A stretch of DNA of 64,000 bases from Lyngbya aestuarii BL J (GTDB lineage Bacteria; Cyanobacteriota; Cyanobacteriia; Cyanobacteriales; Microcoleaceae): the NCBI RefSeq assembly GCF_000478195.2, contig NZ_AUZM01000018.1, forward strand, positions 1 through 64,000. Direction: 5' to 3'. Within the stretch, counting starts at the first letter, position 1, and the number at the start of each line of letters is the position of its first letter. This document shows positions 1-64,000 of this stretch, piece after piece. A model generated the notes under the pieces. The model made no database searches, was not told the origin of the DNA, and worked only from the letters and a program-made list of their open reading frames with translations. A program made the position numbers and the translations under genes.

Positions 1-480
1 CTAGGAGGGATTCCAGTTTAGGCTACCAGTTACCTCCATTTAACCCATGCACAGCAGGATATAGGTTGTCATGCTATGTCCTGTGGGTTATGCTGTCCTC
101 TGAAGCCTTCAGAGGGAGAGAATTGGATTAATCCTCACTCTCACGAATTACTGAGTTGTCAAGGTTCAGTGTTGAGAAGATTAAGGCACTTCTCCTGATT
201 CCTTGCCTCTAATCCACCATGAAATCCTGGTTTCTAGAGAACGAATCGCACTCGGTATGCCCTACCGTACTTGAGAAAAAAATGCTTGATTCTCTGTACT
301 TGGTGCTTTAAGGTTTTATATGGCCAAAGCATTCCTGGCAAGAACCCCGTACCTTAAGTTTTCAAGGTTCATTGCATCGATTAGATGCTGGGTTTTTAAA
401 CTGGTTGAATACCCTGCCAGTAGAGTTATTATAGCATTAGAAAGAGCCTTATATCCCCATACCTGAAGGTAGGGGCTTTA
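1..480 (-). ncRNA. Structured RNA, candidate omega-RNA (HEARO) of an IscB-type IS element running off the left edge
   Basis: No ORF of useful length covers this stretch. Read on the minus strand it holds many consecutive perfect or near-perfect hairpins: 455-475 (IS-end type), an ACTGG/CCAGT stem, GCATC/GATGC, ACCTT/AAGGT, CGGTA/TACCG, ACTGA/TCAGT and a 9-bp stem at 97-115, plus an AACCCA/TGGGTT stem near 40-90. A dense run of hairpins, starting at an IS200/IS605-like end and finishing with GGAGG-like sequence near the window edge, is what is known for HEARO/omega-RNAs lying upstream of iscB. The protein itself would start beyond position 1 and is not seen. Alternatives are another structured leader or a decayed element. 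The structured-RNA reading is fairly secure, the omega-RNA identity is moderate. Confidence 0.5.
455..475 (-). repeat. IS200/IS605-type subterminal hairpin
   Basis: On the minus strand, CCCC-TACC-TTCA-GGTA-T-GGGG forms a stem with a TTCA loop and one bulged T. The hairpin at 2478-2498 has the same form, with TGCC/GGCA in place of TACC/GGTA, so paired bases change together. It probably marks the left end of the element whose body extends toward position 1. Confidence 0.6.
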
Positions 481-637
481 CGGCAATTTTTGGTAAAATG
501 CTTAAGATCGTTAACATTCACTGACACATTTTTACTGGTGTAGGTGCGTAATTTGTCTGTTTTCTAAGGTTTTTGGGGATCATTTCAGGTCAAGACGAGA
601 ATCAGCCACCCAGAGATTAAAACTCTATCGTCTAAAT

Positions 638-1165
638 CTACATTCTAAATTCAGGCGGGAGTTCGTTAGCCTCTTGTGTTTGTCCCCAACCCGGTGCCGC
701 TTGCGCCGAACGAATAATATAAGCGGCTAAGTTCTCAGCTTGCACTTGAGACATCCAATTTTCTGAAATTTGACGACACCAATAGTTGGTATCACTGCCA
801 TCAAAGCTGAGTGGATATCGAAAATAACTCACGAGATTTTTAATATTATCACGAGCCGGAGTCGCGGCTTTCAGGTCTTCGAGAGATAAAGAGACAGTCG
901 GGTAAGGAATGTTAACGCCTCCGGCGTGACAGTTGAGACAACTCGCCTCAAACAGCATTTTACCTGTATTAATATCTTCCGGCGAAAATTGCTGAGTATG
1001 ACCTTGATTATCGGCAGGTATTTCGACAGGTTGACTCGCTAAATAGCGACGGACATAGGGATCAACGCCATCAGCTAAAACCGGGGAATGAACAGCAAAA
1101 ACCCCGAGTCCAATCCATAAAAAAACGACTAAGAAGTTGAAAAAATTTTGAATTATCAATCGCAT
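638..1165 (-). CDS. psbV2: PsbV2-like low-potential cytochrome c (cytochrome c550-like)
   Basis: A 175-residue secreted c-type cytochrome. An N-terminal hydrophobic segment (about residues 5-31, cleavage likely near ADG) sends it to the thylakoid lumen. The haem site is CLNCH at residues 76-80. Downstream, where PsbV has its axial His (ELHP), this protein has YWCRQ with Cys130; in the characterised Thermosynechococcus PsbV2 a cysteine is the sixth haem ligand, so the same is inferred here. It lies 165 bases downstream of psbV on the same strand, the usual cyanobacterial psbV-psbV2 pairing. Its role is not settled in the family; partial substitution for PsbV at photosystem II has been proposed. 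Start ATG at 1165 is the only one giving a full signal peptide. Confidence 0.85.
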   Translation of the reverse strand: MRLIIQNFFNFLVVFLWIGLGVFAVHSPVLADGVDPYVRRYLASQPVEIPADNQGHTQQFSPEDINTGKMLFEASCLNCHAGGVNIPYPTVSLSLEDLKAATPARDNIKNLVSYFRYPLSFDGSDTNYWCRQISENWMSQVQAENLAAYIIRSAQAAPGWGQTQEANELPPEFRM

Positions 1166-1329
1166 TGAGTGTTAATTAAATTTAGTTTTCCCTAAAAAAT
1201 CAGGTCGTTCAGACTTCAGACTTCAGACCTTAGATCAGCCAACCTTTCCCCAAAATCATGCAATCCTCTGTAGAAAAGCAAGCTACCTCTAAAACCCAAA
1301 ATCCGAAGTCCAAAACCCGGTTATGTTAT

Positions 1330-1821
1330 TTAACGCAGGTATTTACCACCGCCCCACTGTTCCCCACGAATTTTGGGTTCAAGCAGAATATAACCCGCAA
1401 TCGAGTACAGATCATCCTCCGTGAGATTTCTCATCTTCGGATAAAGATCTGAACTCTTGGTACTCGGATGTAGTTCTGAAATTTCGTAAAACCCATCATA
1501 GGTCGTGGGATTTTGCATATAGTCTATCAAAGCCCCAATATTATTACGAGAAGGAACAGCACCTCCCAGGGATTGGGGACTTAAGTTGACATCAGGATTC
1601 GTTTTAGTTACACCTAACGCATGACATTGAGCGCAAGCATAGTTAAACAGTTGTTTACCCTGTTTAATCTCTTTTAAACTTAGAACAGTTGGTTCCCCTT
1701 GTTCGTTGAGGGGAAATGTCCGTAGGTCTTCTGTTAGTTCGATAGCGTTGGCACTATTGACAAACATTTGAAACGTGAAAAATACAGTGGCTACAGCCAG
1801 CCAAATGTATCTTTTGAGCAT
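1330..1821 (-). CDS. psbV: Photosystem II extrinsic cytochrome c550
   Basis: PsbV is the lumenal haem protein that stabilises the oxygen-evolving manganese cluster of photosystem II. The reading frame is open further upstream, but the start chosen (1821) follows an AGGAGA ribosome site and gives a normal 163-residue precursor: signal peptide about 1-26 ending in ANA, mature start IELTEDLRT, haem motif CAQCH at 63-67 and axial His118 in ELHP. The conserved C-terminus ends GGGKYLR. It heads the psbV-psbV2 pair. Nothing is truncated. Confidence 0.95.
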   Translation of the reverse strand: MLKRYIWLAVATVFFTFQMFVNSANAIELTEDLRTFPLNEQGEPTVLSLKEIKQGKQLFNYACAQCHALGVTKTNPDVNLSPQSLGGAVPSRNNIGALIDYMQNPTTYDGFYEISELHPSTKSSDLYPKMRNLTEDDLYSIAGYILLEPKIRGEQWGGGKYLR

Positions 1822-2082
1822 AATTCTCCTTAACCTTGTGCTAGTTATGGAACCTTGTAATACAAATCGACTCATCTGAAAGTGTTGGTGTCCTCTCAAT
1901 CGTTTGATCAGAGACACCCAACAATCGAATGTCATGGATCAATCATCCTCTAGGATGTCTCTTTGGTCAAAAGTTTGCTCACAGTTCGTTTATTGGCTCT
2001 AGGATGGCCTGTTGATCCGATTTTCTCCCCCCAAGTTACCATCGCTGGCTTTCTCCCCAAAATTTGTGAGTTTAGCTGCGTG

Positions 2083-2295
2083 TTAATCTGGCGTTGTCGA
2101 ATCTTCTTGTTGACGAGAGGCGATAATTTTTGACATGATCGCCTTAGCATCCTCCAAAGCCAAACGGGTCTGAGGATGTTTATAAGCAATTCCCAACTGA
2201 TCACAAAGATTGAGTACCGCTTCTACCGGGAGATTGTAATCCTCGGCAATTTCTGTGATGGACAGGTCTGCAAAACCCATGAGATTTGCTTCCAA
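2083..2295 (-). CDS. Small IF2-N-domain-like protein, function unknown
   Basis: A 70-residue soluble protein. Most of it (LSITEIAEDYNL ... LGIAYKHP ... LALEDAKAI) follows the pattern of the small helical IF2-N domain found at the N-terminus of bacterial initiation factor 2: a helix, a turn, and a second helix before an LGI strand-like segment. It is not part of an infB gene. Stand-alone proteins of this sort occur in cyanobacteria, but no role is known to me. The start could be Met1 (2295) or the internal Met6 (2280). It sits upstream of psbV on the same strand with about 260 bases between, so co-transcription is possible. Confidence 0.6.
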   Translation of the reverse strand: MEANLMGFADLSITEIAEDYNLPVEAVLNLCDQLGIAYKHPQTRLALEDAKAIMSKIIASRQQEDSTTPD

Positions 2296-2477
2296 CAGAT
2301 TTTAATCAAACTAATTATAGGAAGTCTTGGTAACTCTGAAAACCTACTCGGCTGCTTAAACTGAGACTTTACTCCTTTGAGCGTTCAATTTCAGCGGTCA
2401 TTTCCTAGATATATTTACTCAATACCTAGTCCAAATTCTCGGATCAATTCCTCTTTTTGACCAGAAAGCGCGGCAAG

Positions 2478-2498
2478 CCCCTGCCTTCAGGCATGGGG
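2478..2498 (+). repeat. Left-end hairpin of the IS605-type element
   Basis: CCCC-TGCC-TTCA-GGCA-T-GGGG is a stem with a TTCA loop and a bulged T. Single-stranded hairpins of this kind, with a bulged base, are what TnpA transposases of this family recognise. The element probably begins a few bases upstream, near 2470. Confidence 0.7.
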
Positions 2499-2535
2499 AA
2501 GGATAGCGATGCGACCGACCAACAGGAGGAAGCAA

Positions 2536-2928
2536 CTATACCAATTGTTGGTCTTTAATGTATTGCTTGATCACTGCCAACGGCGCACCTCCCACCGTCG
2601 CCACAAAGTATGAATTTGTCCAAAGGGTAGGGATTCGAGATTTTAGCGCGGGGAATTCATCGCGTAATAGCTTGGAACTCCGACCTTTCATCCTTTTTAC
2701 TACTCTGTGAATACCAAACTGTGGGTCGCAACTAATCAATAAGTGAACGTGGTCTTTGTCTGTCTCCATCTCATCAAGCTCACACCTCACATCAACGACT
2801 ACTTGAGCCAAGATTTCTTTCAGTCTAGCCTCGACGTCTCCTATCAGGACTTTGCGACGGTATTTAACGCACCAAACAACGTGGTACTGGCAGTTGTAAA
2901 TAATATTTTTGTTTGATTTTAATTCCAT
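2536..2928 (-). CDS. tnpA: IS200/IS605 Y1 transposase TnpA
   Basis: A 130-residue HUH single-strand transposase of normal length. The metal-binding HVH motif is at residues 60-62 and the catalytic tyrosine at Tyr123 (IKQYIKDQ). VVWCVKYRR near the N-terminus is typical. It cuts and rejoins the hairpin ends of the element as single-stranded DNA. The start at 2928 faces tnpB across a short divergent promoter region. No truncation is seen. Confidence 0.93.
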   Translation of the reverse strand: MELKSNKNIIYNCQYHVVWCVKYRRKVLIGDVEARLKEILAQVVVDVRCELDEMETDKDHVHLLISCDPQFGIHRVVKRMKGRSSKLLRDEFPALKSRIPTLWTNSYFVATVGGAPLAVIKQYIKDQQLV

Positions 2929-2977
2929 ATTGAGTTAGACAACTGTAAGCTGTATAGTATCACAAGGAGGTAAAATA

Positions 2978-4294
2978 ATGTTTGGATGTCAGCAAATCCT
3001 AATCAATGCAGACCCATCACTACGGGGAATTCTTGAATTCCTCTGCGGTGAATCAAATAAATTGCATAACTGCGGCACCTATCTTTCTCGCCAGTTGTAT
3101 TTCAAGACTGGCAAGATTCCTAGCAAGTTTGATTTGCATCGGGAATTGAAGGATAACTCGCATTTTCAGGCGATGTATTCTCATGTGTCGCAGCAATGCC
3201 TAACCACTGTAGCGGAATCGTTTAAGTCCTATTTGGGGCTTTTAAAGGGTATCAAAAAAGGCACTGTCAATCAGCGACCAAAGTTGCCAAACTATCGCAA
3301 GCCAGGATTGAACTTGGTCACATTTCCTAGTGCCGATGTGAAACTGAAGCCGAATGGGTTGCGATTTCCACTTGGGAGACAGGTTAAAGCATGGTTTGGT
3401 TTGGATGCTTTCTATTTACCAATGCCGTCAAACCTAGAATTCAAGACAATTCGTGAGTATCGAATCCTGCCTCGAAACGGCGCGTTTTACCTTGAATTGA
3501 TCTACAAGGTTGAATCTGTGCAAACTGATGTTGATGCCGCTAATGTTTTAGGAATCGATCCAGGATTGAATAATTGGATCACCTGCGTGAGTAACGTTGG
3601 AACATCATTTATAGTTGATGGATTGCATCTCAAATCCTTGAATCAGTGGTACAACAAGCGATTATCTGTACTAAAAGAAAGCCAGCCTCAAGGGTTTTGG
3701 TCAAAGCAGCTATCCGGGATAACGGAGAAGCGAAATAGGCAGGTGCGAGATGCCGTTAACAAAGCGGCTAGGATTGTACTGAATCACTGCATTGAAAATA
3801 GAATCGGAACTGTAGTATTTGGTTGGAACAAAGAGCAACGGCAAGAAATCAATCTTGGTAGTAAAACAAATCAAAAGTTTGTTCAGATCCCGACTGGTAG
3901 GCTGAAAGATCGTATCGCTCAACTCTGTGAACGGTACAACATTCAGTTCGTTGAAACCGAAGAATCCTATACCTCTAAAGCTAGTTTTCTAGACCTTGAT
4001 GAACTACCTACATTTGGTGAAAAACTCGGTGCTGGTACTCGGACGCAGGTTCCGAGTAAGGAAGCACCGACCCGAAGGGCTGAAGGGTGGAAAGAGTCTG
4101 GGAAACGTGTTAAGCGTGGGCTATATAGGTCTAAGGATGGCTTCAAAATTAATGCCGACTGCAATGGTGCGGCGAATATTTTGAGAAAAGTAGCGGCGAA
4201 ATTGGGTTTCAATCTCAATGGAGTCAGTAGGGGTGCTTTGATCGCGCCTTTGAAAGTCCGAATTTGGGCTGTTCAAGAATCCCCGTCCCTTTAG
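2978..4294 (+). CDS. tnpB: TnpB, RNA-guided nuclease-type OrfB of IS605 family
   Basis: A 438-residue TnpB preceded by AAGGAGG. RuvC-type acidic residues are visible: Asp194 in GIDPGLNN, a Glu near 329 before SYTSK, and Asp394 in NADCNGAANI. The usual CxxC...CxxC zinc finger between the last two is missing; this is known in a cyanobacterial subgroup whose equivalent region reads GEKPEGWK...GKRVKRGLYRS. Here that region is split by about 19 extra residues (about 350-368) encoded by an inverted repeat at 4028-4068. Known TnpBs are guided by an RNA from the right end of the element. Whether this copy is active with the insertion cannot be told. The stop codon lies inside the right-end hairpin. 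Confidence 0.9.
   Translation: MFGCQQILINADPSLRGILEFLCGESNKLHNCGTYLSRQLYFKTGKIPSKFDLHRELKDNSHFQAMYSHVSQQCLTTVAESFKSYLGLLKGIKKGTVNQRPKLPNYRKPGLNLVTFPSADVKLKPNGLRFPLGRQVKAWFGLDAFYLPMPSNLEFKTIREYRILPRNGAFYLELIYKVESVQTDVDAANVLGIDPGLNNWITCVSNVGTSFIVDGLHLKSLNQWYNKRLSVLKESQPQGFWSKQLSGITEKRNRQVRDAVNKAARIVLNHCIENRIGTVVFGWNKEQRQEINLGSKTNQKFVQIPTGRLKDRIAQLCERYNIQFVETEESYTSKASFLDLDELPTFGEKLGAGTRTQVPSKEAPTRRAEGWKESGKRVKRGLYRSKDGFKINADCNGAANILRKVAAKLGFNLNGVSRGALIAPLKVRIWAVQESPSL
4025..4081 (+). repeat. Small in-frame palindromic insertion inside tnpB
   Basis: Arms GGTGCT..TACTCGG (4028-4042) and CCGAGTA..AGCACC (4052-4068) form an inverted repeat within about 57 bases that keep the reading frame. Relatives of this TnpB subgroup, as I recall them, run straight from GEK to EGWK. 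The extra segment looks like a cyanobacterial small dispersed repeat. Confidence 0.55.
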
Positions 4295-4302
4295 GGCTGG
4301 GG
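4281..4302 (+). repeat. Right-end hairpin of the IS605-type element
   Basis: CCCC pairs with GGGG around an inner CCC/GGG stem with TTTA loop and single-base bulges. It overlaps the tnpB stop codon, as is normal for the family, and would form the 3' part of the TnpB guide RNA scaffold. Confidence 0.65.
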
Positions 4303-4368
4303 AGTATCAAGACAATCTAATTCTGAGTCAATCAACCTCAATCGACTGTCACGGCTGAACAGAGAGAC

Positions 4369-5319
4369 TTAAGCATCGGTACTGATAGAATTGACTTCAC
4401 GATGGCGGGAACTTACAGGTGTCGTTTCTACATGACTCGCTACAAAATGAGAGGATTTTTGAGGAAGACGGTGAAGACGAATTAATTGAGCTAGCGTTTT
4501 TTTCAGCTGAGGACGAGGAACAATCTGATCAACAAAGCCATGAGCAAGCAGATACTCAGAGGTTTGAAAATTATCAGGAAGCTTTTCTCTGAGGGTTTGT
4601 TCGATCACCCGTCGTCCCGCAAAACCAATCGTCGCCTTGGGTTCAGCGAGAATAATATCCCCGAGCATCGCAAAACTCGCCGTGACTCCTCCGGTTGTCG
4701 GATGAGTTAAAACAGGAATATAGAGTTGTTTGGCTAATCGGTGATGCTCTAAGGCTCCCGAAATTTTTGCCATCTGCATCAAACTCAACATCCCCTCTTG
4801 CATTCTTGCTCCTCCCGAAGCACAAATAATAACCACGGGATATCGCTCTTGGGTGGCGTGTTCGATCAAACGGGTGAGTTTTTCTCCCACCACTGACCCC
4901 ATACTTCCCCCCATAAACTGGAAGTCCATCACCCCTAAAGCTACAGGTTCACCTTCAATTAAACCCATCCCCGTTTGTACCGCATCGGTTTGGCCCGTTT
5001 TTTCACGATAATCTCGCAGGCGATCGCTATAAGATTTGCGATCATAGAATTTTAGGGCATCAATCGCGTACAATCGAGCATTGAGCGGCACCCAAGTCTG
5101 AGGATCAACGATCTGTTGAATACGTTCGCTGCTGTTAACGGGCATATGATGACCGCATTCTAAGCAAACCTGTAGATTTACTTGTAGATCTTTGGTATAG
5201 GTCAATGCACCACAGTGAGAACATTTTACCCAAAGTCCATCCGCTATTTCCCGCTCTTGTCGATCTGGGCTAATCGGAACAGACTTTTGTCGATTTGCAA
5301 ACCAATCAAATAGAGACAT
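4369..5319 (-). CDS. accD: Acetyl-CoA carboxylase carboxyltransferase subunit beta
   Basis: A 316-residue AccD, the beta part of the carboxyltransferase that moves the carboxyl group from carboxybiotin to acetyl-CoA in the first step of fatty-acid synthesis. The N-terminal zinc ribbon is present (CSHCG and CLECG, about residues 33-57), followed by the crotonase-like core with [23 protein letters not shown] and [12 protein letters not shown]. Length is normal for cyanobacteria and the C-terminal tail is variable as usual. The subunit partner AccA is not in the window. Confidence 0.96.
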
Positions 5320-5453
5320 TAATTAAAAGAGTATTTTCGGTTAGATGTTTGATCTCAAGCCTGAGGCTTTCTGAATTTGTCAGTTTACCTCATTATTCTG
5401 TCTAAAATATCATTTATAATATAACGATCTGTTTCATTAAAATGTTTCTTGAT

Positions 5454-5675
5454 TCAATCTGCTGATTCTAATTCCTCCTCAATTGGACTGAGCAGCAAAC
5501 GAGCCGCCCACTGATGCGCCGACTGAACTTGCAGTGCTGCCGGACTCCCCATACCCATATAAGAAGTCAAGCCCAAGTCTACAATCCGAGCCGGAATGCC
5601 GTGAGCGGCTAACACTTGTTCCATCAACTCAGCTTCCCATCGCATTGCTGTTGTTCTCAGGGTAATCCAAGACAT
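5454..5675 (-). CDS. DUF2007-type small protein
   Basis: 73 residues. The pattern, an N-terminal strand, a helix EAELMEQVLAAHGIPARIV, then a second strand-helix unit ending in LLLSPIEEE, matches the DUF2007 (putative signal-transducing) fold, which resembles PII-like and ACT-type ferredoxin folds. No catalytic residues are expected. It sits 134 bases upstream of accD on the same strand. Its function is unknown. Confidence 0.6.
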   Translation of the reverse strand: MSWITLRTTAMRWEAELMEQVLAAHGIPARIVDLGLTSYMGMGSPAALQVQSAHQWAARLLLSPIEEELESAD

Positions 5676-5744
5676 AAAAAAGTTTACTCCCTTACAAGAC
5701 CCAGGGCGGTTTCAGAAGTCGTGAGGTCAGAAGTTAGAACTGTT

Positions 5745-5850
5745 TCCCGATCTCCCCCAACACCGATAGCCACTCCCGATCTCCCCCAACACCGATAGCC
5801 ACTCCCGATCTCCCCACCTCCCGATCTCCCCACCTCCGGATCTCCTCACT
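5745..5850. repeat. Intergenic tandem repeats (two 29-bp, two 16-bp units)
   Basis: Two perfect 29-bp units occupy 5745-5773 and 5774-5802. They are followed by two perfect 16-bp shortened units (5803-5818 and 5819-5834) and a degenerate partial copy. All units start TCCCGATCTCC. The array fills the gap between the pilD end and the DUF2007 gene start; no gene is seen in it. Confidence 0.85.
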
Positions 5851-5886
5851 CATCAAATTTTAGAGCGAGAATGAAATAGCTCTCCC

Positions 5887-6708
5887 TTACAAGACTGGGA
5901 AAAACAGGTTTAGGTAGGCTGATAGTATTGTCTCACCCCAAAGGGCGGTTAGACCAGCAGCGATCGCCAAAAAAGGGCCAAATGGCATCGGTTGTCGTCG
6001 ATCTAACCAACCCAGTGCGATCGCCCCACCGCCAACAAACGCACCAAGCGCACAAGCAATAAATCCCGCCAGTAGCAAATATTTCCAACCGAGCCAAGCT
6101 CCCATCAAAGCGGCTAATTTACTATCTCCAGCCCCCATCGCCGTTTGTCCTAAAGCCAGCGATCCCAATAAAGCAATGATATCTAATAACCATAACCCCA
6201 AAACCGCTCCGACTATCCCACCCATCAGAGAACGACTCACCGCCGCCGAGTTCCATCCTTGTCCCCAAGCTTGAGCGATCTGAAAACCGAGTCCAACCAC
6301 TAAGCCTGATTGGGTTAGACCATTGGGTAAGGTCAGAGTATCGAGATCGATCAACGCCAAAGCCACTAACCAACTCAATAATGCCCAGTATCCGACCATT
6401 TCCACAGGTGTTGAAGCATTCCACAAGACCCCTAAGAACAGTAAGCCTGTGGCGGCTTCTACAAGGGGATAGCGCATAGAAATCGGAGCATGACAATGTT
6501 TACAGCGCCCTCGTAGCCATAACCAACCCGAAAGCGGAACATTTTCAAACGGACCCAGGCGTGTCAAACAATGCGGACAGCGCGAAGGGGGATAAAGCAG
6601 GGACAAACCCGCCGGAATTCGATAAATCACAACATTGAGGAAGCTGCCAATCGAAGCTCCCAAAACAAATACAATTAAGTTAATCAGCCCCGTCAGTAGA
6701 ATATCCAT
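5887..6708 (-). CDS. pilD: Type IV prepilin leader peptidase / N-methyltransferase
   Basis: A 273-residue inner-membrane aspartyl protease (A24) that cleaves and N-methylates type IV prepilins. The N-terminal GASIGSFLNVVIYRIP motif and the zinc-binding loop with two CxxC pairs (CPHC, CKHC) are the methylase domain. The peptidase aspartates are in LIDLDTLTLPN and MGAGDSKLAALMG. Seven to eight hydrophobic segments are seen. The protein supports the pili used for phototaxis and DNA uptake, for which other genes (Pix cluster, comEC) lie in this window. A small ORF lies 16 bases upstream on the same strand. Confidence 0.95.
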   Translation of the reverse strand: MDILLTGLINLIVFVLGASIGSFLNVVIYRIPAGLSLLYPPSRCPHCLTRLGPFENVPLSGWLWLRGRCKHCHAPISMRYPLVEAATGLLFLGVLWNASTPVEMVGYWALLSWLVALALIDLDTLTLPNGLTQSGLVVGLGFQIAQAWGQGWNSAAVSRSLMGGIVGAVLGLWLLDIIALLGSLALGQTAMGAGDSKLAALMGAWLGWKYLLLAGFIACALGAFVGGGAIALGWLDRRQPMPFGPFLAIAAGLTALWGETILSAYLNLFFPVL

Positions 6709-6724
6709 GTTCGATCAATGCGTT

Positions 6725-6982
6725 CTAAGACAGTTCAGAGTCGATGTTCTCAACCGGAATAAACTGTTCTCCGGGTAACAAAATCGGTCGGGAGGAGAAA
6801 ATTAACCAACTCTGATGAGTCAGGGAGTTAACAATCACGCCCGCAGGTCGTCGCATTTGTCTGGCGTGAACCCGAAGATAAACCCGGTAAACTTGTCGAG
6901 CAGCCTGTAATACATCAGGATTTAGCCAGTTTTGATCAGATTGAGGCGTCTCCTGACGCTCAGGTTCTCGCTCTCGAAGCAT
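6725..6982 (-). CDS. Conserved hypothetical protein upstream of pilD
   Basis: An 85-residue soluble protein with a charged N-terminus (REREPERQE) and a short region, VYRVYLRVHARQMRRPAGVIVNSL, that looks like a helix followed by a strand. I do not recognise a family. The 16-base gap to pilD suggests one transcript. No signal peptide or membrane segment is seen. Confidence 0.55.
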   Translation of the reverse strand: MLREREPERQETPQSDQNWLNPDVLQAARQVYRVYLRVHARQMRRPAGVIVNSLTHQSWLIFSSRPILLPGEQFIPVENIDSELS

Positions 6983-7155
6983 AGACCACAGAATACTATT
7001 CCCAGTGTTAATCTGTTAGACAAGAGTTACAAGTTTTATAATTAGCAATTATCATAGGACTATTTTCAATTATCCTGATCAAGAGTGTTTGACTGCATTG
7101 GGATCTTTATTTTTCCCCAGAGTTCAATTCGTTTATATTCCATTTTTCTAAGCCA

Positions 7156-7734
7156 ATGTCCAATCAATCTGACTCTTCACCGCAACCCCCAGCCGTGCGC
7201 CGAGTCGCCTTTTCACTACGTCGAGCGGGTTGGATTAGTTTTTGGATTCAATTAGTGCTAGCTGTTGTTTCTGGCATCATTCTGTTATTTGCAATTTTAG
7301 TCGCGAATCAAAGTCCGACTCAAGGTGGAAGTTCAGGAGTAGAAGGAGGATTACTTTTTGCTTTTGCAGGTCTGGGGGTATTAGGATTTAGTACCTATCG
7401 CGCTTTTTATCATACCCGCTTGAGTCAACAACTGCGTGGCCCTCATCCGGGGCGGCCAAGTCGCGGCGAAACCATGAAGCAAATGCGGGTGAGTTTAATT
7501 GCCAATATGGTGGGAATGCTCCTGACTTTATTAGGAGCCGAAGCAATTAATGGGATTTTGTTGGCAAAAGCAGTGTCTCAACCCCGGGGGATTTTAGAAG
7601 CTTCTGTAAATGTGCGGGATTTTGTTCAACCCCTGGATATTTTTATTGTTCTGGCCAATACCCATACGATTGTGGCTCATTTTGTCGGAATTCTCTGTGC
7701 AATCTGGTTAATTGAACAAATCTACAAAGACTGA
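7156..7734 (+). CDS. DUF3611 family membrane protein
   Basis: 192 residues with four hydrophobic segments (about 25-50, 68-85, 110-132 and 160-185). The motif FSLRRAGWISFWIQLVLAVVSGIIL near the N-terminus is characteristic of DUF3611, a family of cyanobacteria and plastids. It is presumably an integral membrane protein of the thylakoid or plasma membrane. The function is unknown. It is transcribed alone, divergent from the pilD pair. Confidence 0.85.
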   Translation: MSNQSDSSPQPPAVRRVAFSLRRAGWISFWIQLVLAVVSGIILLFAILVANQSPTQGGSSGVEGGLLFAFAGLGVLGFSTYRAFYHTRLSQQLRGPHPGRPSRGETMKQMRVSLIANMVGMLLTLLGAEAINGILLAKAVSQPRGILEASVNVRDFVQPLDIFIVLANTHTIVAHFVGILCAIWLIEQIYKD

Positions 7735-7909
7735 TGGAGTGTTCATCAACCCCGGTTCTATTAGGCTGATTAATCCACAGGGACGATTGAGCAGCCTAAA
7801 CTTGCTCAGGCTCACAAACATCAAAGAAGTCTCAAGTCAACGTGAAAAATCCTGATCCAACCGTCCCTATTTTTTTTAGTTCTCTGTCTCCGGGACTCTC
7901 GATTTCTTC

Positions 7910-7915
7910 TATAAT
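7910..7915 (+). promoter_or_regulatory. Possible -10 element before the RodZ-like gene
   Basis: TATAAT occurs 87 bases before the start codon of the RodZ-like gene. No convincing -35 partner is visible. The rest of the 267-base gap from 7735 shows no gene. Confidence 0.3.
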
Positions 7916-8001
7916 GGTGGTGTCCTCATCCGGAATTAAGAGCAAGTAATAGAAGATGTGACTCAGATGGTATTGTACTGAGTAACAACAAACTATTCAA
8001 T

Positions 8002-9234
8002 ATGGAACTAAACTCCTTAGTTGGCGTCGGCCTCGTAGAGCCGAACATTGTTGAAGTATCACCAGAACGTTTGAGATCACTTTTAGGTCAAATCGAGACT
8101 GAACTGCACCACAGTCAAGTCTACCAGATTGCCCTTGCTAATCTGCAAAAGGTTCTAGGAGATGCAGCCCCAAAGGGCGAGATCCTGATCAAGGCTGTCG
8201 GTCGGGAAGCGATTCAACTGGCTCTTAAGCAAATATTAATTCACCAGTCTCAAACTATAGTACAAACTGTTCCAAAAGACAACTCTAGTTCCAATGGTTC
8301 TAGTTCCAATGGTTCTAGTTCCAATGGTTCTAGTTCCAATGGTTCTAGTTCCAATGGTTCTCATGAAGTCAATTCTTCCTCGGACACTGAGGAACAAGCC
8401 TCCTCAATGCTAGAAGTTGCGACTGTCTCTCCGGGCGAAGCGGTTAATGATGCGGCTTCTCCAGAAGTACAATTATTGTCTGTAACTACTCAATTGGATG
8501 AAACTTCATCTGAGGCGCAAACCTTTGACTCAGACTCAGTAGAGGATTCATCAACTCAGAAGCCGAAAAAACGCAAAAAAAGACTCACAAAAGCAGAGTT
8601 AGTCGCCCAATCCATCCAAAAACGGGAAGCCAGTCTGCGTCAGGTGGGTCAAGAGTTGCGACAAGCCCGTGAAGCTCTTTCGGTGTCTTTAACTCAGCTT
8701 CACCGTCAAACCCTGGTTCCTCTGTCTCATCTGCGGGCGTTGGAAACGGGTGAAATTGACCAACTCCCAGAAGATGTTTACCTGCGGGGATTTATTTGTC
8801 GTTTAGGGAATGCTCTGGGACTCAATGGAACGGCAATGGCAGCCTCAATTCCTACCCCTGATCCCTTACAACATCTGGTTCCTACTTGGTCAAAGGCTGA
8901 ACTTGATTCTAATTTTTATCTCAATTCGGTTCATCTTTATCTGGGTTATGCCGCAATTTTAGCGGGGTCATTGGGAGGAATTGCTTGGCTGTCTCAACAG
9001 TCTGCACCGGAAACGAGTATTCCCCCAGAAATGCAAAAACTGCTGCAAGAAAATGGGCCTCAGTCTCGTCAACACCAGTCGGAAACTGATGCGGCATCGA
9101 CACCCGGTTTAGAGTCTAGTGAGATGGGTGTGGTTTTGGGAGCCGATATTGCACCTCCAGAAGCGATGGATACGGACTGGGTACCCCAGGAAATGACCAG
9201 TATAGGGTTTGGGAGTTATCAACCTGAAGGATAA
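8002..9234 (+). CDS. RodZ-like helix-turn-helix membrane protein
   Basis: 410 residues. An N-terminal region (about 1-90) of unknown fold is followed by five SSSNG repeats (about 95-119), an acidic linker, a basic patch (KPKKRKKRLTK), then a Cro/RodZ-type helix-turn-helix (about 212-287; LRQAREALSVSLTQLHRQT, LPEDVYLRGFICRLGNALGL). One transmembrane segment follows (about 312-331), then a short outer tail. RodZ proteins link MreB filaments to the membrane in cell-shape control. The long N-terminal extension makes it unlike enteric RodZ, so function by analogy only. A good terminator follows directly. Confidence 0.75.
   Translation: MELNSLVGVGLVEPNIVEVSPERLRSLLGQIETELHHSQVYQIALANLQKVLGDAAPKGEILIKAVGREAIQLALKQILIHQSQTIVQTVPKDNSSSNGSSSNGSSSNGSSSNGSSSNGSHEVNSSSDTEEQASSMLEVATVSPGEAVNDAASPEVQLLSVTTQLDETSSEAQTFDSDSVEDSSTQKPKKRKKRLTKAELVAQSIQKREASLRQVGQELRQAREALSVSLTQLHRQTLVPLSHLRALETGEIDQLPEDVYLRGFICRLGNALGLNGTAMAASIPTPDPLQHLVPTWSKAELDSNFYLNSVHLYLGYAAILAGSLGGIAWLSQQSAPETSIPPEMQKLLQENGPQSRQHQSETDAASTPGLESSEMGVVLGADIAPPEAMDTDWVPQEMTSIGFGSYQPEG
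8285..8360 (+). repeat. 15-bp perfect tandem repeats encoding SSSNG
   Basis: Five nearly exact 15-base copies (TCTAGTTCCAATGGT) lie in frame within the RodZ-like gene. Length variation by slippage would keep the reading frame. Confidence 0.9.
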
Positions 9235-9272
9235 GGGGGAGTATGGGGAAGTTTCTTCTCCCCCTATTTTTT
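9235..9272 (+). terminator. Rho-independent terminator of the RodZ-like gene
   Basis: GGGGGAG (9235-9241) pairs with CTCCCCC (9258-9264), followed by TATTTTTTG. It starts directly after the stop codon. Confidence 0.8.
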
Positions 9273-9439
9273 GAGACTATTTAAGCAATTAATTCAAGTG
9301 TTATATTCTCAAAACTAAAACGATAAATTATTGTCATTAACCAGAACGTAGAGTTTATAAACTAAACCGTTTTTGAGCGGTTTTATCGGATTCAACTTAA
9401 CTGAATTTATTCGAGTGCAAATAACCAATTACAAAAAGG

Positions 9440-9520
9440 AGGGAGAGTCACAGATTACTCCGCCCTCCGGGTATCTCCTGCGGAGACGCTTCGCGAAAGT
9501 CACGTGACTGCTGTGACCGT
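9440..9520. repeat. Cluster of small palindromes (dispersed-repeat type)
   Basis: This part of the gap 9273-9616 contains TCTCC-TGC-GGAGA, CGCTTCGCG, GTCACGTGAC and a GTCACAG/CTGTGAC pair in close succession. TCTCCTGCGGAGACGCTTCG is a sequence widely repeated in cyanobacterial genomes. No gene is seen in the gap. Confidence 0.6.
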
Positions 9521-9616
9521 TGGTCAATACCTAAATAGATAAAAACTGTAGGAGAAAGTTCTCCCACAGAAGTCTAATCTAATATTCAGTTCAACACCGA
9601 GTGAAATTGTGAAAGA

Positions 9617-11278
9617 CTATTTTTTGCTAAAATGCAAAATTCCCCAACTGAGATAGCCTTTCTTTCCAGATTCAATCCAATGATTCAAACCCAGTTTCAT
9701 ACGTTCAATATAATCTTCACCACAGCTTTCTAAGGCTTCTTGATAATTTTCATCAACCGCTTTGAGAACTCGACTGTAATGATTGACTAATTGTTCAGAA
9801 AGATCGATCACTTCGATTTCCTCAAGCCCTGTGGATTTTGCGACTTGCCGATAGAATTCAATTGAACCCAAAGAATCTAAATGAATCCGATCATAAACCG
9901 GTTGCAGTACACCTTCAGGACAGTCATCACTTTGCATCGGATCAGTGAAAATAAACTCTCCACCGGATTTGAGAACTCGATAAACTTCTTTAAAAACTAA
10001 AGACCGATTTCCACTGTGTAGAATGGCATCTTGTGACCAGACAACATCAAAGCTAATATCATCTAAGGGAAGATCTTCAAAACTCGCATCAACAACATCA
10101 ATTTTTGAACTCACATTCTGTTCCTGGTTTAACAGACGATTGCGTTCGTTTTGAACTTCACTTAGATTCACACAAGTCACATGACAGCCAAACTTTTCGA
10201 CGAGATAACGAGCGGCACCGCCATAACCTGCGCCAATATCTAAAACTCGGCTATTTTCATTAAGTTTGAGATGAGAAGCAATCTCTTCTACCGTGCGGCG
10301 ACTGGCATCAAAGACAGGTTCATCTTCGCTTTTGTAAATCCCAACATGGATATCTTCTCCCCCCCAAATGCTGGCATAAAAAGCATCTGCACTGTCACTG
10401 TTGTAGTAGTTGCGAGCCGTGTCAACTGTGTTTGAATAGGTTGTTTTTCGGGTTCCTTGTTCTTCAGTTTCGTATTGCTTCTCAGCAACATGAATAAAGA
10501 AGTCTGGATCATCTTGGTGATGGGTTTCTTGGAAGTCACCATAGGTTTTGATGCGTTGAAAACCGACATCCTGCATCAGCTTACGGGTGTAATCTTTCCG
10601 CAAGGGATACATATTCAGGTGAAACACAGATTTGTCGGGAAACTCATAACGAAAACGAGCTAAACCGTCATCCATGTGTTCGGGTTCTGCTTTAACATTT
10701 TCTCCGCAGTAGTAATAAATATGCTTAGAAGAAAAGCCGCTATCGAGGATTCCATCATAGTTGCGTTGATCCAAAATCAGCAGACCATCATGGCGTAACG
10801 CCGCATAAAATTCTGCTAGGGCTTTACGGCGATCGCGTTCAGAAAACAGATGAGTAAAAGAGTTTCCTAAACAAATAACTGCATCAAATTTACCATGAAT
10901 ATCACGGTTGAGCCAACGCCAGTCCGCTTGAACGGTGCGTAAAATTAGTCCATGATCGCGACCATTTTCAAAAGCCCTTGACAGCATTTCAGGACTGCCA
11001 TCTGCGCTGACGACTTCAAAGCCAGCTTCCCGTAAACGAATGGAATGAAATCCGGTTCCGGTGGCGACATCTAGGATTTTACGAGCGCCATGTTCTTTGA
11101 GAATATCAATAAAGAAGTTTCCTTCACTTTTGGCTCGGGCTTCCCAACTGATTAGTTGATCCCATTTGCCAACAAAATCCTGAATATATTCACGCTGATA
11201 GTTAGCAGTGTCCCGAACCGCAATGGGGTCAGAACCGTAGTCTTGTTGTTGAGAAGGCGTTTTGTATTCAGTTTGCAT
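9617..11278 (-). CDS. Fused glycine/sarcosine and dimethylglycine N-methyltransferase (glycine betaine synthesis)
   Basis: 553 residues made of two SAM-dependent methyltransferases. The N-terminal half (about 1-265, SAM motif ILDVATGTG at 68-76) resembles glycine sarcosine methyltransferase. The C-terminal half (about 285-553, motif VLDIGAGYGG near 343) resembles sarcosine/dimethylglycine methyltransferase. Together they would methylate glycine three times to glycine betaine, a compatible solute of halophiles. In Aphanothece halophytica the two enzymes are separate genes; a fused form is known from Actinopolyspora halophila. Both SAM motifs look intact. The roughly 980-base upstream gap may hold osmotic control. 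Confidence 0.9.
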   Translation of the reverse strand: MQTEYKTPSQQQDYGSDPIAVRDTANYQREYIQDFVGKWDQLISWEARAKSEGNFFIDILKEHGARKILDVATGTGFHSIRLREAGFEVVSADGSPEMLSRAFENGRDHGLILRTVQADWRWLNRDIHGKFDAVICLGNSFTHLFSERDRRKALAEFYAALRHDGLLILDQRNYDGILDSGFSSKHIYYYCGENVKAEPEHMDDGLARFRYEFPDKSVFHLNMYPLRKDYTRKLMQDVGFQRIKTYGDFQETHHQDDPDFFIHVAEKQYETEEQGTRKTTYSNTVDTARNYYNSDSADAFYASIWGGEDIHVGIYKSEDEPVFDASRRTVEEIASHLKLNENSRVLDIGAGYGGAARYLVEKFGCHVTCVNLSEVQNERNRLLNQEQNVSSKIDVVDASFEDLPLDDISFDVVWSQDAILHSGNRSLVFKEVYRVLKSGGEFIFTDPMQSDDCPEGVLQPVYDRIHLDSLGSIEFYRQVAKSTGLEEIEVIDLSEQLVNHYSRVLKAVDENYQEALESCGEDYIERMKLGLNHWIESGKKGYLSWGILHFSKK

Positions 11279-12259
11279 TGCTATTTCTGTAATTATACTT
11301 TCTTTCTTTCACGGAAGAAGCCTCACTCGTCCAAATTCTTACTTAATGAAGAATATTTAAGGTTCTAGTTGTATGCTACTGCCATCTGGTTAATGGTGTT
11401 GGTCTGAGCTTGGCTTCACTCCAGGTTTTTAGAAGTGAGTTGACAGCAGCAAACCCGAAGACATCTTTCATTCAACCACAGAACTTGAAAACAATCAAAA
11501 TATACATTTTTGATCGCCTTGCTAATCTTAAACTGTTTGATGACCAATCTAACACTAGAACCAAAAAATGTTGAATCCCTCTCCCCATATAGGGTAAAGG
11601 TCTTTTCGGCTTTGCTGTTGATCTCAGAAAAGTTAGCGATTATTAACTTTGTACTATTTAAAATTTTAATAAAAAATTAAGATTTGCTGATCTAAACTTG
11701 AAATTCATATAAATAAACTATAATTTAATAAAAAATGTTTTAAATATTTAATCATTTAAGTGTGGATTTTGAGTTACAAAGGCTTGACAAATCAAGGCGA
11801 GTTCAGAAAATCAACCCTGAAAGATTAAGCCGAGTGATGTGAGTCTTAAAAAAAATTAATCTTTCTAGGCGACTGATATTGGTTATAATATAAGTTGTGG
11901 CTTAATTAAATATTTCGTTAAATCCAAAAATTATGCGACTCATCTTTAAACTCTAAATGGGTTAAGACTGATTAAAGATTAGATAAAAATCAAGTGTAAA
12001 ATGTCCCAAAAGTTACTTATTTTGAAGTGATAATTGTGGGACTAAGGCTGTAGGCTTTATTTTTTTTAAGAAGAATAAAAAACAATAATTAGCCCAGAAA
12101 ATTGAGGCATTGATCTCAACGCTCTTGAAATCCCCTACCGACAAAAAATCAAATTCTCTGATCGCTTGAGTAGATCTCGATTGAGAAAACGCCTCAAAAT
12201 TCCTAAAATTCCAGGTTGTTAACATTCTCGGACATCAATACAGAAGCTTAATTTTGCTT
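11279..12259. other. Long AT-rich intergenic region upstream of the betaine methyltransferase
   Basis: No supported gene in 981 bases. The only longer open frame (12013-12225, minus) has no ribosome site and a protein-unlike composition. An AT-rich core at 11640-11910 includes TATA-rich motifs on both strands (for example around 11884-11892). It is probably a promoter/leader region for the minus-strand methyltransferase gene. Confidence 0.5.
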
Positions 12260-12952
12260 CTAAATATACTTCGAGACATCTTCCTCGCAATCATCGGCCA
12301 AATAGGAAAGCGCCCGAAAACGCAAACCGACAAGCTGTTCATAGAGAGGGTTAACTTTGCACATGGGCGGAATATGAACAATCTTGCGACCAAACAAAGT
12401 CACATCCCGTTCAAAGGGACATTGAGGAGGAATCATCTTGCAGATAAAACGAGCCACCTTGGGATCGTGAACCTTCCAGTCATCCAACCAATGTTTAACC
12501 GGATGCAAAACATCAAGCTGATGTGCTTCTCCCCCTGGTTTGAGAGTTCCACCCTGAGCGCTTTGAGCTTGTTTAGCCTCAAGATCTTCTAAAGTATGCC
12601 GTAGAGACGTCAAAACCTGATCATCGAGATCTAGAGCCTGACAAAACTGGTGCATGAGGTCATCCTCACACACGGAATAAATCCCATCGGCTAAAGCAAC
12701 CATTACGGCAGTTCTTAGGAAGTTTTCTGCCATCTCAGTTCCTTTTCCTAAGTGAGTGGCTAACTCCTGGGGTGAAATGGGTTCGAGAGTAGATACATCT
12801 GTATCTGTCCCCAACTGTTCATGGGTGAGAGAAACAATCAGCTCTTGTTCTTCTGCATCAAATTGTCCATCTGCCAAAGCCAGAGTCAATAATCCACGTA
12901 ACCATGCAGTGGTTTGTTCGTTGGTGTAGGGTGATTGAGCTGTCCTAGTCAT
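12260..12952 (-). CDS. TerB-like / Mo-dependent nitrogenase C-terminal domain protein
   Basis: 230 residues in two parts. Residues about 1-125 look like a TerB-type helical domain (LLTLALADGQFDAEEQELI ... MVALADGIYSVCEDDLM, two acidic ADG repeats). Residues about 150-230 (VKHWLDDWKVHDPKVARFICK, IPPQCPFERDV, FGRKIVHIPPMCKVNPLYEQL) match the Mo-dependent nitrogenase C-terminal family of cyanobacteria. No nif genes are in the window, and that domain name comes from a fusion, not a proven role. Conserved cysteines in PPQCPF and PPMCKVN may bind metal (inference). The function is unknown. Confidence 0.75.
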   Translation of the reverse strand: MTRTAQSPYTNEQTTAWLRGLLTLALADGQFDAEEQELIVSLTHEQLGTDTDVSTLEPISPQELATHLGKGTEMAENFLRTAVMVALADGIYSVCEDDLMHQFCQALDLDDQVLTSLRHTLEDLEAKQAQSAQGGTLKPGGEAHQLDVLHPVKHWLDDWKVHDPKVARFICKMIPPQCPFERDVTLFGRKIVHIPPMCKVNPLYEQLVGLRFRALSYLADDCEEDVSKYI

Positions 12953-13094
12953 GAGTTGCGATCTCTTATCGGGAGATTAATTTAGGATCTGGAGAAAAAC
13001 TGTTCTCCAGTTTTTACAATAACTGGGCTACGATGTCTCGATCAACTTTAATTGTCTCGACAACGGGAGTCAATTTTGACTCCAATTTCTAAAA

Positions 13095-14393
13095 TTAGGC
13101 TGTGAGCGGTTTAAGATGGGTGACACCATAAGCTTTTGTTGATAGGTATTTTTGAGCAGCAGAGCGTAGATCTTCAGCATTGATCGCTTGAATACGAGCC
13201 GGATAGTTAAAGGCGACCGTCAAATCTCCGACTACAGATTGATAATAACCATATAATCCAGCGCGATCGCTAGGTGTCTCATTCCCAAAGATATAACGAT
13301 TTGCGACTTGAGTGCGAATGCGGGCAATTTCCGCCTCTGAGATTAACTCAGTTTGTACCCGTTCCATGTGTTGAACAATAGCAGCTTCTACCTCAGCTAA
13401 ATTTTCCACTGGAAGCCGAGCGGAAATATAAAAGACTCCCTGTAGGCGTTGAGTCATGTTACTGATGGAAATCGAGGAAACCAAACCTCGGTTTTCCCGC
13501 AAATCTTGAACTAAACGAGCAGTTCGTCCTTGACCTAAAATGGTGGCGAGGATATCCAGCGCATAGGTTTCATCGAGTTGATTCAATCCAGGAGTTCGCC
13601 AAATCATCACCAGCCTTGCTTGTTGTAAGCTTTCATCAACCATCTCCTGTCGGACAATGGTATCAAAACCGTCTTCTGGAGTTAAATTAGCGATCAAGGG
13701 TTCAACGGTTGTTTCCCCGGGTTGAGGATTGATGTCATTAATTGAATTTTCAACAATTTCAATCAACGTCTGGGCAGGTAAATTTCCCACAACGGCGACG
13801 GTTGTCGAACTCGGTTGGTAATGGGTGCGATGAAACTCTTGCATTTGTTGAGAAGTGACTTGTTCAATCACCTCAGATGGCCCTAATACGGGACGTCGGT
13901 AGGGAAGCCGTTCAAAAGCCATTTCCATCGAACGTCGAAAAGAACGACGACTGGGATTATCCTCAGAACGACGAATTTCTTCAAGTACGACAAACCGTTC
14001 TCGTTCAAAGGCATCATGGGGAATACTCGCATTAAATACAACATCGAGTTGTAGCGGGGCTAACTCGGCAAAGTCGTGAGGTGCGGTTGTGATGTAATAG
14101 TGAGTGTAATCTTGGCTGGTTGCTGCGTTGGTGACAGCCCCCCGTTGTTCGATCAGTCGCTCAAACTCTCCCATTTCGAGTTGGGGTGTGCCTTTAAACA
14201 CCATATGTTCGAGAAAGTGAGCCATTCCGTTAATATTATCCGGTTCATTCGCCGAACCAACATTCAACCACACATTTAGGTTCACCGCCTCCACTGGTAA
14301 CTGTTCTGCGACAATCGTGAGACCGTTGGGGAGCCGATGTACCGTTGGTGCATTGATCGGACGAGAAGAGGGTTTTATTAAAATTGAGGTCAT
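13095..14393 (-). CDS. M16 family zinc peptidase (processing peptidase-like)
   Basis: About 432 residues when started at the ATG at 14393; a GTG at 14408 would add five. The inverted zinc motif HFLEH is at residues 59-63, with the distal acidic VLEEIRRSEDNP region about 75 residues later. The C-terminal half has the second M16 fold, including the R-Y-type pair region near SDRAGLYGYY. It is of mitochondrial processing peptidase/PqqL type, normally soluble. In cyanobacteria such proteases often occur in pairs, one without the zinc motif; no partner is adjacent here. The substrate is unknown. Confidence 0.92.
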   Translation of the reverse strand: MTSILIKPSSRPINAPTVHRLPNGLTIVAEQLPVEAVNLNVWLNVGSANEPDNINGMAHFLEHMVFKGTPQLEMGEFERLIEQRGAVTNAATSQDYTHYYITTAPHDFAELAPLQLDVVFNASIPHDAFERERFVVLEEIRRSEDNPSRRSFRRSMEMAFERLPYRRPVLGPSEVIEQVTSQQMQEFHRTHYQPSSTTVAVVGNLPAQTLIEIVENSINDINPQPGETTVEPLIANLTPEDGFDTIVRQEMVDESLQQARLVMIWRTPGLNQLDETYALDILATILGQGRTARLVQDLRENRGLVSSISISNMTQRLQGVFYISARLPVENLAEVEAAIVQHMERVQTELISEAEIARIRTQVANRYIFGNETPSDRAGLYGYYQSVVGDLTVAFNYPARIQAINAEDLRSAAQKYLSTKAYGVTHLKPLTA

Positions 14394-14408
14394 TGGCTGC
14401 CATCCCAC

Positions 14409-14812
14409 GTTGTTTTGTCACTTTCCATCTTAAGATGCTTGCCTTTAATCTTCAGCACAGTTTGAGACATTATTCAAAATTAACCGCACAATCTGATCAA
14501 ATCATCTTTGTACTCTGCGATCGCGATTATCGCTTTCGACTAGATTCATTGATGCTTAGTGTAATGTTGTTGAATCCAGCGTTGTTAAATCAATTAGCTC
14601 ATATATTAGTATACTTTGTGGACGGTAAGATCGATCTTAATTTAATTTTTATTAAACTTTTTGGCTCTCAAACCGGTGGGAATGTTTATTCAGGAAACAA
14701 TGCTTATCAATATTTGCAGGAATTAACACCGTTTGATTTACAAAGCTGGCTTCAGGCTAGAAAAAGTCGTTTTTCCCTTGACTGAACCTGAAGTTATAGT
14801 CAAAAGGAATTA
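14409..14812. other. Intergenic gap with no convincing gene
   Basis: 404 bases between two minus-strand genes. A plus-strand frame (14384-14785) is open for 133 codons but overlaps the start of the M16 gene, has no ribosome site and no recognisable domain, so it is not called. Confidence 0.5.
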
Positions 14813-15538
14813 CTATAGACTCTCGGGGTCGATATTTAACTCCCGCAGTTTTGCGGCTAATTTTTCATTTTTTTGTCGTTCCATTTCCAATTGTTCTCGT
14901 TCCACTTCCAATTGTTCTTGATTGGATTTGGCGGTTTCTTCGGGAGTTAAAATCAATTCCCCTTCGGGCGTAAAAAACCTTAACTGTTCCTGATAAACTC
15001 CTAAACACAATTGCAGTTGCTGACTCCAAAGCAAACCTTTTTCATTCGGTTGCAACTCTTGATATTCTCCATCAACCAAATGAAACCCTCTAAACTCCAA
15101 CGTATGGGGATCAAACCAAAAATAGTCCGGTGTCCGAAAGGTATTTTGATAAATTAACTTTTTCTCCCCTCTATCTGTCTTGGCTGTTGAGTCGGAAAGT
15201 AATTCAATAATAATATTAGGATACTTCCCCTCTTCGTCCCAAACCACCCAACTTTTGCGGGGTTTACGTTCGGTTCCCAAGACTACAAAAAAATCAGGCC
15301 CTCTAAAATCTTGAGTTTTAATCTGACGGGGACTATAATAAATTGTTAGATTTCCGGCTGCAAAAAAATCATCTCTATCTCGCCAAAACCATTCCAAACC
15401 CGATAAGAGTAACAAAATTTGTTTGAGATGCAGATAACTTTCCAAGGGCGGTTCCTCACTGTACAAATCACTCGGAGGAACTTCAATTTCCTCAAAGTTT
15501 TGAGTTTGCCAAGCTTCTAAATCTTTCGCGACAGACAT
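14813..15538 (-). CDS. Uma2 family (DUF820) putative endonuclease
   Basis: 241 residues with the restriction-endonuclease-like DUF820 core: GPDFFVVLG, then PNIIIELLSDSTAKTDRGEKK (acidic residue, Glu and Lys of the PD-(D/E)XK site), then YFWFDP. A C-terminal coiled coil (about 205-235, QEQLEVEREQLEMERQKNEKL) is typical. This family is greatly expanded in cyanobacteria. The biological role is unknown; association with mobile elements or DNA repair is suggested for the family only. It is transcribed alone, divergent from crtD. Confidence 0.9.
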   Translation of the reverse strand: MSVAKDLEAWQTQNFEEIEVPPSDLYSEEPPLESYLHLKQILLLLSGLEWFWRDRDDFFAAGNLTIYYSPRQIKTQDFRGPDFFVVLGTERKPRKSWVVWDEEGKYPNIIIELLSDSTAKTDRGEKKLIYQNTFRTPDYFWFDPHTLEFRGFHLVDGEYQELQPNEKGLLWSQQLQLCLGVYQEQLRFFTPEGELILTPEETAKSNQEQLEVEREQLEMERQKNEKLAAKLRELNIDPESL

Positions 15539-15668
15539 AAAAAATAGGGGTTATAAAAACACCGAATAACGATTAGTTTAACACCTCATGCGCCGTCGGG
15601 TGGGGATGTCTGCGCGATCGCCAAAGATGAATTATGATAAAAGACGTTAAGAAATATTAAGCTAATCC

Positions 15669-17216
15669 ATGTCAACGCTTCACAAAAATTGCTCAAAACC
15701 GCGAGTTATCGTTGTTGGTGCGGGAATAGGGGGACTCACCGCAGGCGCGTTACTGGCCCATCGGGGGTATGATGTTCTCATCTTCGATCAGGCGATTGTC
15801 CCCGGAGGATGCGCCTCTACCTTCAAACGACGGGGGTTTACGTTTGATGTGGGGGCTACCCAGGTCGCCGGACTCGAACCTGGGGGAATTCATCATCGGA
15901 TTTTTTCTGAACTTAATATTGAACTTCCTTTATCGACGCCTTGTGATCCCGCTTGTGCGGTATTTCTCCCCAATGAAACCGAACCAATTAATATTTGGCG
16001 AGATCCACAAAAATGGCAAAATGAACGTCAAAAACAGTTTCCCGGTAGCGAACCTTTTTGGTTATTAATGAATCGATTATTTCAAGCCAGTTGGCGATTT
16101 CAAGGGCGCGATCCGGTGTTACCGCCTCGAAATCTTTGGGATATTTGGCAACTGATAAAAGCGCTTCGTCCTGATACGGCGATCACTTTTCCCTTTACTT
16201 TTATGACCGTAGCAGATGCGTTGCGTTTGTTCAAGTTGGATGACCATTTACGGTTAAAAACGTTTTTAGATTTACAGCTAAAACTCTATTCACAAGTAGA
16301 TACCGAAGAAACGGCGTTATTGTACGCAGCAACAGCTTTGGGGGTTTCAAACGCACCTCAAGGGTTGTATCATTTACAAGGCAGTATGCAGGTGTTGAGC
16401 GATCGCTTAGTTGCAGCTTTAGAACGAGATGGTGGTAAACTGTTTATGCGGCATACTGTCGAAGCGATAGAAACCGACAACGGAAAAGCAACCGCAGTCC
16501 GCGTAAAAAATCAAAAAACAGGCGAAGTTTGGCGAGAAACGGCTGATTTTGTCGTTGCAAATGTGACAACTCAGAATTTAGTTAAACTGACGGGAATGGG
16601 GAACAGTCAACCTCAAACGCCCTCTAGCTTTCTCCAACACGGTTATCAGCGCCGAGTCGATAAATTGCCTCCCGCTTCTGGCGCCTTCGTTGTCTATTTA
16701 GGTGTAGATCAATCTGCAATTCCGGCTGGATGTCCGCCTCATCTGCAATTTCTCTATGATTACGATCAGTTAATTGGTGAGAATAATTCTCTGTTTGTTT
16801 CGGTGAGTCATCCCGGTGATGGACGCGCCCCCGAGGGGAAAGCCACGATTACTGCTTCTAGTTTTACTGATACTCGTCAATGGTGGAATTGTCAAGACTA
16901 TCCAGCCTTAAAACAACAGTATACAGAAGATGCGATCGCTCGGTTGAGTTCCTATTTTCATCTCACTCCCGAAACTCTCATTTACCAAGAAGCGGCTACA
17001 CCTCGTACTTTCGCACATTTTACCGCTCGGGATCAAGGGGTAGTTGGGGGTGTGGGTCAACGAATTCCTACCTTTGGCCCGTTTGGGTTTGCGAACCGAA
17101 CCCCTTTTAAACAGTTGTGGTTAGTTGGAGACTGTACCCATCCAGGTGAAGGAACTGCGGGGGTGTCTTATTCGGCGTTAACGGTAGTACGACAAGTAGA
17201 AGCGAGTCGTCGGTAG
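15669..17216 (+). CDS. crtD: C-3',4' desaturase CrtD (myxol/carotenoid pathway)
   Basis: 515 residues. The FAD-binding GxGxxG motif is at the N-terminus (VIVVGAGIGGLTAGALLA), followed by PGGCASTF and FDVGATQVAGL. The C-terminal FAD contact is WLVGDCTHPGEGTAGV. The enzyme belongs to the CrtI-type desaturases; in Synechocystis CrtD desaturates the C-3',4' bond in synthesis of myxoxanthophyll. CrtH/CrtP/CrtQ-type relatives are the main alternatives; the PGGCAST and HPGEGTAGV signatures favour CrtD. A terminator-like hairpin follows at 17259. Confidence 0.85.
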   Translation: MSTLHKNCSKPRVIVVGAGIGGLTAGALLAHRGYDVLIFDQAIVPGGCASTFKRRGFTFDVGATQVAGLEPGGIHHRIFSELNIELPLSTPCDPACAVFLPNETEPINIWRDPQKWQNERQKQFPGSEPFWLLMNRLFQASWRFQGRDPVLPPRNLWDIWQLIKALRPDTAITFPFTFMTVADALRLFKLDDHLRLKTFLDLQLKLYSQVDTEETALLYAATALGVSNAPQGLYHLQGSMQVLSDRLVAALERDGGKLFMRHTVEAIETDNGKATAVRVKNQKTGEVWRETADFVVANVTTQNLVKLTGMGNSQPQTPSSFLQHGYQRRVDKLPPASGAFVVYLGVDQSAIPAGCPPHLQFLYDYDQLIGENNSLFVSVSHPGDGRAPEGKATITASSFTDTRQWWNCQDYPALKQQYTEDAIARLSSYFHLTPETLIYQEAATPRTFAHFTARDQGVVGGVGQRIPTFGPFGFANRTPFKQLWLVGDCTHPGEGTAGVSYSALTVVRQVEASRR

Positions 17217-17258
17217 AATTTTGTAGAGATTGTCAATCAAATAATCCTGACTATTTAG

Positions 17259-17297
17259 CCGTCATGGTTTGTATTGGAACCGTTGACGGTATATTTT
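17259..17297 (+). terminator. Terminator-like hairpin after crtD
   Basis: CCGTCA (17259-17264) and GGTT (17266-17269) pair with AACC (17278-17281) and TGACGG (17284-17289), followed by TATATTTTTGG. It begins 43 bases after the crtD stop. Confidence 0.65.
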
Positions 17298-17931
17298 TGG
17301 GAATTTGGGGCTAAGTCTCATTGAGTTCAACTCGGATTCAACTTCTCCTTTACCTTGAACCCTCTCATCCGATCAAAAATTAAATTGATTTAAACTCATC
17401 TCTATTTGAGGGAAAAAGAACAAGTTTTCAAGATTGCCAAAATTTCAGTGTTTTTACGGATAGCATTGAGTTAAAAAAATACAGAGATACTGAAAAAAAT
17501 AATCTCAAAGTTTGAGTTTAGAGACAAACCCACTGCGATAGGACTCAAAATAGATAACTTTAGCTACAACTCCTAGTTTACAAGCACTTTCAAGAAAATA
17601 AATGTACCAAGAAGTATAACATATTATATAAATTTCAATCTGTTTTTTCTTCTATCCTATCTAATATTTATCCAATCATTAAGTTTGTAAAAATTCTGTA
17701 AAGTTACCGAGAAAATACGGACATTTAGTTTTCTATAAATTACACTGGAAGTATAGCTGAAGTCCGCAAAAACACGTAGAGGTGAATAAACGAATTGAAG
17801 CATCCCTCGACAAAATTACCTTTTCTGTAAATTGTGTAGTCTTAATTTATCCCAGAAAAATCATTAATTAAACTGTTCAGATTTGTTAAAAATCTAATTA
17901 AAACCTTAGAATAAAATCGGAGTGCAAATTT
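17298..17931. other. AT-rich leader region upstream of the RTX gene
   Basis: No gene is seen. The region is rich in A/T runs, with no clear -10/-35 pair. It presumably holds the promoter and 5' leader of the large gene at 17932. Confidence 0.4.
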
Positions 17932-20900
17932 ATGACTATCCCTATTAAAGATCTAATTGCTGTCTACGATAATCTGACTGAAAATACTGACGATCAATAT
18001 ACTGTCCAAGAGGTTAACTCTCCCCACAATACATTTAAACATGACTTTCAAGTTGGGGAAAACAATAACCTCAAGATTACGGGTTTTACCAGTAACGCTA
18101 GTGAAAACTATGATTTACTGTCATTTGTTGATCGAATTAACATCAACCGCGTTGATAATGATATTGTTAAAGGTAAAAGACAAATTATTTGGTTTGAACA
18201 ACAAGAGAGAACCAAAACTGATCTCTTATTAAAACCCTCTCTAGTCACCACAATGGAGGAGAGTTTACTGAGTAATGTGGTGAATAGAGGAACAGATAAT
18301 ATTTTTACGAATCAAGGAAATAAAGACGGAAATAATAATAATATTGAAAGAGTAGACTTGGTTTCAATTAATGGGTTGTCAAGTCCACAAGAATTTCTAG
18401 GAAAAATCGGTTTTTTAATTGTAGAAAGAAATGGGAATGATCCGTTTAAAATTTCACCCATAACAGCCATTGATGAACAGGGAAATCCGACAGAATTTGG
18501 AACCCTTAAAAGTATTGGTATAGACAGTTGGGGGAAATCATCATCTTCTATTCTCGCTGAAGTGATGCGAAAAGATGAGAATGAACAGAATTTACGTTCA
18601 ACGAGAGGTTTAAGAGATTCACAGGCTGTCGCTGGTGTTTTTATTAGCTACGCCGATCTCGATATTACTGACGATCAAACTTTCTATGGTTTCTCTATTT
18701 TCCCCCCAGATATTGATGAAAACAATGATTTAGTGGGTTTAAGTGATTTTCCAAAAAACACTCCAGAGAATGATTCAAAAGGAAAATCTTTCGGAAGTTT
18801 AGACTTGATTTCTGTGGGTCGGATTTTTGTTAAACAAGATATAAAAATCCCTCCTAAAATTACTAGCGATGGAGAGGGTAAGGAAGCGGATATTTCAATC
18901 GCTGAAAACACAATATTAGTCACCGACGTTAACGCAACCGATGAAAAAAATAGCGAAGGAAATGGTTTAACCTATAGTATTAGTGGGGGAGACGATCAGG
19001 ATTTATTGACAATTGATCAGACAACTGGAGAAGTGAGTTTTAAAGCATCTCCCGACTTTGAAAATCCCACAGATCTTGATGGAGATAATATCTATCAAGT
19101 GGAAGTGACTGTGACTGACTCGGAAGGGTTAACCGATGTTAAAGTTATTAATATTACCGTTAGTGACGAAGACGAAAATACCAAACCTCAACTGTCAAGT
19201 AACCCAGAAGTTGACTCTCCTGAAATCATCATTCCTGAAAACACAACATTAGTCACCGATATTAATACAACAGATGACAACGATAGTGAAGGAAATGGTT
19301 TAACCTATAGTATTAGTGGGGGAGACGATCAGGATTTATTGACAATTGATCAGACAACTGGAGAAGTGATTTTTAAAGCATCTCCCGACTTTGAAAATCC
19401 CACAGATCTTGATGGAGATAATATCTATCAAGTGGAAGTGACTGTGACTGACTCGGAAGGGTTAACCGATGTTAAAGTTATTAATATTACCGTTAGTGAC
19501 GAAGACGAAAATACGAATCCTATTGATAATGGAAATAACGAAGAAACTGAAACTCCTATAGATAACGGAGAAACTGAAACTCCCGTTGAGAATGGAAATA
19601 ATGGAGAAACTGAAACTCCCGTTGAGAATGGAAATAATGGAGGAAATGAAACTCCTGTTGATAACGGAAACAACGAAGAAACTGAAACTCCTGTAAATAA
19701 CGGAGGAAATGAAACTCCTGTTGATAATGGAAACAACGGAGGAAATGAAACTCCCGTTGAGAATGGAAATAATGGAGGAAATGAAACTCCTGTAAATAAC
19801 GGAGGAAATGAAACTCCTGTTGATAACGGAAACAACGAAGAAACTGAAACTCCCGTTAATAACGAAGAAACTGAAACTCCCGTTGATAACGGAGAAACTG
19901 AAACTCCCATTGATAATGGAAATAATGGAGAAACTGAAACTCCCGTTGATAATGGAGGAAATGAAACTCCTGTTGATAACGGAAATAACGAAGAAACTGA
20001 AACTCCTATAGATAATGGAAATAATGGAGAAACTGAAACTCCTGTTGATAACGGTGGAAACAACGAAGAAACTGAAACTCCCGTTAATAACGAAGAAACT
20101 GAAACTCCCGTTGATAACGGAGAAACTGAAACTCCCATTGATAATGGAAATAATGGAGAAACTGAAACTCCTGTAAATAATGGAGGAAATGAAACTCCTG
20201 TTGATAACGGAAACAACGAAGAAACTGAAACTCCCATTGATAATGGAAATAATGGAGAAACTGAAACTCCTGTTGATAACGGTGGAAACAACGAAGAAAC
20301 TGAAACTCCCGTTAATAACGAAGAAACTGAAACTCCTATAGATAATGGAAATAATGGAGAAACTGAAACTCCTGTAAATAATGGAGGAAATGAAACTCCT
20401 GTTGATAACGGAAATAACGAAGAAACTGAAACTCCCATTGATAATGGAAATAATGGAGAAACTGAAACTCCTGTAAATAATGGAGGAAATGAAACTCCTG
20501 TTGATAACGGAAACAACGAAGAAACTGAAACTCCCATTGATAATGGAAATAATGGAGAAACTGAAACTCCTGTAAATAATGGAGGAAATGAAACTCCTGT
20601 TGATAATGGAAACAACGGAGGAAATGAAACTCCCGTTGAGAATGGAAATAATGGAGAAAATGAAACTCCTGTTGATAATGGAAATAACGGAGGAAATGAA
20701 ACACCTAACTCACCTTCTATTCCTCCAAGCGAAGACACAGATGATACAAGTATTCCACGAAGCGATGATGGAGGAAACGAAGAAAACTCACCGATACCTA
20801 TTCCAGCAGGAAATAACTCGAATTGTGGATGTTCAATAATTCCTGAAATAGAAGCAGTTTCTTTCCCCAATCGTCCAACTTTAAATGCTAATATTATCAC

Positions 20901-22245
20901 AGCATTGGAAACATCCATGAGTGGAAGCGAGGCGGATGATAATGTCAGCGGAACCTCAAATAATGAAGCAGTTTTCAGCTTTGGGGGAAATGATATTCTC
21001 AACGGAGTTGAAGGTCAAGACTGGCTTGAAGGGGGTAAAGGTGACGATCATATTCGCGGCGATGTTGGTCACGATAGCGTTATTGGAGACAGTGGAAATG
21101 ACACTCTTTTAGGAGGTCGAGATGATGAATTTTCTTCAACTCGCGATACCAACGGAAACGACTGGATGAGTGGCGGTTTTGGAAATGATTTCATCTCCGG
21201 AAATGAGAGTGAAGATATGCTAATGGGAGATGAAGGCGATGATTTTGCTTACGGAGGTCAAGGTCACGATCAACTATTCGGTGATCAGGGAAATGATACC
21301 CTCTGTGGCGATCGCGGAAATGATACAATTGTGGGTTCAAATGGGAGTGAAAAAGCGGTTGGTAACACCGAAGAAAAAGACGTCTTATTTGGTTATCAAG
21401 ACAATGATTTAATGCAAGGCGGTCAAGGAGAAGATATTATCTATGCGGGTAAGGGAAATGATATTTCATTCGCCGGAAAAGACAATGATTTAGTGTGGGG
21501 AGATGAGGGAGATGATACCCTCTCAGGTGATGATGGTGATGACACCTTATTCGGTGATACAAATGACCCCAACACAACTGAAATCCAGGGAAAAGATATG
21601 GCTACTGGAGGTTATGGAAATGATTTTATCGGCGGAAATCGTAATAATGATACCCTGATGGGAGGTGAAGGCGAGGACACAATTCGCGGAGGAAAAGAAG
21701 ACGATTTTCTATATGGTGAAACTGGAGATGATCTCCTCTTTGGTGATTTAGGAAATGACAAACTCTGCGGAAATGATGGCAATGATGTTCTGTTTGGAGA
21801 TACAGAAAATGAACTGGCTGCTGGCGGAAATGATACTTTAATTGGGGGAAATGGAGATGATTTTCTCTGTGGAAACCAAGCCGCAGATATTCTATGTGGT
21901 GGTGAAGGTCAAGACAGTCTTCACGGTGGAAAAGATAACGATATCTTGAAAGGAAAAGCAGGAATTGATTGGCTATGTGGTGATGAAGGAAACGATACCT
22001 TAACGGGTGGAGAAGATCGGGATTATTTCGTTTTCTCTAGCAATAGTGGAACAGATATCGTGGAAGATTTTCAAGTCGGTGAAGATTTAATTGTTCTCGA
22101 TAACGAGATTACCTTTGCTGACTTAGCGATTTTTCAACGGGATACTTCCACCGTTATTGGTCTATTGGAACTCAATCAACCCATCGCTATTTTAAACAAT
22201 GTGACTGCATTTTCCATCACTGAAGATAGTTTTGTGAATGTTTAA
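17932..22245 (+). CDS. Giant RTX/cadherin-like calcium-binding secreted protein with low-complexity repeat stalk
   Basis: 1437 residues. Residues about 1-300 form an N-terminal domain I do not recognise with certainty. Two almost identical cadherin-like repeats follow (about 306-420 and 420-527; SIAENT...TDVNATD, GLTYSISGGDD, VTVTDSEGLTD). Then comes a low-complexity stalk of about 395 residues built from (D/E/N)NGNNGETETPV-type units (about 529-924), a small Cys motif (NCGC), and about 370 residues of RTX calcium-binding nonapeptides (GGxGxDxLxG, about 996-1363). The RTX C-terminus suggests type I secretion, with calcium-induced folding outside the cell. No classical signal peptide is seen. 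Likely a surface, sheath or motility protein; this is inference. Confidence 0.85.
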   Translation: MTIPIKDLIAVYDNLTENTDDQYTVQEVNSPHNTFKHDFQVGENNNLKITGFTSNASENYDLLSFVDRININRVDNDIVKGKRQIIWFEQQERTKTDLLLKPSLVTTMEESLLSNVVNRGTDNIFTNQGNKDGNNNNIERVDLVSINGLSSPQEFLGKIGFLIVERNGNDPFKISPITAIDEQGNPTEFGTLKSIGIDSWGKSSSSILAEVMRKDENEQNLRSTRGLRDSQAVAGVFISYADLDITDDQTFYGFSIFPPDIDENNDLVGLSDFPKNTPENDSKGKSFGSLDLISVGRIFVKQDIKIPPKITSDGEGKEADISIAENTILVTDVNATDEKNSEGNGLTYSISGGDDQDLLTIDQTTGEVSFKASPDFENPTDLDGDNIYQVEVTVTDSEGLTDVKVINITVSDEDENTKPQLSSNPEVDSPEIIIPENTTLVTDINTTDDNDSEGNGLTYSISGGDDQDLLTIDQTTGEVIFKASPDFENPTDLDGDNIYQVEVTVTDSEGLTDVKVINITVSDEDENTNPIDNGNNEETETPIDNGETETPVENGNNGETETPVENGNNGGNETPVDNGNNEETETPVNNGGNETPVDNGNNGGNETPVENGNNGGNETPVNNGGNETPVDNGNNEETETPVNNEETETPVDNGETETPIDNGNNGETETPVDNGGNETPVDNGNNEETETPIDNGNNGETETPVDNGGNNEETETPVNNEETETPVDNGETETPIDNGNNGETETPVNNGGNETPVDNGNNEETETPIDNGNNGETETPVDNGGNNEETETPVNNEETETPIDNGNNGETETPVNNGGNETPVDNGNNEETETPIDNGNNGETETPVNNGGNETPVDNGNNEETETPIDNGNNGETETPVNNGGNETPVDNGNNGGNETPVENGNNGENETPVDNGNNGGNETPNSPSIPPSEDTDDTSIPRSDDGGNEENSPIPIPAGNNSNCGCSIIPEIEAVSFPNRPTLNANIITALETSMSGSEADDNVSGTSNNEAVFSFGGNDILNGVEGQDWLEGGKGDDHIRGDVGHDSVIGDSGNDTLLGGRDDEFSSTRDTNGNDWMSGGFGNDFISGNESEDMLMGDEGDDFAYGGQGHDQLFGDQGNDTLCGDRGNDTIVGSNGSEKAVGNTEEKDVLFGYQDNDLMQGGQGEDIIYAGKGNDISFAGKDNDLVWGDEGDDTLSGDDGDDTLFGDTNDPNTTEIQGKDMATGGYGNDFIGGNRNNDTLMGGEGEDTIRGGKEDDFLYGETGDDLLFGDLGNDKLCGNDGNDVLFGDTENELAAGGNDTLIGGNGDDFLCGNQAADILCGGEGQDSLHGGKDNDILKGKAGIDWLCGDEGNDTLTGGEDRDYFVFSSNSGTDIVEDFQVGEDLIVLDNEITFADLAIFQRDTSTVIGLLELNQPIAILNNVTAFSITEDSFVNV
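18955..19514 (+). repeat. Recent tandem duplication of a cadherin-like module
   Basis: The block 18955-19181 (227 bases) recurs at 19288-19514, offset 333 bases, with one mismatch (G19037 versus T19370). The intervening about 106 bases are diverged. The near identity, including silent positions, indicates recent duplication or gene conversion. Confidence 0.95.
19510..20703 (+). repeat. In-frame minisatellite encoding Asn/Gly/Thr/Pro/Glu repeats
   Basis: About 1.2 kb of imperfect in-frame units built from GAAACTCCTGTTGATAAC- and GGAAATAATGGAGAA-type blocks, arranged in higher-order copies. It creates a long open frame on the opposite strand (19428-21002) that is an artefact of the repeats. 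Confidence 0.95.
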
Positions 22246-22277
22246 CGCTTAGAATAACAGAGAACCCCAGAAAATCA

Positions 22278-22299
22278 TCTATCTTTAGATAGAGTTTTC
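22278..22299 (+). terminator. Possible terminator after the RTX gene
   Basis: TCTATC (22278-22283) and GATAGA (22288-22293) form a 6-bp stem with a TTTA loop, followed by GTTTTC. It is weak but well placed. Confidence 0.4.
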
Positions 22300-22385
22300 A
22301 AGACCCATTGATAATTTTCGCCTCTAAAGCGGTAAAGCCCTCTACCCTCTGCTAGACTTATTTTTGTGAGCCGTAGAGAGATGCA

Positions 22386-23240
22386 ATGGTAATTGAGTTT
22401 ACAAAATACCAGGGTTTGGGTAATGACTTTATCTTGATTGACAATCGTCATCAGTCAGAACCCCTCATTACTCCAGAACAAGCGATGCAGATGTGCGATC
22501 GCAATTTTGGCATCGGTGCTGACGGGGTAATTTTTGCCTTGCCCGACACCTCCAACACTGACTATACCATGCGGATTTTTAACTCTGATAGTTCAGAACC
22601 GCAAATGTGTGGGAATGGGATTCGCTGTCTAGCCAAATTTATCGCCGATTTAGAACACCGTGACGGTAAAATCAAAGAGATTCCGTCTTCTGTTCGCTAC
22701 AAAATTGACACATTGGCAGGGGTGATTACTCCCGAGATTTTAGCAGACGGACTGGTAAAAGTTGATATGGGTCAACCTCGACTGCTGGCTAAAGAAATTC
22801 CGACAACTCTCGCCAAAGCCGATGAAAAAGTCGTCAATGTTCCTCTATCTGTCGCGGAACAGTCCTGGCTAGTCACTTGTGTCAGCATGGGCAATCCTCA
22901 CTGTATCACCTTTGTTGAAGATGTGGCGGCGATTCCCCTGGCTGAAATTGGCCCCCAATTTGAACATCATCCGGCGTTTCCCGAACGCACCAATACCGAA
23001 TTTATCCAAGTAATCAAACCGGATTATCTCAAAATGCGGGTTTGGGAACGAGGTGCAGGTGCTACACTAGCTTGTGGAACTGGAGCTTGTGCAGTGGTGG
23101 TGGCAGGTGTATTAACCGGAAACTGCGATCGCTCGGTTACGATAGAATTACCCGGAGGAAATCTGATGATTGAATGGTCAGCCTCGGAACGGCTTTATAT
23201 GAGTGGGCCTGCTGAACGTGTATTTACAGGTCAGTGGTAA
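22386..23240 (+). CDS. dapF: Diaminopimelate epimerase
   Basis: 284 residues. DapF converts LL- to meso-diaminopimelate for lysine and peptidoglycan synthesis. The two catalytic cysteines are in MCGNGIRC (Cys75) and ACGTGAC (Cys230). The N-terminal [15 protein letters not shown] is typical and the length is normal. It stands between unrelated genes, so it is probably its own transcription unit. Confidence 0.97.
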
Positions 23241-23357
23241 TTTGATCATTGAGAATTGATCAATCAGTCTTCAAAATTATTGATAGGTTGGTGGGATGAA
23301 TCTCAACTCTAGAATTTCTACTACAATTTTAAACTTACAAAAATTGGCATAATAGCT

Positions 23358-24500
23358 ATGGGTGGAGGTATATATCTGATCCAAGATGACGATCAGCTTG
23401 TGGAAATGATGGAACAAGCTTATGACTCAGAAGATCAGCTTCAGGAATTGTTAGAAACTTATCCAAATTTATTAGCTGGAGATGAAATTGATCGGGCGAC
23501 ACCGAGACGATGGTTAGTCATTTCTCGGGAAGTGATGATTCCGGCTGAAGAAGAAGCAAGCGGACGTTGGTCACTGGATCATTTATTTCTTGATCAAGAT
23601 GCGATTCCCACTTTGGTGGAAATTAAACGCTCTCACAATGCCGAGACTCGCCAAAAAATGCTCGGTCAAATGCTTGACTATGTAGCAAATGTAGGAATTT
23701 ATTGGCCAGTCGAATCAACCATTGCTCAATTTGAATCCAACTGTCGCGATCAAGGTCGTGATCCGGAACAAGTTTTTGAGGAATTTTTAGGTTCAGAATC
23801 CGATGAAGAACGGTTTTGGCAAAAGGTAAAAACAAACATTCAAGCCGGAAAGATTCGTCTGATTTTTGTTGCTGATGAAATTCCCGCCCCCTTACGACGT
23901 ATCGTTGAATTTCTCAATGAACAAACTGATCCGGTTGAAGTTTGGGCTTTAGAAATCAAGCAATATGTTTCTCAAGATGGCTTAAAAACATTGGTTCCGC
24001 GTGTGATTGGTCAAACCGCAGAAGCGCAGCAGAAAAAATCCAGTGCAACCGGGGAAAGACGACGCTGGGATGAGAATTCTTTCTTTGAAGAACTGAAGAT
24101 TAGACGCGGAATTGATGAAGCGGAAATGGCACAAAAAATTCACGCTTGGACGCGGAAACAAGCCGAAACAGATGTGCAATGGGGAACCGGAGATATTTAT
24201 GGAGGTTTTGCCGCAATTTTGCATCAAAAAGGTAGAAAACCTCATAAGTTATTTAGTGTTGATATTTCCGGTCGCTTAGAAATTTCTTCGATTAAATATG
24301 GTTCTCAACCGCCTTTTGATCGCGAAGAAAAATGGGTGGAACTCCGAAGCAGATTTAGTTCAATTGGGGTATCGCTTCCTGTTGATAAAACAGAGTTTAG
24401 ATCACCTGCTATTCGTTTATCTACCGTTCCAGATGAAGCCGAACTCACAAAAATTTTGGAAACATTTGATTGGGTAGTAACGGAGATCAAAAACTCATAA
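23358..24500 (+). CDS. DUF91-like PD-(D/E)XK nuclease-family protein
   Basis: 380 residues. Residues about 60-140 hold a restriction-like core: LDHLFLDQDAIPTLVEIKRSHN (Asp ... Glu-x-Lys) followed by GQMLDYVANVGIYWP, the NucS/DUF91-type arrangement. Residues about 150-220 continue with LIFVADEIPAPLRRIVEFLN, also seen in this group. The C-terminal about 130 residues, rich in charged residues, are unrecognised. It could act in DNA repair or defence; nothing in the neighbours decides. The start at 23358 (ATG GGT) is near the first possible. Confidence 0.75.
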   Translation: MGGGIYLIQDDDQLVEMMEQAYDSEDQLQELLETYPNLLAGDEIDRATPRRWLVISREVMIPAEEEASGRWSLDHLFLDQDAIPTLVEIKRSHNAETRQKMLGQMLDYVANVGIYWPVESTIAQFESNCRDQGRDPEQVFEEFLGSESDEERFWQKVKTNIQAGKIRLIFVADEIPAPLRRIVEFLNEQTDPVEVWALEIKQYVSQDGLKTLVPRVIGQTAEAQQKKSSATGERRRWDENSFFEELKIRRGIDEAEMAQKIHAWTRKQAETDVQWGTGDIYGGFAAILHQKGRKPHKLFSVDISGRLEISSIKYGSQPPFDREEKWVELRSRFSSIGVSLPVDKTEFRSPAIRLSTVPDEAELTKILETFDWVVTEIKNS

Positions 24501-24524
24501 TTCCTTAACTCATAATTCTTTGCT

Positions 24525-24558
24525 CAAAAAAACCCTCCCGTTTTTGAATTCAGGAGGA
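24525..24558 (-). terminator. Rho-independent terminator of htrA
   Basis: Read on the minus strand, CCTCC (24557-24553) pairs with GGAGG (24538-24534), followed by a run of seven T (24532-24526). It lies in the 100-base gap between convergent genes and may also act on the plus strand. Confidence 0.65.
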
Positions 24559-24600
24559 TAAGGGTGATCATAAACAGTACAATTTTTAGATTAAAAGGGG

Positions 24601-25866
24601 TTAAGATTGGGCTTGAGGAAATGCTCCCGCTCGGACATTAAGATCAAGAAATTGATCGTCACGAAGTAACCCTATTTTTAACTGATTACCAACCTTTTCT
24701 TGGTTAACGGCTTGTTGCACTTGATCAGCATCTTTAACCATTTCATTGTTGATTTTTTCAATCACATCTCCCGCCCGTAAACCTGCACGATCAGCCGGAG
24801 AATCGGGAACAACACGAACAATTAAAACGCCTTGATCTTGGTTGACAATAATTCCACTATTGGGATCGCTATTTAATTTTTTCTGTAATTCTGGCGTTAA
24901 TGTTAACATTTGAATCCCTAAAAATGGATGTTCAACTTTTCCATTTGCCACTAATTCATCGGCAATTTCTTGTACAGTATTAATCGGAATAGCAAACCCT
25001 AATCCTTGAGCGCCTTGTAAAATCGCAGTATTCACCCCAATCACTTCACCGTTTTGATTGAGCAGTGGGCCGCCTGAATTTCCGGGATTAATCGCCGCAT
25101 CAGTTTGAATAAATTCAACTCGTTTATCAGGAACCCCAACTTGAGCGCTAGACCGTCCAATTGCACTAACAATTCCCGTGGTAACAGTATTATCTAATCC
25201 TAACGGATTTCCAATCGCGATCGCCCAATCTCCGGGTTGCAATTGTTCAGAATTTCCGAGTTTAATCGTTGGTAAATTATCCGCTTCAATATGAATCACT
25301 GCAACATCTGTTACCGGATCGGTTCCAACCACTTTCCCTTCAAATTCACGACCATCTTTGAGGGTAACAGTAACTTTACTCGCTCCATCGACAACATGAG
25401 CATTGGTGATCATCTCACCTTTAGAATCAATAATAAAGCCCGAACCTGTACCAGATTGTATTTGTTTTTCGGGAATATTGGGGATTTGATCGCCGAAGAA
25501 ACGACGGAAAAAAGGATCGTTAAAAGCTTCAGGAACTTGATTTTTAACTGTGCGTTGAGCATCAATTCTCACCACTGCTGATCCGACTTCTTGAACAACA
25601 GCCGCGACAAAATTAGAGGGCATTTGAATCGCATTATTCGGCTCTGGAATCGTCTCAGTAGCGGGAATAATAGAAGATTTTAAGAGCGTCTCAGCCCCCG
25701 ATTGAGCATTAATTAAATTGGTTCCGCCAATCGCTAATCCGGCTCCTAATGCGATGAATGCCGTTGAACTGATGAATTTCTGCACGATTGAATTCGATGA
25801 TTTACGAGTGTGAGATTGACTGTTAAAATCTGACGAAAGCTCAAAGTCTTTGATGTCTGTGGTCAT
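24601..25866 (-). CDS. HtrA/Deg-type serine protease
   Basis: 421 residues. One N-terminal membrane anchor or signal (about 29-54) is followed by a trypsin-like domain with catalytic triad His157 (TNAHVVD), Asp187 (VTDVAV) and Ser264 (GNSGGP). A single PDZ domain follows (about 310-410, PFLGIQML ... SPADRAGLRAGDVI). The one-PDZ layout matches the cyanobacterial HtrA/HhoA/HhoB group, which handles damaged proteins in periplasm or lumen under heat and light stress. Which of the three it corresponds to cannot be told. A 53-base inverted repeat lies just upstream. Confidence 0.95.
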   Translation of the reverse strand: MTTDIKDFELSSDFNSQSHTRKSSNSIVQKFISSTAFIALGAGLAIGGTNLINAQSGAETLLKSSIIPATETIPEPNNAIQMPSNFVAAVVQEVGSAVVRIDAQRTVKNQVPEAFNDPFFRRFFGDQIPNIPEKQIQSGTGSGFIIDSKGEMITNAHVVDGASKVTVTLKDGREFEGKVVGTDPVTDVAVIHIEADNLPTIKLGNSEQLQPGDWAIAIGNPLGLDNTVTTGIVSAIGRSSAQVGVPDKRVEFIQTDAAINPGNSGGPLLNQNGEVIGVNTAILQGAQGLGFAIPINTVQEIADELVANGKVEHPFLGIQMLTLTPELQKKLNSDPNSGIIVNQDQGVLIVRVVPDSPADRAGLRAGDVIEKINNEMVKDADQVQQAVNQEKVGNQLKIGLLRDDQFLDLNVRAGAFPQAQS

Positions 25867-26286
25867 GGTTACTTACTTTATATAATGGGATTCTTTGCTT
25901 TAATAAAAGTTTGAGGAAAAGTCAGCCCGGGGGTGAGGAGCTTGTCGAGGAACGTTCTGTGTTTTGGGCTGACAATTCTTAAGATAGAGGAGTGATGTGA
26001 CAGGGGTATGACAGCGAGTTAACAATGTTGTGACATCTGGCTTTCTACTCATCTAAGCCTTGTAGAATCGGCTTTTGCGGTAGGCAGATGGATCAAATCG
26101 TGTCTATTGTTTCTCAGTTTAACGAAATCGAGCGTTTGACGCACTTGAAATGACAAAGGGATAGTCAGTCTCGCCCCGATATTGGGATCAAATGGATCTT
26201 AAAATCAAAAACTTTATAACAATTCTCCCGAAAGCGGTTGGTCAGTCTGCTATGCTAAACCATTAGCTCAACGTGAAAATACAGCA
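25867..26286. other. Divergent promoter region between htrA and the FHA-ABC gene
   Basis: 420 bases without an ORF. It includes perfect 8-bp inverted arms GTCAGCCC (25921-25928) and GGGCTGAC (25966-25973), 55 bases upstream of the htrA start codon, which could be an operator or an mRNA leader stem. No other clear motif is seen. Confidence 0.5.
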
Positions 26287-28677
26287 ATGACGATCGCGCC
26301 TGGGAAGCAGATTACCTTCAAAACCTCCCCCTATTTAGAGTTAAATAATCAAGGGGAAATCATCCATTTTGAACTGACTCAAGATCGCCATTTCCTCGGA
26401 CGCGATACTCGATTGGTTGATCTGGTTGTTCCTCCCCAATGGCAAGTGATTTCAAGTTGTCACGCAGTTTTTCGCAGGGTGGGAGAGTCTTACTGGATCT
26501 ATGACGGAGACGGGCAGGAACCCAGTACCAATGGATTATTTATTAATCATACTCGTATTACTCCGTTTGAGGGCTATTTGCTGAATAATGGCATTGAAAT
26601 TAAAATCGGTCAAAATCCTCAAAATTTAATTCGACTGCGTTATTTCAATCCAAATACTTTAGCTTCTCTGACTCAATTTAGCAGTGAATATATTGCTTTA
26701 GAAAATCGCTCTGTTTTATTGGGTCGAGATCCGGCTGCTACTCTGCATTTAGATTCGCCTGTTGTCTCTCGTCGTCATGCTATTCTTGAACCCGATGGTC
26801 GCGGAGATTATTTACTACGAGACTATAGCAAACAAGGGGTATTTGTCAATGGTAAACGGGTTAAACAATCGATCAAAATCAGTGATCGCGATACCATTCG
26901 GATCGGGCCGTTTACACTGATTCGACAGGGAGATACTCTCGAATTATGCGATACAGGAACTCAAATTCGTTTAGATGCACAGCGCCTTTTACGTCTCGTT
27001 AAAGACCGTTCTAATAACGCGAGAGTGTTGCTCAATGACCTTTCTTTTGCCATTGAACCGGGTCAATTTGTGGCTTTAGTGGGCGGAAGTGGGGCCGGAA
27101 AATCAACTCTAATGCGAACCCTTTTAGGCATTAGTCCGACAACAAAAGGAAAAGTTTATATTAATGGAGAAAGTTTACGCAAAAATTTCTCGCTGTATCG
27201 CACTCAAATTGGTTATGTTCCTCAAGATGATATTATTCATCAAAATCTCACCGTTAAAGAAGTCTTAGAATACGCCGCAAAATTACGACTTCCCCCGGAT
27301 ACTGAGGTGAATGAAATTGTCCAGAAAACTCTCTATGAAATTGAAATGTTGGATCGGGGTCAGGTGTTAGTTAGTCAACTGAGTGGCGGTCAACGGAAAC
27401 GGGGTAGTATTGGGGTTGAACTGTTAACAAATCCTGTACTTTTCTTTTTAGATGAACCGACATCAGGACTTGATCCGGGTTTAGATAAAAAGATGATGTT
27501 ATTGTTGCGAAAGCTGGCAAGTCAAGGACGAACGATTATTTTAGTGACTCACGCTACTGCTAATATTAAACTTTGCGATCGCATTATCTTTTTAGGACGA
27601 GGCGGACGTTTATGTTATTTCGGCCCACCTCAACAAGCCTTTGAGTTTTTCCAAGTTGAAAGTGATGATTTTGCAGATATTTATAATTTACTCGAAGAAG
27701 AAAATAATGCTCATGCTTGGGCGGCTCAATTTCAGCGTTCCAATGATTATAAACAATATGTTGCGAATCATTTGAGTATTGGAGAACCGCAACCGACAAC
27801 CATTGCTCCTCCGCCTCCAAAACAGGCTTCAATCCCAGAACAATTATCTATTTTAACTCAACGCTATTTTCAACTGATCAAACGCGATCCGGTTAATTTA
27901 TTGCTGAACTTATTAACGGCTCCTGTGGGGATTATTTTAATCCGATTAGCCATCCGAGATCAAGATCCGTTTGTGAGCGAACCGAGTCTGAAAATTGCCT
28001 CTTTAGCCCGACAAGTTTTGTTTGTTTTTACCTCAGCAGCGCTGTGGGTTGGGTTATCGAGTTCTCTACAAGAAGTGGTGAAAGAAACTGCAATTTATTT
28101 GCGGGAAAGGCTCGTTAATTTGGGTTTAGTTTCTTATCTGGGTTCTAAGTTTATTGTGCTGTCGGGTTTGGCAATATTACAAACAATTTTAATGAGTATC
28201 GTGATTTTAGTTTGCTTCCAACATCCCGCTTATGAGTTGATCTCATGGCCAATTGGCGTTAGTATCACCAGTTTTTTAACCCTAATTAGCTGTATGAGTT
28301 TGGGATTAATGGTATCAGCAATTGTCAAAAATAGTTCCCAGGCAAATAGTGCTTTACCGTTAATCTTACTCCCCCAAATTATTTTTTCTGGCGTTTTATT
28401 TAAAATGGAAGGGTTAGGGCGGGTTGTTTCTTGGTTGATGTTAAGTCGTTGGTCTATTGGGGCTTATGGTTCTTTAGTAAATGTGAATGCGTTCATTCCT
28501 GAACCCGTACAGTTACCGGATGGAACGACGGTATCTCAACCCATTGAAGCTTCTTCTGTTTATGACCCCACTTGGCAAAATTTGGGCTTAAACTGGGGAA
28601 TATTAATTTTACATCTTGTGATTTATTTAGGTTTAACTTGGTTTGTACAAAAGCGGAAAGATATTTTACCGTCTTAA
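26287..28677 (+). CDS. FHA-domain ABC transporter (ABCG/ABC-2 type fused permease)
   Basis: 796 residues. Two N-terminal FHA domains (about 30-115 and 135-215; FLGRD..., LLGRDPAATLHLDSPVVSRRHA) bind phosphothreonine peptides. An ABC ATPase follows (about 240-450: GGSGAGKST, signature LSGGQRKR, Walker B VLFFLDEPTSG), then an ABC-2 membrane part with about six transmembrane helices (about 550-796). This half-transporter layout of white/ABCG type with FHA domains is common in cyanobacteria; the substrate is unknown. The FHA domains suggest control by a Ser/Thr kinase, which is not in the window. Confidence 0.93.
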   Translation: MTIAPGKQITFKTSPYLELNNQGEIIHFELTQDRHFLGRDTRLVDLVVPPQWQVISSCHAVFRRVGESYWIYDGDGQEPSTNGLFINHTRITPFEGYLLNNGIEIKIGQNPQNLIRLRYFNPNTLASLTQFSSEYIALENRSVLLGRDPAATLHLDSPVVSRRHAILEPDGRGDYLLRDYSKQGVFVNGKRVKQSIKISDRDTIRIGPFTLIRQGDTLELCDTGTQIRLDAQRLLRLVKDRSNNARVLLNDLSFAIEPGQFVALVGGSGAGKSTLMRTLLGISPTTKGKVYINGESLRKNFSLYRTQIGYVPQDDIIHQNLTVKEVLEYAAKLRLPPDTEVNEIVQKTLYEIEMLDRGQVLVSQLSGGQRKRGSIGVELLTNPVLFFLDEPTSGLDPGLDKKMMLLLRKLASQGRTIILVTHATANIKLCDRIIFLGRGGRLCYFGPPQQAFEFFQVESDDFADIYNLLEEENNAHAWAAQFQRSNDYKQYVANHLSIGEPQPTTIAPPPPKQASIPEQLSILTQRYFQLIKRDPVNLLLNLLTAPVGIILIRLAIRDQDPFVSEPSLKIASLARQVLFVFTSAALWVGLSSSLQEVVKETAIYLRERLVNLGLVSYLGSKFIVLSGLAILQTILMSIVILVCFQHPAYELISWPIGVSITSFLTLISCMSLGLMVSAIVKNSSQANSALPLILLPQIIFSGVLFKMEGLGRVVSWLMLSRWSIGAYGSLVNVNAFIPEPVQLPDGTTVSQPIEASSVYDPTWQNLGLNWGILILHLVIYLGLTWFVQKRKDILPS

Positions 28678-28711
28678 AATTATCTTCTGTTCTCAAAATA
28701 TCCAAATTATT

Positions 28712-29173
28712 ATGAATTATTGGTTAATTAAGTCTGAACCCAGTGTTTACAGTATTGAAAAGATGCAGCAGGAAAAAAGCTGTATTTGGGATGGTGTTCG
28801 CAACTACCAAGCTCGAAATTTTTTGCGGCACATGGTTCGGGGAGATTTAGTTTTTTTCTATCATTCTAACACTAAACACCCAGGAATTATCGGATTAGTA
28901 CAGGTGATTGAAACGGAGATTATTGATCCCACTCAGTTTGATACGAACAGTCAATATTATGATCCAAAATCAACTTCTGAAAACCCCCGTTGGCAAACTG
29001 TGCGAGTCGAGTTTGTTGAACAGTTTCCGAGTGTGATTACTTTGGCTCAACTCAAACAAGAATTTACACCGGATGATTTATTGTTAGTGAGGCGAGGAAA
29101 TCGTTTGTCGGTGATGCCTGTCGCCCAGGACATTGCTGAGAAAATTCTGGGCATGAAAATCCCTAAAGATTAA
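28712..29173 (+). CDS. EVE-domain protein
   Basis: 153 residues, a single EVE (PUA-like) domain: MNYWLIKSEPSVYSIE, WDGVRNYQARNFLR and DLVFFYHSN are signature segments. EVE domains bind modified bases in RNA or DNA in characterised cases. The frame is open upstream, but the ATG at 28712 matches the family start. It begins 35 bases after the transporter stop and could share its transcript. Confidence 0.93.
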   Translation: MNYWLIKSEPSVYSIEKMQQEKSCIWDGVRNYQARNFLRHMVRGDLVFFYHSNTKHPGIIGLVQVIETEIIDPTQFDTNSQYYDPKSTSENPRWQTVRVEFVEQFPSVITLAQLKQEFTPDDLLLVRRGNRLSVMPVAQDIAEKILGMKIPKD

Positions 29174-29230
29174 CGGTTGGTTTCCGTTGTTAAGATCTCA
29201 ATTCAATAATTATTTCGTGTAAATAGTAAC

Positions 29231-29488
29231 TTATATTCCACAGACTACAAGTCTATTTATTAGAGAAAACATACCCCTCTCACCCCAGATATTACTAACT
29301 TTATATGGGAGATGTCCCTTCCATCGAGCTGAGAGATCAAACACCATTTCTCGTTTAATACGTTGTTTTAATTCAAATCTTATTGGCTCACTCGCAGAAA
29401 TAATCAATTCTTTTTGAAATGAACCCAACTTTTCATAGAGAATATCTAAATTATCTTTTAAATCAGCTAACCGTTGGCGATCGCTCAT
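29231..29488 (-). CDS. Small hypothetical protein, possibly truncated coiled-coil domain
   Basis: 85 residues. The first about 45 (LADLKDNLDILYEKLGSFQKELI ... LKQRIKRE) resemble a helical domain seen at the N-terminus of larger cyanobacterial multi-domain proteins. The remaining C-terminal half has no relation to it and looks like read-through into non-coding DNA. This suggests a truncated remnant, or a short stand-alone protein. I cannot assign a function. Confidence 0.4.
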   Translation of the reverse strand: MSDRQRLADLKDNLDILYEKLGSFQKELIISASEPIRFELKQRIKREMVFDLSARWKGHLPYKVSNIWGERGMFSLINRLVVCGI

Positions 29489-29743
29489 TATTGCTTCCTA
29501 ACTACTTTTTGATCTCAAGCTAAAATCTCTATTCGGCGTTGAAGCTTCTAGAGTCTGTTTTAAGTTTAGCAAGCTCTTACAACTCTTGTAATTTACTCTG
29601 ACATCTCTCGGGAGAAAGAAATCTGATGGATTTTGCGATCGCTTTGTTGAACTTGGGTAAAAATCCGTACCCCGATAGACGAAAGAATCGGTAAAAATCT
29701 ATTAGAATGTAGTACAGGCATTACACAGGGACTTAAAGCGGCG

Positions 29744-32386
29744 TTGATTCAAGCAGAAACCTTAGAACTATTAGAATGGCAGCGTTTATGTCATCATCTC
29801 GCCACCTTTGCGACAACCAAGCTAGGGGCAGTTGTGACACGTAATTTGCCAATTCCCCAAACTCCCTCGGAAACATTGGAGTTGTTGGCGCAAACCAAAG
29901 AAGCCTATCAACTCGAATTGCAGTTAAGCAGTGGACTCTCACTTCAGGGTATTCAAGATATTGGTGACGCCCTCGAACGTGTTGAACGTCATGGAATACT
30001 CTCAGGAGAGGAACTTCTTAATATTGCCACAACTCTCGCAGGTGCGCGACAGCTTCGACGCCAAGTAGACGCCCACGAAGAAGACGTTCCGGTGTTGGCG
30101 GAGTTGGTGTCTGAGTTGCGAACTTACCCCGAATTAGAACAAGAAATTCACCGATGTATTGACGATCGTGGGGATGTTACTGATCGGGCTAATCCAAAAT
30201 TAACAGATATTCGGATTAAACTCAAAAGTACACGCGATCGCATTTATCAGATTCTACAAAGCATTTTACAACGTAAAGCCGGAGCCATTCAAGAACAGCT
30301 AATTACCCAAAGAGGCGATCGCTTTGTGATTCCAGTCAAAGCCCCCCAAAAAGATCAAGTTCAGGGTATTGTTCACGATACTTCAGCCAAAGGTGGAACC
30401 CTTTATATTGAACCCAAATCAACGATAGAACTCAATAATCAACTTCGACAATTACAACGACGAGAACAGATCGAAGAAGAAGCCGTTCGCCAGGTTTTAA
30501 GTGAACAAATAGCAGAAGTTCAGCCCGACTTAGAACGATTGTTAGTGATTGTCACCACGATTGATTTAGCCGTATCTAGAGCGCGTTATGGTTTATGGCT
30601 AGAAGCCAATCCACCCACATTTACAAACCTCAAAATTCAAGACGAAACGGTTGAATGTGTTCTTCCTTCCGATACCGATAAAACCCGATTTCAAAACCCA
30701 GTCACATTACGACAACTTCGCCATCCGTTGTTAGTTTGGCAACAGCAAAATGAACAAGGTACGCCTGTTGTTCCCATTGATGTGACGATTAAACCTTCTA
30801 TTCGGGTTGTCGCGATTACCGGGCCGAATACGGGCGGAAAAACGGTAACGTTGAAAACGATTGGTATGGCTGCACTCATGGCGAAAGTGGGGCTATTTAT
30901 TCCGGCCAGAGAACCTGTAGAATTGCCCTGGTTTGATTTGGTTTTAGCTGATATTGGAGATGAACAATCTATCGAACAAAGTTTATCGACTTTCTCGGGT
31001 CATATTCGTCGAATTAGTCGGATTTTAAACGCCATTTCTGCTGTTAATGTAGAAACGATTAATCAATCATCCATACCCGTTACCCATCAGCAGTTAGGTA
31101 CAGACGATAGTGAGGTTGAACCTGTTCAAAACCAACAAGAAGAAGTAGAAATAATTGAGGAAGTTGATTCTCTAGAAACCTTAAAAGCAAAGATCAAAGA
31201 TCCCGAATATCAGGTATCAAATACTCTGATTTTACTCGATGAAATTGGGGCGGGAACTGACCCCACAGAAGGGAGTGCTTTAGCAACAGCTTTGTTACAG
31301 TCTCTGGCTGATTCTGCTTTATTAACAATAGCAACGACTCACTTTGGTGAATTAAAAGCGTTAAAATATCAAGATGAACGATTTGAAAATTCTAGCGTAG
31401 AATTTGATGAAAAAACCCTACAACCCACCTATCGTTTATTGTGGGGAATTCCCGGACGTTCTAATGCGTTAAAAATTGCCCAACGGTTGGGTTTGAAGTC
31501 GGAAATTCTGGAAACTGCGGCTTCTTATTTGGGGGGAAGTTCCCAGGATGTTAATGATGTGATTGCCGGGTTAGAAGCCCAACGGAAACAACAGGAAACT
31601 AAAGCCGAAGAAGCGAGTAAGTTGCTGAAAGAAACAGAACGCTTGCATCAAGAACTGATCCGAAAAACAGCCCTTTTGAAAGAACGAGAACAGGCACTTA
31701 AACGGGAGCAAGAACAAGCGATTCAAGAAACATTAATTCAGGCTAAAGGGGAAATCGCTCAAGTGATTCGCCGTTTACAACAAGGTCAACCCAAAGCCCA
31801 AGACGCCCAAAAAGCAACAGAAACTTTAGATAAAATTGCAGAGCAACGTCTTCCTTCTCGTAAACAAAAACCTCCTGAAAAACCTAAATTTAAGCCGAAA
31901 GTTGGCGATCGCATTCGGATTCCGAGTATTGGTCAAACCGCAGAAGTGATGAACGAACCCGATGAAAATGGTCAACTTATGGTTCGTTTTGGTATAATGA
32001 AAATGAACGTTGGGTTAGCTGAAATCGAGTCTCTCGATGGTCAAAAAGCCGAGATTTCAACAAAAAGTAAAAGTTCAGACAAAGCCAAAAGTTCAAAATC
32101 AGAAGCCACTGTTTCTGAACCTGAGAAAAAAGCAACCGTTCGGACTTCTAAAAATACAATTGACTTACGGGGAAAACGAATCTCAGAAGCTGAAATTGAG
32201 ATTGATCGAATGTTAGGTCAAATGGTTGATTTTGCAGCGATCTGGATTATTCATGGAAAAGGCACAGGACAACTCAGACGAGGAGTTCAAGAATTTCTCA
32301 AAAATAATCCTTTAGTTGATCGCTTTGAGTTAGCCACTCAAGCAGAAGGGGGGGCTGGCGTAACGATAGCTTATCTCAAAGAGTGA
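29744..32386 (+). CDS. mutS2: Endonuclease MutS2
   Basis: 880 residues. Order: N-terminal MutS core (LEWQRLCHHLATFATTKLG), ATPase with Walker A GPNTGGKT near residue 358 and Walker B LILLDEIGAGTDP, a coiled-coil clamp (about 600-690), KOW-like segment, and a C-terminal Smr nuclease domain (IDLRGKR, HGKGTGQLR). An insertion of about 60 acidic residues lies between the ATPase motifs (about 440-495). MutS2 acts in suppression of homologous recombination and ribosome rescue in studied species. The start is TTG at 29744; there is no in-frame ATG or GTG between it and an upstream stop. Confidence 0.96.
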   Translation: MIQAETLELLEWQRLCHHLATFATTKLGAVVTRNLPIPQTPSETLELLAQTKEAYQLELQLSSGLSLQGIQDIGDALERVERHGILSGEELLNIATTLAGARQLRRQVDAHEEDVPVLAELVSELRTYPELEQEIHRCIDDRGDVTDRANPKLTDIRIKLKSTRDRIYQILQSILQRKAGAIQEQLITQRGDRFVIPVKAPQKDQVQGIVHDTSAKGGTLYIEPKSTIELNNQLRQLQRREQIEEEAVRQVLSEQIAEVQPDLERLLVIVTTIDLAVSRARYGLWLEANPPTFTNLKIQDETVECVLPSDTDKTRFQNPVTLRQLRHPLLVWQQQNEQGTPVVPIDVTIKPSIRVVAITGPNTGGKTVTLKTIGMAALMAKVGLFIPAREPVELPWFDLVLADIGDEQSIEQSLSTFSGHIRRISRILNAISAVNVETINQSSIPVTHQQLGTDDSEVEPVQNQQEEVEIIEEVDSLETLKAKIKDPEYQVSNTLILLDEIGAGTDPTEGSALATALLQSLADSALLTIATTHFGELKALKYQDERFENSSVEFDEKTLQPTYRLLWGIPGRSNALKIAQRLGLKSEILETAASYLGGSSQDVNDVIAGLEAQRKQQETKAEEASKLLKETERLHQELIRKTALLKEREQALKREQEQAIQETLIQAKGEIAQVIRRLQQGQPKAQDAQKATETLDKIAEQRLPSRKQKPPEKPKFKPKVGDRIRIPSIGQTAEVMNEPDENGQLMVRFGIMKMNVGLAEIESLDGQKAEISTKSKSSDKAKSSKSEATVSEPEKKATVRTSKNTIDLRGKRISEAEIEIDRMLGQMVDFAAIWIIHGKGTGQLRRGVQEFLKNNPLVDRFELATQAEGGAGVTIAYLKE

Positions 32387-32464
32387 TGACGACGAAGTTT
32401 AGGCTAAACTTTCTCTGCCTTTTCTGCTTGTTTATTGCTAATAATAACCTCAAGACAACAGGGC

Positions 32465-32773
32465 TTAGAGAATAAATAGGGCGACTACAGCCATAAAGAT
32501 GAGAAAGCCGACAATACCTCCTCCAGAGTCCTCTTTTCTAGACTCGGCTTTGCTGTACCCGCCTCCATAGCTGTTGTAGCTGCTGCTGCTCTCGGTACGA
32601 TATCCTCCGCTACTACCGGATTTTTGGCTGCTAGAGGAGCCTTTACTCTTGTCTCTAGACTGAGATCGAGAGAAGTCTCGCTGAAAGTCGCAGTTAAGAC
32701 ACTGAAAAACGTCGGGATGACGCTGAACAATGGTTCGTTTACCGCATCTTGGACATTCTACTCCATCTTGCAT
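32465..32773 (-). CDS. Small zinc-ribbon membrane protein
   Basis: 102 residues from the ATG at 32773, which follows AGGAGA. An N-terminal zinc ribbon (CPRCG and CLNCD, about residues 7-28) is followed by a Ser/Gly/Tyr-rich linker and one C-terminal transmembrane helix (GFLIFMAVVALFIL). An open frame reaches 11 codons further upstream, but the ribosome site supports the shorter form. The role is unknown. Confidence 0.7.
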   Translation of the reverse strand: MQDGVECPRCGKRTIVQRHPDVFQCLNCDFQRDFSRSQSRDKSKGSSSSQKSGSSGGYRTESSSSYNSYGGGYSKAESRKEDSGGGIVGFLIFMAVVALFIL

Positions 32774-33146
32774 GAGTGAGTTCTCCTGATAGTATTGTTT
32801 GTTCACATCGAGTGAGGGGTTTGACCCCTACTTGGTTTTAACCCACACTAATTTATTCCGGCAACCTATCCTGCGAAGGATAAACAGTTTTCCACTGGCT
32901 GATATCCTGCTTTTCTGGCTTGCTGTGCGGCTTTTCGGCTCGGATAAAAAAAATTTATACTTCTTGGGTTCCGTGAACCAAAACCCTCTCAAGTCCCACT
33001 CAATCTCCTTTTTTGCCAAGACTGAGGGCTTGACGGCTGAATCTACTGTATTAAAAGATACTATTTTCAGCGTTTGACAGGAGTAACTTAACTGTAGCGA
33101 TATTAAGCCTACCCTGTCGTCTGACTAAAGGAAGAAGAAGTATAGA
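32774..33146. other. Intergenic region with no supported gene
   Basis: 373 bases. Two overlapping frames on opposite strands (32828-33019 minus, 32799-33077 plus) lack ribosome sites or good starts and are not called. Confidence 0.4.
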
Positions 33147-33704
33147 TTATCTTCGGGATTTGAAACCTTGAACAAAATTAATCCATTGCGATACTTTTGA
33201 ACCCGTAATATCTAAAATCGGAATCGAACGAGTTTCGGTATACACTCCGGTATGTTCAACAAAATTTTTAACAACTGTTGGTTCGCTTTGACCTAAACCA
33301 TAGGTATCAACAATCTGATTTGCTAAATTACAACTAATATAAAATTCTCCCATCTCTATACTGCCATTTCCGGCTTGATAAAACCAATTTCTACCCCCCG
33401 CATCTTGACCATACTGACGTTGCATCTGTTGGCATTCATCATAGGTCATCTCAAACATTTTAGCGATATGAACATCATACAGACGCAATTGACCCCCATA
33501 AGCCGATTGAGTTGTATCTTGATTGGGAACAATCATGGTATACATTCCTTCTCCATATTCTAGCGTCATTGGAACTTCTGTTGACTGAGCTATTGTTTGT
33601 GAAGTATTTCCGACAGATAGCGTAATTCCAGATAAATTGATTAATCCAAGTATGGGAACGGTGAAAAGCGATCGCGCCAAAATGTTATACTGTTTTTTCG
33701 TCAT
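33147..33704 (-). CDS. Secreted hypothetical protein
   Basis: 185 residues with an N-terminal signal peptide (about 1-40, hydrophobic core LFTVPILGLINLSGITL). The mature part holds two conserved-looking cysteines (DECQQM, ISCNLA) that could form a disulfide in the periplasm. No family is recognised. It lies between mutS2-side genes and the end of the cheA gene on the same strand, 92 bases downstream of cheA, so read-through from the phototaxis operon is possible. Confidence 0.55.
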   Translation of the reverse strand: MTKKQYNILARSLFTVPILGLINLSGITLSVGNTSQTIAQSTEVPMTLEYGEGMYTMIVPNQDTTQSAYGGQLRLYDVHIAKMFEMTYDECQQMQRQYGQDAGGRNWFYQAGNGSIEMGEFYISCNLANQIVDTYGLGQSEPTVVKNFVEHTGVYTETRSIPILDITGSKVSQWINFVQGFKSRR

Positions 33705-33796
33705 TTTCTTGAATCCTATTTGTTAATGATTTTGGAGCTAACTTGATCTAACTTTCTCAAGTCTGTCATCTGATTTTTCCATTGTCAATGCCTTGA

Positions 33797-36679
33797 TTAG
33801 CACTGAGCTTGTAAGATCTCAATTAACTCTTGCTTCACCCACGGCTTTGTCATGTAACCATTTGACCCTAACTGTTGAGCTAATTGACGATAGCGATCAC
33901 TTTTTCGAGACGTTAACATGAGTACAGGAAGCTTTTCTCGGGAGAATTTGCGACGACAATGACTTAGAAATTCTAACCCATTCATCTCAGGCATTTCTAA
34001 GTCACAAATCACGAATTTTATTTGAGGATATCGTTGCAATTTAGCTAATCCGTCTTTACCGTGTTGAGCAGGAATTACAGTATATCCTTCTTGCTGCAAT
34101 GTTGCACACAAAGATTGACGGGTTGTGAGTGAATCATCTATCACTAAAATAGTCATCTGTTTTTTAGTTTGAGATGTTGACTTAATCTCACTCTGAATTA
34201 GCATTACTTTGTCAGTTGTTGCTTGTTGTTTTTGTTGCCATTCTTCTAACAACACCGGACTATCAATCACTGGAACTAAACGACCATCCCCTAATATTGT
34301 ACAACCATAGAAATAAGACGGTGCTTTTAATACTTTTCCAAAGGGTTTAATGGTTAAATTTTGTTCCATTAAAACTTGATCAATTCTTAAGCCAATAGTT
34401 TCTAATCCTTCCGATAACAACAATACCATGACCTTTCCTGAAAATTGTGCAGTTCGGTTTTTTTCCAAAGCAGAGAGATGAGATTGTTCAGGATGAGTAG
34501 GAGTTCCCCGATAGCGATAGTTTGACAATATTGACTGAACTAAAGGAACTTTTTGTCCTAACCAGTTATAAACTTGTCCGCTTTCATGAGACTCAATTTC
34601 TTCTGGAGAAGCGGAAACAACTGCCCCCACAGTATCCATTGCAATTGCAAATAAATAATCATCAATTTGAAAGACTAAGAGTTTGGTAATGGTCAGTGAC
34701 CACGGTAGACGGAGAATAAACTTTGTCCCTTCATTGACTTCAGAGACTATAGTAATATTACCTTTTAAAGCTTTGACTTGATGAGAAACGGCTTCAAGTC
34801 CAACCCCTCGCCCGGATAAGTCAGTGACGCGATTTGTTGTTGAAAAATCCGGTAAAAAGAGTAAATCATATAACTGATTTTTGGTGAGATGTTGGGCATC
34901 TGTTTTAGAGATAAGTCTTTTTTCAACTGCTTTTTTCCTAATTTTTTCTAGATTAATTCCTCGACCATCATCTTGAACTTCGAGATAAATATAGTTTCCT
35001 TGATTATAGGCTTTTATTTCTATTTTTCCTTCGATAGGTTTCTGTTTCTTTTGACGAATTTCTGGGGGTTCGATACCATGATCAAAAGCATTTCTCACGA
35101 GATGAACAAGCGGATCATAAAGTTTTTCTAAAACGGCTTTATCAATTAAAGTCTTCTGACCGATGAGGTTTAATTTAACTTTTTTACCTTTGCGAATAGA
35201 TAAATCTCGCACCATTCTTGGAAATCTATTGAATAGAGATTCTATAGAAATCATCCGAGTTTCTGTGAGATTTTTTTGAACTTGTTGGAGGGTTTGTTGT
35301 CGCTTTTTGACAATTTGCTGACTTTGAAAACTAAGCAATTTCATTTCATACAAAATCTGCTCGACTTTCTCCATTTCATCTAAGGTCTTTTGAACATCAG
35401 TTTTCAGCAAACCTGCTTGATCCCAGTCTTCTAGGTTGAGATGATTATTTGGGGAACTATTAAATTCGGTGGCTTCTTGGAGTCTACCGATAAATTTATG
35501 AAACTGATTCCAACTTTTACTTAGTGTTTCTAAAGAAGATTTTAATTGCTGATTTTGGAGTAAAAAGCTATTGTCTTGAGTTGCCAACTCCCCAACTAAA
35601 TTATTAATCGATTCTAAACGATTTAGATCAACTCGCACTCCTAATGTTAGTTGATTGTTCTCTCCAGAATCAGCAGCAATGATCGCAGTTGATAATGGTT
35701 TTGATGTTTCTTCAGGAGGGGTTTCTGTTACTTTTTGGGAGGATTTTTCTGGAGGTTGAGGAGAATCTTGAGTTAAGGTTAAGGTAGAAACAGACTGATC
35801 CGCAATTTTATGATTATTTTGGCGAGATTTTGGCGAGGTTTGAGATGAAGTTTTAGCAGAAGTTTTATGAACAGTTTGAGAATTTGTTTGAGAACTTGAT
35901 TGAGTTTGAGATTGAGTTAACTTTAAAAGCATTTCACTGGGTTTTCCGCCAGAGGTGCGATCGCCAGATAATACCGCTTTTTGAGCTTCCCAAAAGTCAA
36001 CTAACGCGAGTTTACCAATTTTTATACTTAACTTTGGATTAACTTGAATGGCTTTAATTGTCACCTCTGCAATCATCGCAAACCCGGGCAAACTGAGCAT
36101 TTTCCCCAGTGTTGCAAAGACTTCTGCTTGATTTTTTAACTCCTCAGAAAGATTATAATTTTGAGGATGAATTAACATCTGTTTCCAACGTCGTAACCCA
36201 GACGGAACTTCTTCCTTAAACAGAAATATAGTCATATCTGTTTCCATCGGAACTTCAGGAAGTTCTGAAGCTTCATCTAAGGAATGTCCGAGTAAGGCTT
36301 CAATTTTTGGAAAAATCAACTGTGAACGTTTAGCAACTGCTTCTTGTTGACATTTACCCTTTTCAATTTGTTCAAGAATCGGCGATCGCAAACAGTCAAA
36401 CGCCTGTAACAATAACTCCTCTAATTCTAAGCTAAAAACCGTATCCTTAGCGTACAATGCCCGAATTGCATTTTCCAAGTTGTGAGCAATATCTTGAACC
36501 CCCATCAACCCCACACAAGCCGCCCCTCCTTTGATCGAATGCGCCGCCCGCATCAGGGAGTGAAGTTTGGGCATTTCATGTTCTTGCGTCAGCGTCATTA
36601 ACCCTTGTTCTAAAATTTGCAAGAGTTCTAAAGATTCTTGTACAAAAAATTCATAAGCTTGGTCATTAGTATCAATCAT
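33797..36679 (-). CDS. CheA-type hybrid histidine kinase of the phototaxis cluster (PixL-like)
   Basis: 960 residues. Order: Hpt domain with phospho-acceptor HSIKGGAACVGL (near residue 47), a Gln/Ser/Thr-rich linker (about 255-330), CheA dimerisation and HATPase domain (VRNAFDHGIEPPE, DDGRGIN, LSGRGVGLEAV), a CheW-like domain (about 655-805), and a C-terminal receiver (about 845-960) with ICDLEMP phospho-site. This hybrid layout is that of PixL/PilL kinases that control type IV pilus phototaxis. It is the last gene of the pix-ordered operon, 106 bases after the MCP gene. Confidence 0.93.
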   Translation of the reverse strand: MIDTNDQAYEFFVQESLELLQILEQGLMTLTQEHEMPKLHSLMRAAHSIKGGAACVGLMGVQDIAHNLENAIRALYAKDTVFSLELEELLLQAFDCLRSPILEQIEKGKCQQEAVAKRSQLIFPKIEALLGHSLDEASELPEVPMETDMTIFLFKEEVPSGLRRWKQMLIHPQNYNLSEELKNQAEVFATLGKMLSLPGFAMIAEVTIKAIQVNPKLSIKIGKLALVDFWEAQKAVLSGDRTSGGKPSEMLLKLTQSQTQSSSQTNSQTVHKTSAKTSSQTSPKSRQNNHKIADQSVSTLTLTQDSPQPPEKSSQKVTETPPEETSKPLSTAIIAADSGENNQLTLGVRVDLNRLESINNLVGELATQDNSFLLQNQQLKSSLETLSKSWNQFHKFIGRLQEATEFNSSPNNHLNLEDWDQAGLLKTDVQKTLDEMEKVEQILYEMKLLSFQSQQIVKKRQQTLQQVQKNLTETRMISIESLFNRFPRMVRDLSIRKGKKVKLNLIGQKTLIDKAVLEKLYDPLVHLVRNAFDHGIEPPEIRQKKQKPIEGKIEIKAYNQGNYIYLEVQDDGRGINLEKIRKKAVEKRLISKTDAQHLTKNQLYDLLFLPDFSTTNRVTDLSGRGVGLEAVSHQVKALKGNITIVSEVNEGTKFILRLPWSLTITKLLVFQIDDYLFAIAMDTVGAVVSASPEEIESHESGQVYNWLGQKVPLVQSILSNYRYRGTPTHPEQSHLSALEKNRTAQFSGKVMVLLLSEGLETIGLRIDQVLMEQNLTIKPFGKVLKAPSYFYGCTILGDGRLVPVIDSPVLLEEWQQKQQATTDKVMLIQSEIKSTSQTKKQMTILVIDDSLTTRQSLCATLQQEGYTVIPAQHGKDGLAKLQRYPQIKFVICDLEMPEMNGLEFLSHCRRKFSREKLPVLMLTSRKSDRYRQLAQQLGSNGYMTKPWVKQELIEILQAQC

Positions 36680-36785
36680 TTTTTGAGAGAAGATAGAGTT
36701 AAGAATCTAGAATATCATGCTCTGTAGAGACATTACAGACAACGCCTCTACATTAGAAAAACAATTAACAATTTACCGCCCTATA

Positions 36786-39700
36786 TCAGTCATTATTAAT
36801 CGTAAATTGAGCGACACCCTTTTGAAGTTCACCCGCCACACCCAACAACTGTGTAAAAGACTCAGCAACGGTGAGAGATTGTTCCGAGGTAGAATGAGCA
36901 ATTGCAGCGACTTCTTGCATTGTACCGGACAATTGACTGGAAGTTTGGGCTTGAGTGGTTGCAGAATCGGCAATTTCTTCGACTAACTCCCGAATTGAAC
37001 GACTCACCTCCACTAAATCCGTTAAGGTGTGACGAGTATCTTTCACCAATTTTGTTCCTAATAATACCCGTTTCATTCCCACTTGCATCGCCCGAATTAC
37101 CTCTTTTGTTTCCGCTTGAATTTCTTCAACAATTTGTTCAATTTCTGCCGATGCACTTGCAGACTGTTCGGCTAAAGTTCGCACTTCTGTTGCGACTGTT
37201 GCAAACCCTTGATCATCTTGACTGGCGCGAGTGGCTTCGACAGAGGCATTCAACGCCAAAACATTAGTTTGGTTCGCAAACTCCCCAATTAAACTAACAA
37301 CTCGGGAAATCTTCTTAGACGCTTCGCCCAAATTTTTCACCTTACGGGCGGTTGCATGAACCGTTTTTTGAATCACCACAATTCCCTCAACGGTGCGGTT
37401 CATTGCCTGATCTGAAGTCTGCAAAATCTGACTGGCTTGTTGAACTTTCATTTCTGCGGCTTGGGCATTTTGAGCCACCGCTTGAATCGAATTTGCCATG
37501 ACTTGAATCTGAGTCAAGGCATCTGAAATTGTTTCAGCTTGTCGCAAAGCTTCATTCGATAATTGCTTAATCTCCTGTTCACTTCCTTGTGCGGTTTGAG
37601 TCACCACAGTCGCTGCTGATTGGACTTGCAAAACTAATCGTTGTAAGTTCTCAATCGTAGCATTAAAAAAGTCCGCCACTGTTCCCATTACCCCTTCACT
37701 GACTCGCGCCCGTACCGTTAAATCTCCACTAAATGAGTCTTCAATATCTTCTAAAAAGTCTTCTATTTGTTGTTGCAGCATTTCATTTTGTTGCTGCTGT
37801 TCATCGGATGCTTTTTCTGCGGCTTGACGGGCTTGTTGAACTTGTTCGAGCAGTTGGGCTTGTTCGAGGGCATAACCGACTTGCAACGCCACTTGTTTAA
37901 ACACTTCGACTTCTGATGCTGCCCATTGTCGCTTACTGGAACATTGATGTACTCCCAACAAACCATAAAGTTTTTGATCGACTAAAATCGGCACAACAAT
38001 ATTCGCTTTCACTTGCCATTTTTGTAGTTGTTCTTGGTGACAATCACTCAACCCAGCAGTCGTAATATCTTCAGTCACCTGAATTTTACCTTTGCGGTAA
38101 GCTTCGACATATTCAGCCGGAAAACAAGGAACTTCGGTTTCCATTTCTATGATTTTTAACCAACCCGGTTTAACGGACTCAAATGAGATTTCCCCGTGCC
38201 AATTTTCATCAAACCGATAAACAACAATTCGATCCGCTTGCATCAAAGATAACGATTCTTCTACCGTCGTGTTAAAAATTTGTTCATAATTAAGAGACTG
38301 ACGAATTCGAGAACTAATCTCACTCAGTTGACGCGCTTGTTGAGTCGCCGCCCGTTGTTGTTCTAGCAGAAACGCCTGATCGACCGCGTAACCGACTTGA
38401 ATCGCAATTTGCCGAATAAAGTCAATTTCTGTCGATTTCCATTTGCGAGGACTCGAACATTGATGAGCAATTAATAACCCCTGTAATTTTTGATTCACCA
38501 CAATCGGCGCGACTAAATTTGCCTTGACTTCAAAGGGTTCAAGCTGACGAAGATGACAGTCTGTTAACCCCGCTTCATAGATATTTTCTGTGGCTTTTAC
38601 CCGACCTTTCAGGTAAGGTTTAACATAGTTTTGAGCAAAACAGGGATCGGCGATATTTGCCCCCAACGCCTCCGGAAAACCGACCGCCACCGATTCGGCA
38701 ACCACAGTCCCCGCCCAATTTTCATCAAATTGATAAACAACAACCCGATCGCTTTTTATTGCCTCTTGAGTATCTTCAACCGTAGTATTAAAAATATCTT
38801 TGGAGTTGAGAGATTCGCGAATATGAGAACTAATTTGATTGAGGCGGGTTGCCCGTTCTGCGGCTTCTTGTTGTTGTTGGAGCAAAATCACCTGATCGAG
38901 TGCTAAACTCAGTTGGGTAGCGAGTTGTTTAACAAAGCTAATATCAGACTCTTTCCACGCTCTCGGCCCGGAACATTGATGGATAATTAACAATCCGTGT
39001 AAACGAGTTTCAGCAATAATTGGGGCGACAATATTGGCTTTCACTGCAAAGGGTTCGAGAAGTTTAATATGACACTCACTTAACCCGGACTCGTGTAGGT
39101 TTTCCATCGTACTGACCCGACCCCGAAAGTAGGGTTTCACATACTGACCCGCAAAGCAAGGATCAGCGATTTTTTTACCCATCGTTGTCGGCCAACGTTT
39201 ATCTACCGATTCTGCAACAACGGTACCGATCCAATCTTCATCAAATTGATAAATAATTGCCCGATCTGCTTTTAAGGCGCTGCGAGTTTCTTCAACAATC
39301 GTATCAAAAACTTCATCTGCACTCCGAGAGTTTCGCAGTTGGGTAATAATGTCATTGAGAAGACGGGCTTTTTTGGCGGCCGCTTGCTGTTCTTCGAGGG
39401 CTGAGGCTTGGTCGAGGGCATAACCGACTTGGATGGCAACGTTGCGAATCAGATCGATTTCTAAGTCTGTCCACACTCTCGGCGCTGAACATTGATGAGC
39501 GATTAGTAGCCCCATCAGTTTATTATTAACTAAAATTGGAGCAACTAAATTGGCTTTAACGGCAAAGGGTTCGAGTTGACCCAGATAGCATTCAGTTAAA
39601 CCCGCTTCATAGATGTTGGTTGTGGCTTTAACTCGTCCGCGTAGGTAGGGCTGTACATAGCGATCGGCAAAACAGGGATCAGCAATTTGCGCCCCTAACG

Positions 39701-40721
39701 CCATCGGCCATTGGTTATCGACAGACTCGGCAATGACGGTACCTTTCCAATGGGCATCAAATTCATAAACCACGACGCGATCGCTATTGATTGCCTCTCG
39801 GGTTTCTTCGACTGCCGCAGTCAGAATATCTTCAACGTTGAGGGATTTTCGCAGTCCGGTGTTGATCTGGTTGAGGCGTTGGGCGATGCGGGTGGCTTCT
39901 CGTTGTTGTTGTAATAATAAGGCTTGATCGATCGCATACCCGAGTTGAATGGCGAGTTGTCGCATAAATTCAACTTCTGCATCAACCCACTGACGGGGTT
40001 CGCTACATTGATGGGCGATCAGCAAACCATATAGATGGCCGGTGGGGTTGTCGCTGGTTTTGGCCAGGATCGGGGCAACGAGGTTTGCCATGACTGCAAA
40101 GGGTTCGAGTTGATTGAGATGACAGTCTGTTAACCCCGCCTCATAAATGTTGGCAGTGGCTTTAACTCGGCCTTTTTGGTAATATTCTACATAGCGATCG
40201 GCAAAGCAGGGATCGGCGATTTCCGCACCAAAGGCGATCGGCCAATTGAGGTCTACCGACTCAGCGACAACGGTACCTTTCCAATTCTCATCAAACTGAT
40301 AAACAATCACGCGATCGCTTTGGAGGGCAGCCCGGGCGTCTTCAACGAGGGTTTTGAAGATATCTTCTAACGTTAGAGATTCCCGCATTCGGGAGGTAAT
40401 TTGGTTAATCAGTTCGGCGCGTTCGGCTGCTGCCCCTTCTTTTTCAATTAAGGCTTGCAGTTGGTTAACTCGGCGATCAATATTAGACCGTAATACATTT
40501 AATTCTTTGGCTAATATTGTGGTTTTGGCTTTCAATCCGATCGGGGGAGTCGCCGAGGATTCAACAACGGTTGGGGTGATTGTTTCTAGATCTGCGGTTG
40601 ATTCGGAGGAGTTAGATTTGGTGTTTTCTGTGCCTTTTTGGGGAGAAAGTGCCGCGCGACGATTAGAATTGGACGGGCGATTGTCGGGGGAGTTTGAAGG
40701 ACGATAAGGTGTTTTAGTCAT
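36786..40721 (-). CDS. Soluble methyl-accepting photoreceptor with five tandem DXCF-type cyanobacteriochrome GAF domains (PixJ-like)
   Basis: 1311 residues with no transmembrane helix. Five GAF domains are spaced about 172-178 residues apart. Each carries two cysteines exactly 28 residues apart: 172/200, 350/378, 522/550, 694/722 and 866/894. The first cysteine sits in DPCF (GAF1-4) or VPCF (GAF5), the second in CH (GAF1, 3, 4, 5) or CY (GAF2). In TePixJ the DXCF and canonical cysteines are also 28 apart (Cys494 and Cys522). A HAMP-like segment (about 985-1045) and an MCP signalling domain follow (to about 1300; FANQTNVLALNASVEATRA hairpin). Blue-type light sensing is inferred; chromophore binding is not proven. 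Confidence 0.9.
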   Translation of the reverse strand: MTKTPYRPSNSPDNRPSNSNRRAALSPQKGTENTKSNSSESTADLETITPTVVESSATPPIGLKAKTTILAKELNVLRSNIDRRVNQLQALIEKEGAAAERAELINQITSRMRESLTLEDIFKTLVEDARAALQSDRVIVYQFDENWKGTVVAESVDLNWPIAFGAEIADPCFADRYVEYYQKGRVKATANIYEAGLTDCHLNQLEPFAVMANLVAPILAKTSDNPTGHLYGLLIAHQCSEPRQWVDAEVEFMRQLAIQLGYAIDQALLLQQQREATRIAQRLNQINTGLRKSLNVEDILTAAVEETREAINSDRVVVYEFDAHWKGTVIAESVDNQWPMALGAQIADPCFADRYVQPYLRGRVKATTNIYEAGLTECYLGQLEPFAVKANLVAPILVNNKLMGLLIAHQCSAPRVWTDLEIDLIRNVAIQVGYALDQASALEEQQAAAKKARLLNDIITQLRNSRSADEVFDTIVEETRSALKADRAIIYQFDEDWIGTVVAESVDKRWPTTMGKKIADPCFAGQYVKPYFRGRVSTMENLHESGLSECHIKLLEPFAVKANIVAPIIAETRLHGLLIIHQCSGPRAWKESDISFVKQLATQLSLALDQVILLQQQQEAAERATRLNQISSHIRESLNSKDIFNTTVEDTQEAIKSDRVVVYQFDENWAGTVVAESVAVGFPEALGANIADPCFAQNYVKPYLKGRVKATENIYEAGLTDCHLRQLEPFEVKANLVAPIVVNQKLQGLLIAHQCSSPRKWKSTEIDFIRQIAIQVGYAVDQAFLLEQQRAATQQARQLSEISSRIRQSLNYEQIFNTTVEESLSLMQADRIVVYRFDENWHGEISFESVKPGWLKIIEMETEVPCFPAEYVEAYRKGKIQVTEDITTAGLSDCHQEQLQKWQVKANIVVPILVDQKLYGLLGVHQCSSKRQWAASEVEVFKQVALQVGYALEQAQLLEQVQQARQAAEKASDEQQQQNEMLQQQIEDFLEDIEDSFSGDLTVRARVSEGVMGTVADFFNATIENLQRLVLQVQSAATVVTQTAQGSEQEIKQLSNEALRQAETISDALTQIQVMANSIQAVAQNAQAAEMKVQQASQILQTSDQAMNRTVEGIVVIQKTVHATARKVKNLGEASKKISRVVSLIGEFANQTNVLALNASVEATRASQDDQGFATVATEVRTLAEQSASASAEIEQIVEEIQAETKEVIRAMQVGMKRVLLGTKLVKDTRHTLTDLVEVSRSIRELVEEIADSATTQAQTSSQLSGTMQEVAAIAHSTSEQSLTVAESFTQLLGVAGELQKGVAQFTINND

Positions 40722-40803
40722 TGGTTTTAGTGTTAAATTATCGGGGGATATTTTTAGGCAAAAAGGGGTTGATTGATTGCAACAAAGGGATCAAACTCAA
40801 TGT

Positions 40804-41334
40804 TTATTCCTGAACTAAATCTCGGAGGATTGCTTCGAGATCAAGAATGGGTAAAATTGTATCTTGAGAACTGACCCAACTTCCTTGAATCCAATGGGGT
40901 TGAATCGGAGTGATTGATTCTTTTTGATGGGGAGATTTTTTGAGGGATTTAAGTTGAGAATAACTGAGTTCAGGTGCTTGAATACTCGAGGATTCACAGC
41001 TTATTAATTCCCCGATTTGAGCGACCCATAAACCAATATTGCCTCGGTGAATTCTGGCTTTAATAATGCTACAATTAGACTGAATGTTTGTGGGTTTTCT
41101 CAGCGGTTCAAAACCAAACAGATAGGCAAGATCGACCAACCAAAGGACTTCCCCTTGCCAGGGACAGACTCCGATCACCGCTAAAGGCATCTCTGATATC
41201 GGTATAATTTGGGTGGGATCGAGTCGAATGATCTCTGCTAATTGGTGAGCGGACAACAGGGCTTGCAGAGTGGGGTTGAGCGAAAAACTAAAAAATTGTT
41301 CAGTGGGAGTCGAACTGGCAGATTTCCCCTTCAT
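40804..41334 (-). CDS. CheW-like adaptor (PixI-like)
   Basis: 176 residues with a CheW fold: FFSFSLNP at the N-terminus, VIGVCPWQGEVLWLVDLAYLFG, IQPHWIQGSW and LPILDLEAIL. It would bridge the MCP and CheA. It lies 82 bases before the MCP gene in the same operon. The length is normal for a stand-alone CheW. Confidence 0.9.
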   Translation of the reverse strand: MKGKSASSTPTEQFFSFSLNPTLQALLSAHQLAEIIRLDPTQIIPISEMPLAVIGVCPWQGEVLWLVDLAYLFGFEPLRKPTNIQSNCSIIKARIHRGNIGLWVAQIGELISCESSSIQAPELSYSQLKSLKKSPHQKESITPIQPHWIQGSWVSSQDTILPILDLEAILRDLVQE

Positions 41335-41531
41335 TTTCGGTCTAATATGATAAAATCAATAACCTAAATCGAAGATTTTGATTCGACTTTTGGTTAACTT
41401 TCTTTATTTTAACTTAACTTTTCTTAAAATCTGCTTGAGCTTAAAAAAACGTTTCAGAGTTTTTTCGGGGTGTCAATCCTGTATTTAGGGTAATTTGAAT
41501 CCCTCAATTTTTTTAAAGGTTATCCTATTTT

Positions 41532-42791
41532 TTAAGAATTGATCATCGGTTTAACCGTATAATCAGAAGTCGGAGCGGGATCTTTTTTAGCTCCTTCTCT
41601 GAAATTGTAAGCTCTCAGCAGGGGGAATTTTTGGGCGAGGTGTTGGCGAACTACTTGCAAAGTCTCGCGAGGATTGGGCGGCTTACTCAAAAAATCCGTT
41701 GCACCTGCGATTTTGGCATAGTTTCTATCGACGACTGTATCTCGACTGGTGAGAATAATCACAGGGGTATTCTGAAAAATAGGAGCATTGCGTAAAAACT
41801 TACAAACAATATATCCATTTGCATTGGGCATGACTAAATCCAGAAAGATTAAATCAGGTTTATGTTCTGCAATTTGAGCCAGTCCTTTGACGGGATTTTG
41901 AATACTTAAAATTTGACATCCCACAGGTTCGAGAATTTGCTTGAGACTTTCTACTGCAACTGGACTATCATCAATACAGGCGATTAAAGGTTGTTTACGA
42001 GTTGATGTTTTTTCGGTTTGAACGGTTAAATTATTCGTTTGTTCGGCAACTGAATCAGTCTGTACAGCTAAATCGGGCAACATTCTAAACTTTAAAAGTC
42101 CTTTCTGAACTAAAGGAATTAAAGCACGAGCAATCGTTACAATCGGCTTTTGAATTTTCTGGGAAATATCCCATAAAGTTAACTCTCCATTGAGATATTT
42201 GACTAAACCGGAGAGGGCTTTGGGATTGACGGGTTTTGTTAAAATCGGAGCCAGATTAGGGTCAAGATGGCTTAAATGAGCCGTTTGCCATTGCGTTTGC
42301 ATCTGGGTGACTTGAAGTAAAATTTTTTTCACTTCTGAGTCACAAAAAGAAAGGTGTTTGGAAAAGCCAGACTGGAGAGCAGTTTGAGCTTCCCATTGAA
42401 ACTGGAAGTCAACATAGCGACTCATGGAAAACAACACTTCACTGATGACTCGTCGGATGACTGCTTTGGCTTGAGTCAGGTTGAGTTCTTGACGACGAAT
42501 TCCTTGGTATAAAAGTTTATATTCCCAAAGTGAAGAATTGAGAGAGGAGGGGAGTTTAACCGTAATTTTCGGACAGTATTTGTCAACACTTCTTGACCAA
42601 CGACGCACACGATGAATGTGAGAGGTTGCATACAACAGTTGACCCTGGCTGAAGTAAAGACTTCCTTCTTCAGTATGGCTACTAAGAATGAGGATACCAC
42701 TTTCGTTCTGTTGACTCAATCTATCGAGTTCTTCAGCGAGCCGCTTGAGATGTACAGATTCTATTATGGTCATGGTTGGTTGGGTAGACAC
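41532..42791 (-). CDS. PatA-type response regulator (DUF4388 + receiver), copy 2
   Basis: 419 residues. An N-terminal DUF4388-like domain (about 1-120, SGILILSSH, LYFSQGQLLYATSHIHRVRRW) and a linking helical region precede a C-terminal receiver (about 270-395) with acidic IDDSP, phospho-site IFLDLVMP and the Lys of LSKPP. It is clearly paralogous to the protein at 43754-44917. Members of this group are named PatA after the heterocyst-pattern protein, but the Pix-operon form (PixG) works in phototaxis. An unusual strong inverted repeat lies upstream (42909-42940). Confidence 0.9.
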   Translation of the reverse strand: MSTQPTMTIIESVHLKRLAEELDRLSQQNESGILILSSHTEEGSLYFSQGQLLYATSHIHRVRRWSRSVDKYCPKITVKLPSSLNSSLWEYKLLYQGIRRQELNLTQAKAVIRRVISEVLFSMSRYVDFQFQWEAQTALQSGFSKHLSFCDSEVKKILLQVTQMQTQWQTAHLSHLDPNLAPILTKPVNPKALSGLVKYLNGELTLWDISQKIQKPIVTIARALIPLVQKGLLKFRMLPDLAVQTDSVAEQTNNLTVQTEKTSTRKQPLIACIDDSPVAVESLKQILEPVGCQILSIQNPVKGLAQIAEHKPDLIFLDLVMPNANGYIVCKFLRNAPIFQNTPVIILTSRDTVVDRNYAKIAGATDFLSKPPNPRETLQVVRQHLAQKFPLLRAYNFREGAKKDPAPTSDYTVKPMINS

Positions 42792-42908
42792 AGAATGAGC
42801 AATATTAGATAAATCAGGTAGATAGAAGCGATAACAAATACCAACTCTACTCCGTAAGATAGATTGACATCTTCGCAGGAAGTTGGTAATTCTACTGTAT
42901 CATTAAGG

Positions 42909-42940
42909 CTGATCGAAAATTACACCTGAATTTCGATCAG
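42909..42940. promoter_or_regulatory. Strong inverted repeat upstream of the second PatA-like gene
   Basis: CTGATCGAAAATT and AATTTCGATCAG pair over 12 bases, one extra A in one arm, with a seven-base spacer. No T-run follows on either side, so it looks more like an operator or leader hairpin than a terminator. It lies 118 bases upstream of the start at 42791. The rest of the 489-base gap 42792-43280 shows no gene. Confidence 0.5.
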
Positions 42941-43280
42941 GCGACAATTGCATCTCAAAACTAGAAATACAATCTCATTTCTTTTTTTATTTTCGTCGAA
43001 CTCATTGGGTTCTGATCTCAATGAGTCTCAGAAAATTTACATCCTTCCCCAGATCTATCAGATGTCACAGGCTTCTACATCTAATTTTAAATCGTTTTTC
43101 TGATCTTGATATTAATTTTTGTTGAACAGTCTAAAAAATCTTGTTTGTGAAACAGTTTATGCTGATTGAGTCAATTTCTCTCAATGATAAATTTTGTATT
43201 GAGTTTACAAGGTAAAATTGAGTATTTATCATCAATACTTTCCCGCTCAATCAACCCCCATTATTTTCAAAAAAATGATT

Positions 43281-43667
43281 CTAAGCGAGTCCTGCTTTTC
43301 CAGAAGGCAAAGTCACCTTTCTAACTGTGTTGATTAATTCTTCGCGATCAATTGGTTTGGTTACATAGGCAGATGCTCCTTGTTTTAAGCCCCAATTCTT
43401 ATCAATTTTGGCGGATTTACTTGAACAAATCACAATCGGAATATGAGCAGTTGTATTTTGATTTTTTAGCTCCCGACACAATCCAAATCCACTTTGACCC
43501 GGTAAAACTACATCCGTAACAATAGCATCAAAAATTTTATGTTCCAGCAAAACTTTTGCAGCTTCAGCAGTGCTAACATTATGGACATCAAAACCCGATT
43601 GACGCAAGCAACCAATCATCAGATCGGCTTCAGTCGGATTGTCTTCTATCACTAATATACTTGTCAT
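43281..43667 (-). CDS. CheY-like single-domain response regulator (PixH-like)
   Basis: 128 residues, one receiver domain: IEDNPTEAD acidic pair, phospho-site IVTDVVLP, CSSKS and the Lys of VTKPI. It is of normal length for CheY. Its place between the PatA-like gene and CheW matches PixH. Confidence 0.93.
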   Translation of the reverse strand: MTSILVIEDNPTEADLMIGCLRQSGFDVHNVSTAEAAKVLLEHKIFDAIVTDVVLPGQSGFGLCRELKNQNTTAHIPIVICSSKSAKIDKNWGLKQGASAYVTKPIDREELINTVRKVTLPSGKAGLA

Positions 43668-43753
43668 TGAACAACCTCATCAAAAATTTAAAATGTGGAC
43701 TCAAACTTCATTCAAAATTTACACTCGATTCAATCCTATATGATAACTTAGGT

Positions 43754-44917
43754 TTAAACCTTGGAGGATTGAGGCAGATATTTGCGAACCAGTTCCAGAG
43801 TTTCCTGTGGCTGAGGAGGCTTAACCAGAAAGTCAGAAGCACCCACAAGTTTAGCACGACTTCGATCAATCACATTATCCTGACTGGTCAAAATAATCAC
43901 AGGTGTTTTTTCAAATAAAGGTGCATTTCGTAAAAATTGACAAACTGTATAACCATTAGCATTAGGCATGATTAAATCTAAAAAGATTAAATCAGGTTTT
44001 TGTTCAGCAATTTGAGCCAAGGCTTTTATGGGGTCTTGAATTCCGACAACCTTATAGCCAGCAGGTTCAAGAATTTTGCGTAAACTTTGAGCGACAACCG
44101 GACTATCATCAATACAAGCAATCAAAAACGGAGTTTTAGGGGTTGTTTGAGGTGAACGAACTGAAGCCGAAGTCGCCCCTGTTGGTGTTGGTAGAGGTGT
44201 GGATAAATCTGGAATTTGCCGCAGTTGTAAAATCCCTTTTTTGATCAAAGGAACCAAAGCACGAGTAATACTGATGACTGATTTTCCCATCCTTAAAGAA
44301 ATATCCCAGAGGGTAAACCTTCCATCAAGATATTGGGCTAGACCCGAAAGACTTTGAGGATTGAGTTTCTTTTTAGAAGCCGGAGATAAATTCGGATGAA
44401 TGCTGCTTAAACCTGCTGTTTGCCACTGCTGCTGCATTTGAGCGGCTCGTGTAAAAATTTGCTCAATTTCAGAAAAAGACAGGGCTAAACCGAGAGAAAG
44501 ATGAGTCTTTTTTTCAGAAGAAGGTTTCCATTCAAGACTAATATCAGTATATCGAGCTAAAGAAAATAACACTTCTAAACTGACTTGACGAATCACAATT
44601 TTAGCTTGAGTCAGACTAATTTTTTCTCGGGCAACTCCTTCATAAAGCATCTGATATTCCCACGGTGTTGTACTCTGATCAAATGTCAGCAACGCCGATG
44701 AAGGTTGCCAATCTGGACAATACTTGAGAACTGCTCTTTTCCAACGTCGTACCTGATGACGCTCAGTTGTAACATAGAGTAGCCGACCATAAAACAGGTG
44801 AAACTTTCCGTCTTTGTCATGGGTAGAGAAGCACAAGTCTCCGGTTGCCATTTGTTGACATCGGTGATCGAGTTCTTGTACCAATCGCTGATAGGGAGTA
44901 GATTCGTCAGTTTTCAT
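43754..44917 (-). CDS. PatA-type response regulator (DUF4388 + receiver), copy 1 (PixG-like)
   Basis: 387 residues in the same order as the paralogue: DUF4388-like domain (about 1-115, GDLCFSTHDKDGKFHLFYGRL), middle helical region, receiver (about 250-380) with IDDSPV, IFLDLIMP and LVKPP. First gene of the Pix-ordered cluster, 86 bases upstream of the CheY-like gene, so it takes the position of pixG. Both PatA copies keep all receiver residues needed for phosphorylation. Confidence 0.92.
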   Translation of the reverse strand: MKTDESTPYQRLVQELDHRCQQMATGDLCFSTHDKDGKFHLFYGRLLYVTTERHQVRRWKRAVLKYCPDWQPSSALLTFDQSTTPWEYQMLYEGVAREKISLTQAKIVIRQVSLEVLFSLARYTDISLEWKPSSEKKTHLSLGLALSFSEIEQIFTRAAQMQQQWQTAGLSSIHPNLSPASKKKLNPQSLSGLAQYLDGRFTLWDISLRMGKSVISITRALVPLIKKGILQLRQIPDLSTPLPTPTGATSASVRSPQTTPKTPFLIACIDDSPVVAQSLRKILEPAGYKVVGIQDPIKALAQIAEQKPDLIFLDLIMPNANGYTVCQFLRNAPLFEKTPVIILTSQDNVIDRSRAKLVGASDFLVKPPQPQETLELVRKYLPQSSKV

Positions 44918-45561
44918 CCAATCCTCATTTTCTCATAATGTTTGCCGATAGAGGAAACTTGGCAATCATTAGGGAACTCAGTTGATCCTTTATTTTTTAT
45001 TATCACACATATAGGTGACAACAGGACTAGAGGGCACTCATCATCTGGGTTGTTAGAAATAATATTTGATTAAGTTTTTCCGTAAAATCTACCTGTGTAT
45101 AGAGAAACTCTGTATCCTCTTGATCTACACATTCCGTAATGTTATGTTCATTTAGTATTAGTGATCAGAGAATATTAACAATTGTCTACACATTTTCAGT
45201 CAATTTATAAAAAAGTTTATTCTTCATTCGCCATTCTCCTTTCCGAGAGCATCAACCCAACTTCTCTCTGTTTGCGGCTCGGTTTATGCTTAAGGTATAA
45301 TCTAATCTACTGGGTTGATCTTGTCAAGGAAAACTGAACCTGTACACCCTGACCCGATCTTCTGGAACAGTCACACCGAGTTAATGCAGGTTCTTCTCTA
45401 TATAATGTCCAATATTGATTGTTTTTAATCAATATTTCATCAGTTCTCAAATTCTAATCTAAAAAAATTATCAAAATCGACTTTATCGCTCCGCACTCTT
45501 GAAAATTTATGGATAGACTGAATCAGATTCAGATTGTTATGTTAGTTACTCCCCACCTGCA
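44918..45561. other. Divergent promoter region between the phototaxis cluster and the REC-GGDEF-EAL gene
   Basis: 644 bases without a gene. CTACACATT occurs twice (near 45125 and 45185), and a TATAAT-like sequence is near 45401-45406 for the plus-strand gene. Other motifs are not clear. Confidence 0.45.
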
Positions 45562-47367
45562 ATGAATCAAAGCACCCCTAACTTTATAAAAGCCGATATC
45601 CTGATTGTTGATGATACACCCATGAATTTACGCCTGCTCTCAACGATGTTGAGTGACCAAGGCTATGAAGTGCGTCAAGCAATTAATGGAAAAATGGCAT
45701 TGACGGCAGTACAAACTTGTCCACCGAGCTTAATATTACTTGATATAATGATGCCTGACATCGATGGATATCAAGTCTGCTATTTTCTTAAAAATGATCC
45801 TAAAACTGCTGAGATTCCGATTATTTTTTTAAGTGCTTTAGATGATGTTTTAGATAAAGTTAAAGCTTTTAAAGCGGGAGGGGTAGACTATATTACCAAA
45901 CCGTTTGAATTTGAAGAAATTTTAGCGAGAGTCAAAAATCAACTCGCCTTAAAAGATGCTAAATTAAAACTTAGCACCCTAAATGCTCAACTTGAAAAAC
46001 GAGTCGAACAGCGTAAAAAGCAGCTTGAAGTTGCCAATGCTAAACTCCTAGAAATGGCACTGCATGATCCGTTAACGGGATTACCCAATCGTCGATTTTT
46101 AATGGAGCAATTAGAACAATCACTCAACCGAGCTAAACAAGATTCACAGGCTCAATTTGCCGTCTTATTTTTAGATTGCGATCGCTTCAAAGTCGTCAAT
46201 GATTCACTCGGTCATTTAGTCGGAGATGAACTGCTAATTGCTCTGAGCCGTCGTTTAGAAACTTTACTCAATCCCGATGATATTTTAGCACGATTGGGAG
46301 GAGACGAATTTATTATTCTTCTCCAGTCGATTCATCACTCTCAGCAAGTCACTCAAATTGCCAATTCTATTTTAGAGGCTCTTTCCCACCCCTTTCAACT
46401 CGAAGAACATGAAGTTTTTATTAATACAAGCATTGGGATTGCTCTTGGGCATCCAAACTATGAAAATCCCGAACATTTATTAAGAGATGCAGATAATGCA
46501 GTCTACAAAGCAAAAGCATTAGGTCGAGGTCGATATCACATTTTTGACTCAACTTTACACGTTGCTGCGATTAATACTTTAGAGCTAGAAACAGAACTCC
46601 ATAAAGCGATTAAAGAACAAGAATTAGTCGTTTACTATCAACCCATCGTCGTTTTAAACACAGGTAAAATCGTGGGTTTTGAGGCTCTCGTTCGTTGGCA
46701 GCACCCCACCCGAGGTTTGATTTCTCCCCATTCCTTTATTCCTATTGCCGAAGAAATTGGATTAATTATTCCGTTGGGTAAGTGGGTTTTACATCAATCT
46801 TGTCAGCAACTTCAAACCTGGCAAAAACAAAATCTAGTTGACGATTCTTTCTTTATTAGTGTCAATCTTTCGGCGCGACAACTGACTCAACTCGATCTAA
46901 ACGAACAGGTTGATAAAATTCTCCATGATACTCAAATTAATCCTGAATGTTTAAAACTCGAAATTACTGAAAGTTCCTTAATGGAGAATCCTCAAATTGC
47001 GATTGATATTCTTCAAAAATTCAAACAACGAGGAATTCAGTTAGGCATTGATGACTTTGGTACGGGTTATTCCTCACTCAGTTACTTACATTATTTTCCC
47101 TTAGACACCCTCAAAATCGACCAATCTTTCGTCAAACAGATTAATGAAACCTCAAAAAAATTAGGATTGGTTCCAATTATTATTAATATCGCTCAAATTT
47201 TAGAGATGAATGTGATTGCAGAAGGGATAGAAACTCAAACTCAGTTAAGACAACTGCTAAGTTTAAATTGTAAATTAGGTCAGGGGTACTTATTTTCTTG
47301 TCCCGTTAATGCAGAGGAGGCAATTCATCTCGTTTCATCTAATGAATGGCAAAATTTAATTCCCTAA
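45562..47367 (+). CDS. Response regulator with GGDEF and EAL domains (c-di-GMP turnover)
   Basis: 601 residues: receiver (about 10-130, LLDIMMPD phospho-site near residue 59), a linker coiled coil, GGDEF domain (motif GGDEF intact near 243, diguanylate cyclase) and EAL domain (EALVRWQHP near 372 and DDFGTGYSSLSYL, phosphodiesterase). Both catalytic motifs are complete, so the net direction cannot be told. The receiver is close in sequence to that of the next gene (ILVVDDTP..., MALTA.., DKVKAFKAGG), suggesting that both answer the same kinase or that one arose from the other. Confidence 0.95.
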   Translation: MNQSTPNFIKADILIVDDTPMNLRLLSTMLSDQGYEVRQAINGKMALTAVQTCPPSLILLDIMMPDIDGYQVCYFLKNDPKTAEIPIIFLSALDDVLDKVKAFKAGGVDYITKPFEFEEILARVKNQLALKDAKLKLSTLNAQLEKRVEQRKKQLEVANAKLLEMALHDPLTGLPNRRFLMEQLEQSLNRAKQDSQAQFAVLFLDCDRFKVVNDSLGHLVGDELLIALSRRLETLLNPDDILARLGGDEFIILLQSIHHSQQVTQIANSILEALSHPFQLEEHEVFINTSIGIALGHPNYENPEHLLRDADNAVYKAKALGRGRYHIFDSTLHVAAINTLELETELHKAIKEQELVVYYQPIVVLNTGKIVGFEALVRWQHPTRGLISPHSFIPIAEEIGLIIPLGKWVLHQSCQQLQTWQKQNLVDDSFFISVNLSARQLTQLDLNEQVDKILHDTQINPECLKLEITESSLMENPQIAIDILQKFKQRGIQLGIDDFGTGYSSLSYLHYFPLDTLKIDQSFVKQINETSKKLGLVPIIINIAQILEMNVIAEGIETQTQLRQLLSLNCKLGQGYLFSCPVNAEEAIHLVSSNEWQNLIP

Positions 47368-47425
47368 AAAGAATATTGAAATTCGGTTTTTTTAAAGGTT
47401 ACATCAAAAAATATGCTCGATAAAT

Positions 47426-48748
47426 ATGATGAATCCACTGGAAGATATTTCTAATAAACCGGATATTCTCGTCGTTGATGATACCCCGGCAAACTTACGT
47501 TTGCTGTCCAAAATGATGACCGAGCATGGCTATAATGTGCGACAGGCAATCAACGGAAAAATGGCACTCACTGCTATTAAAGCCGTTAAACCTGATCTGA
47601 TTTTGCTCGATATTAATATGCCTGAGATGAATGGCTATGCAGTTTGTGAAACCCTTAAACAGAATGAAGAAACTTGCTCTATTCCGATCATCTTTCTAAG
47701 TGCGTTAGATGATGCCTTAGATAAAGTAAAAGCCTTTCAAGCCGGAGGATCAGACTATATAACTAAACCCTTTCAGCTCGAAGAAATTCTCATCAGAATT
47801 AAAAATCAACTTACCATTCAACAGTTACAAAATAAACTACAACATCAAAATCAGCAACTCAAAACAGCCTTAAGTGAATTACAAGTCACTCAAGCCCAAC
47901 TGGTTCAACATGAAAAAATGGTAGGCTTAATGCAATTGGTTGCTGGAATTGCCCATGAAATCAATAATCCCATTAGCTTTATTTCGGGAAATATTGAACC
48001 TGCAAATCAATATATTCAAGACTTGGTGAAGTTAATTCAACTCTATCAACACGAATATCCTCACCCGCCAAAAACAATTCAAAATATGATCGAAGAAATC
48101 GATTTAGATTTTATAGTCTTCGACTTGCACAAAATAATGGGTTCGATGAAAAACGGAGTAAATCGAATCTGCACAATTATTCTCGCTTTACGGATTTTTT
48201 CTCGGTTAGATGAATCTGATATCAAATTAATTAATCTCCATGAAGGAATCAATAGCACCTTACTACTTTTAGACCATCGACTCAAACTTCCCAACAGTCC
48301 CTTAGACATTAAAATTATTAAAAATTATGATAAAATCACTAAAATCACCTGTTATGCGAGTCAACTCAATCAAGTATTTTTAAATCTATTAAGTAATGCA
48401 ATTGATGCAATTGAATCGAAATTAGCTCAACATCAGGTCGAGTTTCAAAATCCCACAATTTGGATTACGACTGAATTACAAGATAAAAATACAGTCAAAA
48501 TCAAGATCAAAGACAACGGAATTGGGATTTCACCTGAAGTCAAAACTCGTTTATTTGATCCTTTTTTTACCACAAAGCCCGTCGGAAAAGGAAGTGGACT
48601 AGGCTTATTAACAAGCTATCAAATTGTTGTCGAAAAACATCAGGGAAAACTTGATTTTCATTCGGTATTCGGAGAGGGAGCAGAGTTTGTGATTGAAATC
48701 CCGGTTCATCAAAATCTGATCAAGTCAGAAGCACAGAGTAGCTTTTAA
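47426..48748 (+). CDS. Response regulator-histidine kinase hybrid
   Basis: 440 residues (start ATG at 47426, or 47429). An N-terminal receiver (about 14-130, LLDINMPE phospho-site) is followed by a coiled coil (about 135-165), a HisKA helix with phospho-acceptor His near 177 (GIAHEINNPISF) and a HATPase domain (NLLSNAIDA, DNGIGI, GKGSGLGLL). No sensor domain or membrane segment is present, so it is a cytoplasmic relay kinase. It starts 58 bases after the GGDEF-EAL gene and is likely in one operon with it. Confidence 0.93.
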   Translation: MMNPLEDISNKPDILVVDDTPANLRLLSKMMTEHGYNVRQAINGKMALTAIKAVKPDLILLDINMPEMNGYAVCETLKQNEETCSIPIIFLSALDDALDKVKAFQAGGSDYITKPFQLEEILIRIKNQLTIQQLQNKLQHQNQQLKTALSELQVTQAQLVQHEKMVGLMQLVAGIAHEINNPISFISGNIEPANQYIQDLVKLIQLYQHEYPHPPKTIQNMIEEIDLDFIVFDLHKIMGSMKNGVNRICTIILALRIFSRLDESDIKLINLHEGINSTLLLLDHRLKLPNSPLDIKIIKNYDKITKITCYASQLNQVFLNLLSNAIDAIESKLAQHQVEFQNPTIWITTELQDKNTVKIKIKDNGIGISPEVKTRLFDPFFTTKPVGKGSGLGLLTSYQIVVEKHQGKLDFHSVFGEGAEFVIEIPVHQNLIKSEAQSSF

Positions 48749-48801
48749 TTTGACTTGCTGTTAAACTCAACTATGATGTTGACCCTGTTTGCTGAAAAGT
48801 C

Positions 48802-49680
48802 GTGAACCTAAACACCATTTGGAGTCTGCTCAAAGAAACCTTTAACGAATGGCAACAAGATAAAGTTCCTATCCTGGCTGCTGCCCTTTCTTATTATATG
48901 ATATTTTCAATTGCACCAATTTTAATTTTGGTGATTGCAGTTGTTGGTTTTATTGTCGGGGAACAAATCGCTCAAGATGAAGTTTTTGCTCAGTTAGAAT
49001 CTTTTTTCGGCTCAGAGAATGCCGCTTCTATTCGTACCATTCTACAAAATCAATTTAGTCCTAGCTCCAATATTACCGCCACTATAATTGCTGTTGTCAC
49101 GATTCTCTTTGGTGCGACAACAGTTTTTGCTCAACTCAAACAAGCCCTAAACCTAATTTGGGGAGTCGAACCCAAACCCGGACGAGGGGTTAAAGGCTTT
49201 ATTCAAACCCGAATTTTATCAATTTTAATGGTCTTAGGGATTGGATTTATCTTACTCCTCTCCCTGATTATTAGTTCGGTTTTATCAGGAGCAACCACCT
49301 GGCTAGAACAACATTTGTTTATCCCCAGTTTTGTCTGGACATTAGTCGATTTAGTCATCTCTTTAAGCCTCACCACTCTACTATTTGGTCAAATCTATCG
49401 AGTGTTACCCGATGTGCGAATTGCCTGGAAAGATGTCGTCGTAGGAGCGGGGATAACAGCCATTTTATTTACCATTGGAAAATCCTTAATCAGCCTTTAT
49501 CTCGGCAACAGTAGCATCGGATCAGCCTATGGTGCAGCCGGATCATTTGTGATTGTATTAGTGTGGATCTTCTATTCGACTCAAATTTTTCTCTTTGGTG
49601 CCGAGTTTACACAAGTCTGGTCACGGCGATATGGGTCACAAATTAGACCCAACAAAAATGCAACCTTGACTCGGGAATAG
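48802..49680 (+). CDS. YihY/BrkB family membrane protein
   Basis: 292 residues with six hydrophobic segments. The N-terminal KVPILAAALSYYMIFSIAPILILV and GSAYGAAGSFVIVLVWIFYSTQIFLFGAEFTQVW are the family signatures. The start is GTG at 48802. The family (misnamed ribonuclease BN) has no established function; it may be a transporter or envelope protein. Confidence 0.92.
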   Translation: MNLNTIWSLLKETFNEWQQDKVPILAAALSYYMIFSIAPILILVIAVVGFIVGEQIAQDEVFAQLESFFGSENAASIRTILQNQFSPSSNITATIIAVVTILFGATTVFAQLKQALNLIWGVEPKPGRGVKGFIQTRILSILMVLGIGFILLLSLIISSVLSGATTWLEQHLFIPSFVWTLVDLVISLSLTTLLFGQIYRVLPDVRIAWKDVVVGAGITAILFTIGKSLISLYLGNSSIGSAYGAAGSFVIVLVWIFYSTQIFLFGAEFTQVWSRRYGSQIRPNKNATLTRE

Positions 49681-49816
49681 ATACTCACGACAAGTATTAA
49701 CCCATCAAGAAATGTTCATTTAAAAGATTAAGGTCTCGCCACCCCAGGGGATCAACAACAGCCATTAAACTGTATGATCAAAAAGATCAGAATCAATTAA
49801 TTTTTGAGGGCAGAAG

Positions 49817-50293
49817 ATGAATCTAAGTCAACTCTTGGAACCCATTGCCAGTCAGTTCCGAAGTTTAGGGATTCCAGAACCCATCACCCACTGGGGACAT
49901 CCCGTGATGATGGGAATCGTGGTTTTAGCGATGGGTAGTGCTGTCGCTTACACCGGATGGCAAGGGCGAATTGCCAGTGATAAAGAAGTCTCACTGAAAA
50001 GCCGTTCATCCCATCGTCAAATTGCACCGTGGATGTTTATCTTCATGGCACTAGGCTATACAGGTGGACTCCTGTCGCTGGTGATGCAAAAACAACCCAT
50101 TCTCGAAAGTCCTCACTTTTGGACGGGTACGGCATTACTCGGTGTATTGGCACTCAACGGTTTGATTGCTTTTACGGGTTTCGGTGGCAATAAAGATTCC
50201 CTGCGAATCACCCATGCCTACCTGGGAACCTTAGCCGTCGGTATGATGTTAATTCATGGCATACTGGGTCTGAAATTGGGCTTGTCCATCTAA
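49817..50293 (+). CDS. DUF4079 family membrane protein
   Basis: 158 residues with four hydrophobic segments. GHPVMMGIVVLAMGSAVAYTGWQGR, HRQIAPWMFIFMALGYTGG and HAYLGTLAVGMMLIHGILGLKLGL contain regularly spaced histidines in membrane helices, which could bind haem as in cytochrome b561-like folds (inference). It precedes comEC by 25 bases. Confidence 0.85.
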   Translation: MNLSQLLEPIASQFRSLGIPEPITHWGHPVMMGIVVLAMGSAVAYTGWQGRIASDKEVSLKSRSSHRQIAPWMFIFMALGYTGGLLSLVMQKQPILESPHFWTGTALLGVLALNGLIAFTGFGGNKDSLRITHAYLGTLAVGMMLIHGILGLKLGLSI

Positions 50294-50318
50294 ACGAGGG
50301 TCTGTCTCCCAAGCAGCA

Positions 50319-52817
50319 ATGAATCAAACGGTTATTATTATTTTCGGTTTAGCTTATATTCTGGGGTTGCTCTGTAGCGGTGTTGCTTGGGGAAAATCTG
50401 GGGTATTAGTCCTTGCTCTAGGGTTGGCAATTGCCACAATGGGGCGAGAATTTGTCAAACGCAAACAGCGTCAGATCCAGATGAAGCGAGGGCTAAACTC
50501 CCGAAAAACAGCCCATACCCTTGATAAAACTGGGCAAAGGGAAGAAACAGCTTTGATGCTCAGAGATCCCTCAACCTCTGTTTCTGGCTCTAGACTCCCA
50601 ACTCCCCCGATCCCCGAAACCGTTTGGTTATTTGCCGGATTAATTGCCGTCGCCGCCAGTCTCTATCTACAAGTTCGCACCCCTCAACCCGCCCCCAATA
50701 ACATCAGTCAACTGGTTACAGCCTCAGATTCACCTGAATTGATTATCACGGTTCGCGGTGAAGTCCAAACCCCTCCTCATCTCACCCGTTCAGGACGAGC
50801 GCAATTTTGGTTAAAGGTGGCTCAAGTTAACGAAATTATGGGCAATGATAAACCCATTGAAGTCAGTCGAGAGGTCAGCGGTAGACTCTACATTACCGTA
50901 CCTCTGCTACAAGCCACAGGTCTGCATCCGGGAGCCGCAATAGCAGTCACCGGAAGCCTCTACAAACCCCAACCCCCGTCTAACCCTGGAGCTTTTGATT
51001 TTCGCGCTTATCTGGCTCGTCAGGGGGCATTTGCCGGACTCAAAGGCCGTTATTTAACCTCTCTAACCTCAACTTCCGGTCAAACTTGGGGATGGTGGGC
51101 GGTTCGACAACGGATTGTTCGTGCTCAAGTACAAGGTTTAGGCATCCCCAAAGGCGCAATTGTCAGTGCGATGGTCTTAGGGCGACGAGCGGTAGATTTA
51201 CCCTACGATGTTCGCGATCAATTTGTCCAAGTCGGATTAGCTCATATTTTAGCCGCCTCTGGATTTCATGTTTCTCTGGTATTAGGGGTTGTCCTGGCTT
51301 TAAGCCGAAGTGCCTCCCCCCGCCAACGCTTAACGATTGGTATGATTGCTTTGCTGGCCTATGTGGGCCTGACGGGAGCCTCACCCTCGGTCTTACGAGC
51401 CGCATTGATGGGACTTGCTGCCTTAATTGGATTTGCCACAAATCGTCAAGTTAGGCCGCTGAGTGTGCTTGTGGCCGTAGCGGTGGGTTTGTTACTGTGG
51501 AATCCTTTATGGATTTGGGACTTGGGATTTCAGTTTAGCTTTTTAGCCACTCTGGGATTATTGGTCAGCGTTCCCCCCATTCTCAAACGTTTAGACTGGA
51601 TGCCTCCGACGATTGCTTCTCTGTTGGCTGTTCCTCTGGCGGCTTCTATTTGGACGGTACCTCTACAACTCTATGTTTTTAATGTGGTTTCCCCCTACAG
51701 TATTTTGGTGAATGTGATTACGGTTCCTTTTGTGGCGGTGATTACTTTGGGGGGCTTATTTGCCGGGGTTGTCGCTCTGTTTTGGCCGACGGCAGGAAGT
51801 TCAATTTCAGCGTTATTAGAGTATCCGGTGGGCGGTTTATTGGGCCTGGTGCGGTTTTTTAGTCAACAGCCTGGAAATTCGATAGCGCTCGGTTCGATCT
51901 CTCAATTTCAACTGATCGCTCTCTACAGTCTCATCGGTTTAGTTTGGGTGATTGGGCGTCAACGAGAATCCCGAAACTTTGAGCGTCAAACATCGCCACA
52001 ATCTGGGTTATTACTGTTGTTTCATCCCGTCGTGATTGCTTTTATTGCTGCTATTGCGATCGCTGTGGTTCCCATTTGGCACAGTAAAGCTTCTCAATTT
52101 CAGGCGACAGTATTGGCGACCTCTGGAGAACCCATTTTAGTGATTCAAGATCGAGGAAATATTACTTTAGTTAATAGTGGGGGTCAAGATAGCGCTCGTT
52201 ACGCGGTGTTACCTTTTCTGCAAAAGCAAGGGGTGAATCAGATTGATTATTCTGTTTCGACTCATTCTCGCTTAGGATTAAGCATTGGCTGGCCGATTAT
52301 TTTAGAAAAACTCCCGGTTAAAGTTTTTTATGATAATCCCGCTTCTAAACAAGCTTATTATGTCAGTTCTTTAGCGATTAAAGAAGCGATTGAATCTCGC
52401 CAGGGTCTTTATATACCGCTGACGGTTGAAGAATCTTTGGAGTTGGGTTCGACAAACATTGAACTGATTGATGCGGAAACTCCAATCGTAGAATTCTTGA
52501 TTGGGGATCTCAAATGGATGTTGTTGGGTGATGTTAATCTTGATAACCAAATTAAACTCTTACAAGCTGAGATTATTACCCCGACTCAAGTGTTGTGGTG
52601 GTCAGGAAATCGTCTTGACCCCAAAATGCTGAGGGTACTTCAACCTAAAATCGCAATTGCTTCTTCTAATACTATTGACCCTGAAACCCTGAAACTCTTG
52701 CGTCAGCGACAAACTCAAGTCTTTTGGACGGGGCGTGATGGCGCTCTGCAATGGACACCCACGAAAGGATTTGAAACAAGCCTCATTTCTGATCAGACTG
52801 ATGGTTCTTTCCTATGA
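50319..52817 (+). CDS. comEC: ComEC/Rec2-type DNA uptake channel with degenerate nuclease-like domain
   Basis: 832 residues: N-terminal helices, an OB-fold-like domain (about 145-245), the competence membrane core (about 280-560; ASGFHVSLVLGV, GASPSVLRAALM, WDLGFQFSFLATLGLL) and a C-terminal domain (about 590-800) at the place of the metallo-beta-lactamase-like nuclease. The metal motif HxHxDH is absent there: the segment reads VSTHSRLGLSIG. So it probably imports single-stranded DNA without this hydrolytic activity, if it is functional. Together with PilD it would belong to natural competence. The start at 50319 sits 25 bases after DUF4079. Confidence 0.88.
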   Translation: MNQTVIIIFGLAYILGLLCSGVAWGKSGVLVLALGLAIATMGREFVKRKQRQIQMKRGLNSRKTAHTLDKTGQREETALMLRDPSTSVSGSRLPTPPIPETVWLFAGLIAVAASLYLQVRTPQPAPNNISQLVTASDSPELIITVRGEVQTPPHLTRSGRAQFWLKVAQVNEIMGNDKPIEVSREVSGRLYITVPLLQATGLHPGAAIAVTGSLYKPQPPSNPGAFDFRAYLARQGAFAGLKGRYLTSLTSTSGQTWGWWAVRQRIVRAQVQGLGIPKGAIVSAMVLGRRAVDLPYDVRDQFVQVGLAHILAASGFHVSLVLGVVLALSRSASPRQRLTIGMIALLAYVGLTGASPSVLRAALMGLAALIGFATNRQVRPLSVLVAVAVGLLLWNPLWIWDLGFQFSFLATLGLLVSVPPILKRLDWMPPTIASLLAVPLAASIWTVPLQLYVFNVVSPYSILVNVITVPFVAVITLGGLFAGVVALFWPTAGSSISALLEYPVGGLLGLVRFFSQQPGNSIALGSISQFQLIALYSLIGLVWVIGRQRESRNFERQTSPQSGLLLLFHPVVIAFIAAIAIAVVPIWHSKASQFQATVLATSGEPILVIQDRGNITLVNSGGQDSARYAVLPFLQKQGVNQIDYSVSTHSRLGLSIGWPIILEKLPVKVFYDNPASKQAYYVSSLAIKEAIESRQGLYIPLTVEESLELGSTNIELIDAETPIVEFLIGDLKWMLLGDVNLDNQIKLLQAEIITPTQVLWWSGNRLDPKMLRVLQPKIAIASSNTIDPETLKLLRQRQTQVFWTGRDGALQWTPTKGFETSLISDQTDGSFL

Positions 52818-52863
52818 TAGAATAAGTCAGAGGCTAGGATTTAGCCTATTTTTGAGCTTGATT

Positions 52864-52954
52864 GGAGAGGTGGCAGAGCCTGGTTGAATGCGACAGACTC
52901 GAAATCTGTTAGGGGTTGAATTGCTCCTCGTGGGTTCGAATCCCACCCTCTCCG
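52864..52954 (+). tRNA. tRNA-Ser (anticodon CGA)
   Basis: A complete class II tRNA. Acceptor GGAGAGG (52864-52870) pairs with CCTCTCC (52947-52953), discriminator G. The anticodon loop CTCGAAA gives anticodon CGA (reads UCG, serine). The long variable arm and the T-arm GGGTTCGAATCCC are present. No CCA is encoded. Confidence 0.97.
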
Positions 52955-52998
52955 TTGCGGTCTGACGACAGAACAATAAAGGTTTCAAACTAACGCTA

Positions 52999-53030
52999 AT
53001 CGGAGAGAAGTTCCGCTTTCTCTGATTTTT
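52999..53030 (+). terminator. Terminator after tRNA-Ser
   Basis: ATCGGAGAGAA pairs with TTTCTCTGAT across a short loop (one wobble), followed by TTTTT. It lies 45 bases after the tRNA. Confidence 0.7.
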
Positions 53031-53438
53031 CCCTCACAGGAGACTATTCTCACAATACGGTAAGGTGCTGGGGTTTATCTTGATTTAATCATCAATCAGG
53101 GGATAACTTCATTTCTGTCAACACCTGCTCAAACCAATAAGTCTGAATTGTCTAAAATGCCACTCTCATAGGATTAGAAAAAATAGTCACAGAAGGGACA
53201 AACAAAATACTCAGTTGTTTGAGTTGTAGCCGCCAATTCAATTAAGTTTAATACAAGGATTTTATGGCTTCGCGATCACTATAAAATAAATCTAAATCAT
53301 CCCAAAGTAATGCAACGCCCAGTAGAGAGTTTTAGGATTAATTGCTAATCTCTATCTCAAGTCAGATGTTTTTTGACGAATTAAACGGTTAAATCAAAAA
53401 TAAGTTTACAAAAGTCGATTTTTGAGGAAAAAGCTAAG
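53031..53438. other. Intergenic region upstream of chaB
   Basis: 408 bases, AT-rich, no gene or clear regulatory motif seen. Confidence 0.4.
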
Positions 53439-53684
53439 ATGGCTTACGAAAATATTGAACAATTACCGGAAGATGTTAAATCTCAACTCCCTCGCGGCGC
53501 TCAACAGATTTTTTTAGCGGCTTTCAATAGTGCGGCTTCTGATGGTTTGACTGAAGGTAATGCGTCTCAACTCGCCTGGAATTCTGTAAAAACTCAATAT
53601 AAACAAGGTTCAGAAGGTCACTGGGAAACCATTCCTGAAGGAGGGGCAGGTCGAACCACAACAGGTACAATGCCTGCGTCTTAA
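53439..53684 (+). CDS. ChaB family protein
   Basis: 81 residues, close to the length of E. coli ChaB. LPEDVKSQLPRGAQQIFLAAFNSA, AWNSVKTQYK and the final GHWE are family features. ChaB was linked to a cation transport regulator, but a molecular role is not established. It stands alone, with hairpins downstream. Confidence 0.88.
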   Translation: MAYENIEQLPEDVKSQLPRGAQQIFLAAFNSAASDGLTEGNASQLAWNSVKTQYKQGSEGHWETIPEGGAGRTTTGTMPAS

Positions 53685-53739
53685 GTAGGATTAAAAATTC
53701 ATAAAAGACTTTAGCCTTTTATTGGAAAGACAAATCAGA

Positions 53740-53793
53740 TAGGGTAGGTTTATGGAAATTTGAGAAAATATCCCCTGTAATAAACCTGCCCTA
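53740..53793. repeat. 14-bp inverted repeat downstream of chaB
   Basis: TAGGGTAGGTTTAT (53740-53753) and ATAAACCTGCCCTA (53780-53793) are inverted copies with one difference that gives a G-T pair in RNA. Spacer 26 bases. It may be a remnant repeat or a stem in the chaB 3' leader. Confidence 0.6.
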
Positions 53794-53797
53794 CTAA

Positions 53798-53817
53798 CTG
53801 TTTCTAAAAACAGTTTT
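53798..53817 (+). terminator. Possible terminator downstream of chaB
   Basis: CTGTTT (53798-53803), loop CTAA, AAACAG (53808-53813), then TTTT. The rest of the gap 53818-54175 shows no gene. Confidence 0.5.
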
Positions 53818-54175
53818 CTATAGATACAAATAAAATTTCTAAGTTTATACAAATTTCTCCTCTTACTTTTGATAAAATCAAAATAATTTCTACTCGTTCT
53901 ACAGAAGTGGGTTCAATATTAGTCTAAAAAAATCGTAAGCGAACAGTTTGATCTTTCCAGATTCAACTCATGATGCCGCTTAAATTCTGATTCAGATTAG
54001 AGAAAAAACACTAACTTTAATCAACAAAAACAAATTACGGTTTAAATCTCATTTTGACTCTCTCCAGAAATCAGTAAGACAAAAGTTAGACGAACCTTTT
54101 CTATCTACACCAATAGAAATCCCGTTGGGCTAAACGTATGCACTCAAGAAGTCATTGTGCGATAAAATAAACCTT

Positions 54176-56575
54176 ATGATCAATCAACCGACGAGTCACC
54201 ATATACCGCCCCAGACCTGGAATCGTCCCATCGGTCTAGGTTGGGAAAAACCCTACACTGTCCGCTACAGCAGTAACCTCGATGATGGCCCCTGGCATGG
54301 GATGCCGTTAGGAGGGTTCGGGGCGGGTTGTATTGGTCGTTCATCGCGAGGAGATTTTAACCTGTGGCACCTTGATGGCGGCGAACATATTTTCCGCAAT
54401 TTACCCGCTTGTCAGTTTAGTGTATTTGAGGAAGTTAACGGCAAAACTCAAGCCTATGCCTTGTGTACAGAACCCCCAGAAGATGAGAGTTTATCAGCTT
54501 GGAATTGGTATCCAGCATCGTCTAACACACAAAAAACCGGAACCTATCACGCCCTTTATCCTCGCAGTTGGTTTGTTTATGAAAATGTCTTTAAAGCCCA
54601 ATTAAGTTGCGAACAATTTTCACCAGTTTGGGCAAATAACTATCAAGAAACCAGTTATCCAATCGCCGTTTTTGAATGGATTGCCCACAACCCCACAGAT
54701 GAACCAATAACCCTCAGTATTCTGTTCACTTGGCAAAATACAATCGGTTGGTTTACCAATGCTTTAAAACAGCCCAAAGTGCAAGTTAGAGATGATGGCA
54801 GTCCGGTTTATGAATATCAACCCCGTTGGGGAAATAGTGTCGGAAATTATAATCATTTAGTTGAAGATTTTCATCGGGTGGGTTGTCTAATGTCTCGCCT
54901 GAGTGCCAGTGAAGATGTCCGCGAAGGAGAAGGACAAATGGCAATTGCAACTATTACAAATCCGGCGGTAGAAGTCTATTATCACACCTGTTGGAATACA
55001 GCGGGAACGGGTGAGGAAGTTTGGCGTTATTTTGCCCAAGATGGAACTTTATTAGATGAAGAAAGTGAACATCCGGCAACCGAAGGAAGACAAATTGGAG
55101 TTGCTTTAGCAGTTAAGTTTACGATTCGACCTGGAAAAACCCGCAAAATTCCGTTTTTATTGTCTTGGGATTTACCGATTACTGAGTTTGAATCTGGGGT
55201 TTGTTACTATCGTCGCTACACCGATTTTTTTGGTCGAAATGGTAAAAATGCTTGGTCGATGATTCGCACGGCGATGAAGCATTCTGATCTTTGGTTAGAT
55301 AATATTAAAGCGTGGCAAAATCCGATTTTAAATCGTCAAGATTTGCCCTCCTGGTTCAAAATGGCGTTGTTTAATGAACTGTATTTGTTAACTGATGGGG
55401 GGACGCTTTGGAGTGCGGCAGATGAAAATAATCCTAAAGGTCAGTTTGCGGTTTTAGAATGTATCGATTATCGCTGGTATGAGAGTTTAGATGTACGGTT
55501 ATATGGGTCGTTTGGGTTACTTTTATTATGGCCGGAGTTGGATAAATCCGTTCTATTAGCGTTTGCCCGTGCGATTTCAAAAGGAGATAAAACGCCCCGA
55601 ATTATTGGTTACAATCAAGCTGAAGCAATTCGGAAAGCAACGGGCGCAACTCCTCACGATTTGGGCGCACCAAACGAACATCCTTGGGAGAAAACAAATT
55701 ACACTAGCTATCAAGATTGTAATCTTTGGAAGGATTTACCTTGCGATTTTGTGTTGCAAGTTTACCGAGATTTTCTGTTAACGGGAGGCGAAGATTATGA
55801 GTTTTTACAAGACAGTTGGTTAGCGATAGTTGAAACCCTAGATTATCTCAAAAATTTTGATAAAGACCAAGACGGAATTCCCGAAAATAGTGGCGCACCT
55901 GACCAAACCTTTGATGATTGGAAATTGCAGGGAGTTAGCGCTTATTGTGGGGGGTTATGGTTGGCGGCGTTGGAGGCGGCGATAGAAATCGGAAAATGTT
56001 TGCAGAAAACAGAATTTGCAACTAATTTTTCTCCGTCTATTTCTGAGACAATTTCAACTTATGAAAGTTGGTTAGAACAAGCAAAACCGATTTATAAAAA
56101 TTTGTGGAACGGTCAATATTTTCAGCTTGATAGTGAAAGTGGTTCAGATGTGGTGATGGCGGATCAACTCTGCGGTCAATTTTATGTTAAACTATTAGAA
56201 TTAGAAGATATTGTCTCTCCAGAAAAAACAATTTCAGCGTTACAAACTATCTATCAATCTTGTTTTCAAAATTTCTATCAAGGTCAACTAGGTGCGGCAA
56301 ATGGTGTTAGAAAAAATGGAGAACCTGTTAATCCCAATGATACTCATCCGTTGGAAGTTTGGACGGGGATTAATTTTGGGTTAGCTGCATTTTTAATTCA
56401 GATGGGAATGAGAGAAGAAGGGTTTAATTTGGCGGAAGTTGTGGTCAAACAAGTTTATGAAAATGGCTTGCAATTTAGAACCCCAGAAGCCATTACCGCA
56501 AGCGGAACGTTTCGGGCGAGTCACTATCTCAGGGCGATGGCAATTTGGGCGATTTATTATCAATGTAGGGAATAA
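54176..56575 (+). CDS. GH116 family beta-glucosidase/glucosylceramidase-like
   Basis: About 799 residues from the ATG at 54176 (an upstream in-frame TTG is less likely). The N-terminal domain (PLGGFGAGCIGRSSRGDFNLWHLDGGEH) and the (alpha/alpha)6 catalytic domain of bacterial GH116 are both seen. Catalytic candidates are the Glu in FNELYLLTDGGTLW (near 400) as nucleophile and the Asp in PDQTFDDW (near 580) as acid/base, as in TxGH116. No signal peptide, so cytoplasmic; substrates are probably beta-glucosides, not necessarily ceramides. The human relative is GBA2. Confidence 0.93.
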   Translation: MINQPTSHHIPPQTWNRPIGLGWEKPYTVRYSSNLDDGPWHGMPLGGFGAGCIGRSSRGDFNLWHLDGGEHIFRNLPACQFSVFEEVNGKTQAYALCTEPPEDESLSAWNWYPASSNTQKTGTYHALYPRSWFVYENVFKAQLSCEQFSPVWANNYQETSYPIAVFEWIAHNPTDEPITLSILFTWQNTIGWFTNALKQPKVQVRDDGSPVYEYQPRWGNSVGNYNHLVEDFHRVGCLMSRLSASEDVREGEGQMAIATITNPAVEVYYHTCWNTAGTGEEVWRYFAQDGTLLDEESEHPATEGRQIGVALAVKFTIRPGKTRKIPFLLSWDLPITEFESGVCYYRRYTDFFGRNGKNAWSMIRTAMKHSDLWLDNIKAWQNPILNRQDLPSWFKMALFNELYLLTDGGTLWSAADENNPKGQFAVLECIDYRWYESLDVRLYGSFGLLLLWPELDKSVLLAFARAISKGDKTPRIIGYNQAEAIRKATGATPHDLGAPNEHPWEKTNYTSYQDCNLWKDLPCDFVLQVYRDFLLTGGEDYEFLQDSWLAIVETLDYLKNFDKDQDGIPENSGAPDQTFDDWKLQGVSAYCGGLWLAALEAAIEIGKCLQKTEFATNFSPSISETISTYESWLEQAKPIYKNLWNGQYFQLDSESGSDVVMADQLCGQFYVKLLELEDIVSPEKTISALQTIYQSCFQNFYQGQLGAANGVRKNGEPVNPNDTHPLEVWTGINFGLAAFLIQMGMREEGFNLAEVVVKQVYENGLQFRTPEAITASGTFRASHYLRAMAIWAIYYQCRE

Positions 56576-56614
56576 TTTTCAGTCAAAATATTAACTCTCA
56601 TATGATATAATTAA

Positions 56615-59600
56615 CTATCTCAACCCTTGAGAAACAAACGCGGCCCAATAATAAGGATGGTTTAAACTTTCAGTTTTTCGCAGTTCAAACTGGGCTTTTC
56701 TTAAGGCTTCCGGGCGAATTTCTCCCCGGTTGCGGAACTGATAATAGAGTTGACAAAACTCGGCTGTTGAGTCGTCCTGCACCGACCATAACGTACTGAC
56801 AACACTTCGCGCCCCCGCAGTCAGGAAACCCCCCGCTAAGGTCAAAACATCGTCGGTCATTTCCGATAAAGAAAAATTGGTTTCGCAGCAGGATAGAAAC
56901 ACTTCCGAAAGTTGGGGAAAACGTTGGATGAATAGGTGGGCTAAGTCTAAAGTCCCGTCGGATAGTTGCAAGCCGGACTTCAGAGCGTTGCTGAGGTTGG
57001 AACTAGCGTGGTGACTGGAGTGGAGAAGATTAACCTCTCGGGCGAGTTCCAGGTAGTTGGCGATGGTGGCTTGTTTTTCTTTCAGGTGGCGGTCTGGGGG
57101 AACGCTGTAAAGTTCGGCGACTTTTTGACATTCTTTTGGGGTAAAATCTAAATCACCCGTGGCGTTTTCAACGATTCCCACAATGTTGGTTTTTACGGGT
57201 TTTCGCTGGTGGCAAAAGTCGAGGATTTGGCAACTCGGAACCACTCGAATTTGAAAGCGATCGCACAGATATTCTATTTTTGATAAATGGGATTGAGTTG
57301 CTGTTTTGGGTTCCTCATCCATATCCAAGTCAAAATCTCGATAACCCCGATGTTTGCCCACCGCAACGGGGGTTGAGGTTGTTCGTTTTTCTGTGTCTAA
57401 TTCCGAGAGGGGAAGGGCGGCGAAAGGGATTTGGTGTAGAGCTAGGTGGGGAACAATAATTAATTCTTCGACATCTTGCAGATGGCTTTCAATCAATTGC
57501 CGAAGTTTAAAACGTTGGGAGAGTGAGGCGAGGGTGGGTTGCATTTGGTTTTTCCATTCTTCCCGGAGTTGGATGCGTTTTTGGCGAGTTTGTTTGAGGA
57601 ATTCTTGGCGATCGCTTATTGTTTCTACTGAACCATCGGTTAATGTTACTAAAACGGCAGTATCAGTAATTTGTATCAACTTAATTTCATCAAATTGGCG
57701 GTTGAGGAGTTGGGCAGCGATGAAGAATTTTGCGTATTTGATATTAATGTAGGGTTGAAGCCAAGTTTGCCCAATCCAATTTTGTAGGGTTTCGTAGCTT
57801 TGTCCTTTGCAGGTGTAACAGGTGATTGATTTCTCACTATCTAAGCCCTCTCCACCTCTCCCCAACCCTCTCCTACGAGGAGAGGGAGCAATTGTATCTC
57901 CCCTTGCAGGGGAGATTATAGAGGGGTCGAGAGGGGAGTTAGCGTCGGGATGGCGGAGGATAAAAATAAAGGTATCGTTATCAGTCGTGTAGAAGTTGAG
58001 AAGGGCGGTTTTGCGATCGGGAATTAACTGCTGCATCTGCTGGAAACTGAGGGGAGTGGGTTGGAGTTGTGCGGCTAATTCGTTATTTTCACGGCGAATA
58101 CTTTCCCAAACTTGCTGTTTTTGGGCTGCTAATTGTTTAATTTTTTCCAGTTTAGCTTCGCTGGAGGCGGGAGTGGATGAACGATCTCCCATGATGTCAT
58201 CTGAAGGGGAGTTAAACCGGAGGCGATCAATTTGTTGTTGTAGGTCGAGATATTCTTGAACTTGGGGGGGGATGTCGCCTTTGGAGTAGAGGTCTTTATT
58301 GTGGAACAGGTCGGCGAGGAAGCGGGAACGGGAGCGATCGGCGTATTCGAGGGCTTTATCGTATTGTTTGAGATTAATATAGCATTGCACGATATTGGCA
58401 TAGACGCTCAGGTTATCTTCGAGAACTTGTTGACGGCGATCGTCGGTGAGGGAGGAGTTGCGAAGGAGTTCGATGGCTTCGATAGCGGGTTTGTAACCTG
58501 TAATGGCGAGTTCCCAGTTACCTTGAGTAAAAGCAATGTTGCCTAAGTTGCGTCCAGCATAAATACAGTCCTTTGGCATGGTTTTGAGAGTGGCAATTTT
58601 TAGACTATCTTGGAAGGCTTGAATAGCTTTTTCCGTCTGACCTGAATCTTGGTAAGCCTTGCCCAAATTGCCCAGGGAAGCAGCTTCTCCGTTGCGGTTT
58701 TTGAGTTCCCTTTTGAGGGTTAAAGACTGTTGATGGTATTCAATTGCCCGCTCGTACTGCCCCAGGGAGCGGTAGGCAATGCCTAAGTTGCCCAGGGAAA
58801 TCGCTTCTCCGTTGCGGTTTTTGAGTTCCCTTTTGAGGGTTAAAGACTGTTGATGGTATTCAATTGCCCGCTCGTACTGCCCCAGGGAGCGGTAGGCAAT
58901 GCCTAAGTTGCCCAGGGAAATCGCTTCTCCGTTGCGGTTTTTGAGTTCCCTTTTGAGGGTTAAAGACTGTTGATGGTATTCAATTGCCCGCTCGTACTGC
59001 CCCAGGGAGTCGTAGGCAATGCCTAAGTTGCCCAGGGAAATCGCTTCTCCGTTGCGGTTTTTGAGTTCCCTATTGAGGGTTAAAGACTGTTGCAGGTATT
59101 CAATTGCCCGCTCGTACTGCCCCAGGGAGCGGTAGGCAATGCCTAAGTTGCCCAGGGAAATCGCTTCTCCGTTGCGGTTTTTGAGTTCCCTATTGAGGGT
59201 TAAAGACTGTTGCAGGTATTCAATTGCCCGCTCGTACTGCCCCAGGGAGTCGTAGGCAATGCCTAAGTTGCCCAGGGAAGACGCTTCTCCTTGGCGGTTT
59301 TTGAGTTCCCTTTTGAGGGTTAAAGACTGTTGATGGTATTCAATTGCCCGCTCGTACTGCCCCAGGGAGTCGTAGGCAATGCCTAAGTTGCCCAGGGAAA
59401 TCGCTTCTCCGTTGCGGTTTTTGAGTTCCCTATTGAGGGTTAAAGACTGTTGCAGGTATTCAATTGCCCGCTCGTACTGCCCCAGGGAGTCGTAGGCACT
59501 GCCCAAATTGTCCAGGGAAATCGCTTCTCCGTTGCGGTTTTTGAGTTCCCTATTGAGGGTTAAAGACTGTTGCAGGTATTCAATTGCCCGCTCGTACTGC

Positions 59601-60031
59601 CCCAGGGAGTCGTAGGCATTGCCTAAGTTGCCCAGGGAAGCAGCTTCTCCCTTGCGGTCTTTGATTTCCTGATAGATGGTGAGGGTATTTTGCCAAACTT
59701 GGAGAGCAAGGGTAAATTGACTGGTTTGATACCACCGAATGCCAAGGTTAAATAATGTATCTGCGGTTTCTTGGCGGATAGTTTGGGGCTGTTGGGAACT
59801 GCCGAGATATTCGCCTAGTTCTAGGAGAAGGTTAATTAAAAAACTGGCTTCGTTAGCTCTACCATTGTTAGCAAACAAGGCAAACAATTCTGCAACCTCT
59901 GCCATTACCTGCAACAACTCTGGCTCGACTAACTCCCAGTTATTACTCAAAACTTGATTTCCTTCCCCACTCTCACAGGTGAGAAGCTCTTGGATAAGTT
60001 TGATATAGGCTTGTAAACGTTCTTCGTTCAT
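56615..60031 (-). CDS. TPR-CHAT caspase-like protease
   Basis: 1138 residues. A helical N-terminal part (about 1-120) is followed by eight almost identical 40-residue TPR units (about 130-450) and a diverged unit, a middle region (about 480-800), and a C-terminal CHAT domain (about 880-1138). Catalytic His is in LHSSHHASSN (near 1005) and Cys in FLSCCETN (near 1048), so the protease looks active. A palindrome-derived insertion occurs at about 700-730. CHAT proteases of cyanobacteria are thought to be caspase-like effectors; the TPR units likely bind a partner. It is the centre of the island at 56.6-64 kb. Confidence 0.93.
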   Translation of the reverse strand: MNEERLQAYIKLIQELLTCESGEGNQVLSNNWELVEPELLQVMAEVAELFALFANNGRANEASFLINLLLELGEYLGSSQQPQTIRQETADTLFNLGIRWYQTSQFTLALQVWQNTLTIYQEIKDRKGEAASLGNLGNAYDSLGQYERAIEYLQQSLTLNRELKNRNGEAISLDNLGSAYDSLGQYERAIEYLQQSLTLNRELKNRNGEAISLGNLGIAYDSLGQYERAIEYHQQSLTLKRELKNRQGEASSLGNLGIAYDSLGQYERAIEYLQQSLTLNRELKNRNGEAISLGNLGIAYRSLGQYERAIEYLQQSLTLNRELKNRNGEAISLGNLGIAYDSLGQYERAIEYHQQSLTLKRELKNRNGEAISLGNLGIAYRSLGQYERAIEYHQQSLTLKRELKNRNGEAISLGNLGIAYRSLGQYERAIEYHQQSLTLKRELKNRNGEAASLGNLGKAYQDSGQTEKAIQAFQDSLKIATLKTMPKDCIYAGRNLGNIAFTQGNWELAITGYKPAIEAIELLRNSSLTDDRRQQVLEDNLSVYANIVQCYINLKQYDKALEYADRSRSRFLADLFHNKDLYSKGDIPPQVQEYLDLQQQIDRLRFNSPSDDIMGDRSSTPASSEAKLEKIKQLAAQKQQVWESIRRENNELAAQLQPTPLSFQQMQQLIPDRKTALLNFYTTDNDTFIFILRHPDANSPLDPSIISPARGDTIAPSPRRRGLGRGGEGLDSEKSITCYTCKGQSYETLQNWIGQTWLQPYINIKYAKFFIAAQLLNRQFDEIKLIQITDTAVLVTLTDGSVETISDRQEFLKQTRQKRIQLREEWKNQMQPTLASLSQRFKLRQLIESHLQDVEELIIVPHLALHQIPFAALPLSELDTEKRTTSTPVAVGKHRGYRDFDLDMDEEPKTATQSHLSKIEYLCDRFQIRVVPSCQILDFCHQRKPVKTNIVGIVENATGDLDFTPKECQKVAELYSVPPDRHLKEKQATIANYLELAREVNLLHSSHHASSNLSNALKSGLQLSDGTLDLAHLFIQRFPQLSEVFLSCCETNFSLSEMTDDVLTLAGGFLTAGARSVVSTLWSVQDDSTAEFCQLYYQFRNRGEIRPEALRKAQFELRKTESLNHPYYWAAFVSQGLR
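57843..57935. repeat. Palindromic small-repeat insertion within the CHAT gene
   Basis: Two perfect hairpins lie in frame: CCCTCTCCT-ACG-AGGAGAGGG (57866-57886) and TCTCCCC-TTGCA-GGGGAGA (57897-57915). They encode the low-complexity segment with PSPRRRGLGRGGEG. Both halves resemble short dispersed repeats of cyanobacterial genomes. Confidence 0.75.
58683..59642. repeat. Eight 120-bp near-identical tandem repeats (TPR units)
   Basis: Eight 120-base units in frame, many identical to each other except at a few sites. Two variants alternate (YLQQSLTLNREL and YHQQSLTLKREL; DSLGQ and RSLGQ). The near identity at silent sites shows homogenisation by recombination. Confidence 0.95.
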
Positions 60032-60101
60032 AGTAGATTCTTGGGGGTTGGTTGTTATTATCTTCGGAAAATAGGGTGTTGGGGGTGGGGCGCGGAGATT
60101 T

Positions 60102-60989
60102 TTAACTTTTCACAACTTTAAACTCTTGATAACAACCTTGCCAACTCGACGGATTATCGCTCAACCACCCCCAAAGCTGATTCATGCGATCGCTTGTCCA
60201 GTTGGGAATAAATTCTTGTTTCGTCGGTTTCAACCAATCAAAATCGAGAGCTTCTTTGAGTGCGATCGCAATATATTCATCTGTTCCGGGTGTTGTTAGC
60301 CTGATTCCCATTTTCTTCTGCTGATACCAATAAGACTCAGTTTGTGGCAGTCGAATGACGTTTTCATCCGCCCGATATTGGGGAGCAAAAACCATTGATG
60401 GACACAAAAAACAACGTTGGGTTAGTCCCCTATGCAATAACAGCAAATAACGGGATTCTGGGGGTAGTTTAATCGTGATAAACAACGGTTCACCAACGGG
60501 TAACGGTTCGGGTTCGGGAAGTTCGGGGAGTTCCCAATTTCTCACAGTTTCCGGTTTAATCTTAATCCAATTTTCATCATCCATTTGCTGTTTCAACGGT
60601 TCCCAAAATAAATGATCTAATTCCCAACGAGGATATTTATCATCCCACAACCATTGATAAACTTCCCTCCAAATTCCTCTTTGACCCTGCTTTCTATTGT
60701 TCCAATTCTGACTTTCTTGTTGATCGCTATTGAGTTCGAGTTGGTATTGGTTTACCAGTTCTCTAATTACCTCAGCCAGCTTCCTCTGAATATCTGTTGG
60801 TAAACAATTTAATTCCTGTTTTATCAAGCTGGCAATAGTCTGATCATCATTGTTGTTTGGATTGTTTTTTAATTGATAATTTTCAGGATGAAAACGCAGC
60901 CGAAATAAGCATCGATGTTCCTTGGCTGCTGCTGGTGTTTGGTCGGGAAATAGAGAATGAGCTATCTCTTTGAGAAATTTGTCGTTCAT
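60102..60989 (-). CDS. DUF4384-like protein next to the CHAT gene
   Basis: 295 residues. The N-terminal part (about 1-90) is helical. Residues about 105-150 carry YQWLWDDKYPRWELDHLF. Residues about 175-265 (LFITIKLPPESRYLLLLHRGL, CLCPS-like FLCPSMVFAPQ, IRLPQTESYW, GTDEYIAIALKEAL) resemble DUF4384, a beta-rich domain found with proteases and NTPases of bacterial conflict systems. It is soluble, has no catalytic motif that I can see, and lies 70 bases upstream of the CHAT gene on the same strand, so the two are probably co-transcribed. Confidence 0.65.
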   Translation of the reverse strand: MNDKFLKEIAHSLFPDQTPAAAKEHRCLFRLRFHPENYQLKNNPNNNDDQTIASLIKQELNCLPTDIQRKLAEVIRELVNQYQLELNSDQQESQNWNNRKQGQRGIWREVYQWLWDDKYPRWELDHLFWEPLKQQMDDENWIKIKPETVRNWELPELPEPEPLPVGEPLFITIKLPPESRYLLLLHRGLTQRCFLCPSMVFAPQYRADENVIRLPQTESYWYQQKKMGIRLTTPGTDEYIAIALKEALDFDWLKPTKQEFIPNWTSDRMNQLWGWLSDNPSSWQGCYQEFKVVKS

Positions 60990-61239
60990 GCTTCACAGCC
61001 TCCCGTTCGGGTTGGGATGGTTTTATATGATTTAGTTTAGCAATCTTTTCAGCAAACAACTACTAAATTTTGTTGTTATGAGGGATTTTGCGATTTGCTG
61101 CCATTTGAAAATATTTGACTGTTATTTGCTAATATTTCGATTAATTTCAGGTGTAAAAATTGAGATTTAAAAGCATTAAATTAGAGGTGATTTTCATAAA
61201 AAGCAAGCCATAATAAAAGGGTCATTCTTTCGATTATCG

Positions 61240-61878
61240 GTGATGAAACAGAAACAATTTATCCTTGTTTTTATTCTAGGATGCCTGGGGTTCTTAGGAT
61301 TCCAATCGATGCAAAACTCGACATCCGAACCCGCCACCGTGCAACTCGTCCTGCAACCGAATACAGCCGAACTGATATCAACAACCGAAGACCTTCTCCA
61401 CGTTTTTTCCCGTCGCGTCAGACCCCATCATTGGGTTGAAATTAGCATGATTTCCCAACAGGAAAACCCCGAAATTTTACTCTCCAAACAAGCCAATCGT
61501 CGGAGTATTCAACAACTGCGATCGCAACTCGATCCCAACCCTCAAACCCCGGAATTAGAACCCATTCCCTCATCAGATACAGCCATCGTCGCCGCCCTCC
61601 AACGGTTTAGCGATCGCGTGGTAGCAACCAACGGTAAACACCCCATCTATTTTTATGTTGTCACCGATGGAACCTCGGACCCGCAAGCGATCGCCCAACT
61701 CCGGGAAATCAGCAAAACTCTGACCCAATACAACCTGGAAACCGCCCATCTTTTCGTCCTGGGTTTGAACCCCAAACACCGCCTATCAATGGCCGGGGGG
61801 TTTGCACCCATAGGCGATCAGGTCGAGTTTGCCAGCAACAATTACGACGAGTGGGTACAACTGCTGAGAAAATTCTAG
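61240..61878 (+). CDS. Membrane-anchored vWA-like protein, degenerate metal site
   Basis: 212 residues (GTG at 61240, or ATG at 61243). One N-terminal hydrophobic segment (about 5-22) anchors or exports it. The rest alternates strands and helices as in a von Willebrand A fold: VQLVLQPNTAEL, HPIYFYVVTDGTSDP and TAHLFVLGLN. The usual DxSxS of the metal site is replaced by QPNTA, so it probably does not bind Mg in the normal way. The vWA match is by pattern only. It is the first plus-strand gene of the island. Confidence 0.5.
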   Translation: MMKQKQFILVFILGCLGFLGFQSMQNSTSEPATVQLVLQPNTAELISTTEDLLHVFSRRVRPHHWVEISMISQQENPEILLSKQANRRSIQQLRSQLDPNPQTPELEPIPSSDTAIVAALQRFSDRVVATNGKHPIYFYVVTDGTSDPQAIAQLREISKTLTQYNLETAHLFVLGLNPKHRLSMAGGFAPIGDQVEFASNNYDEWVQLLRKF

Positions 61879-61945
61879 CGCCCAAATTGCCAGCCGCCAC
61901 TGCCATAGCAATGTTACCTGATTTGTAAAAAATTAATCAATCTCA

Positions 61946-61972
61946 GCCCCCAATTTTTGGGGGTTTGGGGGC
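61946..61972 (+). terminator. Alternative hairpins between the vWA-like and membrane genes
   Basis: CCCCCAA (61947-61953) can pair with TTGGGGG (61957-61963), or the extended GCCCCCAA with TTTGGGGGC (61964-61972). The two stems exclude each other. A terminator or an attenuator is possible. Confidence 0.4.
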
Positions 61973-62041
61973 AATATCGTTGACAACATTTCAGCATAAT
62001 TCACCCGGCAAAATATCTACTTTATTAAGGAGAATAATCCA

Positions 62042-63208
62042 ATGTCTATCAGATCGTTCAAACAATTTATTGCGACTTTTTTCGGTGGATTTTTCTGGGA
62101 TACGCCGTTAATATCCTGGTCAGACGGTACATTTGAATTCCAATCTCTCCTGGAAGAATGTCATACAAATCGCCTCGCCAAAATCTTGGAATATTACAAA
62201 CCCGAACTCTTTCAACGGTGGTATTGGGTGGTACTCGCCGCCGCTTACAAAGCCAAAAACGCACAACAGTCTTTATCGACATTAGAAAAAGAACAGGAAG
62301 AACTCAGCAGTAAAGTCAGTTTCATGGAAGCCGTGTTAGACATCGAACTTCCACCCCCACCCCAACCGGAACCTTGGCAAATACTGCTAACTATCGGTTT
62401 ATCGATCATGTTGTTATTGGGAATTGCGGAATTTTTCGGCTTGGAAGTTCAAAGCATTACCAACAACCAGTTCATACAATTTTTCTTGGTATTTTCGGGA
62501 GCAGTTTGTATGAATTTGGGAGAATATATCGGCATTTTGCAAATCGTGAAAGCGGTACGCCGCTACGACCCCAAACGCAGTTTTTCCGACGATAACCGCT
62601 ACGCCAATAGTATTCCATTTTGGGAAAGAATCAAGAGTGGGGATGCTGCAATTTGGTTATCTTTTGCAATTGTCCTGATGGAAACAGCTTTTGCGGCTCC
62701 GGGTTTGATTGGTTTATTGCCGCCAAAATTGTCTGTAGAACCGCTTTTTCAACTCACAGTTTTTGCCGCAGCAGGGCTGGCTGCAACCATCAATATTATG
62801 ATTGCTTGGGGAAATGCTTTGTTAGAAATTCAGTGGGAACAGGAGGTGCAGGAAATTCGCCAACGTCATCGCCAAGCTTTTGTTTCTTCGGAGTCGGACT
62901 CCAACTTGATTGACGAAGTTGTTATCGAGCGAGAAATGAACAATTACCGTCGGGAGTTGGCAGAAGCAAAGGCGCGTTTGGAGTTAAAAAATCGGTCGCT
63001 TGAGAAGCAAAAGCGGGAAGTTGATGACTCTAAAGAACGGGCAAGACGGGAGTTTGAACGCTGGGAATTTTCGGTGCGAAAGTGGCTGAAAGAGAATCCT
63101 GAAGTTGTCAAAAACTTCGTTGAGTCGGAATCAAAGCCGTCTAACAATGGGTATCATTCGGTTAAAAATGGCTTGGATATTTTCTCAGAGGAAATGAAAG
63201 AATCCTAG
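62042..63208 (+). CDS. Four-helix membrane protein with C-terminal coiled coil
   Basis: 388 residues, started after AAGGAG. An N-terminal soluble part (about 1-110, Trp/Phe-rich) is followed by four hydrophobic segments (about 117-137, 147-170, 200-224 and 234-260) and a long charged coiled coil (about 285-345; RRELAEAKARLELKNRSLEKQKREVDDSKERARREFE). No enzyme motif is seen. I do not recognise the family. By position it could anchor or signal for the vWA-like and CHAT proteins; this is inference. A strong terminator follows. Confidence 0.6.
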   Translation: MSIRSFKQFIATFFGGFFWDTPLISWSDGTFEFQSLLEECHTNRLAKILEYYKPELFQRWYWVVLAAAYKAKNAQQSLSTLEKEQEELSSKVSFMEAVLDIELPPPPQPEPWQILLTIGLSIMLLLGIAEFFGLEVQSITNNQFIQFFLVFSGAVCMNLGEYIGILQIVKAVRRYDPKRSFSDDNRYANSIPFWERIKSGDAAIWLSFAIVLMETAFAAPGLIGLLPPKLSVEPLFQLTVFAAAGLAATINIMIAWGNALLEIQWEQEVQEIRQRHRQAFVSSESDSNLIDEVVIEREMNNYRRELAEAKARLELKNRSLEKQKREVDDSKERARREFERWEFSVRKWLKENPEVVKNFVESESKPSNNGYHSVKNGLDIFSEEMKES

Positions 63209-63254
63209 AGCAAAAACTTGGCCCGGTTGTTATCAGTCTCCGAAAAAAATAAAT

Positions 63255-63293
63255 CCTTAGAAGGAGTCCTGTATTCTGCCCTTCTAAGGTTTT
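63255..63293 (+). terminator. Rho-independent terminator after the membrane protein gene
   Basis: CCTTAGAAGG (63255-63264) pairs perfectly with CCTTCTAAGG (63280-63289), followed by TTTT. A run of A precedes it. The rest of the gap 63209-63498 shows no gene. Confidence 0.85.
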
Positions 63294-63498
63294 GATTGCG
63301 GTAATATTGCATATTTTTTAAGGGTTTAAATAGCTAAATCATCGGTGAATACGTCCAAATCAAATTAAATATTTGGTTCGATAAATAGCCGGAAATTGCT
63401 GCAAGTGACAGCCGGGTGTTCAAAAATTGAAAAATTAAAATCACGGTGCTATAATCGGCACACTGCTAAAATAATTTAATCCGAATTGAGGAAAACCA

Positions 63499-64000
63499 AT
63501 GCCTTTGACCGCAACACAACAGCAGTTTCTCAGTGAAATTACGGATGATATATTTATGGAGGAGAAAGATTCGGAAAAACTTCGAGATTTTTTCAGTTTG
63601 CGATACAATCCCGATTACTATAATTATCAAAATAAAAAGAAAAGTTCTCAGGAAGATGGAGAAAAAAAGACGATTTCTGAACTATTGAATGAAAAATGGA
63701 CAGGGATAGGCAGTACCATTCAAAGAACATCGAAGCAGGTCAGAGATTGTCTGGTGAATAAATATTCGGAGGAAATACTGAACGATTTGGGAGAGGAGGA
63801 ATTTAATTTTATCAAAAACCCAGGAACGGGCGGACGTCTTGGGAAAACTCTTTACAATTGGTTGTGGGAGCAAAAATTTCCTCGGTGGGTTGATGATAAT
63901 TTTTTCCCATTTTTAGAAAAGGAGGCCGTTCCTAATCAAGATTGGATTAATTTTCGGGATTATGAGGAAATGCAAAACGGAGAAGTTAATAGATTATATA
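63499..64000 (+). CDS. Partial protein related to the DUF4384-like protein, cut by the right edge
   Basis: Open from ATG 63499 to the window end (167 codons, no stop). The segment YNWLWEQKFPRWVDDNFF (about residues 117-134), followed by LEKE...DWINF, aligns with YQWLWDDKYPRWELDHLF in the protein at 60102-60989. The N-terminal about 100 residues do not match it clearly. So the two are likely to share a domain and the same island; the missing C-terminus may hold a DUF4384-like part. The function is unknown. Confidence 0.7.
   Translation, partial: MPLTATQQQFLSEITDDIFMEEKDSEKLRDFFSLRYNPDYYNYQNKKKSSQEDGEKKTISELLNEKWTGIGSTIQRTSKQVRDCLVNKYSEEILNDLGEEEFNFIKNPGTGGRLGKTLYNWLWEQKFPRWVDDNFFPFLEKEAVPNQDWINFRDYEEMQNGEVNRLY

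Follow-up and report, generated by a model that had tools for sequence, protein, structure and literature searches.

A five-GAF PixJ-type protein with intact cysteine pairs in a Lyngbya aestuarii pix operon

Why a cyanobacterial receptor should carry many light sensors in a row is an open question. It is posed by the pix locus of Lyngbya aestuarii BL J, where a single gene in the window (the whole 64,000-nucleotide stretch of contig NZ_AUZM01000018.1 that was analysed) had been predicted to encode a soluble MCP with five tandem cyanobacteriochrome GAF domains, each carrying two cysteines. Our preferred reading, which taken as a whole we consider likely, is that the protein is the phototaxis receptor PixJ of the Microcoleaceae, with five bilin-carrying GAF domains acting along a helical spine on an output through PixL.

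The receptor and its operon

The reading frame of 1,311 amino acids and all cysteine positions of the original prediction were reproduced exactly. Pfam assigned five GAF domains (1.1e-91) and one MCPsignal domain (1.4e-36) to the protein, which thus has the fusion of cyanobacteriochrome GAFs to an MCP signalling domain that makes it PixJ-type; a search of NCBIfam produced no PixJ hit that exceeded a curated cut-off. Along the minus strand, the genes of the operon and the domains of the receptor are as follows:

43,754 to 44,917, minus strand: pixG, with a receiver and with an N-terminal domain related to the one in the second pixG-like gene
43,281 to 43,667, minus strand: pixH, a CheY-like receiver
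41,532 to 42,791, minus strand: second pixG-like gene, with a DUF4388/PATAN-type N-terminal domain and a receiver, 50% identical to the first pixG
40,804 to 41,334, minus strand: pixI, CheW
36,786 to 40,721, minus strand: pixJ, soluble five-GAF MCP, candidate photoreceptor
39,888 to 40,421, minus strand: GAF1 of pixJ, DPCF/CH, second Cys172 and canonical Cys200, 51% identity to TePixJ over 155 residues
39,372 to 39,887, minus strand: GAF2, DPCF/CY, Cys350 and Cys378, 46% identity to TePixJ
38,856 to 39,371, minus strand: GAF3, DPCF/CH, Cys522 and Cys550, Leu in place of TePixJ Gln526
38,340 to 38,855, minus strand: GAF4, DPCF/CH, Cys694 and Cys722, best PDB match TePixJ 3vv4
37,824 to 38,339, minus strand: GAF5, EVPCFP/CH, Cys866 and Cys894, distinct sub-lineage, AlphaFold2 model available
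36,900 to 37,400, minus strand: MCP signalling domain, residues 1108 to 1274 (Pfam)
33,797 to 36,679, minus strand: pixL, CheA-type kinase with Hpt, CheW and C-terminal receiver

The whole protein contains 15 cysteines, three per GAF, all at three homologous positions: the second cysteine (172, 350, 522, 694, 866), the canonical cysteine 28 residues further on (200, 378, 550, 722, 894), and a third (239, 411, 583, 755, 927) within an (A/I/V)HQCS motif. As there is no cysteine outside these positions, the spacing of the pairs is not due to chance. No hydrophobic segment of the protein resembles a membrane span, the highest Kyte–Doolittle mean in a 19-residue window being 1.44 in comparison with 2.1–2.6 for the majority of the scanned relatives with two or three GAFs, and the description of the receptor as soluble therefore stands.

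The claim of a pix-ordered operon was likewise borne out, homologues of pixG, pixH, pixI and pixL flanking pixJ. Okeania, Trichodesmium and other relatives share the pix gene order, in the arrangement G-H-I-J-L and with one pixG each. A second pixG-like gene was seen nowhere but in the window, and was not found in the relatives examined or in a second pix operon of the same genome. The tax1/pix operon of Synechocystis has the same kinds of components (G, H, I, J and L), and its PixJ1 (TaxD1) is a blue/green receptor coupled to CheA/CheW-type proteins (PMC5812497). PixJ1 differs in having two GAFs, one of them bilin-binding, and two membrane spans; the window protein has five GAFs and is without a span, and its operon includes an additional pixG-like gene.

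The predicted pigment pocket and the GAF5 sub-lineage

TePixJ, the PixJ of Thermosynechococcus and a blue/green DXCF cyanobacteriochrome of solved structure, was the best PDB match of the whole protein (1.4e-44, via GAF4) and of GAF2 and GAF5 searched alone (4.8e-43 and 1.5e-39), with 42–51% identity per GAF. The two share a DXCF GAF with a cysteine pair 28 residues apart and an MCP output (PDB 3vv4, 4fof and 6p58), but TePixJ has a single solved photosensory GAF in place of five. Its C494 and C522 carry the pigment, and the second cysteine adds to bilin C10 in a bond that is broken by photoconversion (PMC6955287). With Cys494 as the second and Cys522 as the canonical cysteine, the likeness in spacing claimed earlier is confirmed. 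Equivalents of C494, C522 and N535 are present in all five window GAFs, and those of Q526, D492 and H523 in all but GAF3, GAF5 and GAF2, respectively; H498 and W499, which bind the B-ring propionate in TePixJ, are replaced in all five. Since GAF2 has a tyrosine for the histidine adjoining the canonical cysteine, GAF3 is without the Gln526 equivalent and GAF5 is without the motif aspartate, one or more of these three may bind pigment poorly or photocycle differently.

The sequence contexts of the cysteines were as originally read: the canonical cysteine stands in CH in four domains and in CY in GAF2, so that all five have the C-H/Y motif, and the second cysteine lies in DPCF in GAF1–4 and in VPCF in GAF5. 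The classification of the array as DXCF-type cyanobacteriochromes holds for GAF1–4 on the DPCF motif, the tree and the TePixJ matches, and has to be narrowed for GAF5. There the motif is EVPCF, with the cysteine in place and an acid three residues before it instead of an aspartate two before; as this departs from D-X-C-F, we call GAF5 DXCF-like. In the phylogeny against known cyanobacteriochromes, one of the checks suggested with the prediction, all five GAFs grouped by position and split from the red/green (XRG) references (support 99*), and no WXDXXL (W.D..L) motif precedes any canonical cysteine of the window protein. The tree and the missing motif rule out GAF5 as a red/green domain. The window GAFs are probably repeated blue/green sensors.

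The CY of GAF2 had been proposed as a variant that could tune colour or cycle. The substitution is a common one that recurs in L013, L016, L019, L032, L091 and L092 and in the paralogue on contig C7 of the same genome, and this recurrence across many GAFs rules out a rare special variant.

As PcyA is the only bilin reductase found in the genome (361.9 bits, with the cut-off at 206), the pigment to be expected is phycocyanobilin. The ligands of GAF domains at large are many, and with three cysteines in each window GAF, the array might be thought to sense another ligand, or redox state through its cysteine pairs. We regard this as highly improbable: the best hits are to GAFs solved with bilin bound, which have the same two attachment cysteines equally far apart, the third cysteine is found in TePixJ too, and the genome makes phycocyanobilin. 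Under the bilin reading, each of the five GAFs would bind phycocyanobilin via the canonical cysteine of its C-H/Y motif. In GAF1–4, the second cysteine, that of DPCF, would add to bilin C10 and help to isomerise the pigment to phycoviolobilin, taking a blue-absorbing dark state to a green-absorbing photoproduct as in TePixJ. For GAF5, where the motif aspartate is missing, the outcome is uncertain and the photocycle probably shifted.

The VPCF of GAF5 turned out not to be an isolated natural variant as first suggested. GAF5 orthologues form a clade of their own with 99% support (99*), and all those that keep the cysteine share the motif (D/E)-x-x-C-F-P, with the acid one residue further away than in DXCF. 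On this evidence, we report GAF5 as a fixed (D/E)xxCFP sub-lineage that is new here and not a chance variant. Because the acid stands three and not two residues before the cysteine, its photochemistry may differ from that of the other four GAFs, and the sub-lineage offers a natural test of the role of the aspartate in the DXCF motif. The AlphaFold2 model of GAF5 (pLDDT 90, pTM 0.88) had only cyanobacteriochrome or phytochrome GAFs, or fluorescent proteins derived from them, among its best 40 PDB matches. The best of these was a dual-sensor cyanobacteriochrome kinase (42% identical, E=8.5e-20), and TePixJ crystal structures matched with TM 0.75–0.92. In the model, the canonical cysteine begins helix 99–107 and the second cysteine lies just ahead of helix 75–82. 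The structure prediction, run on GAF5, thus gives a cyanobacteriochrome fold with both cysteines at the predicted pocket, and its match to TePixJ and other cyanobacteriochromes lends no support to cysteines placed away from the chromophore pocket.

Relatives, paralogues and the loss of cysteine pairs

Okeania, Trichodesmium and other Microcoleaceae have full-length homologues with 63–71% identity, of the same architecture and within the same operon. A tree of 72 GAFs joins the domains of Okeania, Trichodesmium and their relatives by position rather than by species, which rules out concerted evolution of the repeats and marks the five-GAF array as an old, ancestral one whose domains have not been homogenised. 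The Okeania orthologues L011, L012, L014 and L025 keep every one of the five cysteine pairs, ten cysteines in total; pairs have been lost in GAF2 or GAF3 in Trichodesmium (L015) and in L032 and L052. The terminal branches of the window GAFs are short (0.07–0.17), and the five are about equally conserved in comparison with Okeania L011 (70–77%).

A receptor in which every GAF keeps both cysteines is therefore not unique, as the Okeania orthologues keep five pairs and a PixJ-like MCP of a Synechococcus elongatus relative (L078, genome G097) has DPCF/CH in six of its six GAFs. L078 resembles the window protein in its tandem DPCF/CH GAFs, its MCP and its linkers, all five inter-GAF linkers being 68 residues long, and differs in having six GAFs, N-terminal hydrophobic segments that on a reading of the sequence resemble membrane spans, and no GAF5-type (D/E)xxCFP domain. 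The G097 chromosome contains DNA 84–87% identical to a region of a Synechococcus elongatus plasmid (NC_007595). Synechococcus elongatus UTEX 3055 PixJ is also a multi-GAF receptor. It is listed in a review as blue/green and bidirectional (PMC12652804), and published PixJ proteins have from one to five GAFs (PMC13383048). The window PixJ is a sound but unsurprising member of this family, and what mainly sets it apart is the lack of decay in any of its sensors.

The same genome encodes two further five-GAF MCPs. The copy on contig C7 (L002), 67% identical to the window PixJ, lies within a second complete pixG-H-I-J-L operon; it has both cysteines in GAF1–3, a GAF4 pair in the altered motif DDFCL/CQ and no pair in GAF5, and is counted as having three to four pairs left. 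The copy on contig C6 (L001), 53% identical, is an orphan near rbcL and keeps the pair in GAF2 only. In the tree, the two are sisters, and the wider clade around them includes the window protein and L019. Contamination is an unlikely source, as the tetranucleotide correlation of both contigs with the window is 0.97–0.98, compared with 0.41–0.85 for other cyanobacteria, and their GC is similar; C6 is also where the sole full-length match to rbcL lies. At the threshold used, Okeania, Trichodesmium and other Microcoleaceae yielded neither a second nor a third paralogue. Three five-GAF paralogues with graded cysteine loss in one genome are new here.

The paralogues bear on whether all five GAFs of the window protein are sensors. 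Synechocystis PixJ1 binds bilin in its second GAF only (PMC5812497), and the array and its spacing persist in the paralogues and relatives even though some GAFs have lost one or both cysteines; accordingly, some GAFs of the window PixJ could serve as structural spacers, fixing how long the helical spine is, with their cysteines as relics. We find this unlikely given the five intact pairs, the short terminal branches and the even conservation of the window GAFs. With the motif columns left out, identity to the corresponding GAF of the window protein is 72% for GAF2 of the C6 copy and 42–48% for its four pairless GAFs, and since GAFs without cysteines diverge fast there, intact pairs suggest present use. 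Across homologues, identity to the window orthologue averaged 69% for 52 GAFs with both cysteines and 53% for 8 with a cysteine lost (Mann–Whitney p=1e-4), although these rows are non-independent through shared ancestry and some near-duplicate genomes. Within-gene contrasts are weak apart from C6, and in several cases of recent pair loss the GAF has diverged little more than the others; the C6 contrast is the best sequence evidence that a cysteine pair marks a working sensor. As a series with the same scaffold and spacing, the paralogues would allow one to test if extra similar sensors add photon capture, cooperativity or nothing, and we consider the graded set, the GAF5 sub-lineage and the constant linker pitch the most useful features of the system.

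Linkers, a proposed signal relay and possible behaviour

The four inter-GAF spacings of the window protein, counted from where a GAF ends to where its successor begins, are identical at 68 residues. Among homologues, 76 of the 105 linkers measured are of this length and another 21 have 75 residues, one heptad (+7) more; spacings of 64, 77 and 81 are rare. This constant pitch, also new here, suggests a coiled-coil relay, though it may partly reflect shared descent. In the predicted array, a helix of 41–46 residues leaves each GAF and, between GAFs, is continuous into the next; the pTM of the five-GAF model is 0.44, so its domain placement is unreliable and the geometry of the spine not established. 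Other photoreceptors have coiled-coil linkers with heptad periodicity, and the proposed role of such linkers is to integrate photosensors arranged in tandem; an engineered receptor showed positive cooperativity, and among the likely cases of signal integration the same source names cyanobacteriochromes with tandem GAFs (PMC6798134). The constant or heptad-shifted spacing and the predicted helices, together with such linkers elsewhere, make a phase-locked relay from the five GAFs to the MCP tip appear the likeliest design.

In the mechanism that we favour, light-driven changes in the GAFs would travel along the joining helices of constant pitch, which would form the parallel coiled-coil spine of a dimer, to the MCP tip. 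The tip, together with PixI, would control the kinase PixL, and PixL would phosphorylate PixH and the two PixG-type regulators, which would in turn act on type IV pili. With five similar sensors, a spine would capture more photons, and a cooperative response is possible. More speculatively, and with considerable doubt on our part, GAF5 with its fixed (D/E)xxCFP...CH could have a photocycle of its own (e.g. with phycocyanobilin kept and a blue/orange or otherwise shifted pair) and serve as an MCP-adjoining gate integrating the four blue/green GAFs through the phase-locked spine; the receptor would then be a cooperative detector of low light or colour ratio, and the paralogues with fewer sensors would provide graded sensitivities.

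The receptor may also not steer phototaxis but adjust how sensitive to light the photosystem-driven photophobic responses are (adaptation). This differs from the preferred explanation in behavioural output only, with the same molecular mechanism, and has a precedent in Phormidium lacuna, likewise a filamentous member of the Oscillatoriales, where photophobotaxis is reported to be down-regulated by PixJ and the sensor, on the evidence of DCMU, to be PSII (PMC13383048). We hold it possible, though the less probable of the two, as loss of the multi-GAF MCP PtxD abolishes positive phototaxis in Nostoc hormogonia (PMC5812497). PtxD (NpF2164) is, like the phototaxis receptor that we propose for the window, a multi-GAF MCP of a filamentous cyanobacterium with che-like partners. 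It had been cited with seven GAFs, which is the right number; of these, two carry bilin linked to the second cysteine, and the protein spans six colours overall (PMC5812497). The window PixJ, in comparison, has dual cysteines in all five GAFs and probably senses mostly one colour pair.

Five-GAF paralogues in the same genome

Two other contigs of the Lyngbya aestuarii BL J genome, C6 and C7, each carry a five-GAF PixJ paralogue (coordinates within the locus):

L002 (contig C7:34000-50000), 3165-13239: second complete pix operon, pixG-H-I-J-L
L001 (contig C6:126000-140000), 3938-7828: orphan five-GAF PixJ-like MCP

The C7 PixJ, with five GAFs and 67% identity to the window PixJ, has lost both cysteines from GAF5 and has an altered motif in GAF4. 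The C6 orphan retains both cysteines in GAF2 only and is preceded by rbcL and two small genes, which look like rbcX and rbcS.

Genes within and beside the window operon

41532-42791: additional pixG-like gene, flanked by pixH and pixI and sharing 50% identity with pixG
45562-48748: divergent pair adjoining the operon, receiver-GGDEF-EAL and receiver-histidine kinase

The second pixG-like gene was found neither in the C7 operon nor in the relatives examined. The divergent pair, which was not found beside pix in the Okeania loci examined, may connect c-di-GMP with the control of motility.

The last GAF in other cyanobacteria

Limnothrix-type relatives (L017 and L073-L075) have five or six GAFs, most of them without the second cysteine. 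As their last GAF nevertheless retains the GAF5-type motif (DTPCFP, DAPCFP or EVPCFP), the sequences suggest that the MCP-proximal GAF5 is their most strongly retained dual-Cys sensor. Elsewhere, several loci among L081-L099 encode multi-GAF MCPs in which red/green (WXDXXL) GAFs are combined with a final DPCL/CY-type GAF, a recurring dual-Cys variant.
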